A program made the position numbers and the translations under genes. Source: Candidatus Mediterraneibacter intestinipullorum (lineage in GTDB: Bacteria > Bacillota > Clostridia > Lachnospirales > Lachnospiraceae). Taken from it: DNA of 50,281 bases. Positions 1 to 50,281 of this stretch are shown piece by piece. Location of the stretch: NCBI GenBank assembly GCA_019118665.1, contig DWYM01000037.1, forward strand, positions 1-50,281. The letters are read 5' to 3'. Position 1 is the stretch's first letter, and each line of letters starts with the position of its first letter. The notes under the pieces are model-generated. The model searched no databases, was not told the origin of the DNA, and saw only the letters and a list, made by a program, of their open reading frames with translations.

Positions 1-50
1 AGCTGATGATCATACGCTTTTAATGTGATTCTCATTACTTGACTTGCCAT

Positions 51-303
51 AAAAAAAGTCGCCTCCTTTTCGTACTTTTGACTTCAGTACGACAAGCGGT
101 GACTGTACACTCTCCCGTGTGTGTCGTGAGAAACATACACGTTGTTTCATACTTTTCCCTTCTGGTAATCAGTAATCAGTTGTGATTCGTACAGTGACTT
201 GTCGCCAGTTTCCTAACTTGACATTCGCTCCACGGAAAACCCGCCATTGCTTATTTTTTCGCTCCGGCGGCAACCTCACGCTTCATTGCTATCATGTCAC
301 AGC
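51..303 (-). ncRNA. Structured non-coding RNA, copy 1
   Basis: About 250 nt on the minus strand, bounded by its own promoter (310-338) and an intrinsic terminator whose stem occupies about 58-112 and whose U-tract is at 51-57. A second copy in the same orientation lies at 48731-48988. The block at about 181-240 is almost identical in both copies, while flanking stems differ by compensating changes: the stem CCGCC/GGCGG here is CUGCU/AGCAG there, and the terminator arms AGUC/GACU here are AGCC/GGCU there. An AGUU-AGGA-AACU hairpin lies in the conserved core. Size, isolation and housekeeping-type promoter recall large Firmicutes ncRNAs such as the raiA motif, but I could not confirm any family. 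Confidence 0.7.
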
Positions 304-309
304 TCCATT

Positions 310-338
310 AGTATAAAAGATTCAGGGATTTATTTCAA
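310..338 (-). promoter_or_regulatory. Sigma-A promoter of RNA copy 1
   Basis: Minus strand: TTGAAA (333-338), 17-bp spacer, TATACT (310-315). The same -35, spacer length and -10 precede the second RNA copy (48995-49023), although the spacer sequence itself has diverged. This fixes the likely RNA start near 303. Confidence 0.75.
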
Positions 339-447
339 GTAGTTTTTACTAAAAATTGTATTTTTTTAGTACAATCTTATTTTATTAATGATACCCCGCT
401 GTCTTGATTTACAATACAGCTCGGACCCCCTCTTCTCCCGAACATAA

Positions 448-497
448 AAAAGGCCGATATACACCAGACCTACCTGCCTGGCACATATCGGCCTTTT
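448..497. terminator. Bidirectional intrinsic terminator
   Basis: Perfect 13-bp inverted repeat (448-460 and 485-497) with A-run and T-run at its ends, so it can act on both strands. It lies 40 bp downstream of the PI-PLC stop codon and separates that gene from the RNA promoter at 310-338. Confidence 0.85.
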
Positions 498-537
498 CAG
501 TATCATTAACCCCCAATTTAACGGATCAGTATAACGT

Positions 538-2004
538 TTAGAGTTCTACTAATTGAAAAAATGAACGGTTAAGTTCCATAAATCCCATACTCAGCGAAGC
601 GCCATTTGTTGCATTTCCATCATATCTGAGCATATAATTACTATCTTTATTGCTACGGATCAAATATCCCAGCATTTTTCTGTCTTCCACTTTCCAATAT
701 TGATTCTCTGCTCTTGTATTCTCTGCTACAATAACGCTTTTGCCTCCATTCGCATCATCCCATGTAAGAACCCTGCCATCAGTTACACTAACGATCTGAT
801 AGGCATTTTTGCCTTTTTCATAAACCAGATCCCACTGTTGCTGCTGTTCTCCGTTCCATTCCCAGAGGCTTGTCTGCCCGGTGCTTCTCCTATTGTTGTC
901 CACCACCATCTTGGGCGAGAAGACGAGATAGATTTTATACCTTCCCATCTCATCCGTATCGATCAGGTAATCGTTACATTTGATAATACCGTCTATCAGC
1001 CGTGCACCCGGGAAATCTGCTGCCACGATCCCGGTTTTAGAAACTCCTTTGTTCTCTACAAGATTTGCAAACAGCGTGTTAATTCCTTCAAACGCAATAC
1101 TGGACAATTCTCCCACCTGTCCCACACGCGGGAAATCCGGGTAATAAGATGAGAACCCTGGTTCCGTAAGGCCTGTAAGAAGCCTGGGCGCACCAGTCTG
1201 AGGACTGGAATGTCCGCTTGCCACAAAATATGGCATAACGCCTGCCGAACCTGCACTCAGATGATTCAGTGTGACTCCGCTGTTTATAATATCCACCTTT
1301 TTTGCATGTTCCTTTACTTTTTCCCATTTCGAATAGAGATCCCAGTTTGTCCCAAGATCATAGTAATCCTGCGTATTCACATCGCGATAGTTCAGGCCGT
1401 ATACATTCAACGACAGGACATCCGACATAAGAACCAGTTTTCCTCTCATGCTTCCCGGAGTAGGATCCTTTTCCCCCGTAGGCTTCCAGAAAAGACTCTG
1501 ATATCGGTTATAATAATATGTATCAAATACCTTCTTCATCTGAGAATCTGACGCGCTGCTGTTTTCCTGCTTCAACCGCATAATAATCGTTTCCCCCGGG
1601 TGCTGCTGAAGAAAAGTCTGTACCGTTTGGAGCACATTCTCAAAATCATAACCTAAATATACAATTCCATGATGCAGCGGAAATCCGGTATCCGTATATT
1701 TCACGCGGATATCAATGTAACGAATTCCGCTATCTAACTGCTGCTGAAGGTTCATCGTCTGTGTACGAGTATTATCCACAAAACTGAGGTCACTGCGATG
1801 TGACATCGAATCATGCGTTCCCGGAATAGACAGTTCACTTAACCGGGCATTGTCTCTGAGTCCGCTCATCCAATCTGCATTGTTCGAAGCCAGCTGTTCC
1901 TCATGATAATACGCGGTGTTATAGTGTGCAGAAACTTTTTCTGCCGGAAGCAATGCCAAAGCAAAAGCTGCTGCCATTACCATAATGCTTCTCCATTTTT
2001 TCAT
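538..2004 (-). CDS. Secreted phosphatidylinositol-specific phospholipase C with ricin-like tail
   Basis: Predicted to cleave phosphatidylinositol or GPI-type lipids outside the cell. The catalytic X-domain is clear: SIPGTHDSM with the first catalytic histidine near residue 64, and the second histidine in PLHHGIVY near 111. The last ~120 residues look like a beta-trefoil ricin-type carbohydrate-binding domain (QQQQWDL and ENQYWKV repeats). The start at 2004 was chosen over an upstream in-frame start because AAAGGAG lies just before it and a typical signal peptide begins there (MKKWRSIM, hydrophobic stretch, then VSAHY). Protein about 488 aa, the usual length for PI-PLC plus a lectin domain. 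Transcribed alone; terminator at 448-497. Confidence 0.88.
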   Translation of the reverse strand: MKKWRSIMVMAAAFALALLPAEKVSAHYNTAYYHEEQLASNNADWMSGLRDNARLSELSIPGTHDSMSHRSDLSFVDNTRTQTMNLQQQLDSGIRYIDIRVKYTDTGFPLHHGIVYLGYDFENVLQTVQTFLQQHPGETIIMRLKQENSSASDSQMKKVFDTYYYNRYQSLFWKPTGEKDPTPGSMRGKLVLMSDVLSLNVYGLNYRDVNTQDYYDLGTNWDLYSKWEKVKEHAKKVDIINSGVTLNHLSAGSAGVMPYFVASGHSSPQTGAPRLLTGLTEPGFSSYYPDFPRVGQVGELSSIAFEGINTLFANLVENKGVSKTGIVAADFPGARLIDGIIKCNDYLIDTDEMGRYKIYLVFSPKMVVDNNRRSTGQTSLWEWNGEQQQQWDLVYEKGKNAYQIVSVTDGRVLTWDDANGGKSVIVAENTRAENQYWKVEDRKMLGYLIRSNKDSNYMLRYDGNATNGASLSMGFMELNRSFFQLVEL

Positions 2005-2133
2005 AACATACTTTCTCCTTTCCTTTTCCCACAAGTCAGATCGATTCTCTTTTTTCTTTCTGAACCTAACCATTGCTGAACATCCCCATAGACCCCGCCT
2101 CTGGTGTCAGTCGAATCTTTCTGATAGCTGAAC

Positions 2134-2162
2134 AGTATCATCATCCCCCCCTCACCTGTCAA
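2134..2162 (-). promoter_or_regulatory. Promoter of the PI-PLC gene
   Basis: Minus strand TTGACA (2157-2162), 17-bp spacer containing a run of seven G, then GATACT (2134-2139). It leaves a leader of about 120 nt before the start codon at 2004. Confidence 0.5.
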
Positions 2163-2244
2163 TATTTATTGAATAAAAATATCAAATTTATTTATTGTAT
2201 ACAACACATTGTTGCACACCAGAGATATCGTCAGGCAAAACTCA

Positions 2245-2273
2245 TTGACTTTTATCCGATTTCGGATTATAAT
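2245..2273 (+). promoter_or_regulatory. Promoter and MarR-type operator of the MarR-MATE operon
   Basis: TTGACT (2245-2250), 17-bp spacer, TATAAT (2268-2273). The spacer holds the dyad ATCCGA-TT-TCGGAT (2254-2267), ending directly against the -10 box, where a bound dimer would block RNA polymerase. This is the arrangement expected for autorepression by the MarR protein encoded just downstream. Confidence 0.65.
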
Positions 2274-2315
2274 TTCCGTTGACCATTTGGAAGGGCGCTA
2301 TAAACGGAGGCAAAA

Positions 2316-2798
2316 GTGAAAACGGAGGAAGAAATGAAAAACCTGATCGTTGATCAGCTGGCGGCTTTTGACCAGCTTTACAGGGAAATGGATGAAATCT
2401 ACCATATATATGCAAAGAGCTGCGGCATCTCGGATACGAGCATGTGGCTTTTATACTCGCTTTATTTAAACGACGGCACATACACTCAGAAGGAACTGTA
2501 CTCTGTCTGGCATTATCCGCCGCAGACCGTAAACTCATGCCTGAAAAATTTTGAAAAGCAGGGCATCATAAAATTAGAAGCCGTGCCCGGAAACAGGAAG
2601 AACAAGCTTGTGGCTCTGACGGAGAAAGGGAAGGACGAATCCCGCAGGATCATCGCCCGGCTCATCGGCGCGGAACAGCGCGCCTGCGCGGACATGGGCG
2701 CCAAAGAAATGCAGACTCTCCTGTCTCTGACAGGAAAATATACGGAACTTCTGCGCTCAGAAGTGGATCAAATATCAGATATATCATCAAAGGAGTAA
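2316..2798 (+). CDS. MarR family transcriptional regulator
   Basis: 160-aa winged-helix regulator: a helical dimerisation N-terminus, an HTH at about residues 55-85 (YTQKELYSVWHYPPQTVNS), a wing (PGNRKNKLVALTEKG), then a helical C-terminus. The GTG at 2316 is preceded by ACGGAGG; an ATG 18 nt downstream (2334) also has a good GGAGG, so either start is possible. It is 10 bp upstream of the MATE gene and its ribosome binding site overlaps the end of this gene, so the two form an operon. Probably represses itself and the pump through the dyad at 2254-2267, relieved by a pump substrate (inference). Confidence 0.88.
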   Translation: MKTEEEMKNLIVDQLAAFDQLYREMDEIYHIYAKSCGISDTSMWLLYSLYLNDGTYTQKELYSVWHYPPQTVNSCLKNFEKQGIIKLEAVPGNRKNKLVALTEKGKDESRRIIARLIGAEQRACADMGAKEMQTLLSLTGKYTELLRSEVDQISDISSKE

Positions 2799-2808
2799 AC
2801 TTATCGCT

Positions 2809-4167
2809 ATGAACTCACATGAACTTTTCACGAAAACACCGCCTGTAAAGTTGTTTTTCCTGGCTTCGGTCCCCGGAGCGATCAGCATGCTGGCAAGCGC
2901 GCTCTACCAGACGCTTGATGGGATTTTCGTCGGACAGTTTCTGGGGGAGACCGCCTTTGCCGCGCTGAACTTCTCCATGCCCTTTGTTGTCATCAATTTT
3001 TCACTGGCAGACCTGATCGGGTACGGCTCGGCAATCCCCATATCGATCAGTCTCGGGAAAAAGAAGGAACAGGAGGCGAATAACCTTTTCACCTGTTCCT
3101 GTATCCTGATCATCGCCGCCGGCATCCTGATGGGCAGCGTAATGTTCCTGGTAGCCCCCGCTCTGATCCGGCTCATGGGAGCTGACGGAGCATTCGCCTC
3201 CATGGCAGTGCAGTACCTTCAGGTCTATGCGCTCTGCGCCCCGGTGACGACCATCATATTCGCGGTGGATAACTATCTGAGAATCTGCGGATACATCAAA
3301 GGCAGCATGCTGATCAATATCATGATGTCTGTTTTGAGCGCTGTGCTGGAGCTTCTGTTCCTCGGTGTGCTGGGCTGGGGGATCTGGGCCGCGGCGCTGG
3401 CCACCTGCATCGGCATGTTTGTCTGCACTGTCGTCGCCTTTTTCCCATTTTTCCGCGGGAAGGCGCTGCTCCGCTTCTGCCGCCCCCGCTTTCAGGCTCG
3501 GAGCATCGGTCAGATCATTGCCTGTGGAAGCCCCAATTTCTTAAATAACATTGCCGGCAGGATCACTTCTATTTTAATGAATGTGATCCTGGTGCGGCTC
3601 GAAGGGGAAACAGCTGTATCTGTGTATGGCATCCTGATGTTCGCGGAGGGATTCATCCAGCCGCTTCTCTACGGCATGTGCGATTCTCTCCAGCCCGCGG
3701 TGGGGTACAACTGGGGCGCCCGGAGATTTTCCAGAGTGCGGGCGATCGAGAAGTGCTGCTTTACCGCGAGCGGGATTTTCTCTCTTTTTTCAGCCCTCGT
3801 TATCGCTGTCTTTCCGGAGCAGATCACTGCCATGTTCATGGCGGATGCCGGAAATGAAGTGCTGAGCATCTCCGTCACGGCGCTGCGGCTTTTTGCCCTC
3901 ACCTACATTACACGATGGTTCTCTTTTTCCACCCAGAGCTATATGCTGGCCATCGAAAAGCCTCTGCCCGCGTCACTGATCTCGGTATCCACCGCGCTGG
4001 TCTTTCCTGTAATCCTTGTGGGCGCGCTGTGGGATCTGGGGCTGACAGGCATCTGGCTGAATTTTGCAGGCACCTCCGTTCTCGCCGGGATCCTGTCATT
4101 CATCATCCTTGTGAAGCTCAGGCGGGAACTGCAAAGACCAGATAAATCAGGAGCACCCGGCTCGTGA
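2809..4167 (+). CDS. MATE family multidrug efflux transporter
   Basis: 452 aa with about 12 hydrophobic segments in two similar halves, as in the MATE (NorM/MepA-like) family, which exports cationic drugs using Na+ or H+ gradients. The N-terminus has the typical PVKLFFLASVPGAISMLASA with the family-type GQFLGETAFAALNFSMP following; the second half restarts with SPNFLNNIAGRITSILMNV. AAAGGAG, which overlaps the end of the MarR gene, serves its start. Coupling to a MarR regulator supports an inducible drug-efflux role; the substrate cannot be read from sequence. Confidence 0.9.
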   Translation: MNSHELFTKTPPVKLFFLASVPGAISMLASALYQTLDGIFVGQFLGETAFAALNFSMPFVVINFSLADLIGYGSAIPISISLGKKKEQEANNLFTCSCILIIAAGILMGSVMFLVAPALIRLMGADGAFASMAVQYLQVYALCAPVTTIIFAVDNYLRICGYIKGSMLINIMMSVLSAVLELLFLGVLGWGIWAAALATCIGMFVCTVVAFFPFFRGKALLRFCRPRFQARSIGQIIACGSPNFLNNIAGRITSILMNVILVRLEGETAVSVYGILMFAEGFIQPLLYGMCDSLQPAVGYNWGARRFSRVRAIEKCCFTASGIFSLFSALVIAVFPEQITAMFMADAGNEVLSISVTALRLFALTYITRWFSFSTQSYMLAIEKPLPASLISVSTALVFPVILVGALWDLGLTGIWLNFAGTSVLAGILSFIILVKLRRELQRPDKSGAPGS

Positions 4168-4184
4168 GGCTGCGGCGTGAAAGC

Positions 4185-5738
4185 TTATCTTCCGGTCCGC
4201 ACTTCTTCAAATTCTCTCTGTATCTCTTCAGACGGCTCCGGCGTCAGCAGAGACACTATGATGATGCACAGGCAGGAGAAAATGAAAGCCGGCAAAAGTT
4301 CATAGATATCCCACAATCCTCCCAGCGGACGGATGAGAAGATTCCACACAAACACCATTCCGCCTCCTCCGAGCATACCTGCGACGGCTGCGGCTCTTGT
4401 CGTCCTCTTCCAGAACAGACTGAAAAGCATCAGGGGTCCGAAGGTGGCGCCAAATCCCGCCCAGGCGAAACTTACGATGGTAAAAATGACGCTGTTCTCG
4501 TCCAGCGCGATAATGATCGCCACGACCGCGATCACCAGAAGCGTGATCCTTGAAATATTCAGCACTTCCTTATCAGAAGCTTTCCTGCGGAACAGCCCCT
4601 GGTAGATATTCTTCGCAAACGCGGACGCCGCGATCAGAAGATAAGAGTCCGAGGAACTGATAGTCGCCGCCAGGATCCCCGCCATCACAAAGCCCGCGAG
4701 CAGCGGCGGGAGCAGGTTCGTAGACAGCAGGATAAACACATTCTCCGCCTCTGAGGAAGTTGTGAGCGTGGTAGGGTATAAGGTCCTTCCCACCAGACCG
4801 ATGAATACCGCGATGGCAAGGGAGATGACCACCCAAACCGTTGCGATGCGGCGAGAACGCTTCAGCTCATCCTCGTGACGGATCGCCATGAACCGGAGAA
4901 GCACCTGAGGCACGCCGAAATATCCAAGTCCCCAGGCAAGCGCCGAAGCGATGGGAAGGAATCCGTAGGCTGCCGCCTCGCCGAAGAGAGGCGCTCCGTT
5001 GGCTGCCTGCTGCACGCCGTCCACCGTCTGGGGAGTCGCGATGCCAAAGAAATCAAGAAATCCGGGGATTTCCCTGACATTGTCCAACACTGCCCCCAGC
5101 CCTCCGGCTGAAATCGTACCGACACAGACGATTACGCCCAGCGCAACGATCATTACCATGGCCTGCATGAAATCCGAAGCGCTCTCTGCCAGAAATCCGC
5201 CGATGATAGTGTAAACGAGTACGAACACCGCGCCCACGACCATCATCGGAATGTACGGCAGATCAAACAGAGTCGAAAACAGCTTGCCGCATGTCACAAG
5301 GCAGCTTGCCGCGTACACTGTGAAAAAGACTAAAATAAATACTGCTGAGATGGTCATGATGACTTTTCGTTTCTCATGAAAGCGGTTGGAAAAATATTCC
5401 GGCAGCGTGATGGCATTCCCCGCCTTCTCGCTGTACCGGCGCAGTCTTTTAGAAACAATGAGCCAGTTGATATAGGTGCCGATCCCCAGACCGATGGCTG
5501 TCCATGCCGCATCGGCAATGCCGCACCAGTATGCCACGCCCGGCAGTCCCATGAGCAGCCAGCCCGACATGTCGGAGGCCTCCGCGCTCATCGCCGTCAC
5601 CCATGGTCCCAGGCTCCTCCCTCCGAGAAAATAGGCATCTGAACTTGCATTTGCCTTTTTCGCAAAAGTAACTCCCAAAATGATCACCACAATCATATAG
5701 ATGACCATTGCGATCAGAATCTGTAACGTATCTCCCAT
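4185..5738 (-). CDS. putP: Sodium/proline symporter PutP
   Basis: 517 aa, about 13 membrane segments, SSS family. Diagnostic features are the N-terminal AYFLGGRSLGPWVTAMSAEASDMSGWLLMGLPG stretch (positions about 31-63), which contributes the proline and Na+ sites, and the later SSSDSYLLIAASAFAKN segment. The start at 5738 (MGDTLQILI) is preferred over the longer open frame because AAAGGA lies 9-10 nt before it and the extra residues upstream are charged and unlike the family. Likely imports proline as carbon/nitrogen source or osmolyte. Single-gene unit with promoter at 5847-5875; convergent with the MATE gene. Confidence 0.88.
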   Translation of the reverse strand: MGDTLQILIAMVIYMIVVIILGVTFAKKANASSDAYFLGGRSLGPWVTAMSAEASDMSGWLLMGLPGVAYWCGIADAAWTAIGLGIGTYINWLIVSKRLRRYSEKAGNAITLPEYFSNRFHEKRKVIMTISAVFILVFFTVYAASCLVTCGKLFSTLFDLPYIPMMVVGAVFVLVYTIIGGFLAESASDFMQAMVMIVALGVIVCVGTISAGGLGAVLDNVREIPGFLDFFGIATPQTVDGVQQAANGAPLFGEAAAYGFLPIASALAWGLGYFGVPQVLLRFMAIRHEDELKRSRRIATVWVVISLAIAVFIGLVGRTLYPTTLTTSSEAENVFILLSTNLLPPLLAGFVMAGILAATISSSDSYLLIAASAFAKNIYQGLFRRKASDKEVLNISRITLLVIAVVAIIIALDENSVIFTIVSFAWAGFGATFGPLMLFSLFWKRTTRAAAVAGMLGGGGMVFVWNLLIRPLGGLWDIYELLPAFIFSCLCIIIVSLLTPEPSEEIQREFEEVRTGR

Positions 5739-5846
5739 TCCATATTGTCCTTTCTGTTTTCTGTACCGGCGCTCACCAGTATTTCTTCTGTGCCCTGTTG
5801 TAAGAAACCCTCTCCGGAAACGCAGCCCTGACACAATATGGAATTA

Positions 5847-5875
5847 ATTATAAACAAATTATAAAGTTTTGGCAA
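5847..5875 (-). promoter_or_regulatory. Promoter of putP
   Basis: Minus strand TTGCCA (5870-5875), 17-bp spacer, TATAAT (5847-5852); a leader of about 100 nt follows before the start codon at 5738. Confidence 0.55.
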
Positions 5876-5952
5876 TCCTTTTCTCCGGCCTGCTGCCGGA
5901 CAGATTTTCTGTGCGGTGTCAGCCAGAAATTGACACCAGGCATCACCCTCTC

Positions 5953-7134
5953 CTACTCCCTCCGTACAGTGGAAATGGGGGCCTTTTTTGATAAAAGCTC
6001 ATGCATGATGACCATCAGCACTAACACGGCCAGCAGATAGACCGGCAGCAGCGCCACTGTGATATGATTTGCGATCAGCCCGAACAGCGGCGGCATCAGA
6101 CAGGTCCCCACATAGGCGCTGGCCATCTGCACGCCGATAACGGCCTGGGATTTATCCGCCCCAAAATGATCTGGCGTTGAGTGGATGATACTGGGGTAGA
6201 TCGGCGCGCATCCAAGCCCGACCAAAGACAGTTCGATCAAAGAAACGGTCTGTGGTCCCGGCAGCAGCATGGCCGCAACGCCTGCGGCGATCAACACTTG
6301 TCCCAGGCGGATCATTTGCGCATCATTCAGTTTCATGGTGATAAATCCGGATAATGCCCGGCCAACCGTGATCCCGATAAAAAAAACACTGGCAAAACTC
6401 GCCGCCGTATCCGCAGACATACCTTTATACAGCGCCAGGTAACTGCTTGCCCATAGCATTGCCGTCTGCTCCAGCGCGCAGTAGCAGAAGAAGCAGAGCA
6501 TGACCTCCTTTGCTCCGGGAATTTCAAGGATTTTCCTCAGGCTGAGCGCTTTACCCGCAACAGCTTCTGCCTCTGTTGTACCCGCAGTCCTCCTCTTCCA
6601 AAGAGGGAGACTGAAAATCAAAATCGCTGTCAGCACGACCTGAATGATCCCTATGTAGCGGTAACCGGCATTCCAGCCCATGTCCCCCGCAAGCGCATAT
6701 CCCATCAGATAGGGTCCGGCAGTCGCGCCGATCCCCCACATGCAGTGAAGCCAGCTCATATGCATACTCTTGTAATGCAGCGCGACGTAATTGTTCAACG
6801 CGGCGTCTACACTGCCTGCCCCCAGCCCATAGGGGATTGCCCAGACACACAGACCCCAAAAGGAATTGGTAATGGAAAATCCGAACAGGGCAACTGCTGT
6901 GGCGGCAACACTGATGGCTGTTACTTTTCCCGTTCCCAGCCGGCGGGTCAGCCGGTCGCTTTGCAGACTGGAAACGATCGTACCACCCGCAATGATCATA
7001 GATATGATCCCGGCATAAGAAACAGGCACGTCAAATTCAGGGTACATGGCCGGCCATGCGGACCCGAGCAGCGCATCCGGCAGCCCCAGACTGATGAAAG
7101 CAAGATAAATAATCGCCAAAAGCAAGTGAATCAT
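5953..7134 (-). CDS. Major facilitator superfamily transporter
   Basis: 393 aa with 12 predicted membrane segments. The first segments (FISLGLPDALLGSAWPAM and the loop SDRLTRRLGTGKV, an MFS motif A variant) place it in the MFS, near the fucose-permease-like/sugar group. The start at 7134 is chosen because ACGGAGG sits 8 nt upstream and translation begins directly at the first membrane helix; a longer open frame upstream is polar. It is divergent from an AraC regulator with a cupin sensor domain at 7267, which likely controls it in response to a sugar (inference). Substrate unknown. Confidence 0.82.
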   Translation of the reverse strand: MIHLLLAIIYLAFISLGLPDALLGSAWPAMYPEFDVPVSYAGIISMIIAGGTIVSSLQSDRLTRRLGTGKVTAISVAATAVALFGFSITNSFWGLCVWAIPYGLGAGSVDAALNNYVALHYKSMHMSWLHCMWGIGATAGPYLMGYALAGDMGWNAGYRYIGIIQVVLTAILIFSLPLWKRRTAGTTEAEAVAGKALSLRKILEIPGAKEVMLCFFCYCALEQTAMLWASSYLALYKGMSADTAASFASVFFIGITVGRALSGFITMKLNDAQMIRLGQVLIAAGVAAMLLPGPQTVSLIELSLVGLGCAPIYPSIIHSTPDHFGADKSQAVIGVQMASAYVGTCLMPPLFGLIANHITVALLPVYLLAVLVLMVIMHELLSKKAPISTVRRE

Positions 7135-7157
7135 AAAAAATACCTCCGTATCCATAC

Positions 7158-7176
7158 CACTGTCATCTTGACAGTG
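7158..7176. promoter_or_regulatory. Perfect 19-bp palindrome in the MFS leader
   Basis: CACTGTCA-TCT-TGACAGTG lies between the MFS start codon (7134) and a TATAAT -10 box on the minus strand (7195-7200). It could be an operator just downstream of the transcription start or a short hairpin in the mRNA leader. AraC regulators usually prefer direct repeats, so its partner is uncertain. Confidence 0.45.
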
Positions 7177-7266
7177 AAATAATTCAATTTTATGATTATA
7201 ATGCACGGATTTTAATATATCTATCGGAATTCTGCGAAATTCAATAACATTCCTGCGAGGTTAAGT

Positions 7267-8136
7267 ATGTCCCTGTTGAAAGATGACAAGTCCGAAAAAG
7301 TACAGTATGACCGCCCGGATTATCCGATATATATCAGGCGTTTTTTGCTTTCTTCTTATCCAAATCACGCCGCGCCAAGCCATTGGCATGATGATATCGA
7401 ATTTATATTGGTCCTGTCCGGGGAAATGCAATACAATATCAATGGCGAGATCGTTGTATTAAGAGAAAATGAGGGAGTTCTTGTAAATACCCGGCAAATG
7501 CACTTTGGTTTTTCTGATCTCAAAAAAGAGTGCGAATTTCTCTGTGTTATTTTACACCCCATGCTGCTCTGCGCCACACCGGCATACGAACATGATTTTG
7601 TTTCGCCGCTGATACATAATGCCAGCTTACCCTATGTCCATCTGCGCCCGGCGGTACCATGGCAAAGAGACCTGTGCACCCAGATCAAACAGGTTTACGC
7701 GATAAAAGAAGAAAATGCGGCACAAATGAAAATCCAGGCCGCATTCATAAAGATCTGGGTGCTGTTGTACGAAAACGCGCCCCTGACCAACGGAGGGAAA
7801 AAACGCCAAAACGCAGACCTGGCCATCGTTAAAAATATGGTGGGATTTATTCAGAAAAACTACAAAAAGAGAGTATCTCTTGCAGACATCGCAGCTGCCG
7901 GGGCAGTGGGACAGAACAAATGCTGCAAGCTGTTCGCAAAATATCTCGGGCAGACGCCCAATCAGAACCTGACGCAGTATAGAATAAACAAAAGCATGGA
8001 GCTGCTCAAAACTTCTGACCTGTCGATCATTGAGATCGCCGGTGAGGTCGGATTCGCCGGCACCAGCTATTATGCGGAAATTTTCCGGAAGTGGACCGGC
8101 AAAAGCCCAACCGAATACAGGAATGGATTTTTGTAA
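7267..8136 (+). CDS. AraC family transcriptional regulator
   Basis: 289 aa. The N-terminus is a cupin sensor domain (PSHWHDDIEFILVLSGEM, then NEGVLVNTRQMHFGF), the sort that binds sugars or related ligands. The C-terminus (about 185-289) is a double helix-turn-helix AraC domain with VSLADIAAAGAVGQNKCCKLF and the signature IIEIAGEVGFAGTSYYAEIFRKWTGKSP. The ribosome binding site is weak (GCGAGG). It is divergent from the MFS gene and most likely regulates it. Confidence 0.87.
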   Translation: MSLLKDDKSEKVQYDRPDYPIYIRRFLLSSYPNHAAPSHWHDDIEFILVLSGEMQYNINGEIVVLRENEGVLVNTRQMHFGFSDLKKECEFLCVILHPMLLCATPAYEHDFVSPLIHNASLPYVHLRPAVPWQRDLCTQIKQVYAIKEENAAQMKIQAAFIKIWVLLYENAPLTNGGKKRQNADLAIVKNMVGFIQKNYKKRVSLADIAAAGAVGQNKCCKLFAKYLGQTPNQNLTQYRINKSMELLKTSDLSIIEIAGEVGFAGTSYYAEIFRKWTGKSPTEYRNGFL

Positions 8137-8148
8137 TACGCTCTCTCC

Positions 8149-9951
8149 TCAGTCCAGAACGATAACACAGTCATATCCCCCGCTGAGCTTTTCCAACTCT
8201 TCCTCGCTTACGCTCTCCACTGTATCCACATTTGGCGTCCAGAGAAAATATCTGCACACATACCGCACCTCCCCGCTGGACACCTGTCCGTTCTCATCCG
8301 ATGCCGCCACCAGATAGGTCCGTTCATCAATCTCACCGTTTTCATACCACCGGTCCCCCAAAGCCTGCTCCACCCTGCCGGGCAGGGAGGCCTCATAATC
8401 CGCCCGGATGCTGCGCAGACCGTTGGCCTCGGAATAAAAGAAATTCACTCCGATAAGGATTGTCACCAGCACCGCATACTGGTATCTCCGCTTCGCCCCC
8501 GGGGACGAATACGCCCTGTACGCTCCCCGCTCATCAATATCCACAGCAAAAGAACCTTCCATATCCACCGTCGCCCCCATGATCAGAACTCCCGCAAACA
8601 GCGTCATGACGCTGCAGGCGTATCGCTCAAAACCGGACAGGCGCAGAGCTTCCTCCGCCGGCATGAAATACAGATACATATACAGCATGCCCACATAGTA
8701 GAGAACGACCATCACAATTCCGGTCGGCAAAATATATCTCAGCCTCCAGCGCTTTTTCATATGAAACCTGGCGTACAAAATTGCCCCGGCGGCAAGAGAA
8801 ATGCACACAATGAACACCTGCGCCGCCCGCCCCGACAGATCAAAGGAAGTCTCAAGAAAATCCCTCGTCACCTGACCGTAAAATCCTTCCCCCACAGGTG
8901 CTCCGTATTCCACAGCAGTCTTTCCCATCTCAAATTTCCCCTCAAAGCCTGCCAGATCCACATCGAGATGACGCTGCCACGCCAGTGAAGGAAGCGCAGC
9001 CCCGCAGAGCATCAGCGCCCCACAGACTAATATTTTTGCCCGCTTCCCGAGGGAGCCGGTCTTACCCGCGCCCCCCTTTCCGCTCTCTGTTTTCCGGTTT
9101 TCCCGCCTGGCATAAAAGTTCCTCCACAGCGCGTAGATTCCCGCCGCTCCTGCAAAAAACAATCCTGTGTTCTTGACAATCCCCATAAACCCAAGCAGAA
9201 TCACTTGAAGGATGCAAAGCTTCCATTTTTCTGTGCAATACCGGAAGGAAACCGCTGCGGACGCCATCGCCAGGAGGGGCAGGAGAAAATCCACCAGCAG
9301 GTTGTTGATCCGGATCGTCAGATTCGGATAAGACAAGAGCGCGCACCCCATCCCCAGAAACGAGTAGAGAAGAAACCGCCTCCGCTCTTTCACAATGCCA
9401 AACACCGCATAGAAGCAGGCGATCACCATACTGTTTTGAGCAAGGAGCATGATGCCCTGTGACCGTCCGGCAAACCGGCACACATAGTAGATAAACACGC
9501 TGCTGCCCGGCGGATAATCCCGAAACGGTATCATGACCGTATCCGCCCCCGGGAAATAATCCGTGGACAGCAGGTATTTCACGATCAGAGCCCAGTGGGA
9601 AAAGTTATCATAATGGAGTAATTTCAGGTCCAGGGAGAGCAGGAGGAACACCACAGCTCCCGCTCCAAAGCAGAATCCCAACAGACTCCACTTCAAAGGG
9701 CGTATCTTCCTTCTAAAGAGAAGGACCGCAAATACGATAAATCCCGCCAGCCCGCCAAAGAACGCCACATCCGCCGCCAGAGCCAGAACTCCCAGCAGCC
9801 CGCCAAAGAAGAGTACAAGACTGATGCCCGCCATGCAGACGACAGGCACAAACCAGCTCTTTATCTTCCCAAACCGGGAGACAACAAAAAAGTATCCCCA
9901 AAACGACATCAGGAGCAGCGCTGTCTCTGTCAGCCTGTACAACCCTTCCAT
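8149..9951 (-). CDS. Polytopic membrane protein, probable GT-C type glycosyltransferase
   Basis: 600 aa, about 12 hydrophobic segments, with a soluble C-terminal domain of about 120 residues. The extracellular loop near residue 115-150 (HYDNFSHWALIVKYL, then PFRDYPPGSSVFIYY) resembles the acidic substrate loops of lipid-linked-sugar-dependent GT-C enzymes, but no family was firmly recognised. It is the last gene of the cyclic-di-GMP/glycan operon, 13 bp after the BcsA-like gene, so a role in building, modifying or moving the same polysaccharide is inferred. Confidence 0.6.
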   Translation of the reverse strand: MEGLYRLTETALLLMSFWGYFFVVSRFGKIKSWFVPVVCMAGISLVLFFGGLLGVLALAADVAFFGGLAGFIVFAVLLFRRKIRPLKWSLLGFCFGAGAVVFLLLSLDLKLLHYDNFSHWALIVKYLLSTDYFPGADTVMIPFRDYPPGSSVFIYYVCRFAGRSQGIMLLAQNSMVIACFYAVFGIVKERRRFLLYSFLGMGCALLSYPNLTIRINNLLVDFLLPLLAMASAAVSFRYCTEKWKLCILQVILLGFMGIVKNTGLFFAGAAGIYALWRNFYARRENRKTESGKGGAGKTGSLGKRAKILVCGALMLCGAALPSLAWQRHLDVDLAGFEGKFEMGKTAVEYGAPVGEGFYGQVTRDFLETSFDLSGRAAQVFIVCISLAAGAILYARFHMKKRWRLRYILPTGIVMVVLYYVGMLYMYLYFMPAEEALRLSGFERYACSVMTLFAGVLIMGATVDMEGSFAVDIDERGAYRAYSSPGAKRRYQYAVLVTILIGVNFFYSEANGLRSIRADYEASLPGRVEQALGDRWYENGEIDERTYLVAASDENGQVSSGEVRYVCRYFLWTPNVDTVESVSEEELEKLSGGYDCVIVLD

Positions 9952-9964
9952 TTTCTCACCTCTC

Positions 9965-12007
9965 TTATCTTCTCTCCCACCTCATACGGATGTTCCGGCA
10001 CACCTCGTCGTAAACCGTCATCCACGGATCGATCTCTCTTGGCAGGGAATGTTTCCGGTCATGGATGATCTGCATCCAGTTCCTCCTGCTCTCCTCATCC
10101 ACAGGACTGACTACTGCGGCCAGAAATACCTCCGGCCGCATCCCTGACATTCCAGAGAGCGTTTCACTCCCTGTTTTATCTTCCTCCCGGGCTGCTTCTG
10201 CCTGTGCGTCCTCTTCCTGCATGGCGCCTTCCATACCGCCTTCTTCTCTGCTGTAAACGCATGCCGCGTTCAGGGCAGCCCTGTAATGCTCCGTGGTGAC
10301 CACGACCCGGAATGTATCCCCTTTTTCCATTCCCATCACGCCCGGAATCCGCAGCGCGATCCCCTCCTCGGACACATCTACCGTCTTTCCCTTCCAGCAT
10401 TCTCCAGCTCTCCATACTTCCGCCTTCTCCTCTGCCCCGATCCGGTCCGAGATGCGCCGGGACTCCCTTCCGAGCATAAAGAATACGGCATACAGAAGGG
10501 AAACCAGGTTGTAACCAAGCCAGAAAAGAATGACGCTGCTGTATACCAGCGCCAGTCCATACTTTCCCCGCAGAAAGCGGAGAATGGACGCAGCCGTAAG
10601 CAGGATCAGGATACCGTGGGGGATCAGATATCGGAAAGAAGCGGTCTGCACTCTCTGCTTCTTCTTGTCCGTTACTTTAAATTTCTTGTAATGGATGCCA
10701 ACGGATTCCAGAAAAACCGGAATGATCAGGTAGGGCGCAAGGATCGTATCGATGATCTGGCTCCACCGCATATTCCGGATGTTGGTGCTCAAATATCCCA
10801 TTGACACCCGGTAGGACAGGTGGGAAGGCAGCCAGAACAGCAGCAGCTCCCAGAATCCGCACTCCACAAGGCGGAATCCGAACAGCGCAAAGAGGATGGG
10901 CGACAGGATGAAGATCATCCGGCACAGAAAGGACCACCAGTACAGATATGAGTTCAGGTAGGACAGGCGGGCTTGAATGGTAAGATCTTTTGTAAAGACC
11001 GCGTTCGTATTCTGGATGCTCTGGATCACGCCCCTTGCCCACCGTACTCTCTGGCCGATCATACTGGCCACTGTCGTTGTGGAAAGCCCCGCGGCAAGAA
11101 CTTCCGATGAAGCATATGTTATATAGCCTGCTTTCTGAAGGCGCAGGCTGGTCTCAAAATCTTCTGTCACAGTATCATAAGGGAACCCGCCGATCTCTTC
11201 CAGAGCCGCGCGCAGGATGACGGTGTTGCTCCCGGTGTACACGGCCGCGTTGGCAGCATTTCTCATCACATTGATCTCCCGGGAAAAGAAATCCTGCTCA
11301 TTCGGGATATCTTTCTCCGAGAACAGGTTGAACTGGAACAGATCCTGATTATAGAAGCTCTGAGGGGTCTGCACCAGCCCCATCCGCTTATCCGGTATGA
11401 AAAAATACGGGACTGTTTTGATGAGAAACTTTCTCCTCGGGATCATATCCGCATCAAAGGTGGCGATCAGCGGAGAAGATGTGCGTGAAAGGGCATAGTT
11501 ATAATTTCCTGACTTGGCGTGACGATTGTCCGAAAGCCCCAGATAACCCACTCCAAGATGTTCCGCCAGTTCCCTGATCTCCTCCCGGTCCCCATCGTCA
11601 CACACATAGATATGGACCTTGTCCGGATCCGGATATTCCAAAAATGTACAGGCGTTGATGGTCTTATAGAGAAGCTTTGCGGATTCGTTGTGAGTGGCGA
11701 TGAACACATCCACATCCGGGAACCGGTCGGCGGAAACGTCCGGCAGAGGAAGCTCATGACCGCTGCTTTTCATCCTGTTGACCATCAGCTCCATCACTCC
11801 CAGAGATGTGACTGTCTCTGCCGCTGCCAGAGCGATCCCGGCGGCAGTCTGCAGGATTCCCTCCCTCCACGGCAGCGTAAAGAAGATCCTCCAGATCAGA
11901 TAGACAGACAGAAAAACGATCGTCGCTATGAACCACCTGTTTCTTTTCTTCTCATCCGTCATGTTTTCCACTTCTCTGTCCCCTGCCTTCCTGCTCCTTG
12001 ACGCCAT
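9965..12007 (-). CDS. BcsA-like family 2 glycosyltransferase with C-terminal PilZ domain
   Basis: 680 aa processive membrane glycosyltransferase. Two N-terminal helices (about 25-70), then the GT-A catalytic core with DDG (137-139), DAD (185-187), TED (281-283) and QRVRW (319-323), the full D,D,D,QxxRW set of cellulose/hyaluronan synthases, then further helices (about 350-510). The C-terminus is a PilZ cyclic-di-GMP receptor with both key motifs: RxxxR (R517-R521) and DxSxxG (543-548). So polymer synthesis is probably switched on by c-di-GMP, as in bacterial cellulose synthase. An alternative start (MTDEKK) at 11962 would reduce overlap with the upstream gene from 56 to 11 nt. Product polymer unknown. 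Confidence 0.88.
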   Translation of the reverse strand: MASRSRKAGDREVENMTDEKKRNRWFIATIVFLSVYLIWRIFFTLPWREGILQTAAGIALAAAETVTSLGVMELMVNRMKSSGHELPLPDVSADRFPDVDVFIATHNESAKLLYKTINACTFLEYPDPDKVHIYVCDDGDREEIRELAEHLGVGYLGLSDNRHAKSGNYNYALSRTSSPLIATFDADMIPRRKFLIKTVPYFFIPDKRMGLVQTPQSFYNQDLFQFNLFSEKDIPNEQDFFSREINVMRNAANAAVYTGSNTVILRAALEEIGGFPYDTVTEDFETSLRLQKAGYITYASSEVLAAGLSTTTVASMIGQRVRWARGVIQSIQNTNAVFTKDLTIQARLSYLNSYLYWWSFLCRMIFILSPILFALFGFRLVECGFWELLLFWLPSHLSYRVSMGYLSTNIRNMRWSQIIDTILAPYLIIPVFLESVGIHYKKFKVTDKKKQRVQTASFRYLIPHGILILLTAASILRFLRGKYGLALVYSSVILFWLGYNLVSLLYAVFFMLGRESRRISDRIGAEEKAEVWRAGECWKGKTVDVSEEGIALRIPGVMGMEKGDTFRVVVTTEHYRAALNAACVYSREEGGMEGAMQEEDAQAEAAREEDKTGSETLSGMSGMRPEVFLAAVVSPVDEESRRNWMQIIHDRKHSLPREIDPWMTVYDEVCRNIRMRWERR

Positions 12008-13145
12008 ATTCTCCGCCTACCTTTCTCCTGTTTAAAAACACCCATATTCTCTGTATCCGATATGAGAAAAAGAATAAGACCCCATCACAGATCAGCTTTG
12101 CCGCTGCCGGTTCTGTGTGGAAAAAGGATGACACAGCATACACAGACAAAGAGGACGCAGCCATGGTCCCGACACACAACAAAAGATACCGGAAAGCCTC
12201 TCCCTTCCACCCTGCTGTCCCGGGTTTTCCCGGCTTATGAAAGACCCAGCTTCGGTTCAGCGCAAAGTTTACTGCCGCTGAGAGAACCCGCGCCGCCACA
12301 GTGGCGGCAGCGATCCGCCAGAACTGCCCTTCGTTCCCCGCATAGGGAAATCCGGCGCTCCCCCGAAGTATCTGTATCTGTTCAAAGGCTTTTTCAAAAA
12401 TCCAGAACAGGGACAGATCCAGCAGAGTGCAGACCATGGAAGTCAGCACAAACCTGCCCGGTCCCTGAAAAAGCGCCCCCATCACACGGATACTGTCCCG
12501 GACAGGACGGAAGTGAGTGCCTGCATTGTCATTCACATAGACGGTCTCTATCTTCTCTGTCACAATGGGAATCCCCTGCTGCGCACAGACAAGCAGGACC
12601 CGCGTCTCATACTCGAACCTGTCCCCCGGGGTCTGAAGCATCAGGTCCAGCAGGCTCCCATCAAAGGCCCGGAACCCTGTCTGTGTATCTCCTAAGTACA
12701 TTCCTCCGAAAAGCCAGAAGATCACAGAGGAAACGCGGTTCCCGAACCGGGACTTCCACGGGACCTCCTTCCCTGTAAAATCCCTGCCGCCCAGGATCAG
12801 CGCGCCCGGACATTCCTCCACGGTTTCCAAAAGCCGGACTCCGTCTTCCGGAAGATGCTGTCCGTCACAGTCCAGGCACAGGATTCTGCAATCTGTCCCG
12901 GCGGATTCTCTCACATATCGGAAACCGGTTTTGAGCGCCTGTCCTTTTCCTTTGTTTTCCTCGTGGCGGAGGACAAGGCAGTCGTCCATCCCGGCAACCC
13001 GGTCAAATATTTTCCGGTAATCCGCGCCGGACCCATCGTCAACGACCACGATCTTCGATGAGATCTTGTCACGAAGTCCGGCAATCTGTCCGCACAATCC
13101 GGGCTCCGGCTCAAGAGCCGGAATGATGATATAAGTCCTCTCCAT
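11952..13145 (-). CDS. Family 2 glycosyltransferase fused to GtrA-like membrane domain
   Basis: 397 aa. Residues 1-235 are a DPM/polyprenyl-phosphate-sugar-synthase-like GT2 domain (IIPALEPEPGL, VVVDDGSG, LCLDCDGQH, GDTQTGFRAF). Residues about 237-385 form a four-helix GtrA domain (FVLTSMVCTLLDLSLFW, FALNRSWVFHK). Such fusions load a sugar onto a lipid carrier and help move it across the membrane. The gene overlaps the GGDEF gene upstream (35 nt) and the BcsA-like gene downstream, so it is translated as part of the c-di-GMP operon and may supply lipid-linked sugar to the polymerase or to the GT-C-like protein. Confidence 0.87.
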   Translation of the reverse strand: MERTYIIIPALEPEPGLCGQIAGLRDKISSKIVVVDDGSGADYRKIFDRVAGMDDCLVLRHEENKGKGQALKTGFRYVRESAGTDCRILCLDCDGQHLPEDGVRLLETVEECPGALILGGRDFTGKEVPWKSRFGNRVSSVIFWLFGGMYLGDTQTGFRAFDGSLLDLMLQTPGDRFEYETRVLLVCAQQGIPIVTEKIETVYVNDNAGTHFRPVRDSIRVMGALFQGPGRFVLTSMVCTLLDLSLFWIFEKAFEQIQILRGSAGFPYAGNEGQFWRIAAATVAARVLSAAVNFALNRSWVFHKPGKPGTAGWKGEAFRYLLLCVGTMAASSLSVYAVSSFFHTEPAAAKLICDGVLFFFSYRIQRIWVFLNRRKVGGEYGVKEQEGRGQRSGKHDG

Positions 13146-14856
13146 CTTCCGTTATCCCTTCTTTCCTGTCCAGTATCCTGCTCCTTGGGCAGTCCGCCCT
13201 GCACCCTATGCACTCCCTTCTCATGCAGGAGATCATTTTTTTATTGATATAGAAACAGTCTTTACCCAGATATTTGGAGATATACAAAGCTGTATCCGCA
13301 CATTGGTACAGTTTCTTATAATCTCTCATACTTCCGTCTATAGGGACCGCGCCGATACTCACTGAGACCCGGTACTTCTCATACTCGTCTTTCATTGTCA
13401 TATGCACCCCGGCAAGAAGTGAATCGAACTTCTCTTCCAGGATCTTTTCCGGCACCGGGTTACATATAAGCACGATAAATTCATCCCCTCCCAGCCGCGC
13501 GATAACATCCTCGTCCCGGAAAGCCCCGGACAGGCATTGGGCGAACCGCTGAAGAGCCCGGTCTCCCTCGGGATGCCCTTCAAAGTCATTGATCTGTTTA
13601 AAATTATCCAGATCCAGAAGGATCAGCGCTCCGCCAGGATGCTCTTTTTTCAGAAACATCTCTGCCCGGCGTTCAAAACCGCTCCTGTTATAAAGCCCTG
13701 TCAGCCGGTCGCACTCCGCCTCTGTCCGCGCCGCCCACAGTTGATCCTCCATCCGGTCGATGCCGTGAGATTTCTCCACATACCCTCTCTCCAGCTGAAA
13801 GATCATATCCATCAGAAGTCTCAGCTCCGGGATCTCACTGTCGTCCTCCGCCGGATCCCGCTCTCCCCTGAGAATGCCGTATATTCCTTCCCTGATCTGC
13901 TCAAAGCGGAGGAACAGATATTTTTTCAGGTGATACCGCACCATCAGGACCGTCAGCACACAGATCAATCCGATCACTGCCAACCCGATCCAGAACGTGA
14001 GCAGCACATTTCCCACTACCCGGTCCAGACCCGAAAATGCCACCAGATACATGTCATCCAGATCTCTTACCACAGCGCTCTGATACGCGCCGTTGATATG
14101 GAGAAATACCGGTTCCCCTTTCGGTATCCGGGACAGATATTCCAGCATTTCCTGTCCTTCCTGAACATCCCGGATCTGAATATCCTGGCTGTTGTTCTCA
14201 GTGATCCCGAATACGCTGCCCTTTACTTTTCCCACCGCAAAGATGCTGGTCTCATATTCTGTTGTCGCCTGTCTTAAAATCGTTCCCACCACTTCCTTGC
14301 CGCTCACCAGTCCTGACCGGGATATGTCCGCATCAATACGCACCGCCGCAAACTGTCCTGACCCGGAACCGGCAATCACATAGAAATATTCAGGGCGGTT
14401 TCGGAAATCCGGTGTATCCATATGGACAGCGACCTTTTCCCCCTGCGGCAGATCTGCCAGTTCTTCCATCACCGCATCCTCTGACCTGCTGCCTTCCAGC
14501 GTTTCATCCGTACTCAAAAAAATCTCTCCGGAAGAGTCAAGCAGGGAGATTTCTCCTACCTCCATGATCCCTTTTAAGAACTCCAGTCCATTTCTTCCGA
14601 TCATCTGTGTATCATGGGATGCGATGTATTCCACTGCCCGCGCCCGGCTTATATAGTCCTCCTCCAGATGCTCCACCTTCTCCTCATACTCCTGAGTCTC
14701 CCGGTTGAGATTAGACTCCACGCTTACCAGCAGCTGCTCCAGATATCTGCCGTTCTCGTCTTTCCCTCTCTTATACAGGCTGACCGCAAAAATAAGTACA
14801 GACAGGACCGCCGAAAACAGAAAGATTGCTGCCAGCCTCTTATACAGTCTCCTCAT
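13111..14856 (-). CDS. Membrane-bound diguanylate cyclase (GGDEF) with Cys-rich tail
   Basis: 581 aa. A helix at 8-28, an extracellular Cache-like sensor region (30-280), a second helix (282-307), a short coiled linker, then a GGDEF domain (about 380-540). GGDEF is intact at 456-460 and an inhibitory I-site RxxD (RDED, 447-450) precedes it with the normal 5-residue gap, so this should be an active, product-inhibited cyclase making c-di-GMP. Unusually, the C-terminus carries C544, C549, C552 and C556 (C-x4-C-x2-C-x3-C), a possible metal or Fe-S site. It overlaps the EAL gene by 17 nt and the GT2 gene by 35 nt. Confidence 0.92.
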   Translation of the reverse strand: MRRLYKRLAAIFLFSAVLSVLIFAVSLYKRGKDENGRYLEQLLVSVESNLNRETQEYEEKVEHLEEDYISRARAVEYIASHDTQMIGRNGLEFLKGIMEVGEISLLDSSGEIFLSTDETLEGSRSEDAVMEELADLPQGEKVAVHMDTPDFRNRPEYFYVIAGSGSGQFAAVRIDADISRSGLVSGKEVVGTILRQATTEYETSIFAVGKVKGSVFGITENNSQDIQIRDVQEGQEMLEYLSRIPKGEPVFLHINGAYQSAVVRDLDDMYLVAFSGLDRVVGNVLLTFWIGLAVIGLICVLTVLMVRYHLKKYLFLRFEQIREGIYGILRGERDPAEDDSEIPELRLLMDMIFQLERGYVEKSHGIDRMEDQLWAARTEAECDRLTGLYNRSGFERRAEMFLKKEHPGGALILLDLDNFKQINDFEGHPEGDRALQRFAQCLSGAFRDEDVIARLGGDEFIVLICNPVPEKILEEKFDSLLAGVHMTMKDEYEKYRVSVSIGAVPIDGSMRDYKKLYQCADTALYISKYLGKDCFYINKKMISCMRRECIGCRADCPRSRILDRKEGITEDGEDLYHHSGS

Positions 14857-15625
14857 ATCTGCTCCTCCATCTGATATACTGCTCTTTTGTCAACGGCCTG
14901 GAGTAATAGTAGCCCTGTCCCAAATAACATTGATTTTCCATGAGAAACCGGATCTGTTCTTCCGTTTCCACCCCTTCAGCCACCACTTCCATGCCCAGCC
15001 GTCCTGCCATGTCAATGGTAGAGGCAAGGATAACGTCCGCCCTTGGATCCCCGATCCTGCTGACAAAATGCCTGTCCAGCTTCAGGATGTCAAAACGGAT
15101 CTCCTGGAGCAGTTTCAAAGTGGAGTTCCCGGTTCCGTAGTCATCCATGGCAATCCGGTATCCCTCTTTTTGGAGCTGGTGAGCAAACCGCATCAGCTCA
15201 GCTCCGTCATCCCCTTCCGCCGCAGTCTCTGTAATCTCAAAGAAAATCTCTCCGGGCTGTATACCGTAATGGGCTGTGACTTTCCTGATCCAATCCGGAC
15301 CGCCCTCACGCCCCGCATGCAGCCTGGACAGATTCACCGACACCGGTCCGAACAAACACCCCCTCTGTTTCGCTTCGCAGGCGTCTTTGCAGACAATCTT
15401 TACGACTTCTTCGTCCAGGGCCGGCATAAGCCCCGCCTGCTCCAACTCCGAGACGAACCGGTCCGGAGGGATCAGCGCTCCGTCCTTCCTCTGCCACCGG
15501 ACAAGCGCCTCGCCTCCCCTGGAACTGCCTGTCCTCATGTCGATCTGTGGCTGGTACCAGACGTAAAAGTCTCTGTTTTTTATCGCTTCTGTGAAACTTT
15601 GCTCCACCCTGGATAAGTCCTCCAT
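14840..15625 (-). CDS. Cyclic-di-GMP phosphodiesterase (stand-alone EAL domain)
   Basis: 261 aa, just an EAL domain with no sensor. All catalytic positions expected of an active enzyme are visible: EALVRW (39-44), VNLSRLH, the Glu of FEITET, the DD of AMDDYGTGNS, the Lys of LKLDRHF, the Glu of EGVETEEQ and the Gln of GQGYYYSRP. It should linearise c-di-GMP to pGpG. It is the first gene of the operon; GGAGG lies about 10 nt before the start. Having a soluble hydrolase co-transcribed with a membrane cyclase and a PilZ effector argues for a locally balanced c-di-GMP pool. Confidence 0.92.
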   Translation of the reverse strand: MEDLSRVEQSFTEAIKNRDFYVWYQPQIDMRTGSSRGGEALVRWQRKDGALIPPDRFVSELEQAGLMPALDEEVVKIVCKDACEAKQRGCLFGPVSVNLSRLHAGREGGPDWIRKVTAHYGIQPGEIFFEITETAAEGDDGAELMRFAHQLQKEGYRIAMDDYGTGNSTLKLLQEIRFDILKLDRHFVSRIGDPRADVILASTIDMAGRLGMEVVAEGVETEEQIRFLMENQCYLGQGYYYSRPLTKEQYIRWRSRYEETV

Positions 15626-15733
15626 TCACACAATGCCTCCGCACATATATAAAACTCTGCATCTTCAGTATCATTAGGATGCCTGAAAATGAGAAACTTT
15701 ATGCTTTGCGTGTTTTTTCTCTGGCATTTGCGC

Positions 15734-15760
15734 AAAAAAGGCAGGGTACAACGCCCTGCC
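15734..15760 (-). terminator. Intrinsic terminator
   Basis: GGCAGGG (15740-15746) pairs with CCCTGCC (15754-15760); on the minus strand the stem is followed by six T. It probably ends transcription of the MNT/HEPN pair and insulates the c-di-GMP operon. Confidence 0.8.
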
Positions 15761-15825
15761 CTGTTTCCAAAATATTCTGTTCTTTACTGTTTCCTAAAAG
15801 AAAAACGGCGCAAAATATCCTTCAA

Positions 15826-15866
15826 AGTGCCATTTAAAAACACCTTTTGGCACTTTAAATGGCACT
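15826..15866. repeat. 13-bp perfect inverted repeat with internal direct repeat
   Basis: AGTGCCATTTAAA (15826-15838) pairs with 15854-15866; TGGCACT also occurs a second time at 15848-15854. It sits 20 bp after the HEPN stop codon. A run of A follows on the plus strand, i.e. T before the stem on the minus strand, so it is not a standard terminator for that gene. Function unknown; a remnant end of a mobile element or an RNA hairpin is possible. Confidence 0.5.
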
Positions 15867-15886
15867 AAAAAAATATATACCCTATA

Positions 15887-16285
15887 TCAAGAATAATTTC
15901 CTTCCCCTGAGTCTTCTTGCTCTTCTATGGCATCCAAATTCATCTTTTCAGCCTGTAAAAGTGTCAACAGCCAATCATACAATTCCTGAGGATATCGGAT
16001 CTTTACTCCATAAGGCGTCAGATCATCACATATTTCAAGATATTTTTCATCCACTTCTGTATATTCCTGCAACATTTCTGCTAACAAACCGAGATCATGT
16101 GTCTTCTCAATCGTAACGCCTCTGGAAATCAAAACACCTTTCAGGAGCTTTTCTATAGCCTGCTGGCAATGGTAACAAATAATCTCCAGCGGTTTCGGAT
16201 ACATATGCTCATACAGATGTTTCGCCGCAAGGAAATCCATCCTGGCAAACTCCATCCACTCTTTCAAAGTTTTTTCATTTTTCAT
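15887..16285 (-). CDS. HEPN domain protein, partner of MNT nucleotidyltransferase
   Basis: 132 aa, all-helical. Typical HEPN features: ARMDFLAAKHLYEH, CYHCQQAIEKLLKGVLI and KTHDLGLL. In HepT toxins an R-x4-6-H motif forms the RNase site; here I see only RGVTIEKTH (R-x7-H) and no clear canonical motif, so toxin activity is doubtful. It overlaps the MNT gene by 11 nt, so they are co-translated. The pair could be a toxin-antitoxin module (MntA modifies HepT by AMPylation in studied cases) or a non-toxic substrate-binding/nucleotidyltransferase pair. Confidence 0.8.
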   Translation of the reverse strand: MKNEKTLKEWMEFARMDFLAAKHLYEHMYPKPLEIICYHCQQAIEKLLKGVLISRGVTIEKTHDLGLLAEMLQEYTEVDEKYLEICDDLTPYGVKIRYPQELYDWLLTLLQAEKMNLDAIEEQEDSGEGNYS

Positions 16286-16589
16286 ATAACAGCACGCCCT
16301 CCTGCTTTACGACCTTTTCAAGGGTATTCTCTTTCGCCCTTTCATCAAAAGACGATTCATAGCCCACAACAATATCTACCGGACGTTTCCGAACTCCACG
16401 AAGGGATTTATATGCTTTCTGGGACAGTTCTATTTTATTCCCGGCATCATCAGGAACAACAACATAAAAGTCATAATCGCTATCCTCATTATAGGTATCT
16501 TTTGCAAAGGAACCGAACAGATAGATTCGTTTCGGCATGATAGTCATACAGATTCTGTCTTTAATTGCATTGATCTCATTGTTGATCAT
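16275..16589 (-). CDS. MNT-type minimal nucleotidyltransferase
   Basis: About 104 aa. The polymerase-beta-type motif GSX10DXD is intact (GSFAKDTYNEDSDYD, near residues 26-40), with a third acidic position in PVDIVVG. Such small MNT proteins pair with HEPN proteins and can AMPylate them. ATG 16589 is preferred to the in-frame GTG at 16598 because AAAGGA lies about 10 nt before the ATG but only 2 nt before the GTG. First gene of the MNT-HEPN pair. Confidence 0.82.
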   Translation of the reverse strand: MINNEINAIKDRICMTIMPKRIYLFGSFAKDTYNEDSDYDFYVVVPDDAGNKIELSQKAYKSLRGVRKRPVDIVVGYESSFDERAKENTLEKVVKQEGVLLYEK

Positions 16590-16822
16590 CCAGTTCACAT
16601 CCTTTCAAAAAACTTATCAGAGATTCCGCTTTCTGTTCATTCATAGTATATCACACAACCGCCTGCTTATCTATCGAAAAGAATATTCAGATAAGTCACT
16701 TTCCTCAAAACTATCTTTTATGACTGAAAAAATGAGCAGGATTTCACGGATATTTTTTCAATTATTTCTTCCGTCCCCGGAGCGCGCCCCTTCTCTGATC
16801 TAAACTCCCCCCCTTTTCCAGT

Positions 16823-17860
16823 CTATATGGCCTGGCTGCCAGTGGACCAGACATGCTTTTCTTTCGCCTGCGCCGCCGTATTCTGCGCCATGACGCCCAC
16901 CAGTCTGTGGGGGACATACGGTTCCTCCAGATAATGGATCTCCTCCTTTGTAAGACAGATATCTACTGCTTTTGCCATACCGTCAACGTGGGACAGCTTT
17001 GTCGCTCCCACTACCGGAGACGTCACCTTGGTCAAAAGCCATGCCAGAGAGATTTCCGTCATGGACACACCCCGCTTGGCAGCAAGCTCCTGTATGCGTG
17101 ATATGATCACTCCGTCTTCCTCAGCCGTCCCACCATATTTCAACCTTGCATAGTCGTCTTCCTCAAGCCTCCTGGAAGTTTCGCCCGGAGCTTTGGACAG
17201 TCTCCCTCCCGCCAGCGCGCTGTACGGCGTCATCGCAATGTTATCCTCCCGGCATAGCTTCGCCATCTCCCGCTCTTCTTCCCGGAAGATCAGATTGTAA
17301 TGCCCCTGTATGGATACAAACTTCGCAAAGCCCTCTCTTTCCGCCAGTGCATTTGCCTTTGCAAGCTGATACGCATAACAGTTGGAAATCCCGATGTACC
17401 TTGCCTTCCCTTCCTTTACCACATGATTCAGCCCTTCCATAATGTCGTAAAGTGGCGTCGCATAATCCCACATATGGTAAATATACAGGTCCACATAGTC
17501 CATACCCAGATTCTCCAGGCTTTTATCGATCATCCGCTCGATATGCTGCTGTGCGGGGATGCCGTTTTCGATCTCCTCCACAGTGCGGGGAAGGAATTTC
17601 GTGGCGACAACGACCTCATCCCGCTTTGCGTGATCACGGAGCGCCCGCCCCAGATACTGTTCGCTCGTCCCGCTCTGGTACGCAATGGCGGTGTCATAAA
17701 AATTGATCCCCGCTTCAAGCGCATGTCGGATGATCTGGCGAGTATGCTCCTCATCAATAGTCCATGTATGCTGTCCGTTTGCCGCATCGCCAAATCCCAT
17801 GCATCCCATACAGATGCGGGAAACACTCAGATCAGAGTTGCCTAATTTTATATACTTCAT
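16823..17860 (-). CDS. Aldo/keto reductase
   Basis: 345 aa NAD(P)H-dependent oxidoreductase of the AKR superfamily. The tetrad is visible: Asp and Tyr in NFYDTAIAYQSG, Lys in VATKFLP and His in LYIYHMW; the C-terminal cofactor region reads TSPVVGATKLSHVDG. Start 17860 (MKYIKLGN) is chosen since AAAGGA precedes it by 9 nt and family members begin here. Monocistronic; substrate not predictable. Confidence 0.88.
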   Translation of the reverse strand: MKYIKLGNSDLSVSRICMGCMGFGDAANGQHTWTIDEEHTRQIIRHALEAGINFYDTAIAYQSGTSEQYLGRALRDHAKRDEVVVATKFLPRTVEEIENGIPAQQHIERMIDKSLENLGMDYVDLYIYHMWDYATPLYDIMEGLNHVVKEGKARYIGISNCYAYQLAKANALAEREGFAKFVSIQGHYNLIFREEEREMAKLCREDNIAMTPYSALAGGRLSKAPGETSRRLEEDDYARLKYGGTAEEDGVIISRIQELAAKRGVSMTEISLAWLLTKVTSPVVGATKLSHVDGMAKAVDICLTKEEIHYLEEPYVPHRLVGVMAQNTAAQAKEKHVWSTGSQAI

Positions 17861-18190
17861 ATCATCAGATCCTTTCCTTTCATACATTGGTATATCAACA
17901 GTTCTGATCTTATTTTGACACAGGGCTTGCTGTATAGCAAATACCCTGTTTTCATATCTCTTTATGCCTTAAGAGCATATCATGTGTACCGGCTTTCCTG
18001 CCCGGCATCGCCGGAAACAGGGGTTATCTCTCTCCGGGCAGGGCTTTTCCCAAAATCCGCGCAGGACTTTTCCCAAAATGTCTTCTTGACGAGTCGGGCT
18101 TTTCCCTTTACTATTATGATAGTAAACAGAAAAATAAACACGGCGATGACATATCCCATTTAGCTTTGATTCAAACGAAGGACCAGGATC
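17861..18190. other. 330-bp intergenic region with a hairpin
   Basis: Between the reductase and the divergent peptidase-like gene. It holds an imperfect hairpin (ACAGGG at 17920-17925 pairing with CCCTGT at 17944-17949, with TTGCT/AGCAA inside) followed by TTTT on the plus strand. Repeated GGGCTTTTCCC blocks occur near 18040-18105. I see no gene here. Confidence 0.4.
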
Positions 18191-18793
18191 ATGACTTCTT
18201 GCACAGATGAACGTACAAAGTACATTTATATTGTCACCAGCTACACAAATACATTTATAGGGAAATTGATCTTGCTGAGGGCAAGAATGAGATTCTGGAA
18301 CCGATACGAGGGGGATTCATACTCCCATGTATCGCTCTCACTGGAGCCTGATCTGCGCAATATGATGTCCTTCGCGCGCAAGCGGATGAACAACCCGCTC
18401 ATATCCGGGCTGATCCGGGAAAACATCCGCGCAGGGATGTTCACACTGTACCCGGAGCGCAGCAGGATCGCGGTCATGCAGATCGCGGTAACGCCCCGGC
18501 AGTACAGCCGTCTGTCAGAGCATATGAACTCATACTGGCTCAATGCCCATAATCTGAAATACAATTATCCCGGCTTGATCAGCATGCTCTTTCTCGGCAG
18601 GGGAGTCCATGCGGAGAACTCCTTTTTCTGTTCCCAGTGGGTTGCTGAAGTTTTGAAAAAAAGCGACCTGGATCTGTTCGAGGGGCAGCCTTCCTGCAAC
18701 ATACGTCCTTTTGATTTTTACCGTACGTTAAGCCATTGTCTTATCTTTGAGGGAAAAACCGCTGACTATGCTCACGGACAGGCCGATAAATAA
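18191..18793 (+). CDS. Predicted permuted NlpC/P60-like (YiiX-type) papain-fold protein
   Basis: 200 aa, no signal peptide. Candidate catalytic residues are the His in SHVSLSLEPDL (about residue 56) and the Cys in FFCSQWVAEVLKK (about 155); in this order (His before Cys) they fit the permuted papain-like fold of the YiiX/LRAT group, whose members hydrolyse amide or ester bonds of peptides or lipids. Substrate unknown. Its 3' end overlaps the convergent flavodoxin gene by 22 bp. Confidence 0.6.
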   Translation: MTSCTDERTKYIYIVTSYTNTFIGKLILLRARMRFWNRYEGDSYSHVSLSLEPDLRNMMSFARKRMNNPLISGLIRENIRAGMFTLYPERSRIAVMQIAVTPRQYSRLSEHMNSYWLNAHNLKYNYPGLISMLFLGRGVHAENSFFCSQWVAEVLKKSDLDLFEGQPSCNIRPFDFYRTLSHCLIFEGKTADYAHGQADK

Positions 18794-19260
18794 AGCGAGA
18801 TCCATTTCTTCAATGCATCTACAGACACATCTCCATTCAGCAGCCTGCCTTCCCTGATATGCGCTCCCGGGCAGCTTGGAGCGAGGGCTTGCACTGTCTT
18901 TCCGAAACCGCTTCCCCCGGATGTGGCAAAAAGAATGATCTCTTTGCCGGTGAAATCATAACTTTCAAGAAATGTATTGATGATAGTCGGAGCCACATAC
19001 CACCAGATAGGAAAACCGAGCAGTATTCTGTCATATGCGGCGATATCCGCGTCTTTATCCGCAAGCTCCGGACGAAATGCGGGATCGTTCATCTCCACGG
19101 AACTGCGCGACTTCTTATCCATCCAGTTCAGGTCCGCCTGCGTATAAGGTACAGCAGGTCTGATCTCATACAGATCCGCTCCTGCCGCCTTCGCCAGATT
19201 CGCTGCCGCTCTTGCCGTCGTACCGCTTGCCGAAAAATATACTGTCAATGTGTCGCTCAT
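18772..19260 (-). CDS. Flavodoxin
   Basis: 162 aa flavodoxin-fold protein. The FMN phosphate loop is TVYFSASGTTARAA (residues 5-18), followed by LGFPIWWYVAPTIINTFLE and the TSGGSGFGKT flavin loop, as in flavodoxins and WrbA-like reductases of Clostridia. Acts as an electron carrier or quinone/NAD(P)H reductase partner. Its tail overlaps the convergent gene at 18191-18793; upstream is a related flavodoxin-fold gene at 19364. Confidence 0.87.
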   Translation of the reverse strand: MSDTLTVYFSASGTTARAAANLAKAAGADLYEIRPAVPYTQADLNWMDKKSRSSVEMNDPAFRPELADKDADIAAYDRILLGFPIWWYVAPTIINTFLESYDFTGKEIILFATSGGSGFGKTVQALAPSCPGAHIREGRLLNGDVSVDALKKWISLYLSACP

Positions 19261-19363
19261 ATTATCGATCTCCTTTTTTATTTATTTTAGTGACATCGTC
19301 AGTACATGTCTAATACTTATATTAAATACTATGACATACCTCACATGAATAACACTGCCGACT

Positions 19364-19891
19364 TCACCGGTTATAATCCCGCTGAAACTTTCTGTATTCC
19401 CTGAATTCTCTCCGCAGGGCTTTTTTCAGTTCTCGCCGGGGCATATTGCTGTATTTCTTTTCCGCATTATCCTTTGCCTGCCCGGTCTCCATGTCATCCA
19501 GTATCCACTCCACGGCTTTCTCCTCTTTCACCTTATATTTGTCAAACATATAGCGGATATAGATGTTCCCTATGTAATAACCTCTCTTCTCCATATCCGT
19601 CTCTGCCGCCCGGATCGCTTTCAGTTCGCGTCTGCCCCCTGTCACCAGTATCATGTGTTTTTCCTTTTTGTCCGCAGTCATCCTCCATATGATATGGGAG
19701 AGAGCATACGGCACTTTCCCATTCTGGCTCTCAAACACAAGTCCGACCCTGGCGCCTGTGGCAAAAATGATCCTCTTTTCCGCATAATCGGACGCTTTCC
19801 TGCATTCCACATTTTCATGTCCTTCAAATCTGCCGATCCACCGGCAGCAGCTTGCCTTTGTATCATCGTAAAAAATAATGACCTTCCCCAT
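19364..19891 (-). CDS. Hypothetical protein, flavodoxin-like fold suspected
   Basis: 175 aa. It alternates beta strands and helices (KVIIFYDD, RIIFATGARVGLVFES, HMILVTGG) like a flavodoxin or Rossmann fold, but lacks the usual TxTGNT phosphate loop. The C-terminal 60 residues are highly charged and helical (RRELKKALRREFREYRKFQRD). I cannot name it; a degenerate flavodoxin-family accessory protein is the best guess given the flavodoxin 100 bp downstream. Confidence 0.6.
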   Translation of the reverse strand: MGKVIIFYDDTKASCCRWIGRFEGHENVECRKASDYAEKRIIFATGARVGLVFESQNGKVPYALSHIIWRMTADKKEKHMILVTGGRRELKAIRAAETDMEKRGYYIGNIYIRYMFDKYKVKEEKAVEWILDDMETGQAKDNAEKKYSNMPRRELKKALRREFREYRKFQRDYNR

Positions 19892-20015
19892 GATCTGTCC
19901 CGCCTTTCTGCTATGTATTTATAAATACTTTAATTTTATACTATTTTCAGAAGGATAAGGCGCTCTGTGCTGTATGCGGAGCGCCCTGTGCCTGAGAAGG
20001 AACACCTGTCTCTGT

Positions 20016-20447
20016 TTACAAAACCTTATTTATATTGCGATTCATTTTTTCAGCGGCTGATCCCAGCGCCCGCTGCTCTTCTTCCGTCACCCCTTCGAGG
20101 ACGATCTCCCTGATCTTTCTGGAAATCCTCTCGATCTTCCGGATCACAGGCGCCGCATCCTCTGTAAGATAATTATGTGTACACCGCCTGTCATCCTGAT
20201 CCTGGACCATCCCGATATAACCGTTCTTCTGGAGCCGGCCCAACGACTGAGATATATGCCCTCTGGTAAACATGTTCAACTGCATGATATCTTTCGACGT
20301 ATTCTGTCCTCCGGCATGCTTCAGATAGAGCAGGATCTGTATGTCGATCTTTTGCAGACCGTATTGTGTTTCCAGAGGCTGCATCTCTTTCTCCAAAAGC
20401 CTCCTGAACTGCATGCCGTACAGTAATGTATCCAGCGAATAATTCAT
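20016..20447 (-). CDS. MarR family transcriptional regulator
   Basis: 143 aa winged-helix protein: HTH near residues 50-75 (NTSKDIMQLNMFTRGHISQSL), wing DQDDRRCTHNYLTEDA, and helical ends for dimerisation. It has a near-consensus promoter (20494-20522) followed by an A/T-rich inverted repeat (TTTATTT...AAATAAA) between the -10 box and the start codon, a probable autoregulatory site. It may control nearby flavodoxin or reductase genes. Confidence 0.87.
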   Translation of the reverse strand: MNYSLDTLLYGMQFRRLLEKEMQPLETQYGLQKIDIQILLYLKHAGGQNTSKDIMQLNMFTRGHISQSLGRLQKNGYIGMVQDQDDRRCTHNYLTEDAAPVIRKIERISRKIREIVLEGVTEEEQRALGSAAEKMNRNINKVL

Positions 20448-20493
20448 CTTTCCCTCTCGAAATATAGTTTATTTTTAAATAATTTACAAATAA

Positions 20494-20522
20494 ATTATAC
20501 TGCTGTTCCGGCGTCCTGTCAA
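20494..20522 (-). promoter_or_regulatory. Promoter of the MarR gene
   Basis: Minus strand TTGACA (20517-20522), 17-bp spacer, TATAAT (20494-20499): a full consensus sigma-A promoter. Confidence 0.75.
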
Positions 20523-20545
20523 TCAGTCATGTATTTTATATACCC

Positions 20546-20632
20546 TCAGAAGGTTCTCTCCAACTCCCGGAGCTTCCGGATCATGGGATCCTTTTCCTGT
20601 ATCCATGGCTCTCCTTTGCGTATGGATGCCAT
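20546..20632 (-). CDS. Small ORF, 28 aa
   Basis: Starts 8 nt after a perfect AGGAGG and 15 bp downstream of the EFR1 gene on the same strand. The peptide begins MASIRKGEPWIQEK and is basic, with no membrane segment. An overlapping ATG 7 nt earlier is only 1 nt from the AGGAGG and therefore less likely. No family recognised; it may be a genuine co-transcribed microprotein or the remains of a longer gene. Confidence 0.4.
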   Translation of the reverse strand: MASIRKGEPWIQEKDPMIRKLRELERTF

Positions 20633-20647
20633 TGCTCATACCTCCTG

Positions 20648-21427
20648 TTATAAACTTACATGCTGGTCATTGGCCTGCACGATCTCTGTGAGACGGATAT
20701 GTTCGTTGTGATGACGTGCTTCCGGATTCTTCTCAGGAATCGTCAGGCGGACCGCGTTTTTCGGACAGTGATGGATACATGCCATACATATCTGACAGTT
20801 TTCCAACGTATGGACTGCCTTCTGTTTTTCTAAGTGAATACATCCTGCCGGACAGACTCTCGTGCAGATCCCGCAGCCGATACAATCATCCGTCACTTTG
20901 TATACATGTTCCCACAGTCCTGCAGGATTCCCGGCCTGGCGGGCAAGAAACTGTCTGTGTCGTTCCCTGTCCGCCTCTGAGGCGGGCTGTATCCATTTTC
21001 TATGGGAATTAATATCCGCTTTTATCCCGGTGATCTGCTCCTCCACCTTTTTCTCAGGTTCAATGGCAATCTGCTCTTTCATATCAAAGCTGGGCAGAAA
21101 ATTATCCACCATCTTGAGTGTATTGATATAATCAGCCCTTTTTCCGACAGCCAGAAGCTCCTGCTCCGCCAGCTCAGCGGCGCCTCCATGCATATTGCCG
21201 TATGTCAGGACCAGGTAGAGATAACCTGTGTGAAACTCTGCTCTCCTCAGGAAATCCTTTACCATGCCAGGCATCTCATGACCATATACCGGGCAGACGA
21301 TCCCAATGCTTTCCGCTTCAAAAACCTGCTGTTCTTTATGAATGACCTGGGGAATACTGAACAGCTCCGTATCCAGCTGCTTTGCCGCATAGAGGCTGTT
21401 CCCGGTCCCTGTAAAATAGAAGATCAT
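20648..21427 (-). CDS. EFR1 family flavodoxin/ferredoxin protein
   Basis: 259 aa. An N-terminal flavodoxin domain (YFTGTGNSLYAAKQL, residues 3-17) is followed by two 4Fe-4S clusters (CIGCGICTRVCPAGCIH and CQICMACIHHCPKNA, about 180-225). Such EFR1 proteins shuttle electrons in Clostridia. GGAGG lies about 10 nt before the start. It follows an aldo/keto reductase by 22 bp on the same strand, suggesting the two work in one redox pathway. Confidence 0.9.
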   Translation of the reverse strand: MIFYFTGTGNSLYAAKQLDTELFSIPQVIHKEQQVFEAESIGIVCPVYGHEMPGMVKDFLRRAEFHTGYLYLVLTYGNMHGGAAELAEQELLAVGKRADYINTLKMVDNFLPSFDMKEQIAIEPEKKVEEQITGIKADINSHRKWIQPASEADRERHRQFLARQAGNPAGLWEHVYKVTDDCIGCGICTRVCPAGCIHLEKQKAVHTLENCQICMACIHHCPKNAVRLTIPEKNPEARHHNEHIRLTEIVQANDQHVSL

Positions 21428-21449
21428 CAGTCAACGACCTCCTTTTATG

Positions 21450-22301
21450 TCAGTCGTGGACTTTCATTGTGTGGAGCATCTTCACAAACGCCGGATCATC
21501 ATGGTTGACGATCTCGCTGTGACCCAGATCCAGCTTCGCGATCTCTGCCATATCCTCATCGCTGAGTTTAAAATCCCAGATATCCATGTTCTGTTCCATG
21601 CGGTCCTTGTGTACGGACTTCGGGATGACAGTCACCCCACGTTGTACATTCCAGCGCAGCGCCACCTGGGCAGCGCTCTTTCCGTATTTCTCACCGATCT
21701 TTGTCAGGACCGGATGAGTGAAAATCCCATGATTTCCTTCGGCAAACGGTCCCCATGCCTCTGGCTGCACACCGTATTCTTTCATCAGGGCAAGGGCGTC
21801 TTCCTGCTGGAAAAACGGATGCAGCTCTACCTGATTGACTGCCGGCGTCACTTCCACTGTCTCACACAGATCCGCAAGCCGCGCCGGATAGAAGTTACAT
21901 ACGCCGATGGCCTTGAGCTTTCCTTCTTTGTACGCTTCCTCCATGGCACGGTATGCGCCGATGTAATCTCCCATGGGCTGATGGAGCAGATACAGATCCA
22001 GATAATCCAGCCCCAGCTTGTCAAGTGATGTCTGGATCGCGTGTTTTGCTGACTCATAATCCGCATCCTGTACCCAGAGCTTTGTGGTGATGAACAGTTC
22101 TTCGCGAGGCACACCGCATTTCGCGATGGCTTTTCCCACAGCCTCTTCATTCATGTAGGCAGCCGCAGTGTCGATCAGACGATAACCGCTCGCGATGGCG
22201 TCCAGCACTGCCCGCTCACACTCTGCCTGGTCCGGCACCTGAAAGACTCCGAATCCTTCCATCGGCATTTTTACTCCATTGTTTAATACTGCATATTCCA
22301 T
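21450..22301 (-). CDS. Aldo/keto reductase
   Basis: 283 aa AKR close to 2,5-diketo-D-gluconate/glyoxal reductase-like enzymes. Catalytic residues: Asp and Tyr of RLIDTAAAYMNE, Lys of FITTKLWV, His of LYLLHQPMG; the C-terminal VTVIPKSVHKDRMEQN binds the cofactor. AGGAGG precedes the start. It is divergent from the LysR gene at 22430, which is the usual arrangement for a LysR activator and its target. Confidence 0.9.
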   Translation of the reverse strand: MEYAVLNNGVKMPMEGFGVFQVPDQAECERAVLDAIASGYRLIDTAAAYMNEEAVGKAIAKCGVPREELFITTKLWVQDADYESAKHAIQTSLDKLGLDYLDLYLLHQPMGDYIGAYRAMEEAYKEGKLKAIGVCNFYPARLADLCETVEVTPAVNQVELHPFFQQEDALALMKEYGVQPEAWGPFAEGNHGIFTHPVLTKIGEKYGKSAAQVALRWNVQRGVTVIPKSVHKDRMEQNMDIWDFKLSDEDMAEIAKLDLGHSEIVNHDDPAFVKMLHTMKVHD

Positions 22302-23052
22302 AGTAATTGTCCTCCTCTTTTCTTTCTGTGCTGATTATAAAAAATAGATTGAAAAAAGTACAATATGAATCCCGAAATGTGCTATTCTGTATATGAATAC
22401 TGAACCGTCACGAAAGGAGCGGATATACTATGATCGAACTGTACCAGCTTGAACAGCTTACGGCTTTTGCAAAGCACGGAACCTTATCTAAGGCTGCCGA
22501 CGAACTCCACATGTCCCAGCCCACACTGACACGCTCTATGCAGAAACTGGAATCTGAATTTGGCGTTTCCCTGTTCATGAGGTCAAAAAACAGGCTGGAA
22601 TTCAACGAGAACGGCATCCTGGCGGCAGAGTACGCCCAAAAAGTACTGGACCAGGCTCAGAACATGTTGGACAAAGTGCGTTCATTCGACCGGGCAAGCC
22701 ACACGATCTCCATCGGTTCCTGTGCGCCCATGCCCCTCATCACAGCAGTCCAGAATGCAGCGCGTCTCTATCCCGGCATGACCATTTCTTCAGAGTGCAA
22801 GGACTGCGTTCCTCTTGTTGAAGGCTTAAAAACAGGACTTTACCAGATCATCATCCTCCCATATAAGCCGGACGATGAATCTCTGGTCTCCATTGAATCC
22901 GGCTCAGAGACCCTGTTTTTTGCGCTGCCTTCCTCTCATCATTTTGCCGACAGGCACGGCCTGTATATGAAGGAAATGAATGGGGAAAATATGCTGCTGT
23001 ACGCGGATATCGGTTTTTGGCGCAGCCTGCCGGAGCAAAAAATGCCCCAGTC

Positions 23053-24100
<1,048 letters not shown>

Positions 24101-24310
24101 TTATCCTCCTTTGTGTGCTCTTACCTTATTATTGTAATCAAACAGGAAAAATCATCATTTTCAGTTTCTTCGATATTTGATAAGTAAAACTAATCTGACT
24201 TCTTTAATAGGTGACCGGACTTCCTGGTCTGCCTGTATTATAAGCCTTAGTTCGTAAAATGCAGAAGTATCAATAAGTTTTGCAGTGTATACTCACAGGT
24301 TACAACTGCA

Positions 24311-24340
24311 AGGGCCAGCGGTTGTTCTACCGCTGGCCCT
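24311..24340 (+). terminator. 12-bp perfect hairpin in the 24098-24416 gap
   Basis: AGGGCCAGCGGT (24311-24322) pairs with 24329-24340 around a 6-nt loop; a T-rich stretch follows on the plus strand. It may end plus-strand transcripts from the LysR side or act weakly on the cupin operon from the other strand. The rest of this 319-bp gap shows no gene. Confidence 0.55.
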
Positions 24341-24416
24341 ATATATTATTTTTAAAATTTATATCCTGTGAAATTCACTCCGGTACTCCATAAGTTGACA
24401 CGGATATTTTTTTCAT

Positions 24417-25103
24417 CTATCCTTCCAGCATCAAAAGCAAGGCCATCTTAAAGCGGCCGTCTGCTCTTACGCTGTGCAGACCGTTCTTGTCAAACCGGAA
24501 ATTCTCCCCTTCGCGGATAGCATAGTCCTTGCCTTCATAACCGATCACGGCCTTGCCCTCCAGCGCAAACAGGAGGGCATCGCCGGGCGCCCGGTGCTCG
24601 GAGAGCACGCAGCCCTCGTCAAAGGACAGGATCATCAGCTTCACGCCGCTGCCGGATGCCAGATCCATATTTGCAATGCTGCCCTTTTCGTAATCAATCA
24701 GATCTTTCAGGCAGAATACCTCTGCCGGTTTTAAAATTTCGTTCATGTTCGTCTCCTTTTCCATTAAAATTTCTGTATATACAAAACCCATTTCCCGGGC
24801 TTTCATTCCGCAGAGTATTCCGCCCGGAACAAACAATACCCCGCCCTTCTCCAGCCGTACCGGAAAAAAAGAGGCTTCGCCCCGGTCCTCCTGCTCACGA
24901 CCATATCCCAGCGCATAATCCGCCTGGCCTCCCGCCCCGATATAAATAGCCGGACAGTCGTACCGCTCCGGGCTAATATCTGTATGAGGTCCCAGTGAAA
25001 AGAAATGTACCCTTTCTGCCCCGCCCAGGCAAGCGTCCGTAGAGATCGTCAGAGCTGCTTTTGGCCTGTGTTCCTCTTCTATTTTGAATACTCTGTGCTC
25101 CAT
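24417..25103 (-). CDS. Bicupin-like protein at the end of a metal-uptake operon
   Basis: 228 aa with two beta-rich cupin-like halves. The C-terminal half is a typical cupin: SEHRAPGDALLFALEGKAV, then IREGENFRFDKNGLHSV, with a possible metal site from His/Glu. The N-terminal half (residues 1-110) is a weaker cupin (ERYDCPAIYIGAGG). It is 5 bp downstream of the DUF364-like gene and probably in the same operon, so a metal- or chelator-related role is inferred. It is the only gene of that operon without visible damage. Confidence 0.7.
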   Translation of the reverse strand: MEHRVFKIEEEHRPKAALTISTDACLGGAERVHFFSLGPHTDISPERYDCPAIYIGAGGQADYALGYGREQEDRGEASFFPVRLEKGGVLFVPGGILCGMKAREMGFVYTEILMEKETNMNEILKPAEVFCLKDLIDYEKGSIANMDLASGSGVKLMILSFDEGCVLSEHRAPGDALLFALEGKAVIGYEGKDYAIREGENFRFDKNGLHSVRADGRFKMALLLMLEG

Positions 25104-25108
25104 TTGAG

Positions 25109-25952
25109 TTACCTCCTTGCCAGCTCATATGTGTCCATATAGTACAAGTCGTTGCCCTCAGGCAGAGGAGCAAAGACCTCTTTTAAATAGTCCTCTTTAT
25201 TATTTACGGAAGCGCTAAAAATATAATTGTATCCGAGATCAAACAGATACTCGGGGCAGAGCTCACAGCTTGGCCCATAGATTCTGCGGATCTGGGCCTT
25301 TTTGCAGGCCTTCAGGATGTCCCGGTAGGTGTCGTTCACGATCGTGTAGCCTGTCATGACAACAATGTCAAGCTCTCCAAGTGCCTCCGGGAACTCCAGA
25401 GCGCTCGCCCCCAGATGCCAGCAGATTCCTTCCGGATATATCTTCGTCTCCCGCTCTTTGATCCGGGCGCTCAGGATTCCCTTCGGCCCCCGGAAATCAA
25501 AGGCATGAAACTCCGCGCATTTTCCGAAAAAGAAATCGTTGAAAAGCCCATATCCGATGACTCCGGCCTTTTTCCCCTGATCGTCATATGCAAAACGCAG
25601 CCCCCTCGCTCCTTTGTATTCCCCGGTCTGCCAGTCTCTCCAGCGTATTGAAAGGCTTTCCAAGCAGATTGAGGAGGCTTACTGCGATCGTGCGAAATTC
25701 TGGATCTCCCCAGGCAAACAACTGCTCCAGGCAGTATTTTGCTGTCTTTCCGATCAAAGGGCGCAACACTCTCTCGTACTGTTCCCGCGGCTTTTCCCGG
25801 CCAACCCTGAGGGCCTGTGAAAGCCGTCCTTTCGTGTCGACCGCCGTCAGCCAGCGGTATCCCATGATAAATTCCTGCAGCACAGGCATCTCCTCCTGAT
25901 ACCGCCGATAGTGTTCCATTGTCCTTCCGAAAATTTCTTCCAAATCCTTCAC
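25109..25952 (-). pseudogene. DUF364-like (putative heavy-metal chelation) protein, frameshifted
   Basis: The N-terminal part (MKDLEEIFGRTMEHYRRY to PFNTLERL) reads in one frame and the C-terminal part (DWQTGEYKGARG to MDTYELARR) in another, with the break near 25625-25650. Together they would give about 280 aa, the normal size for proteins with an N-terminal DUF4213-like and C-terminal DUF364 Rossmann domain (GVIGYGLFNDFFFGK, LDIVVMTGYTIVNDTY, YGPSCELCPEYLF). Such genes accompany iron and other metal ABC transporters, as here. Two base pairs separate it from the transporter gene. Confidence 0.75.
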
Positions 25953-25954
25953 TT

Positions 25955-27412
25955 TTATCCTCCTTTCTCCTCCGCCAGGGAGATGGGAACAATGCTTTTC
26001 ACCGTCTTCCCCCTGTACTGAAATTCATTGACTGCCACATGTACCTCAAAGGAGCGGGAAATGTTTTCCTCATTCAAAACCTCTCCTGTAGGTCCATACA
26101 GAAAGCCCCCCTCATTGTTCAGCATAAATGCGTAGTCCGATACAGAGAGCGCATTTGTCGGATAATGGGTGTTCATCACCGCACAGATCCCCTCATCGTG
26201 AGACAGCCTTTCTATCATGTCCAGGATCAGAATCTGATTGTGAAAATCAAGTCCTGTCTCCGGCTCATCGAGGATCATAAGCTCCTTAGATCCGGGCTGC
26301 TCAAAAACTCCCAGATGGGCGCTCCGCCCCAGCATAACCATTTCCAATCCGGTAAAGGAAAAGGCAAAACCATGGGACTGTGGAATATAGGAGATCCTGG
26401 ACCAGATCTGTCTGGAGGATAGCGTGTCAATATCACGGCCGTCCAAAATGGAGCGTCCGCTTTTCCATTTCAGAAGTCCCACCATACACTTTAAAAGCGT
26501 CGTCTTTCCAATGCCATTGGGCCCCAGGCTGATGCTGACCGGAATTACAAAGTGGTTGTTACTGCCCGTCAGCATTCTCGCACAGTGCGGAATCAGAAGC
26601 CCTCCCCAGCCGACCTGCCCGCACATAGAGACGCAGGACGCCGTGATCATCGTCGCAGCCAGAATAAAAATCAGTCTTGTCTTTTTCAAATCGATGCCGC
26701 TTGCTTTCGCCTCATCTTCACTCAGAGACAGAATATTCAGCCGGAATCGGAGCAGATAAATGATCAGAGTGCCGATTAAAATCAGCGGAGAGCCGATCAG
26801 AATTTCCTTATAGGACGCGCTTGTAAAACTTCCCATCAGCCAGTAGGTGGTCTCCGGCAGCTCATTCATCGGATCCGCCGTATATTTCAGCAGAGAACCC
26901 ACCGCATCAAATAACGAGGAAATAATGACGCCGGCCAGCACAAGAAACACGATGGACTGACTTTCCCTATTTCGCGCGAGCCGGAGCGTGATCCACACGG
27001 AAGCCAGGCTGAAAACCAGGGCAATGAGCTGGGTTTCCAGAATGCTTCTGGACATCAGGATCGCCAGAATCGCTCCCACGCAGGTCCCGCTGGACACACC
27101 CAGAATGTCGGGCGTCGCAAGAGGATTGGAAAACAGCGCCTGAAAGGTATCTCCGGCACAGGTCAGACCCGCGCCTATGATGACTGCCATCAGGATTCTG
27201 GGCAGCCCCAGATTCATGATGATGGAATAATTTTGGCTGCCTGTCTTTCCATGGAACAGAGCGCCCGCAAGCGTCCGTATCACTTCCTGCACAGGAAGCG
27301 ACATCCTTCCGATGCACATGCAGATCAGCGCCGCTGCTACCGGCAGCAGGATCATGCAGATCACTGCCGCCAGGATAAAATGATTTTTCCGAATCCAAAA
27401 ACTGTTTTTCAT
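25955..27412 (-). CDS. FecCD permease fused in frame to a damaged ABC ATPase
   Basis: Residues 1-290 are a FecCD/BtuC-type permease (RILMAVIIGAGLTCAGDTFQ, NPLATPDILGVSSG) but the last helices are missing. At about residue 290 it runs directly into an ATPase that lacks its first ~30 residues and starts at Walker A (GPNGIGKTTLL). The ATPase has Walker B (LMILDEPETGLDF) and an H-loop (NTHYP), but the ~45 residues holding the LSGGQ signature are gone between FEQPGSKE and LMILDEP. Known FecCD systems use two separate full-length proteins, so this looks like decay by two in-frame deletions. It overlaps the binding-protein gene by 4 nt (ATGA). Confidence 0.8.
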   Translation of the reverse strand: MKNSFWIRKNHFILAAVICMILLPVAAALICMCIGRMSLPVQEVIRTLAGALFHGKTGSQNYSIIMNLGLPRILMAVIIGAGLTCAGDTFQALFSNPLATPDILGVSSGTCVGAILAILMSRSILETQLIALVFSLASVWITLRLARNRESQSIVFLVLAGVIISSLFDAVGSLLKYTADPMNELPETTYWLMGSFTSASYKEILIGSPLILIGTLIIYLLRFRLNILSLSEDEAKASGIDLKKTRLIFILAATMITASCVSMCGQVGWGGLLIPHCARMLTGSNNHFVIPVSISLGPNGIGKTTLLKCMVGLLKWKSGRSILDGRDIDTLSSRQIWSRISYIPQSHGFAFSFTGLEMVMLGRSAHLGVFEQPGSKELMILDEPETGLDFHNQILILDMIERLSHDEGICAVMNTHYPTNALSVSDYAFMLNNEGGFLYGPTGEVLNEENISRSFEVHVAVNEFQYRGKTVKSIVPISLAEEKGG

Positions 27413-28567
27413 TGCAACTGAAGCATTCCCTCCAATTCATCATCTGTTATTTCATATCCATAGAACTCATTGTAATCGCCACGGATCGTATCCTCAAGGG
27501 GATAATCCGCAAAAGCTTCCGGGTAAGCATTGCAGGCCAGCCATGCCAGCACCAGCGGTCCATCCGGGTTTGGCGTGAACCAGTTCCACATTCCAAGCGT
27601 CGTATCATAGACACGTCCGTTCTCCACCGCCTGAATCGTCGAGAAATCCGCTCCCTCTACTGTATTGTCCATAATATCTTGTACTGTCAGCTTCATAAGG
27701 CCCGGACCATTCAGGAACATAACTTCCGGATCCCAGGCATAGATCTGCTCAAAGCGTACCTGGGCAAAGCCCTAGGCATCTTTCGCCACATTTTGCACGC
27801 CCAAATGTTCCAGCCAGTAATACCCGAACACACCCTGTCCGGCTACCTGGGGCACGCCCTTTGAAACCTGATACAAAATAATAGAAAACGGTCTCTCCAC
27901 TTCCGGGATTGCTGCTATGCGGGCTTTCACGTCCGCCACGATTTCATCTCCCCTCTCCAAAAAGCTGTCCATCTTCCCATCTTCTCCGAAAACATCCTCC
28001 AGAAGCCGCAGCCATTCCTCATACCGCTCCAACGGATCCGCCGGCGTTTCCGCGCCTATGGTGGCAAAGCCTACGGCTGGAATACCGCTTGCCTTCAGAA
28101 TCTCCGCGTGCTCTGCGTTATTGGCATTGTAAAGAATGATGTCCGGTTCCAGCTTCATGATCTCCTCAATATTCAGATCCGACTGTGCATACACGGTTTC
28201 CTCGGATTCCAGAAGTTCCGGCGCAATATTTTTCAGCACAGTTTCATTAATCGTATCCTTGAACGAGCCGCAGTATCCGACGATATAGGGAGCCGAGCCC
28301 TCAAAATACGCCATATAAGTTGACAGAATGGGAATCTGGTCGATCACGACACGATCGATCTGATCCGGCACTTCCACCTGATTGCCTGCGTGGTCCACCA
28401 CGATGTGCGTCCCGCCCTGTTCCTCCCCGGACGCCGTCTCTTCCTCTTCACAGACTCGCTGTATTCCCGGCATTTTCTGCCGTATCTGTACTGTCTGCCG
28501 TACCGCAGGCGCCCAGAAGCAGGGCGGCGGCCAACAGAACCGCTGTACCTCTCCATCTTTTTTTCAT
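27409..28567 (-). pseudogene. Metal/siderophore-binding lipoprotein, frameshift plus internal TAG
   Basis: It starts at 28567 with AAGGAG upstream and a clear lipoprotein signal (MKKRWRGTAVLL to LLLGACG). A frameshift near 28450-28490 moves the mature protein into another frame (VVDHAGNQVEVPDQIDRVV, a FecB/BtuF-type start). A TAG at 27772-27774 then interrupts it, between QNVAKDA and GFAQVRFEQIYAWD; the frame is otherwise open on both sides and a CAG-to-TAG change would explain it. The C-terminus ends with the ATGA overlap to the permease. It was the substrate-binding component of the adjacent uptake system. Confidence 0.82.
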
Positions 28568-28634
28568 AATGTCTCCTTCCTCATAAATGACCGTCTGTAC
28601 AGAAAAATTCTGCAAAACAAAAAAAGTTCCATGG

Positions 28635-28688
28635 GTTAGCTTTATCTAACTCACGGAACAGTATAAAGTATCTGCAGTAAAATTTCAG
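28635..28688 (-). promoter_or_regulatory. Promoter, GTTAG-N6-CTAAC dyad and terminator-like stem before the uptake operon
   Basis: Minus strand: CTGAAA (28683-28688), 17-bp spacer, TATACT (28660-28665), then GTTAG-N6-CTAAC (28635-28650). The dyad extends to a 14-bp imperfect stem (28626-28659) followed by seven T, so it can also act as the terminator of the upstream regulator gene. The core dyad recurs at the regulator's own promoter (29384-29399). Confidence 0.55.
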
Positions 28689-28706
28689 TTGCAGCCGCAA
28701 CCAAAA

Positions 28707-29359
28707 TCAGTTTTCCCCGAGAATTTTTATTTCATTGCGGCAGTAATCGATCAGTCCCTCCTTCTTCATCCGCGCCATTTCGCGTGAAAGGGCGCTGCGC
28801 TCCGTCCCCAGATAATCCGCCAGCTCCTGCCGGTTCATGGTCAGCAGGATATCATTCCTTTCTTCCCGGTTCTGCTTAAGAAAAAGCAAAAGCTTATCCC
28901 GGATGGACTTCTGGCTCATCACATGGATTCTGCGCCCCTGGGGCAGATTTGCGGCCGCAGTCTGCCTCAGCAGGTTTGCCGTCACCAGAGAGGCGTACCG
29001 GCAGCCCATAGCCTCCCGCCGCAGCAGCTTTGAAAGCTTCAGTAAGAGGATCTTCGTTCTTTTCCGCGCCACCACTGTGACCTGAGAAGGCTGGTTCTGC
29101 AGGCAGGAGTGGGAACAGCCGAAGGAACCGCCAGACGGATGCCGGACTCCTCCCCATTGCTGCCGGGCGCGATCAGCGCCACCTTTCCCTCCAGAACAAT
29201 GCCTGACCAGACAATCCTGTCACCGTAATGATAGACGATCTCTCCCTTTCCAACCGTGCTCACATAGGCCTCCAGGCAGTGCAGAACATGCCGTAATCCC
29301 TCCATATCCATGGATTCAAACAGAGGGGAACGCCACAGCAGCCCAAAGTATTCCTCCAT
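28707..29359 (-). pseudogene. Crp/Fnr family regulator, frameshifted
   Basis: The N-terminal cyclic-nucleotide-binding-type beta barrel (MEEYFGLLWRSPLFESM, then VWSGIVLEGKVALI) is in one frame and the C-terminal helix and HTH (VTVVARKRTKILLL, then MNRQELADYLGTERSALSREM) in another; the shift lies near 29125. Start 29359 has GGAGG upstream. Family members with this HTH sense redox, metal or small-molecule signals. Its promoter and that of the adjacent metal-uptake operon share a dyad, so it was probably the local regulator. Confidence 0.8.
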
Positions 29360-29383
29360 GATATTCCCTCCTTCACCGCATTG

Positions 29384-29427
29384 GTTAGCTATAACTAATC
29401 TATAGCATGTTTCCTGTGCTCTGTCAA
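29384..29427 (-). promoter_or_regulatory. Autoregulated promoter of the Crp/Fnr-like gene
   Basis: Minus strand TTGACA (29422-29427), 17-bp spacer, TATAGA (29399-29404), followed at once by the dyad ATTAG-N6-CTAAC (29384-29399). Position over the transcription start suggests repression. Same half-site and spacing as 28635-28650. Confidence 0.65.
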
Positions 29428-29489
29428 CCAGAACATACCTCAGCCAAAAAATTCGCTTATCATTCCAGGACGCCCAATACTTCCCCTGC

Positions 29490-30149
29490 TCACCGGATCG
29501 CTGCCACTCCCAGACGCTCCAGCCATGATCCGATGTCTGTATCATCATTCGCTGTCAGCCCTTCTGCCATCACCGCATCAGGGGCAAGCTCGCCGAATAT
29601 GTGCAGACTGTTGTCAATGGAGTCGAACGAACTGCTACAGAACGGAACAATGGTCTTCCCGCTGAAATCATAGGACTCTAAAAATGTGGAGATCACCATG
29701 GGAGTCTCATCCCACCAGATCGGATACCCGACAAAAATCGTGTCATATCCATCAATGCTGTCAGGCTCCACTGTTATCTCCGGCCGGGCATTGCTCTCAA
29801 GCTCATCTTCTCCCTCTGTCTGCACATCATCATAGGGTACAGTCCTTTCAATCCGGACCAGATCTCCTCCGGCATCTTCCGCGATCTGCCGCGCCACTTC
29901 TTCTGTATTTCCTGTATAAGAAAAATAAACGACAAGAATATTTCCCTGTGTTTCTGTATCTACAGCCTCACTGTCTGCGCCCATATTTTCTATATCCGTA
30001 CTTTCAGCATCTGCACTGCCAGTATCTGCACTCCCTCTGCCCACGCTTCCGGCGCCCAGGCTGCCCGCTATGCTGCCGCAGGCTCCAATGGATACCGCCA
30101 GTACCGCCGAACTAATGAGCACAGCTATTTTCTTTCTTCCTTTCATCAT
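29490..30149 (-). CDS. Flavodoxin-domain lipoprotein
   Basis: 219 aa. An N-terminal lipoprotein signal (KKIAVLISSAVLAVSIGACGS) and a low-complexity Gly/Ser/Ala/Asp linker precede a flavodoxin domain: VVYFSYTGNTEEVARQIAED (FMN loop), IFVGYPIWWDETPMVISTFLE. It is anchored outside the membrane, where it would carry electrons. Start 30149 is chosen because AAAGGAG lies just upstream; the longer open frame has no start signal. The flavin-side loop reads CSSSFDS instead of the usual TSGGSG. Paired with a second flavodoxin lipoprotein 20 bp upstream. Confidence 0.87.
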   Translation of the reverse strand: MMKGRKKIAVLISSAVLAVSIGACGSIAGSLGAGSVGRGSADTGSADAESTDIENMGADSEAVDTETQGNILVVYFSYTGNTEEVARQIAEDAGGDLVRIERTVPYDDVQTEGEDELESNARPEITVEPDSIDGYDTIFVGYPIWWDETPMVISTFLESYDFSGKTIVPFCSSSFDSIDNSLHIFGELAPDAVMAEGLTANDDTDIGSWLERLGVAAIR

Positions 30150-30168
30150 TCTCTCCTTTTCACATCTT

Positions 30169-30894
30169 TTACTCAGACGCCAGCCCCAGTCCGGCGATCC
30201 AGTCCGATACATCTCCCTGGGCGTCTCCCACATCATTTCGGGAAATGGAAGGTCCGTCCTCCACGACCGCTGCATCCGGCTGCATATCCGCAATCGTCTG
30301 TATGGTCCTAGAAAAACCGCTGCCTCCGTGCGTGGTAAACGGAATGATCGTTTTCCCGCTGAAATCATATTCCTCCAAAAAGGTGTACAGCGGCATGGGA
30401 AGGTCTTCGTTCCAGTTCGGGTATCCTAGGAAGATCACATCATAGCTGCCTGGAACTTGGATCTGGGATGCGAGGTCCGGTCTCTCGTCGTCCAGCATCT
30501 CGTTATAAGCGAAATCCAGCAGGTCATCGTGAGTACCCGGGTATTCCTGCACAGTTTCGATGGCAAACAGATCTCCTCCTGTCTCCTGCTGCATCAGTCG
30601 GGTAATGTATTCATTATTTCCCATGACCTCGCCGTCCGCTGACACACGGCTTGCACTGGCTTCCGTATCCACTCCATCTGTCTCGGGCACAGAAAAATAT
30701 GCGATCAAAATCCTGCCGCCGGATACAGACGTGCTTCCGCTGCCCGCCGTATCTGTTCCATCCGTTCCGGCAGCCCCTCCGGTGGTCTGTGTCTGTGATG
30801 AAGAAGTCTGTTCTCCTGTTTCCTGGCTGCTGCACGCCGCCAGGGATAACGCTGCCGCCGCGCAGAGGACCAATGCTGCTTTTCTTTTTCTCAT
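30169..30894 (-). CDS. Flavodoxin-domain lipoprotein
   Basis: 241 aa. Lipoprotein signal with lipobox LSLAAC (near residue 21), a Ser/Thr/Gly-rich linker, then a flavodoxin fold: ILIAYFSVPETDG replaces the usual TGNT loop and is followed by an insertion (NNEYITRLMQQETGGDLFAIE), then IFLGYPNWNEDLPMPLYTFLE and THGGSGFSRTIQ. Probably an extracytoplasmic flavoprotein made together with the gene 20 bp downstream. Confidence 0.87.
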   Translation of the reverse strand: MRKRKAALVLCAAAALSLAACSSQETGEQTSSSQTQTTGGAAGTDGTDTAGSGSTSVSGGRILIAYFSVPETDGVDTEASASRVSADGEVMGNNEYITRLMQQETGGDLFAIETVQEYPGTHDDLLDFAYNEMLDDERPDLASQIQVPGSYDVIFLGYPNWNEDLPMPLYTFLEEYDFSGKTIIPFTTHGGSGFSRTIQTIADMQPDAAVVEDGPSISRNDVGDAQGDVSDWIAGLGLASE

Positions 30895-30950
30895 ATCATC
30901 CGCTCCTTTTCATGCGATTGTTTATAATCTGATCATTTTATTGAATTCTT

Positions 30951-31503
30951 TTAAATCCGGTGCGCCTCCAGATACTCCAGGATGTAGTCCACGGCAAGCT
31001 GTTCATCTGCGCCGTAGAAACCATGCTCCGCTCCCCGGATTACTTTCAGCTCCGCTGAGGGATACACTTCCAGTGCCTGTTCTGAATAAGACAGCGGCAC
31101 AATGCTGTCCTCATCTCCGGGGAGCAGCAGCACATCCTTCTCATAGCCCGCTGCGTCCACATAAATATCATATCCGATCAGGGGTTCAAAATAAGCCCTT
31201 CCCACATCCATCCACATAAAATAATATGTGTCCGGCATCTCATCCGCGCTCTGGAACAGTTCATTCGCGCGCACCGTCCTGACTTGTTCCTATCAGAAAC
31301 AATTCAAGACTGTTCACATAATCCAGCCCCCGGATCATTTCCATCACAGCCTCCAGGTCCACCTGCTCTGTAAAGACAGACATCTCAAGTGTGGAGCCGC
31401 TGCTCAGTCTTGCCGGAAAGCGGAACATATTATAATCGAGAAACAAAAGAATAACGACAACAATGACTATGACCGCTGGAATCAGCCCTTTTCTCGGTCT
31501 CAT
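30951..31503 (-). pseudogene. Membrane-anchored alpha/beta hydrolase, deleted and frameshifted
   Basis: The N-terminus (MRPRKGLIPAVIVIV, one membrane anchor) reaches the nucleophile elbow as LFLIGTSQDG, where GxSxG is expected, then the frame stops. The C-terminal half restarts in a different frame around 31270 with ADEMPDTYYFMW and includes the acid/His part (LLPGDEDSIVPLSY, GAEHGFYG). The region between anchor and elbow is too short for a complete hydrolase, so sequence is also missing there. A dead gene. Confidence 0.7.
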
Positions 31504-31520
31504 CTGCTCTGTCCTCCCGG

Positions 31521-32666
31521 TCACATGCACTCTGTCAGGATGTCATAGATTTCATCCTTTGTCAGCTCCCGGGGACCGCATTTAATGATATTGCTTGTAT
31601 CTGCGATGCTGCGTAGCAACTCCGGCGTGATCTCTGTCTTTGACCTCAGTTCCGATAGCCTTGTCGGCAGCCCGCACTCTTTGATAAACGCTGCAAGAGC
31701 CTCGATCCCTTCCTCAGCTGTGTCCTTCCCGAATACTTCTTTTGCAAAACGAGTGAATTTCTCCCTGGCGTCGTTTACAATATGGCGGTAATACACAGGA
31801 TGAATGACCGCCAGCCCCTGCCCATGGTTGCAGTCTGTATATGCCCCGAGCTGGTGCTCGATCTGATGCGCCTGAAAATCCGTCAGGTGCCCCACCTTCA
31901 GGATGCCGTTTTCCGCCATGGCGGAATCCCACATCAGATTGCCTCTCGCCTGCATATCATTGATATCTGTCAGAAGCCGTCTCATATTGACCACTGTATT
32001 TCGCATGACTGCCAGCGCCACGTCATCGGATACATTGTCCTTATCAGAGTTGCCCAGATCCGTTTCCATTGCATGGCTGAGCGTGTCAAACGCGCCGGAG
32101 AGCACCTGCATTTTCGGGACAGATGCCGTGTAGGACGGATCCAGAACCGCAAACACCGGCGCAGTTCCGAGAATGGGGCCCTTCCAGTTCTTGTCTTCAC
32201 AGGTAATGACCGCGCCGGAATTCATCTCCGCGCCGGTGCCCGATGCTGTGACCACCGCCCCCACTGGAAGCCCGTCTGTAGGGAATTTATAATCTGCATA
32301 CTCCATGGTCCAAATGTCTTGTTCCAGTTTTGCCTGTGCGGAAATGACCTTGCAGCAGTCGATCACGCTCCCGCCACCCAGTGCAAGGATAAAGTCAACG
32401 CCGTTTTCCTTTGCAAGAGCCGCGCCCTCCTGTACTTTTGCATAAGTCGGGTTGGGCATGATGCCGGAAAAATCAATGATCTCCTTGCCCGCTTCCTCCA
32501 GAATGCCCCTGATCTCATCATAGATGCCGTTGCTCTTTACAGAGCCGCCCCCATACGCGAGCATGACCGTCTGTCCCGCTCTTTCAAGTTCAGCCTTCAG
32601 CGCTTTCTCCGCAGTTCCTTCTCCAAAATACACTTTTGTGGGATAAGCAAATGTAAATTCATTCAT
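31521..32666 (-). CDS. Iron-containing alcohol dehydrogenase (butanol dehydrogenase type)
   Basis: 381 aa, group III ADH. NAD(P)-binding GGGS motifs (LAYGGGSVKSNG, LALGGGSVIDCCK), TASGTGAEMN, and the metal-binding set: Asp in VLDPSY, His in FDTLSHAME, His in HQIEHQLGAYTD and His in DCNHGQGLAVIHP. Reduces aldehydes to alcohols (or the reverse) with an Fe or Zn ion. It is divergent from a MerR regulator; its promoter carries a dyad in a 19-bp spacer, so it is probably induced by MerR, perhaps in response to aldehydes. Confidence 0.92.
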   Translation of the reverse strand: MNEFTFAYPTKVYFGEGTAEKALKAELERAGQTVMLAYGGGSVKSNGIYDEIRGILEEAGKEIIDFSGIMPNPTYAKVQEGAALAKENGVDFILALGGGSVIDCCKVISAQAKLEQDIWTMEYADYKFPTDGLPVGAVVTASGTGAEMNSGAVITCEDKNWKGPILGTAPVFAVLDPSYTASVPKMQVLSGAFDTLSHAMETDLGNSDKDNVSDDVALAVMRNTVVNMRRLLTDINDMQARGNLMWDSAMAENGILKVGHLTDFQAHQIEHQLGAYTDCNHGQGLAVIHPVYYRHIVNDAREKFTRFAKEVFGKDTAEEGIEALAAFIKECGLPTRLSELRSKTEITPELLRSIADTSNIIKCGPRELTKDEIYDILTECM

Positions 32667-32722
32667 GATAAAAACCTCCTGATTTTATACTTGTTTTTCA
32701 CTGTCTTTTGGTTTACACTGTG

Positions 32723-32753
32723 ATTGTATCAACCGGTTGTAACAACCGGTCAA
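32723..32753 (-). promoter_or_regulatory. MerR-type promoter with a perfect operator
   Basis: Minus strand TTGACC (32748-32753), 19-bp spacer, TACAAT (32723-32728). The spacer is filled by the perfect palindrome ACCGGTTGT-A-ACAACCGGT (32732-32750). Overlong 19-bp spacers with a dyad inside are the hallmark of promoters activated by MerR proteins through DNA distortion. Confidence 0.85.
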
Positions 32754-32810
32754 GGGGTTTTCACAAAAAAATCAAATATTTTTAAAAATAATCTGAAGGA
32801 GGCGGCCGCT

Positions 32811-33209
32811 GTGTACACCATGATGCAGGTCTGCAAAGAAACAGACATGACTTACCAGGCATTAAAATTCTACTGCAATGAAGGTCTGGTCCCCAATGTA
32901 AAACGCGACAAGAATAACCGGAGGGTCTTCGACGATAAAAACCTGAAATGGATCAAGGATCTTGTCTGCCTGAAGAAATGCGGCATGAGTATTCAGGAAA
33001 TGAAAGAATATCTGGAGCTCTGCCTGCAAGGAGTATCCACTATCCCGCAGCGCCAGGAAATGCTTGCAAGAAAAAGAGAGGCCCTTCTCGCTTCAATTGA
33101 AGAGTTAAAGGGCTGTGTAGACTATATTGACTGGAAACAGGAATTCTATGGGGAGGTGCTGGCAGGGAAGCGCCCCTATGTCAGCAATCTTATACCGGCT
33201 GAAAAATAA
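32811..33209 (+). CDS. MerR family transcriptional regulator
   Basis: 132 aa. N-terminal winged HTH (MQVCKETDMTYQALKFYCNEGLVP), wing KRDKNNRRVFDDKNL, then a coiled-coil dimer helix (ARKREALLASIEELKGCVDYID). No C-terminal metal-binding cysteines, so it fits the aldehyde-responsive AdhR/NmlR group better than metal sensors. GTG 32811 is chosen because AAGGAGG lies 7 nt before it; longer open frames upstream have no ribosome binding site. It should act on the operator at 32732-32750. Confidence 0.88.
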   Translation: MYTMMQVCKETDMTYQALKFYCNEGLVPNVKRDKNNRRVFDDKNLKWIKDLVCLKKCGMSIQEMKEYLELCLQGVSTIPQRQEMLARKREALLASIEELKGCVDYIDWKQEFYGEVLAGKRPYVSNLIPAEK

Positions 33210-33210
33210 C

Positions 33211-33280
33211 ACGATTGGGGACGTAGTGAAATGCGATTGGGGACGTAGTGAAATCGCATTTCACTACGTCCCCAATCGCA
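33211..33280. repeat. REP-like palindrome with an extra repeat unit
   Basis: A ~22-bp unit containing GGGGACGTAGTGAAAT occurs twice head to tail (33212-33233, 33234-33254) and once inverted (33258-33280). The second and third copies form a perfect 23-bp stem (33232-33254 with 33258-33280) with a 3-nt loop. Not followed by a T-run. This is the layout of REP/BIME-type elements mobilised by RAYT transposases; no transposase is present here. Confidence 0.75.
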
Positions 33281-33317
33281 CTGCGGAAAATATCATCCAA
33301 TATTTCCGGATACTAAC

Positions 33318-33346
33318 TTGACAATTGACCGTATTTAAAGTATATT
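33318..33346 (+). promoter_or_regulatory. Promoter of the ferredoxin operon
   Basis: TTGACA (33318-33323), 17-bp spacer, TATATT (33341-33346). Tandem ATTACTTA repeats (about 33350-33367) follow directly and are A/T-rich like ArsR-family operators; the operon encodes an ArsR protein as its last gene. Confidence 0.65.
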
Positions 33347-33393
33347 AGAAATTACTTAATTACTTAATTTAATTAGATTTGGGAGGAGATCTT

Positions 33394-33600
33394 ATGGAAA
33401 AATCACCCAGAGTTGCCCGGATTGGCAAAGAGTGTGTTGCCTGCGGCTGCTGCGTCCGTGCCTGTCCGAAGGAAGCCATTCAGATTGCATGGGGCATTTC
33501 CGCCCATGCTGACGAAGAAAGATGCGTTGGCTGCGGAAAATGCTCGAAGGTATGTCCTGCGGCGGTAATCGACATGGTAGAAAGGAGTGCTGCACAATGA
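33394..33600 (+). CDS. 4Fe-4S dicluster ferredoxin
   Basis: 68 aa with two clusters: CVACGCCVRACPKEAI and CVGCGKCSKVCPAAVI. GGGAGGAG lies 5 nt before the ATG at 33394; five extra codons are open upstream but unlikely. It overlaps the next gene by 4 nt (ATGA), so the two are coupled. Likely passes electrons to or from the membrane protein encoded next. Confidence 0.9.
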   Translation: MEKSPRVARIGKECVACGCCVRACPKEAIQIAWGISAHADEERCVGCGKCSKVCPAAVIDMVERSAAQ

Positions 33601-34238
33601 AGAATACAAAGGGAAAGAAATGGTCAGATTATCTTTGGATTGTCGAGCTGTGCTACCTGATTTTGGGACTGTTTAATATCCTGTTCGCATGGCTGGGGAT
33701 GCTGTTTTTCTGTATTCCATTGTTTGTCGCCATATTCGGCGGGAGCAAAGTCTACTGCAACCGCTATTGCGGACGCGGACAGCTTTTGGGACTGTTAGGA
33801 GAAAAGCTGAAATTATCGCGGAATGCGGTGCCGCCCAAATTTTTACGCAGCCCGTGGTTTCGCTATGGATTTCTGACCTTCTTTATGGTTATGTTCGGCT
33901 TGATGTTATTCAGCACCTATCGGGTATTTACCGGTGCGCCCCTGTCGCAGGCTGTGACGCTTTTGTGGATGTTCAAGCTCCCCTGGCAGTGGGTAGACGT
34001 GAGCTTTGTGGCCCCGTGGATTGGGCAGTTTGCCTTTGGCTTTTTCGGAGTTATGCTCACCTCTACCGTTTTAGGGCTTGTGACAATGGTGTTGTTCCGG
34101 CCCCGGTCGTGGTGCGTATACTGCCCGATGGGAAGCATGACACAGGGAATTTGCAGATTAAGAAACGGAAGGAAGGCAAAAGGATATGGAAGAACGTGCA
34201 AAGAAGATAGCGGAGCTGCTGAAGCTGTTGGCGAATGA
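33597..34238 (+). CDS. Membrane 4Fe-4S-type protein (NapH/NosR-like)
   Basis: 213 aa, about four to five membrane helices. Cysteines lie in two clusters, CNRYCGRGQ (near residue 53) and WCVYCPMGSMTQGIC (near 180), a pattern seen in NapH/CcoG/NosR-type membrane ferredoxins, although the first cluster is shorter than the classic CGxxCPxGxC form. Likely relays electrons across the membrane with the ferredoxin encoded just upstream. Its end overlaps the ArsR gene by 53 nt. Confidence 0.8.
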   Translation: MKNTKGKKWSDYLWIVELCYLILGLFNILFAWLGMLFFCIPLFVAIFGGSKVYCNRYCGRGQLLGLLGEKLKLSRNAVPPKFLRSPWFRYGFLTFFMVMFGLMLFSTYRVFTGAPLSQAVTLLWMFKLPWQWVDVSFVAPWIGQFAFGFFGVMLTSTVLGLVTMVLFRPRSWCVYCPMGSMTQGICRLRNGRKAKGYGRTCKEDSGAAEAVGE

Positions 34239-34467
34239 GCATCGGCTGCTGATTTTATGCGCCCTGCTCAACGGACAGCTCACCGTAGGAGACATTCATC
34301 AGTATACTCCAAACATTACTTCTTCGGCTTTGTCGCAGCACCTCAATCAAATGAGGATGTTCGGTATCCTTTCGTCGCAAAAACAGGGCACGAACGTGTT
34401 TTACCGGATTGAGGACGAACGGGTAATTGTCTTGATTGATGCCATTAAAAAGGAATTTTGCGGTTAA
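34186..34467 (+). CDS. ArsR family transcriptional regulator
   Basis: 93 aa winged HTH: LLKLLANEHRLLILCALLNG, LTVGDI, then the recognition helix TSSALSQHLNQMRMFGIL and wing QKQGTNVFYRI. The metal-binding CxC of true ArsR (ELCVCD) is replaced by LTVGD, so it probably senses redox, sulfide or another ligand instead. Last gene of the ferredoxin operon and its likely autorepressor. It overlaps the preceding gene by 53 nt. Confidence 0.88.
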   Translation: MEERAKKIAELLKLLANEHRLLILCALLNGQLTVGDIHQYTPNITSSALSQHLNQMRMFGILSSQKQGTNVFYRIEDERVIVLIDAIKKEFCG

Positions 34468-34512
34468 TTCCTGTCACTTGATACTAAGGCAGACAGCCCG
34501 GCCATCAAGGAT

Positions 34513-36516
34513 TTACGGAAGCATCCGCTCTTCGTGCCAGAACTCCTGGTGGCTCTGCAGCTGCTCCATCTGCGCGGATTTCTCTGTCCACAGGTGTGTA
34601 AAAAAATCAAAATCCGACCTGTATGTAGGGAGATAGTCACTCCCCACCGGCATCCCGCTTACGACCACCGCCAGAGCCAGCACGCCTGCCGCCAGCACTG
34701 CCGCGCCGGCAAGCCTGCGCCGGGACACCTTGATGAGAAGGACTGCCGGGACGACCGAGGCTGTGGTCAGAAGGAGCGCGAGCCTGAAAAGCCCGATCAG
34801 GCAGCAGAGCTGTCCGTCTGTCACCTGTGTGCTCAGACCCCCGAAGTAGGCAGAGAGCACTGCCTTCGCATTGTCTGAGGACTGCTCTGACGTCTGTTTT
34901 CTGACCGTGACCCCATGAAACAACGCCCCCTCCTCAGGAGAGATCACACAGATTTTGCGGCCACTGTCCACAAGCCCTGTGATCCGATAGTCCTCCCCGC
35001 CCAGGACCAGGCTGCACCCCACTACGTTCCGGGAACCGAACAGTTCTTCTGCTGTCCTTAAGTCGATCAGGCACACCCCCTCCTCCCCGGCAGTAAAATA
35101 TCTTCCGCGGAAAAGGGTATCTCCAAATACGGCCTGCAGATGTCCTCCCATCATGTAAATGTCTGCCCGGACACTCTGCCCTGATGCTTCCGCGCTCACC
35201 GCCTGTTCTCCCTGGGAGTCCCACACGGCCACAGAAGAAAAGACTTTCGCCTCCCTGCTCTCCAGAAAGCTGTCATAGCTTTCCATTGTAAAAGAGGCAT
35301 CCGGGTACGCTATGGAGAGATAATCGGCATATCCCCTCAGCCAGACCATATGCGCCACTGCCGAGGCCGCCTCCGACACAATCAGGCAGTAATTTCCCGC
35401 GGTATCCTCCCGCAGCGCGGCCAGAGGGATCTTATAGTCATAGCTTCGGGCAGAGGGAATCTGAGCTTTCCAGGTAAAGGTGTCGCCATATCCCGCGCTC
35501 ATCCCTTCCGGGAGGGAGCTGTACCAGAATCCTCCGCCTTTTGTTCCGCCATCTCCGGAGCTGTCCGTGGATGCGGACGCACCTGCCCCGGCGCCTGAAA
35601 CACTGTTTCCATCCCCACTTCCGTCAGAGCCTGACCGTGTTGAATCAATAGTCACTTCCCGGGACCGCCCGCCGGCATCCATGCTGATGCTGACCTTCTG
35701 CCCCTCCGCCAGCTTTTTACTGTCCGCCTCATCCAGGGCGCCTTTTAACTTCCAACCCCCGCTTCCGGTCACGATCAGTTCAGCTCCGGAAGTGATGGTC
35801 CCGTCTGCCACATTGTTTTCCAGTACAACACAGTCCTGTTCCGCGCAGATTTTCCCTCCTGCCTCCTGATACGCCTTTAACGTATCGAGATCTTTCCGGG
35901 CCTGATCGAGCTGGATCTGATACTGCTGTGCGGCCAGGTGCGCCGTCTCTGCCGAGCTGGCGTTGTTTGCCGCCTGTGCCGCGTCCTGCGCCGCGGCGTC
36001 CGCATAGGCGTTCTGGGCTTCTGTCAGGGCCTGACCGGCAGACGCCTCCCTTGCCTGGCCCGCCCTTTGGGATGCCTGGTCAAACTGTACGCGGGCAGCC
36101 TCCACTGACCGGGCTGCGCTGTCCGCGGAAGGGACATAGCTGGTCCCTGCCGCCGAGATCTCCTGCTGTTTTAACTGAAGATCCAACTGATCAACCTCCG
36201 CCTGTTTTGCGTCTATTTTCTGTTTCAGGTATTCCATGCGGAACTGGACGAGGGTTTCGCCCTTGGCGACAGATGTGCCTGCCGCCACGCTCGTCTCCAC
36301 CTGCTGGTCCGCCCATAAAAAAATCCGGGTCTCGGAGGAAGCCGCCACTTCGCCCTTGCCTGTGCATGTATTTGTCAGCGCTCCCCCTGTGGGATTGAGC
36401 ACTTCCACCCGGGCTACGAGGACCGAGGAGGCTGTCCCGGGCAGAACGGTACAAGCTGCCATTATGGCAAAGAAACCTCCCAGCACGCGAAGCGCAGTCC
36501 TTTTCCTTCTGTTCAT
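34513..36516 (-). CDS. MacA/HlyD-like adaptor fused in frame to a MacB-like permease remnant
   Basis: 667 aa. Residues 1-370 are a periplasmic-adaptor-type protein: N-terminal anchor, biotinyl-lipoyl half-motif (VAAGTSVAKGETLVQF), a long Ala/Gln-rich coiled coil (about 95-215), and a barrel ending KIPLAALREDTAGNYCLIV. There it changes abruptly to a MacB-like extracellular domain (VFSSVAVWDSQGE, then VFGDTLFRGRYF) followed by two to three helices. Normally these are separate genes with an ATPase between or nearby. An in-frame deletion is the simplest reading. The region around the start codon is a 13-bp tandem duplication (36503-36530). Confidence 0.7.
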   Translation of the reverse strand: MNRRKRTALRVLGGFFAIMAACTVLPGTASSVLVARVEVLNPTGGALTNTCTGKGEVAASSETRIFLWADQQVETSVAAGTSVAKGETLVQFRMEYLKQKIDAKQAEVDQLDLQLKQQEISAAGTSYVPSADSAARSVEAARVQFDQASQRAGQAREASAGQALTEAQNAYADAAAQDAAQAANNASSAETAHLAAQQYQIQLDQARKDLDTLKAYQEAGGKICAEQDCVVLENNVADGTITSGAELIVTGSGGWKLKGALDEADSKKLAEGQKVSISMDAGGRSREVTIDSTRSGSDGSGDGNSVSGAGAGASASTDSSGDGGTKGGGFWYSSLPEGMSAGYGDTFTWKAQIPSARSYDYKIPLAALREDTAGNYCLIVSEAASAVAHMVWLRGYADYLSIAYPDASFTMESYDSFLESREAKVFSSVAVWDSQGEQAVSAEASGQSVRADIYMMGGHLQAVFGDTLFRGRYFTAGEEGVCLIDLRTAEELFGSRNVVGCSLVLGGEDYRITGLVDSGRKICVISPEEGALFHGVTVRKQTSEQSSDNAKAVLSAYFGGLSTQVTDGQLCCLIGLFRLALLLTTASVVPAVLLIKVSRRRLAGAAVLAAGVLALAVVVSGMPVGSDYLPTYRSDFDFFTHLWTEKSAQMEQLQSHQEFWHEERMLP

Positions 36517-36569
36517 CCCTTCTGTTCATCCCTTCTCTGCCCCTTTCTTTCCTTTCATCGCTTTATCAC

Positions 36570-37157
36570 TCACGGATTCCTGACGCCGCGATCCCCTGCC
36601 CCATCCACCTGCGCAGCCTTCAGGACCTCATGGGGGATGGCAGCGAAGGTCTTTCGCAGGATAAAGACCGGGAGTGTGGAAAACACGCCAGGTATGATGA
36701 CTGCCCAGTGGGTGTCCATCAGCCCGACGGCATTGAGCACAAGATACCCGGATACCATTGTGACCTGAAAGGGCAGGATCATAAGCAGCATATAGAGAAA
36801 CCAGAGCATCCGCTTTCCGGGAAAAGGATATCTGGCAAACGCCCACGCCGCCGGGACTTCCACAAAGATCTGTCCTGCCACCACTGCCACGGTCTGCAGT
36901 GCCGAGTTCCAGAAGGCCACGAAAAACTCCGGCGAATCCAAAAGCAGCTTTACATAGGCTCTCAGAGTCGGGTACATGGGAAGCAGGGTAAACTCCGCCA
37001 TCCCCTTTGTCCCCGCCAGCACCGGACCGAATTTTTCGGTAAGCTCCCGGCTTCCCATAAAGGAGTCCGCCACAAGGATGAACAAGGGGAACACCATAAT
37101 GAGAAGGAACAGCCCCGCCTTTATCACTTTATCCCCGGTGTTTTGCATAGATCTCAT
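36570..37157 (-). pseudogene. MalG-type sugar ABC permease, C-terminus lost
   Basis: About 195 residues of a carbohydrate ABC transporter permease: PLFILVADSFMGS at the N-terminus, then helices up to PHEVLKAAQVDGAG, the conserved EAA loop that contacts the ATPase. The frame then changes and stops after GDRGVRNP, so the last two helices are missing. Its start overlaps the end of the MalF-like pseudogene. Non-functional. Confidence 0.75.
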
Positions 37158-37956
37158 TTCCAATCAATATCCCTCCGATCAGGACTACAAGCATAACAGC
37201 GGCAGCCGTCGTTTTCTGTATGTCCAGATTCGTAAACAAGTTATTAAACAGATGCCGCATCATGTAAATGCCCTCATGGGGGGTAGTCCCCGGCGATCAG
37301 GTATGCCTCCCGGAATACCCGGAACGCATTGATAAACGAGAGCAGGGCTGTCACAAAAGCCGTCTCTTTTAACTGGGACAGGGTGATGAAACGAAAACAC
37401 GCCATCCTGCCTGCCCCCTGCACCTTTGCCGCCTCATACTGCTCCGGGGGATGGCGCACAGTCCCGCAAGCCAGAGGATCATATCATACCCCAGATTCTT
37501 CTAGATGTAGCACGCTGTCAGCACCCAGAAAGCGCTGTCTGACGCCAGCCAGTCCCGGCCCTCCATTCCCAGCCCCCCGAGCAGTCCGTTGAGCCACCCG
37601 CTCCGGTCAAATACAAGCTGGAAGAACACGACCGCAGATGCCGCGGGAATCGCCATGGGAAGCAGGAACCCGGTCTTGAACAGGCGGTTTTTCCTCAGCG
37701 CCTGTTCAAGAAGGACCGCCGTGACAAGAGAGAGGAATAAGAGCAGTGGAACGCAGACCGCCATAAACGCCGCTGTATTTTTCACCGCCAGATGAAACGC
37801 CTCGTTCCCCAGCACTGCCCTGTAATTATCCAGTCCCACAAATCCGTTTCCCGCCGCCCACAAAAAGGACCGGCGTACTACGTCCAGAAACGGCAGGAAC
37901 TCGAACCCGCCCGTCCCCAGCAGGCTGGGGAGCAAAAACAGGTATCCCTTCCACAT
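37129..37956 (-). pseudogene. MalF-type sugar ABC permease with internal TAG and frameshifts
   Basis: It starts at 37956 (MWKGYLFLLPSLLG), 7 bp after the binding-protein gene. The frame is good to LTACYI, then TAG at 37501-37503 where family members have Trp (a TGG-to-TAG change), followed by KNLGYDMILWLAGL. Frameshifts follow near 37450 (into PPEQYEAAKVQGAGRM, the EAA loop) and in a C run near 37275, after AYLIAGDYP (into MMRHLFNNLFTNLD). It ends at 37129. At least three independent lesions. Confidence 0.78.
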
Positions 37957-37963
37957 CTTCCGC

Positions 37964-40171
37964 CTATTCTGACAGGTAGGTATCCACCTTCTGTGCGATA
38001 TTTCCCGCAGCTTCATCAGCATCCACGCTTCTTTCCAGATATTTGTCTGCTTCCTCCTGGTAAATATTCCATACGACCCGGTTCTGTTCCATTGGTTTGT
38101 CCAGGGTGTGGCACACCTCGATAAAGCCCTGTACTTCCGCTTCTTCCGGATATCCTGCGTCAAGTTCCAGAGAAGCCCCATCCTCTCCTTCTACTGCCAC
38201 TGCCATACCGGCTTCCGCATTTGCCGCTTGCTCCACCTTGGCATCCAGCGCGGATATGAGCACCGGGAATCCGTCATTGAGAGACGCGGACTGCACCTCT
38301 GTCCCAAAGAGGAAACGCACAAACTCCTCCGCCAGTTCCTTCTGTTCTGACCCGCTGTTAATGCCCACAGTTCCCAGCGGATGGTACATTTTCTGGACAG
38401 ACTGAGGCGTAAGACCTGCCTGGCGCATCACCGCATAGGGCAGCATCATCCCCCACAGGTTGCCGATATCCGCCGTGGCTGCCGCTTCAGGATTTCCTGC
38501 CACTCCCAGCCCGCTGTCATTGTCAAAGGGCGAAGATACGGCAATGTCCTCCCCGCTATAGTATATGCCGCCTATCTCGTCTGATCCTACATTTTCAACG
38601 ATCCTTCCTGCCGCTTCCAGGAGCTTTGAAAGGGCGTCCTGATCCACTTTCCCATCCTCCCCGATGATCTCATCCTGATAAAGCATGAACAGTACATCCC
38701 TTATGTATGTGCTGCCCGCATCTCCAAAGATGTCTGTCTCCGGGTTTGCCTCAAGATATGCGATCAGGCTGTCAAGGCTTCCCAACGCTGACACCGCCGC
38801 CTCGTTTCCAAACGTGATGGGCACGCTGAATTTGACAGGCAGGCCGTATATCTTCCCATCTTTCTGCACTGTATTTTTCATCACGGATTCCATGTAGTCG
38901 TCTGCCCCAAGGATATCCTCAGACAGTCCTGTGATATCCTCAAGAATTCCCTTTTCTATATAAGAATCCGATGACATGCCGTCCAGCACAAGGACATCCG
39001 CCCCATTTCCGCTGAGAAGCTCTGTATTCAGCGTGCGGATATCATCTGACGTGACTTCTTCCGCTGATTTCCCGAGAGTGTGAAACTCTACTTTTACGTC
39101 CGGATTTGCTTTCTGGAACTGGGTAACTGCCTGCTGGATCGTATCGCTTTTGGTCAGTCCGAAAACCGTCAGTGTATGTTCCGGGACAGCAGCGATATTT
39201 TCGTCATATCCATAGTGCTCCAGACTGTATGTGTAGCTGTCAGCCTGTGTATAGAGCGCATAGAACTCTCCATCTCCTCCGGGGATCATCCCCATGACCG
39301 AATTAAGGGGTGAGCCCATGGCACCGCTGTTGCCGTCCATGATGATCTCCTCGATGTCATTTCCCAATCGCATCCTGCTGATGCCGTCAATGCTGATCTG
39401 ATACCAGTTGTCCCCGCTCTGGCAGAGCGCGTATCCGTCGTCTGTGGAGCTGTCCGTACTGAGAGTGCCGGTCTCCTCCAGCGTCCCTGCATCGTAGATC
39501 GTGTATTTCCCCTTTTCGTTACACACTGCCACCTGTCCGTTCTCCCCGGAGAAAAACAGCTTCTGTGTGGTAGAAAAACTCTGGGGCGCCGGAAGCTCCA
39601 GAAGGGTCTCCCTGGTCTCTCCATCCACCACCGTCACCTGAAGTATATCGCCGAGCCAGATATGCCCAGCTTCATCCACGAACATGCCGTTGACATAAGG
39701 ATACCCGAACTCCGTTTCCTCCTGCATATAAGGGATATCCACCTGTTCCCCCGGAGTTCCTTCTGCTGCTCCGGCTTCCCTTCTCGTCAGCGTACTCATC
39801 AGTGTCTCATTATCCATTGTCAGTACATACTGGGTTCCGTCCCCGGTTTCCTCCACGCCGACGATGGAAGCTGCGCCGTCGGCCATCAGCTCTTTTGTCC
39901 ACGAAAGCTCCGCCTTCTCCCAGCTGTCTTCTTTATATTCATACCGGAAAACCTGCTCTGCGTCCGATGAGAAGAGAAGCGGATTGCCCTCACCTGACCT
40001 GGTAAAATTCACAGCGATCTCATCTTCCCCAAGGGGCAGCTCCATGTCCTTCTCCACATAGCGCCCTTTGCCGCTGGCAGCGCTGCCCGCGTCTTTCGCG
40101 CCCGGACTGCAGCCTGTCAGAGCTCCCACAGTCAGGACCGCTGTCATGATCATTGCCGTTATCCTTTTCAT
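37964..40171 (-). CDS. Large extracellular solute-binding lipoprotein
   Basis: 735 aa. Lipobox LTGC near residue 21. Residues about 40-330 form a repeated beta region (LLFSSDAEQVFRYEY, WLGDILQVTVVDGET, IWLGD-type strands) that resembles a beta-propeller; residues about 345-735 are a sugar-type solute-binding domain (LTVFGLTKSDTIQQAVTQF, ADVLVLDGMSSDSY, GTVGINSGSEQKELAEEF). This bipartite form is seen in Clostridia next to MalF/MalG-like permeases. The gene is intact although both permeases are broken. Ligand unknown. Confidence 0.82.
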   Translation of the reverse strand: MKRITAMIMTAVLTVGALTGCSPGAKDAGSAASGKGRYVEKDMELPLGEDEIAVNFTRSGEGNPLLFSSDAEQVFRYEYKEDSWEKAELSWTKELMADGAASIVGVEETGDGTQYVLTMDNETLMSTLTRREAGAAEGTPGEQVDIPYMQEETEFGYPYVNGMFVDEAGHIWLGDILQVTVVDGETRETLLELPAPQSFSTTQKLFFSGENGQVAVCNEKGKYTIYDAGTLEETGTLSTDSSTDDGYALCQSGDNWYQISIDGISRMRLGNDIEEIIMDGNSGAMGSPLNSVMGMIPGGDGEFYALYTQADSYTYSLEHYGYDENIAAVPEHTLTVFGLTKSDTIQQAVTQFQKANPDVKVEFHTLGKSAEEVTSDDIRTLNTELLSGNGADVLVLDGMSSDSYIEKGILEDITGLSEDILGADDYMESVMKNTVQKDGKIYGLPVKFSVPITFGNEAAVSALGSLDSLIAYLEANPETDIFGDAGSTYIRDVLFMLYQDEIIGEDGKVDQDALSKLLEAAGRIVENVGSDEIGGIYYSGEDIAVSSPFDNDSGLGVAGNPEAAATADIGNLWGMMLPYAVMRQAGLTPQSVQKMYHPLGTVGINSGSEQKELAEEFVRFLFGTEVQSASLNDGFPVLISALDAKVEQAANAEAGMAVAVEGEDGASLELDAGYPEEAEVQGFIEVCHTLDKPMEQNRVVWNIYQEEADKYLERSVDADEAAGNIAQKVDTYLSE

Positions 40172-40388
40172 AATAAGTAAAAACCTCCTGCTTTCTTATT
40201 TTATCAGCATCAGCACAAAGAGGCGGCAGGCTTTCTCCTGCGCTCTCTTTGTACACTGCTGCCATTGTAGCGGAAAAATCTCAAAAAAACATTTAAGCCG
40301 GACACAGATTTTTAAAGATTTCTTTGAGATTTGTCTGCTATACTGTCTCTGCGGACACATGCCGCTGCAACGAAAGAGGTGACACAGC

Positions 40389-41273
40389 ATGCATATATTA
40401 GTAATCGAAGATGACCGGGAGCTCTGCCATGCTCTCCAGCTCCAGCTCGCGGCCAGAAACCACACGGCTGACTGCTGCCATACAGGCACTGAAGCCCTGT
40501 ACTACGCCGGGAAGGATTCTTATGATCTTATCCTCCTGGCCGATGAGACCGGTTTCCGGACCAGACTCATACGCGCAGGATTTGTTGCCGCAGCCTCCCA
40601 CGAGCTCCGCTCTCCCCTTGCCGTCATACGGACAAGCGCCGCCGCGCTCCTGGACTCTCCTGAGCACAGCCCCAGGCTTGCGGATACGATAATAAGCGAG
40701 TGCCGGCGGGGAGGCAGGCTCATTAAGAGCCTTCTCCTTATGGCTTCCGCAGACGACCAGACCCTGGATATAAAGCAGACCCGGTTTGAGCTCGACGAGC
40801 TTCTCCTGAACCTGCTGGAACTCTATGAACCGCTCTGCCGGTCCCGGGGTGCAAACCTCCTGCTGGAACTGCCTGGGGAGCCCCTTCCCTCCGTCTGCGC
40901 GGATCAGGATATGTGCTTGCAGATCCTGATCATCCTCCTGTATAATGCCATTGCTCACGGACTCCCTGGAGATCATTCCGGCACAGACAAAGAAACAGCC
41001 CCGCGCACGCGAGACAGGGAAAAAATTGTTATAAAAGCAGAGTACGACCAGAAGCATGTGAGCGTCTCGGTCATTGACCACAGTCCCGGCCACACAGACG
41101 CAGAAAAGGGACTTGTCTTTGACCGGTTCTACCGGAAAGACAAGTCCCGAAACAGTAAGGAGCATTTCGGTCTGGGGCTCTCTATCGCCGCCAGCCTCGC
41201 CGGCGTGCAGAAGCTGAAACTCTCAGCAGAGGATACGAAAGGCGGTGGATGCACATTCCGGCTGGAATTTTAG
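40389..41273 (+). CDS. Response-regulator receiver fused in frame to a histidine kinase (deletion product)
   Basis: 294 aa. Residues 1-50 are the start of an OmpR-type receiver (ILVIEDDRELCHAL to YDLILL), cut exactly where the phosphorylated Asp would follow. The frame then continues as a sensor kinase from just before its H-box (AAASHELRSPLAVIRTSA), through the N-box (ILLYNAIAHG), a degenerate G1 (VIDHSPGH), F-box (VFDRFYRKD) and G2 (HFGLGLSIA). The receiver end, DNA-binding domain and kinase membrane sensor are missing. It is divergent from the solute-binding lipoprotein. Confidence 0.8.
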   Translation: MHILVIEDDRELCHALQLQLAARNHTADCCHTGTEALYYAGKDSYDLILLADETGFRTRLIRAGFVAAASHELRSPLAVIRTSAAALLDSPEHSPRLADTIISECRRGGRLIKSLLLMASADDQTLDIKQTRFELDELLLNLLELYEPLCRSRGANLLLELPGEPLPSVCADQDMCLQILIILLYNAIAHGLPGDHSGTDKETAPRTRDREKIVIKAEYDQKHVSVSVIDHSPGHTDAEKGLVFDRFYRKDKSRNSKEHFGLGLSIAASLAGVQKLKLSAEDTKGGGCTFRLEF

Positions 41274-41286
41274 CCGCAATGCCTCA

Positions 41287-42180
41287 TCAGTGCGCGCCCA
41301 GGCTGCCCATGGCTCTTAAAAAACGTTTCACCAGAGGTGACGGTTCCTGTGAGTAGAGGATCCCATAGGGGATGGTGTACTTCCAGTCCACCGGAATGAC
41401 CTTCAAAAGCGGATGAACGTCCTTCCAGTTCTCGACTGCCATCAGGATATCGTTGCTGTTCTCACAGCGGTTGAATACTTCCACGCTGTAAATATCAAAA
41501 TCCGTCACCCGGATCTCCGGATGTTTTTTCCAGATATCGTCCCGCAGCTCATCTACATAGTTGCTCCATCCCCGGTGCATCATGAGAAAGTTCTCTCCGT
41601 ACAGATCCTGGAATGTCAAAAGCTCCCTGTCTGCAAGGCGGTGATTCACGGACATCGCGCAGCAGAGCTGCTGTCTTGACATCTCCATGCCGGAACACCC
41701 GCGCAGTTTCAGCATGGTCTCATCAAAGATACCTCCCACCACGTCAATGTTCTGCCCCAGATTCTTCAAAATCTCCCTGGCATTTTCCAGGCTGTTCATA
41801 AATGGAACGATCTGCAGCTTTATATCCGGGTGCTCCTTCTGTACCTTTGCCCACTCCTGCACAAGAGGAGCCGCCGGGGTCATGGGAGAAGTTCCGATGC
41901 GGATGATATTATCCTTCTCCTGCATGGCCTTCTTCGCCCGGCCAACGGATTCCTTACAGTACTGGATGATATACTTGGCGTCCCTGTACAGCGATTTCCC
42001 GGCTTCTGTCAGCGCCAGCCCCCGGTGGGTCCTGACAAACAGTTTTAAATCCAGATCCTTTTCGAGGAGATTGATCTGCTTCGTGACAGCGGGCGGAGTG
42101 ATATAGAGGGCTTCCGCCGCCTTGTTAAAGCTGCCCATATCCGCCACGATGATAAATGTCTCAAGCTGCAGGTTATACAT
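41287..42180 (-). CDS. LysR family transcriptional regulator
   Basis: 297 aa, full length. HTH in residues 1-60 (FIIVADMGSFNKAAEALYI, TPPAVTKQINLLE) and a periplasmic-binding-protein-like effector domain (IIRIGTSPMTPAAPLVQEW to the C-terminus). AGGAG precedes the start. No divergent partner gene is adjacent, so its target is unknown. Confidence 0.9.
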   Translation of the reverse strand: MYNLQLETFIIVADMGSFNKAAEALYITPPAVTKQINLLEKDLDLKLFVRTHRGLALTEAGKSLYRDAKYIIQYCKESVGRAKKAMQEKDNIIRIGTSPMTPAAPLVQEWAKVQKEHPDIKLQIVPFMNSLENAREILKNLGQNIDVVGGIFDETMLKLRGCSGMEMSRQQLCCAMSVNHRLADRELLTFQDLYGENFLMMHRGWSNYVDELRDDIWKKHPEIRVTDFDIYSVEVFNRCENSNDILMAVENWKDVHPLLKVIPVDWKYTIPYGILYSQEPSPLVKRFLRAMGSLGAH

Positions 42181-42358
42181 GGATCAGTCTCCTCCTTTTA
42201 TCCATTCGGATCTTTCATCTGACGCTCGCATGAGTATTGTTTCAATTTTCACCGTTCCTGGTCCCACGGTGTTCCTTTTTAAATTATCATAACTCCCTGT
42301 CCCCTGCAAGCGCATTCTTCCCGCCGTGCTCCCCCAATTCTTCCTGCCGCGCTCCCTC

Positions 42359-42994
42359 TCAGTTCATCCGGAAGATGGGGCTTATCTTTTTGTAGATCAG
42401 AACTACGAGCAGCGACACAAGGGCTCCTTTTAGCAGATTGAACGGCGCCACTGCAAATAAAACAAAGGTCGTCAGATCCGTGATGCCGGAATTGACGGCG
42501 CTTCCCATGCCGATCAGGGCGTCTATCGGCATCCCGAAGGCAACGGCATATGTGGGGAGGAGGACAAACGCATTGATGATGCAGCCGACTGCTGTCATCA
42601 GCACAGTCCCCACTGCCATGCCGGCCAGCGCGCTTTTCCTCGTCTTGTTCTTCTTGTAGATCAGACCTGCCGGCACACAGAGAGCGCAGCCTATGATCAG
42701 ATTGGCGATCTCCCCCACCCCGGCAGTGTCCGTGCCTGTGAAAACAAAATTGAGGAGTATCTTTACCAGTTCGATGATAGCGCCCGCAAGCGGCCCCATG
42801 GCAAAGCAGCCTACCATTACGGGCACTTCGCTGAGATCGATCTTGTAAAACGATGGCGCGAATGGGAGGGGAACGTCAAAAAGCATCAGCACGATCGCAA
42901 TTGCCGAAAGCATTCCGATCTTTGCCATCCCCTTTACTCCGAATCTGGTTTCTGTTGTTCCTGTTTCTGTTGTTCCTGTCTGTGTTGTACTCAT
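42359..42994 (-). CDS. ribU: ECF transporter S component RibU (riboflavin)
   Basis: 211 aa, six membrane helices. After a Thr-rich N-terminus come the RibU-type helix LSAIAIVLMLFDVPLPFAPSFYKIDLSEVPVMVG and later ELVKILLNFVFTGT, both typical of riboflavin-specific S components, which team with the shared EcfA/A'/T module. The FMN riboswitch upstream (43185-43320) independently supports the substrate. Start 42994 is chosen for GGAG 8 nt upstream. Confidence 0.92.
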   Translation of the reverse strand: MSTTQTGTTETGTTETRFGVKGMAKIGMLSAIAIVLMLFDVPLPFAPSFYKIDLSEVPVMVGCFAMGPLAGAIIELVKILLNFVFTGTDTAGVGEIANLIIGCALCVPAGLIYKKNKTRKSALAGMAVGTVLMTAVGCIINAFVLLPTYAVAFGMPIDALIGMGSAVNSGITDLTTFVLFAVAPFNLLKGALVSLLVVLIYKKISPIFRMN

Positions 42995-43107
42995 TTTCAA
43001 CTCTCCTCTTTCCGCGCAGCCTGCGCATTTCATATTACTGAAAAAGGTAATCTTCACAGAAATCCCAGGCATAAAAGAGTCCCATCCGCTGCTTGCAGAC
43101 ATAAAGA

Positions 43108-43130
43108 CCCCGGACATATATTGTCCGGGG
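43108..43130 (-). terminator. Riboswitch-controlled terminator
   Basis: CCCCGGACA (43108-43116) pairs with TGTCCGGGG (43122-43130); on the minus strand TCTTTAT follows. It lies between the FMN aptamer and ribU, so it is the likely expression platform that stops transcription when FMN is bound. Confidence 0.7.
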
Positions 43131-43184
43131 CCTGTTCTTCTCTTTCATTGCGCGCTCGCCGGGCTGTAAAACCCATCAAGGCCG

Positions 43185-43320
43185 GAATCTCTTCTCTCAT
43201 CCAGACTATACTGTCGGTACCGGAATTCACTCTCTCATAGAATGTCGCCGGTTCAGCCGCTTATTCAGCGGGTCGCGGACTATACCGCCGGTTGGGACTT
43301 TCACCCGACCCCGAAGATTT
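43185..43320 (-). promoter_or_regulatory. FMN riboswitch (RFN element)
   Basis: Minus strand contains the RFN hallmarks in order: CTTCGGGGTCGGGTGAAAG, ACCGGCGGTATAGTCCGCGA, a variable stem, ACCGGCGACATTC, GAATTCCGGTACCGACAG, TATAGTCTGGATGAGAGAAG. It sits about 190 nt upstream of ribU with a terminator hairpin between, so FMN should switch off riboflavin uptake. Confidence 0.95.
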
Positions 43321-43438
43321 ATTCCTTTTACGCAATATAATATAACTCTTTAAAATCGCGATTTCAAGAGGTTTTTTGGTATTTATGAAATTTTACATTT
43401 TATCGATGACATCCGGCATCCTTCTGTCTGTGAATACT

Positions 43439-44377
43439 CTATGACCGGATACTCCGCTGCTGAATACTCCGCTGCTTACTGAAAAGCCAGCCCATGATTT
43501 CCTCATCCTCCGCGAACAGATTTCCACCACCGTGCCGGACGGTCACACCCTGACTTTCGAAATATTCCGCATCCTTTATGTCCAGTACAAGGAACTCACT
43601 GATCTCTCCCTCAGAAAGCCCTTCCTGACGGTACATCCCATACAGGGTCTGATATGCCTCCGCCGATGGCTCAGACCCATAATACTCATCCGATTATCCG
43701 ACCACAATGTAGACCGGCGTCCTGCTCTCTGCCACCGGCCCATACGCCCCATCCCACTGGGAACTGCAATGGAGATAAGCCGCGAAAAGCTCCGGGCGCT
43801 TCTCCATGACCCGGGACATGATTTCCCCGCCTCCGGAGTATCCCCCCGCATAAACTCTGGATCTATCGATGTTATAACTGGTCAGGAAATATTCCGCAAG
43901 GGCAATAGCCTGGTTCGCTGAAGTCTCTCCCCAGTCCCCAAGCTGAAGCGCCACGACGATCATATCCTGTACATACTCCTGAGCAGCAAATCCAAAATTC
44001 TCGCTGTACAAATTCTCTCCCACTCCCTGAAAATACAGTCCCTCATATCCGGGCAGTGTAAAGAACAGCGCATACGCCTCGCTGCCGTCATAGCTGTCAG
44101 GAATATAGAGATTGTAATGAATGTCACCCTCACTTTCTGAGTGGAGCACATTGTCAAGGATAAATCCCCGGTATTCCTCCGTCCCTTCTGTCACATAGCC
44201 GGTCTGTCCATGCACATACCCACCGGCAGCATCTGTATCGCCATTTCCCGATACCTCCTGCATGTCTGCTTCCGGAGAAGGACGTATCTCCTCCTGAGAA
44301 ATATCTTCTTCATTTCCACACGCACTCAGAAGGAGCATACTTCCTGACAGAAGCAGGCCCATCAGTTTTTTCTTCAT
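43439..44377 (-). pseudogene. Lipoprotein alpha/beta hydrolase with an internal TAA
   Basis: The lipoprotein signal KKKLMGLLLSGSMLLLSACG leads to an esterase/PHB-depolymerase-like domain: ALFFTLPGYEGLYFQGVG, VYAGGYSGGGEIMSRVM (nucleophile Ser in GxSxG). After TPVYIVVG there is a TAA (43694-43696) where GAA (Glu) would be expected, and the same frame continues as SDEYYGSEPSAEAYQTLY to the real end at 43439, including the His-containing VTVRHGGGN. A single base change truncates an otherwise complete 312-aa protein. Confidence 0.8.
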
Positions 44378-44555
44378 ATACACACCTCTTTCAGGAAATA
44401 TTAAAAAATCATCCCTTTTTAATCTGTAATGATTGTAGGATGATCTGCGTGCAGATTGAAGAAAAAATAAGTTCTCAGGTATATACTCCCGGGTTATGTC
44501 CGCTTAAATTGTACTGTACTATTTGGAAATTAAATAATGAAGTTCGCTTTCTCTT

Positions 44556-45032
44556 TTACTGCGTCTTTCTCATAGCAACAGCAGCTTGTATTAATCCTGC
44601 CAATGCCAGGATCACACCTGCGAACAGATAAATATCTTTCAGATCAACAATCTTAAACAGCACGATTAGATAATCCAGACTTCCTTTCCAGAATATTTTA
44701 TCTGTCAGTGAACAGATCGCTCCCGCTTCAAGTAATAACAGCCCGGTCCTGCAAAGAGTGTTATACGCCCCCTGTGCCTTTGATACCCGGATATTGTACT
44801 CCAGGAGAATGAGAAGGATCACATTTATTATAATAAGTATTCCGGTACTGATATTTAATCCCAATTCATTATTAAATATACTCAACTGCGTCTTGTTCAG
44901 ATATGCCCTAAACCCTATCAAGTCAAAATAGCTGTATTCGATATCACTTAAAAACAGCGATACAACAATCTTAATAGCTGCATCAGCAGAAAACATGAGC
45001 AGCAGGGCTACTGATCTTCTTTTCCCCTTCAT
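44556..45032 (-). CDS. Signal-peptidase-II-like (LspA-related) membrane protein
   Basis: 158 aa, four helices. The pattern matches LspA: an N-terminal DAAIKIVVSLFL (LspA: D..tK), then AGAICSLTDKIFWKGSLDYLIV (LspA: GA.gNliDRi..G.V.Df) and DLKDIYLFAGVIL (LspA: N.AD...). Both catalytic Asp positions are present but the Asn residues near them are replaced, so activity is uncertain. It sits at the end of the bacteriocin-type gene cluster, and may process or protect against a locus product. Could also be a diverged paralogue with immunity function. Confidence 0.6.
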   Translation of the reverse strand: MKGKRRSVALLLMFSADAAIKIVVSLFLSDIEYSYFDLIGFRAYLNKTQLSIFNNELGLNISTGILIIINVILLILLEYNIRVSKAQGAYNTLCRTGLLLLEAGAICSLTDKIFWKGSLDYLIVLFKIVDLKDIYLFAGVILALAGLIQAAVAMRKTQ

Positions 45033-45080
45033 AAAGTCACCTCATTATGGATAGTTCCTCAAGTAAATCATCGTTATCCT

Positions 45081-45437
45081 TTACACACCATTTTCTTTTT
45101 TTCCGTTAAAATCTGAATACTTGCTATATATCAGTTTCCCTATATAAGCAGCCACGACAAACAATACATACTGAATAAGAAAGCTGTGCTCCGCCATGAA
45201 AATATTTCTGCCCTCAGTGTGAAAAATAACAAGTGCCGCAATATTATAAGGTATAAATATTCCGTTCCAGATAAAATTGAGCAGATGGCGGTCCGGCTTC
45301 TTTGAAAACCAGATTACCACCAGGATCATTATCGCTATACATATATTGGCATATGTGTAATAATGCCGGAAAATGACCGCCTGAAATATTGCAAATATAA
45401 GGTTTACACCTGCTAGCAGAAACGAAACTCTTTTCAT
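45081..45437 (-). CDS. Small membrane protein, unknown function
   Basis: 118 aa with four predicted helices (FLLAGVNLIFAIFQAVIF, ICIAIMILVVIWF, NGIFIPYNIAALVIF, FLIQYVLFVVAAYIGKLIY). No family recognised. It stands between two other small membrane proteins on the same strand in the bacteriocin region, so an immunity or accessory role is possible. Confidence 0.65.
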   Translation of the reverse strand: MKRVSFLLAGVNLIFAIFQAVIFRHYYTYANICIAIMILVVIWFSKKPDRHLLNFIWNGIFIPYNIAALVIFHTEGRNIFMAEHSFLIQYVLFVVAAYIGKLIYSKYSDFNGKKENGV

Positions 45438-45531
45438 GCTGTATACCTGCCTTTATCAACCTCTTTAAAAGACACTTGTTAATACTATCATTATATACTT
45501 TTTGTTCTCCGGCTTACTGATCCTTTGACAA

Positions 45532-45840
45532 TTACTTTTGAATACGTTTCATATTTACGGCATACAAAGATCCTAAGATGATCATGAGTAATATAGAGAG
45601 ACCATAGGGAACAGGAATCATTGGAATTAAGCATGTTCCTAAAACGAAGAGCGGATCACAAAAAACCTTTTTACTTTTTGTCGATTTATAATAACTATTG
45701 TTGTTATATGCTATGATCACAATGCCTAAAACAAACAGTATTCCCCAAATTACTAAAAATGATTTTGTCTTAATATAATAACCATAGTAACCAGCACTCC
45801 CTATCATACATAAGTAATAACCTAATAACTTATTTTTCAT
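45532..45840 (-). CDS. Small membrane protein coupled to the secreted precursor
   Basis: 102 aa, about four helices (LLGYYLCMIGSAGYYGYYI, FLVIWGILFVLGIVIIAY, LFVLGTCLIPMIPV, LSILLMIILGSLYAV). Its ATG overlaps the precursor's TGA (ATGA, 45837-45840), so it was translated together with that protein. Tight coupling of a bacteriocin-like precursor to a small membrane protein is typical for immunity genes. No family recognised. Confidence 0.7.
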   Translation of the reverse strand: MKNKLLGYYLCMIGSAGYYGYYIKTKSFLVIWGILFVLGIVIIAYNNNSYYKSTKSKKVFCDPLFVLGTCLIPMIPVPYGLSILLMIILGSLYAVNMKRIQK

Positions 45841-46469
45841 TTCCAATACCCAAATTCAAGCGGCGGATAAGATAATACCGGCTTTATATAAATCCCTTGA
45901 CCAGTGGCGATTGCATATGTGACCCTGCCACATAATTCTACAAGCGATGGTGCAGCAGCTACTGAAGCAATACTTCCAATAACGAACCCTACAGGTCCTG
46001 AAAATGCTGATGTTAGAGCTGTCAATGCCGCTGCCATTGCAGCTGGACCAGCAGACGCTGCGGTTCACATTACTGCCAATGCTCCACCCGCTAGTTCATC
46101 ATAACTAATATACAATGCACCATTCTTTATAGATGCCCTTGTCATTGGAATGCCAGAGCATTCATCGTAAACCGCTTTACCAATCACACCTGTCATGAGA
46201 CGATCATACTGTTCCTGAGTAAAGTGAAAATCATTAAGCAGCGCATCCTCTGATAAAGAAATCTTCAATATTTCATTCTCAATATAATAATAATCTGCTA
46301 CTGATACCACTTTTTCAAGATATTCCCCATCGTGATCTGACCACTGAAGATCAGCAGTATAATATGCCTCACCGACTTCTGTTTCCGCTGCAAAAGCGCT
46401 TACCGCAAATAGATTTAAACATATAGCTACAGCAACAATCCCTGATAATAATCTTTTAATTATTTTCAT
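45837..46469 (-). pseudogene. Sec-secreted bacteriocin-like precursor with an internal TGA
   Basis: The protein has a Sec signal (MKIIKRLLSGIVAVAICLNL, VSAFAAET), a soluble acidic middle of about 100 residues, and a hydrophobic Gly/Ala-rich C-terminus. TGA at 46065-46067 interrupts it after SYDELAGGALAVM; the frame stays open for 75 more codons (TAASAGPAAMAAALTAL, FSGPVGFVIGSIASVAAAP, ending EFGYWK). TGA is a normal stop elsewhere in the window, so this is a nonsense mutation. AAAGGAG precedes the start. The intact form would be about 210 aa, perhaps a secreted pore-forming peptide with a pro-region. Confidence 0.65.
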
Positions 46470-46486
46470 ATCTTTTTCTCCTTTAA

Positions 46487-46543
46487 TATTTTCTGTAAGC
46501 CAGAACAATACTGACTTTTTACAAAACTTTATATCTTCTTCGT
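46487..46543 (-). repeat. Precursor leader/promoter segment repeated at the window's right end
   Basis: The ~55 bp just upstream of the secreted precursor's ribosome binding site recur with about nine mismatches at 50228-50281, in the same orientation. On the minus strand both contain TTTTGTAAAAA, CAGTATTG and TTACAGAAAA blocks. Probably a shared regulatory or leader sequence of bacteriocin genes. Confidence 0.6.
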
Positions 46544-46632
46544 TATATAGAAATGAAATAGAACAAAGCTCCAATAGCCCCTAGCAGCACTCCACCAATG
46601 AATATGTATTTTAAAATTTCTTTAAAATTCAT
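46543..46632 (-). CDS. Small hydrophobic peptide, 29 aa
   Basis: Begins MNFKEILKYIFIGGVLLG and ends YFISI: a cationic head and one glycine-containing helix, without a double-glycine leader. Its ATG overlaps an upstream TAA (TAATG at 46630-46634), suggesting coupling to a gene now reduced to about 25 codons (46632-46709, ending ASIEEGYAK). It could be a leaderless bacteriocin, an immunity peptide or a small membrane regulator. Confidence 0.5.
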   Translation of the reverse strand: MNFKEILKYIFIGGVLLGAIGALFYFISI

Positions 46633-46753
46633 TACTTTGCGTATCCTTCTTCTATAGAAGCATTATCAGCTTCTTTTAAAAATATGTTGTCCGCAACATT
46701 CAGAATAGTTTATAAACAATATATTTTTCACTTACTCGCTATGATGTTTCAAA

Positions 46754-46880
46754 TTAGCCGAAAGCCCATTTACACAGATAATATCCACCGACTACACAAG
46801 CTGCTCCTAATACAATACCACCAGCTCCTACTCCTGCCAATCAGGAGAAGGTCGCAAAACCTTCGCCCGCATCGTTTTAA
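46754..46880 (-). pseudogene. Broken class II bacteriocin precursor
   Basis: The C-terminal part is clear: LAGVGAGGIVLGAACVVGG then YYLCKWAFG and a TAA at 46754-46756. The GxxxG-rich helix resembles the two intact precursors upstream. A TGA at 46841-46843 (possibly from TGG) and a frameshift farther upstream separate it from any leader. Two Cys could form a disulfide. Confidence 0.55.
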
Positions 46881-46907
46881 ACGTATCAGTTTTGCACTAA
46901 TTCTGTC

Positions 46908-47096
46908 TCATGCCTTTTTAGTTTGTAATAGCCCCCAAAAAACATTCATTCCTGCTAAGCATAGAGTAACAAATATGGTTTCTGCACTTATATTTTTGTA
47001 TTGTATCATCATATAAATCTGATCGATCACACAGAATATAAGTATCACAGACATGATTACAAAAATGTTTTTCTTAAAAAAATTAATTTCCCTCAA
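46908..47096 (-). CDS. Small membrane protein, likely immunity-type
   Basis: 62 aa with two helices (IFVIMSVILIFCVIDQIYMMI and AETIFVTLCLAGMNVFWGLL) and basic ends. The start appears to be TTG at 47096, with AAGAAGG 6 nt upstream. It lies 53 bp after a bacteriocin precursor on the same strand; small basic two-helix proteins in that position are commonly immunity proteins. No family assigned. Confidence 0.55.
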   Translation of the reverse strand: MREINFFKKNIFVIMSVILIFCVIDQIYMMIQYKNISAETIFVTLCLAGMNVFWGLLQTKKA

Positions 47097-47149
47097 ACTT
47101 TACCTTCTTTCTGAATAGCATAATCGGAGCATTAAGGTGACCAGACGTA

Positions 47150-47320
47150 TTATTTATACCCTAAATAGAATCCCAGACCTGCCGCCCCACCAACTGCAGT
47201 TACTCCACCTGCAATCGCTGCTATCGCCTTAGCTCCAACCAACGTTACTCCAAAAATAGTAAGTGTAATCACTCCACCTTCTACTTCCTGTAGTTCATCA
47301 TAATTTAAATTTTCTAACAT
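47150..47320 (-). CDS. Class II bacteriocin precursor with double-glycine leader (B)
   Basis: 56 aa. Leader MLENLNYDELQEVEGG (16 residues, cut after GG by a C39 peptidase) and a 40-residue core rich in Gly/Ala starting VITLTIFGVTLVG and ending LGFYLGYK, with GxxxG-type spacing typical of two-peptide (class IIb) bacteriocins. GGAGG is about 10 nt before the ATG. It follows precursor A by 24 bp, so the two probably form a two-component bacteriocin. Confidence 0.8.
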   Translation of the reverse strand: MLENLNYDELQEVEGGVITLTIFGVTLVGAKAIAAIAGGVTAVGGAAGLGFYLGYK

Positions 47321-47344
47321 ACTTATTTACCTCCTACATCATTC

Positions 47345-47542
47345 TTATCTTCCTTGAGCAGATTTAACATGACTTCCCAGTGTGTAGCCGGCCATATAAG
47401 CTCCTCCTATTAATGCTGCCCCTTTAGCTAAGGCTGCTCCTGTAATAGTCAGTGCTCCAATCACGATGACAAAACCACCATTAGTACGATCCATTTCCTC
47501 GTAAGTCATTTCTGAAAAAGCATTGTTTTTTGTTAATTCCAT
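47345..47542 (-). CDS. Class II bacteriocin precursor with double-glycine leader (A)
   Basis: 65 aa. Leader MELTKNNAFSEMTYEEMDR then TNGG, with the hydrophobic spacing typical of C39 substrates; the core (FVIVIGALTITGAALAKG to SHVKSAQGR) is a hydrophobic, Gly/Ala-rich helix with a basic C-terminus. AAGGAGG precedes the start. First gene behind the LytTR-type promoter at 47704-47772. Both exporter genes in the region are fragments, so export would need a transporter elsewhere. Confidence 0.82.
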   Translation of the reverse strand: MELTKNNAFSEMTYEEMDRTNGGFVIVIGALTITGAALAKGAALIGGAYMAGYTLGSHVKSAQGR

Positions 47543-47703
47543 AAAATGATACCTCCTTATATATTTTGTATTCTAACAATCTTTAAAGCCGTACGCTCTT
47601 TAAAAATTATCGTGATACCTTATTTAAGAAACGATTCTTAAGACAACAAATGTTTCCGCCTATTTCTCAAATCGCATATGCCCACTATTTTTCCTCTGAT
47701 CTC

Positions 47704-47772
47704 ACTATACAGTGCTTACTGATCCTTTGCAATACACCTGTGCTATTTGGTACTTTATCCGTGCTATTTAGT
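47704..47772 (-). promoter_or_regulatory. Bacteriocin promoter with 21-bp-spaced direct repeats (LytTR type)
   Basis: Minus strand: ACTAAATAGCAC (47761-47772) and ACCAAATAGCAC (47740-47751), exactly 21 bp apart, lie just upstream of TTGCAA (47727-47732), 17-bp spacer, TATAGT (47704-47709). Two direct repeats two helical turns apart at the -35 edge are how LytTR regulators (ComE, BlpR, AgrA) bind. A single AAAATAGCAC box is also present upstream of the C39 fragment, near 50112-50121. Confidence 0.7.
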
Positions 47773-47792
47773 ATAATAACAAAGTTTTTGCA

Positions 47793-48447
47793 TCACTCAT
47801 CCACCAGGTTGATCTTCTCCAGAAGATACCCAAGCACGCTCTTCTCTCCTGTCACCAGCTTCGCCCTAACTGCCATCCCCTGTATAAACTCTGCAGGCTT
47901 TTCCCCCTTTGCACTGCCGCGGACCGTGATCGTAGCCTCGACTTCATAGCAGCCGGTCCCGGTATCCTTATTCACCTTGATATCTTTGGAAACGGATGTC
48001 ACTTCGCCTTCAAATATCCCATACCCCTCTGTCTGGGAATAGGGCGCCACATCATATCTGATCTTCTGTCCCTTGCGCACCGAACCGATATCCTGGTTTT
48101 CTACATAGATAACTGTCTTGAACACACCTTCTCCGTCCGGAACAATACTTCCGATCTGCTCCCCGGCTGACACATGGTCCCCCTTTGTTTTTTCCACGCT
48201 CAGATTCAGATATCCGTCTGACTGCGCTTTTACATCACACTCTTTTATCCTCGCCTGCAGCGTGTTGAGCGTATCTTCATATTCTTTTTTCTGGCTTTCA
48301 TATGTATTGATCTCGGTATTCACCGCATTCTTTTCATTTATTATGATCTGATCGATACTCAGCTCCAGAGAGCCATTATTCAAGCCTGCCAGATTGTTTT
48401 CCGCCTCACTGCGGCTTGTCCCCAGAGAGCTAAGGTTGCTCTGATAA
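47793..48447 (-). pseudogene. HlyD-type bacteriocin export accessory protein, 5'-truncated
   Basis: The C-terminal ~215 residues of a LcnD/BlpB-like membrane-fusion protein: a coiled-coil (NLSSLGTSRSEAENNLAG, EINTYESQKKEYEDTLNTL), a lipoyl-like motif (AQSDGYLNLSVEKTKGDHV), and the beta-barrel end (FIQGMAVRAKLVTGEKSV). The N-terminal anchor and first half are absent: the gene stops abruptly near 48445 where a different truncated gene begins on the opposite strand. It would have worked with the C39 ABC transporter. Confidence 0.8.
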
Positions 48448-48727
48448 AGACACCCTCACAGTAGGAGCTATCGGCGGTACGATCATAGAATTCGTTGCCG
48501 CAACTGCACTGTTCATATATCGGAAAACACTGGATCAGCTGAACCACTACTATCGTTCTCTGCACGAGAACGAACGTTTTCTTTCAATTCTGAATCTGAC
48601 TGCCCGGGTATCCCGCGGCAAACAGGACGATATCTACCTGAAGATCATCGAATCACAGCTGTCATATGTAAATCAGGAAAACTGGATGAATATGAATAAA
48701 AAAAGCGACAGTACAGAAACACCATAA
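48434..48727 (+). pseudogene. 5'-truncated membrane protein, TRADD-N-associated-like
   Basis: No start codon; the frame is open from 48434 and ends at TAA 48725-48727. The protein reads TVGAIGGTIIEFVAATALFI, a membrane helix, then YRKTLDQLNHYYRSLHENER and a soluble helical tail. This resembles the TRADD-N-associated membrane domain found in bacterial conflict/immune-type proteins; I rate the match as moderate. Its 5' end meets the truncated 5' end of the HlyD gene at about 48440-48450. Confidence 0.5.
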
Positions 48728-48730
48728 ATC

Positions 48731-48988
48731 AAAAAAGCCACCGCTTGCCGTACTTGTAACTTAGTACGAAAAGCGGTGGCTGTACACCCTCCTCTGTGTA
48801 TCGCGCGAAACATACACGGCGCTCTCGCTTTTTCAACTCCTGGCATAGTACTGTTCTACATATAAAAATGAGAGACTGTTGTGATTCGTACAGTGAATTG
48901 TCGCCAGTTTCCTAACTTGACATTCGCTCCACGGAAAACCTGCTCTTGCTTATGTTTTTGCATCAGCAGCAATCTCACGCTTCACAGC
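48731..48988 (-). ncRNA. Structured non-coding RNA, copy 2
   Basis: Second copy of the RNA at 51-303, same strand. Promoter at 48995-49023; terminator stem 48737-48781 with a T-run at 48731-48736 on the minus strand. The terminator's 5' arm (CACCGCUU) can also pair with AAGCG near the RNA's 5' end, so alternative folding is possible. The hairpin GUGUAU/AUACAC near 48800-48825 keeps pairing with different bases from copy 1. No protein gene is encoded immediately downstream except the HlyD fragment. Confidence 0.7.
48737..48781 (-). terminator. Intrinsic terminator of RNA copy 2
   Basis: Long hairpin (about 18 bp with one mismatch; arms AGCCACCGCTT... at one end and GCGGTGGCT at the other) followed by T6 on the minus strand. 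The corresponding hairpin of copy 1 is at about 58-112 with T7. Confidence 0.8.
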
Positions 48989-48994
48989 TTTATC

Positions 48995-49023
48995 AGTATA
49001 GCGGGTGGTGGAATTTATTTCAA
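48995..49023 (-). promoter_or_regulatory. Sigma-A promoter of RNA copy 2
   Basis: Minus strand TTGAAA (49018-49023), 17-bp spacer, TATACT (48995-49000), identical boxes to those of copy 1 at 310-338. Confidence 0.75.
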
Positions 49024-49042
49024 AAGATTTTTGAGAAATATT

Positions 49043-49804
49043 CTATTTTTTAGTACATTTTTTAATTTCAATCCCTGCTGAAATCAAACCACCCAATACC
49101 AACGCAATGCTGATCATTACGGTTCTTTCTACAGGTAATCTTGGAAAAATAACCCCACCAAATAAATTTGTCATCATATGCAAATAAATTGCATATTTCA
49201 CTTTTCCTGTTCTTACAACAATCGCGCCACAGATACATCCTACAAATGTCGAATAAAGCAATTGTTCTATATTCAAGTGCATAACTCCAAATAAAAATCC
49301 ACTCAGCAACACAGCTTTACACGTTCCATATGGGAGAAGATTTTCCAGAAGAACCTTCCTAAACAGTATTTCCTCTATAATAGGAGAGATAATCACTGCG
49401 CATAGAATCAGCCAGTAGACAGGAATATTTTCTGTAAGATTTCCGATATGATCGGATGCCACAATTTCTTTACCAAATAAAATATTGATGATATCTATAA
49501 TCCATTCTGTAAAAAAGCTGAAAGCTACAGAACCTCCTAATATGATCAGACAGTAACGAAGCCATTCTATAAGGCAAGGTTCTCGCACCTTCACGAGTCC
49601 ATTTAACTTTTTCTTTCTACAACGCTTCGTACTCCCCCCATACAAAGCCAGCCATAATACGCTATATATATTGCTGCTCGCTACATACACAGGTCCTTCT
49701 GGAAACTTTATCAGCCTGCAAAGTGCCATGACTATCATTCCAGCAAATGTTGCAGGAATCATAGTTATAAATAATATAAACATCTGCTTTAAGATTATTT
49801 TCAT
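49043..49804 (-). CDS. CPBP family intramembrane metalloprotease
   Basis: 253 aa, about seven to eight helices. The CPBP/Abi motifs are complete: EEILFR (EExxxR), FGVMHLN (FxxxH) and HMMTNLFG (HxxxN). Such proteases process prenylated or other membrane proteins and in Gram-positive bacteriocin loci often serve as immunity or maturation factors (for example in plantaricin loci). ATAGGAG precedes the start. It lies between the C39 fragment and RNA copy 2, so it fits an immunity or maturation role here. Confidence 0.88.
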   Translation of the reverse strand: MKIILKQMFILFITMIPATFAGMIVMALCRLIKFPEGPVYVASSNIYSVLWLALYGGSTKRCRKKKLNGLVKVREPCLIEWLRYCLIILGGSVAFSFFTEWIIDIINILFGKEIVASDHIGNLTENIPVYWLILCAVIISPIIEEILFRKVLLENLLPYGTCKAVLLSGFLFGVMHLNIEQLLYSTFVGCICGAIVVRTGKVKYAIYLHMMTNLFGGVIFPRLPVERTVMISIALVLGGLISAGIEIKKCTKK

Positions 49805-49846
49805 TTGAAGCTCCTATATTTTGTTTTTTAATTCCCACACAGATCT

Positions 49847-50054
49847 CTAATATTTGGGAACAAAGAGAACACAGGCCTCTTTGTGCCATTTCCTTACATA
49901 ATGCATGAGATTCCCCTTAACGATAACATGGGCGATACAGGGAAGCGGAAATTCTGAAAAAAACGCTTTCTGATCGCCCTTTACGGCTTTGGCGGAAAAA
50001 ACAAACTGCGCCGCAGTCGGTTATATCACGTTGTTTTACGCAATAGTATCTCAT
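49847..50054 (-). pseudogene. C39 peptidase-type bacteriocin ABC transporter, N-terminal fragment
   Basis: Begins MRYYCVKQRDITDCGAVC, with the catalytic Cys in DCGAVC, then an out-of-frame deletion, then AKAVKGDQKAFFSEFPLPC with IAHVIVKGNLMHYV, which contains the catalytic His. After that the sequence loses similarity and stops at 49847. The rest of the peptidase, the membrane domain and the ATPase are gone. This was the LagD/ComA-like exporter and leader peptidase for the double-glycine precursors. Confidence 0.75.
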
Positions 50055-50227
50055 AAATTTCTTCTTCTCTTTTTGCATACATTATCATCTATACCCCACT
50101 CTTTCAAGTAACTTGTGCTATTTTGTAGTTAAATTTTCTATAGACGACAGATACTGTGTGACGGCTATAAACCTCAAACAGCACACCGCAACAGATAGCA
50201 GCAGTTTCAGCTTTGAACACTTGAGAT

Positions 50228-50281
50228 TTTTTCTGTAAACTAGAGCAATACTGATTTTTTACAAAATCTTTTATGTCTTCT
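50228..50281 (-). repeat. Second copy of the precursor leader segment
   Basis: Close copy of 46487-46543 in the same orientation. Unlike the first copy it is not followed by a ribosome binding site and precursor; instead about 170 bp of non-coding sequence leads to the C39 fragment. The repeat may continue past the window edge. Confidence 0.6.

Follow-up and report, generated by a model that had tools for sequence, protein, structure and literature searches.

An orphaned relative of the S10-Clostridia leader in a Mediterraneibacter contig that also carries an ordinary rpsJ leader

Two S10-Clostridia leader copies in one contig

The window, that is the whole stretch of DNA analysed (50,281 bases, Candidatus Mediterraneibacter intestinipullorum), covers the whole of contig C12 from a metagenome-assembled genome that counts 123 contigs and is 83% complete. 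It carries two units of about 255 nt in a shared orientation (51-303 and 48731-48988, called here copy 1 and copy 2; Table 1), both encoded on the minus strand, each behind a TTGAAA-N17-TATACT promoter and with a near-identical core in common. The original prediction had described these units correctly, without stating the strand, and had taken them for two paralogues of a large non-coding RNA, with the raiA motif as a guess. The comparison with Rfam that it proposed was carried out, and both copies match RF03136, the S10-Clostridia ribosomal protein leader, over the whole model of 81 positions, with 90.2 bits for copy 1 and 82.9 bits for copy 2 (gathering score, 35.1 bits). Together with an FMN riboswitch these are the sole matches above the Rfam cut-offs in the window, where raiA, ROOL, OLE, HEARO and other large non-coding RNAs yielded none, and the raiA guess was not sustained. 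The family is now named, and the notion of two paralogues proved half right: copy 1 is an mRNA leader of the ordinary kind and copy 2 a rare orphaned relative of such leaders. The FMN riboswitch (43322..43185, minus strand, 96.9 bits) lies upstream of the gene for the substrate-specific component of an ECF transporter (42359-43117, minus strand) and probably represents ordinary control of riboflavin transport.

The minus strand that follows the U-run of copy 1 reads ATGGCAAGTCAAGTAATGAG... and translates to MASQVMRITLKAYDHQ, the start of ribosomal protein S10; the A of the start codon (ATG, 50..48) is the base right after the U-run. Only 16 codons of rpsJ are present before the contig ends, and a family search for rpsJ in this genome gave no match. 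Some leader sequence was found in 51 of 58 genus genomes. Seven of these hold pieces at contig ends that were left unaligned (G003, G014, G015, G019, G030, G069 and G071), G078 shows only the orphan, and the other 43 gave 44 linked leaders, two of them from G061. With the exception of the three orphans, all sufficiently long genus leaders display the same succession of promoter, core, peripheral hairpins, hairpin with AAAAGGAGG, U-run and ATG. The Shine-Dalgarno hairpin sequence AAAAGGAGG occurs in 43 of the 44 linked leaders, the remaining one (G074) being cut at that site; G074 was left out of the energy, invariant-column and later pair counts, which include 43 linked leaders and three orphans. 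Among 40 wider loci, 20 were usable (19 from the family and one from the order; the core pattern was unmatched in the other 20), and all 20 end in AAGGAGG...ATG. Judged by its sequence, copy 1 is an ordinary rpsJ leader and no independent unit. Because of the rpsJ start and the placement of the Shine-Dalgarno sequence, its hairpin is an attenuator or a ribosome-binding-site hairpin and no simple transcript end. Of the intrinsic terminators predicted for both units, only that of copy 2, a clean stem at 48736-48781, stands as such. It should be noted that the automatic terminator scan listed neither hairpin; it accepts loops of up to 8 nt and apparently no interrupted stems.

Several observations concern the S10 locus itself. 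The S10 loci of the window and of L073 (G061:C83) are 98.7% identical over 4 kb and differ in the peripheral domain between core and terminator (window about 110-185), which is of a short TGATTACTGATTACC type in the window and of a long ATCTCG type in G061; this peripheral module may have been swapped by recombination between S10 loci. A gene whose product combines a PI-PLC-X domain with a ricin-type lectin domain (538-2073, minus strand) adjoins the S10 operon, and a hairpin of 20 pairs followed by a U-run at 449-496 (AAGGCCGATAT...ATATCGGCCTT) is probably the terminator downstream of this gene. In L006, L021, L022, L024, L087 and other metagenome contigs of the genus, the sequence stops at most a few hundred bases from the S10 leader or shortly after rpsJ begins, a pattern suggesting that this conserved point is where assemblies break.

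Neither rpsJ nor another ribosomal protein gene was found behind copy 2, which is followed only by a 26-aa frame and, beyond it, by a gene fragment in convergent orientation and a truncated HlyD-type gene. The same sequence stands behind the orphan in G061, and also in G078 up to the end of that contig, so that in the DNA available none of the three is followed by rpsJ. On the other side, a gene for a CPBP membrane protein runs in the direction of copy 2 and stops 55 bp before its estimated start.

Table 1. Features of the two leader loci in the window
Feature	Position	Strand	Basis or remark
rpsJ start, MASQVMRITLKAYDHQ...	1..50	-	cut by contig end
Copy 1, S10 (rpsJ) operon leader RNA	51..303	-	RF03136 match 294..199, 90.2 bits; rpsJ start follows
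Copy 1 attenuator-type hairpin with the rpsJ Shine-Dalgarno sequence	57..104	-	U-run to 51; about -17.8 kcal/mol
Copy 1 promoter TTGAAA-N17-TATACT, S10 operon promoter	310..338	-	same arrangement in genus leaders
Truncated HlyD-type bacteriocin-export gene	47793..48443	-	junction with membrane-protein fragment at 48443/48446
C-terminal fragment of a membrane-protein gene, convergent to copy 2	48446..48727	+	weak CyanoTRADDas_TM match (24.2 bits, just below the Pfam cut-off of 24.3)
Captured S10 regulatory cassette without rpsJ	48728..49057	-	BLAST block boundaries against genus S10 leaders
Copy 2, orphan S10-leader RNA	48731..48988	-	RF03136 match 48993..48898, 82.9 bits; start estimated from promoter
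Copy 2 near-perfect terminator hairpin, Shine-Dalgarno sequence lost	48736..48781	-	-29.5 kcal/mol; -36.0 in the G078 orthologue
Site of the 14-nt deletion, which removes the conserved 5' element (TGACAT..) complementary to core AUGUCA	48984..48985	-	alignments
Copy 2 promoter TTGAAA-N17-TATACT	48995..49023	-	hexamers and spacer kept
CPBP (Rce1-like) membrane protein upstream of copy 2	49043..49804	-	last codons from the captured cassette

Rarity and origin of the orphan copy

A DNA search of the genus found the orphan with its flanks in three of 58 Mediterraneibacter genomes (G000, G061:C8 and G078:C49), and its surroundings in G061:C8 and G078:C49 are respectively 99.6% and 96.3% identical to the window. 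G061 is probably a mixed bin, because it holds two further leaders with rpsJ, one of them on a contig 98.7% identical to the start of the window. The orphan carriers thus amount to three metagenome-assembled genomes, two of which are probably one population (G061:C8 and G000 may share this origin). When contigs of 84,980 species were scanned for the pattern of the orphan terminator, two records were obtained, both from Mediterraneibacter (Candidatus M. avicola and an uncultured species), and no carrier beyond those already known, in a scan that may exclude the genome of the window itself. Searches with RF03136 matched 51 of 61 genomes among relatives, 363 of 397 in the family and 221 of 391 in the class, and a second copy appeared in none of the matched genomes but the window's own; these samples overlap, and weak second copies could be missed with their stricter filters, the few candidates scored per genome and incomplete genomes, the orphans of G061 (which has three copies) and G078 having come from the separate genus DNA search. 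In the literature searched, no title on an orphan or duplicated S10 leader stood among the matches listed, and the term 'S10-Clostridia' was not found in the paper texts searched.

We then considered where copy 2 descends from. In the leader tree, the three orphans are monophyletic (100/100) and lie inside a clade of 28 leaders (97/97), whereas copy 1 belongs to the other clade. G002, G067, G076 and G034 contribute the leaders closest to the orphans, a grouping that is weakly supported (86/76). In BLAST, the orphan shares 84% identity with the G002 leader across the cassette and about 71% with copy 1. Copy 2 is thus no duplicate of copy 1 made within the genome, since the tree groups it with leaders of other species and its identity to one of these is higher (84% against 71%), and the cassette was therefore captured from another lineage. 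The branch leading to the orphans is long (0.19, compared to a median end branch of 0.041), and an unsampled donor leader could account for part of their differences.

The cassette (49057 to 48728) is homologous to S10 leaders, beginning 34 bp ahead of the -35 box and reaching approximately to the rpsJ start codon. Its upstream junction falls within the CPBP gene, whose last codons are the A-rich stretch that precedes the S10 promoter; the homologues of this gene in G007, G016 and G027 continue differently. A second junction, at 48443/48446, links the truncated HlyD gene with the membrane-protein gene fragment. Further upstream, the HlyD reading frame is open for no more than 24 codons, compared to 212-347 in six homologues and 48 in G010, and the G010 homologue of the membrane-protein fragment is a 242-aa frame. 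In G010, the HlyD and membrane-protein genes flank a bacteriocin-type set (an ABC transporter with a C39 peptidase, a GHKL kinase and a LytTR regulator), and therefore the region of the window looks like a rearranged, shared bacteriocin locus. A stretch of 4.5 kb (43899-48443) is 99.4% identical to G010:C29 (L096); this bacteriocin-type locus was probably transferred recently, and in the window it is followed by the junction at 48443/48446. Despite the 99.4% identity over this stretch, the S10 region of G010 is only about 85-89% identical to that of the window. Taken together, the tree, the identities and the junctions show copy 2, at the level of sequence, as the descendant of a leader from another Mediterraneibacter lineage, promoter included, captured by a rearranged bacteriocin-type region.

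Mobile carriers of the cassette were looked for as well. Two matches in phage collections lie on unverified scaffolds of faecal origin, each of which ends in a leader with an ordinary Shine-Dalgarno hairpin, and the single plasmid match is a replicon of Agathobacter rectalis in which the leader precedes rpsJ and the following genes of the S10 operon; neither a phage nor a plasmid was retained as carrier. A first pattern scan of viral contigs gave 28 stretches, unrelated, the match stopping short of the core, and a second gave four stretches, likewise unrelated, the core string being absent on the strand read.

Conserved and altered parts of the orphan

The substitutions of the orphan are unevenly spread. 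None of the 42 invariant columns of the 43-nt core, which runs from GGTTTTCCG to GGCGACAA, is changed, whereas 16 of 77 are changed in the stretch behind it (Fisher P = 6e-4, with invariant columns counted against the 43 linked leaders, the G061 row standing for the orphan, and the split between core and platform set after inspection of the alignment). When the Shine-Dalgarno arm was left out, 8 of 59 downstream invariant columns were changed (P = 0.019). Before the core, 12 of 32 are altered, 11 of these corresponding to the 14-nt deletion. The promoter hexamers and their spacer are intact in copy 2.

Two parts have been lost. The 5' element TGACAT/TGGCAT is present in 44 of 44 linked genus leaders and in none of the three orphans, and TG(A/G)CAT is also found in all 20 readable leaders at the level of the family or order, where it is the longest complement to the core in 11 and is equalled or exceeded by another stretch in 9. 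As the element is universal in the leaders read, its loss may be a sign of decay. The Shine-Dalgarno arm of copy 2, for its part, has been replaced by an almost exact complement of the 5' arm. The resulting terminator hairpin reaches -29.5 kcal/mol in copy 2 and -36.0 kcal/mol, with 19 unbroken pairs, in G078, compared to -17.8 and -18.7 kcal/mol in linked leaders. A single template-switch event during replication could have produced this near-perfect arm.

The original prediction had also listed compensating base changes in several stems as evidence of selection on RNA structure. These differences are present in the sequence, but they are mostly differences between leader lineages and do not point to selection specific to the paralogues. 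One stem reads CCGCC/GGCGG in 12, CUGCC/GGCAG in 16 and CUGCU/AGCAG in 6 of the 47 aligned genus leaders, the last group including the three orphans; because all three paired states occur among genus leaders, the stem differences reflect the structure of ribosomal protein leaders. Structure is under selection in the RF03136 family as a whole, as recorded by the Rfam model, whose curated score both copies exceed, and as this alternation of paired states across the genus illustrates.

For copy 2 alone, the pair tests did not extend this conclusion. In the orphan, 64 of 72 pairs are formed, compared to 62.1 under a null that places the same 33 substitutions at random on the consensus structure (P = 0.26), and 51 of 56, compared to 50.3, when the terminator is excluded (P = 0.45). 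These tests were run on 21 linked leaders sharing one peripheral type, the ancestor being represented by the majority of five near leaders, and on an alignment that a one-base deletion in the orphan shifts by one base in the terminator arm. Two double compensations were counted outside the terminator, a number that is not significant (P = 0.10). Sequence similarity between the core and 23S rRNA was no better than that of shuffled sequences, 108 of 300 of which scored as high. In the course of this comparison, the 23S rRNA model matched the single-contig genome G018 mostly as separate pieces, possibly broken rRNA copies, insertions or masked stretches.

Possible roles of the orphan

The leaders of ribosomal protein operons are generally described as cis-acting. 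We tentatively propose, at less than even probability, that copy 2 may instead act on its own as a decoy, capturing the ribosomal protein by which the S10 operon is repressed, putatively uL4 by analogy with E. coli. Copy 2 would be transcribed from its own promoter as a predicted stand-alone RNA of about 255 nt and, having lost the 5' strand for the alternative pairing, would fold into the core conformation only. It would always terminate, and its core would bind the putative repressor, so that the feedback on the S10 operon would be weakened or free ribosomal protein would be held. The proposal draws on the unchanged core, the kept promoter and the stronger terminator; the chance-level pair retention, the null result of the 23S comparison, the loss of the 5' element, the long branch and the rarity of the orphan argue against it.

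As for the ligand, PMC10931766 describes, citing work on E. coli, how uL4 binds the leader of the S10 operon and acts on its transcription as well as its translation; it is by analogy only that the S10-Clostridia leaders may be given a ligand of the same class. A 2020 paper on novel ribosomal leaders treats its Clostridia examples as extending the S10 leader already known from Firmicutes (PMC7247131), and we infer that RF03136 is this Clostridia motif. Compared to the RF03136 leaders, copy 1 is alike in its position before rpsJ, its Shine-Dalgarno hairpin and its 5' element, whereas copy 2 is devoid of all three and has a near-perfect terminator in addition. The E. coli S10 leader (PMC10931766) belongs to the same operon, copy 1 also having a terminator-like hairpin, and is a likely model for the putative ligand; no shared RNA family is claimed. 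Rli55, which sequesters EutV, and EutX, which acts similarly, are precedents for leader-derived RNAs that hold a protein (PMC8383071). If it is a decoy, copy 2 would resemble Rli55, EutX and CsrB-type decoys (PMC8383071) in copying the binding site of an RNA-binding regulator; it is not claimed as their homologue, has no riboswitch and would have a ribosomal protein as target. The broader scenario, in which a ribosomal protein leader would have escaped its operon and, by losing the switching strand and the ribosome-binding arm, become a free, constitutively terminated sRNA decoy locked in the ligand-binding fold, titrating a ribosomal protein and uncoupling the feedback, within a rearranged bacteriocin region shared between species, is somewhat less probable than the decoy role by itself.

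Copy 2 could also be a neutral remnant, that is a leader fragment carried by illegitimate recombination within a variable bacteriocin region and too recent for its core to have decayed. We hold this to be nearly as likely as the decoy, though again short of an even chance. The mosaic junctions on both sides (HlyD/membrane protein at 48443/48446 and the rewritten 3' end of the CPBP gene at 49057), the presence of the orphan in only three of 58 genus genomes, the disappearance of the 5' element and of the Shine-Dalgarno sequence, and pair retention at chance level are all in line with a remnant. Against it stand the uneven distribution of the changes (0 of 42 invariant columns in the core versus 16 of 77 behind it), the kept promoter, and a terminator that has not decayed and is stronger than those of the linked leaders. 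A third reading, in which the captured piece persists solely because it supplies the CPBP gene with a strong terminator, the core RNA having no role, seems unlikely: the CPBP gene lies directly upstream in the same direction, a strong hairpin and then a U-run follow on that strand, and behind the homologues in G007, G016 and G027 the short stretch read contains no leader, but such a terminator would need neither an unchanged core nor an intact promoter. Finally, an artefact of assembly or binning, with a foreign right end on the contig, is very improbable. The genome is metagenome-assembled, incomplete and split into many contigs, and identity to relatives varies along this one; yet 33.9-49.6 kb is collinear with G061:C8 (99.6-99.9%) and, gaps aside, 1-29.4 kb with G010:C30 (29.4-33.9 kb lies outside both comparisons), G078 has the same cassette in a different arrangement, and the orphan would exist in some strain even if misbinned. 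From its collinearity with G010:C30 and G061:C8, the contig looks sound.

Should copy 2 prove a remnant, it would amount to a minor curiosity; copy 1 is ordinary either way. If the decoy proposal is true, a leader captured by horizontal transfer that has kept its promoter and core and lost the parts that control a gene would constitute a natural experiment in the passage from a cis-regulator to a trans-acting RNA. Copy 2 also lends itself directly to testing where in the S10-Clostridia leader the protein binds.
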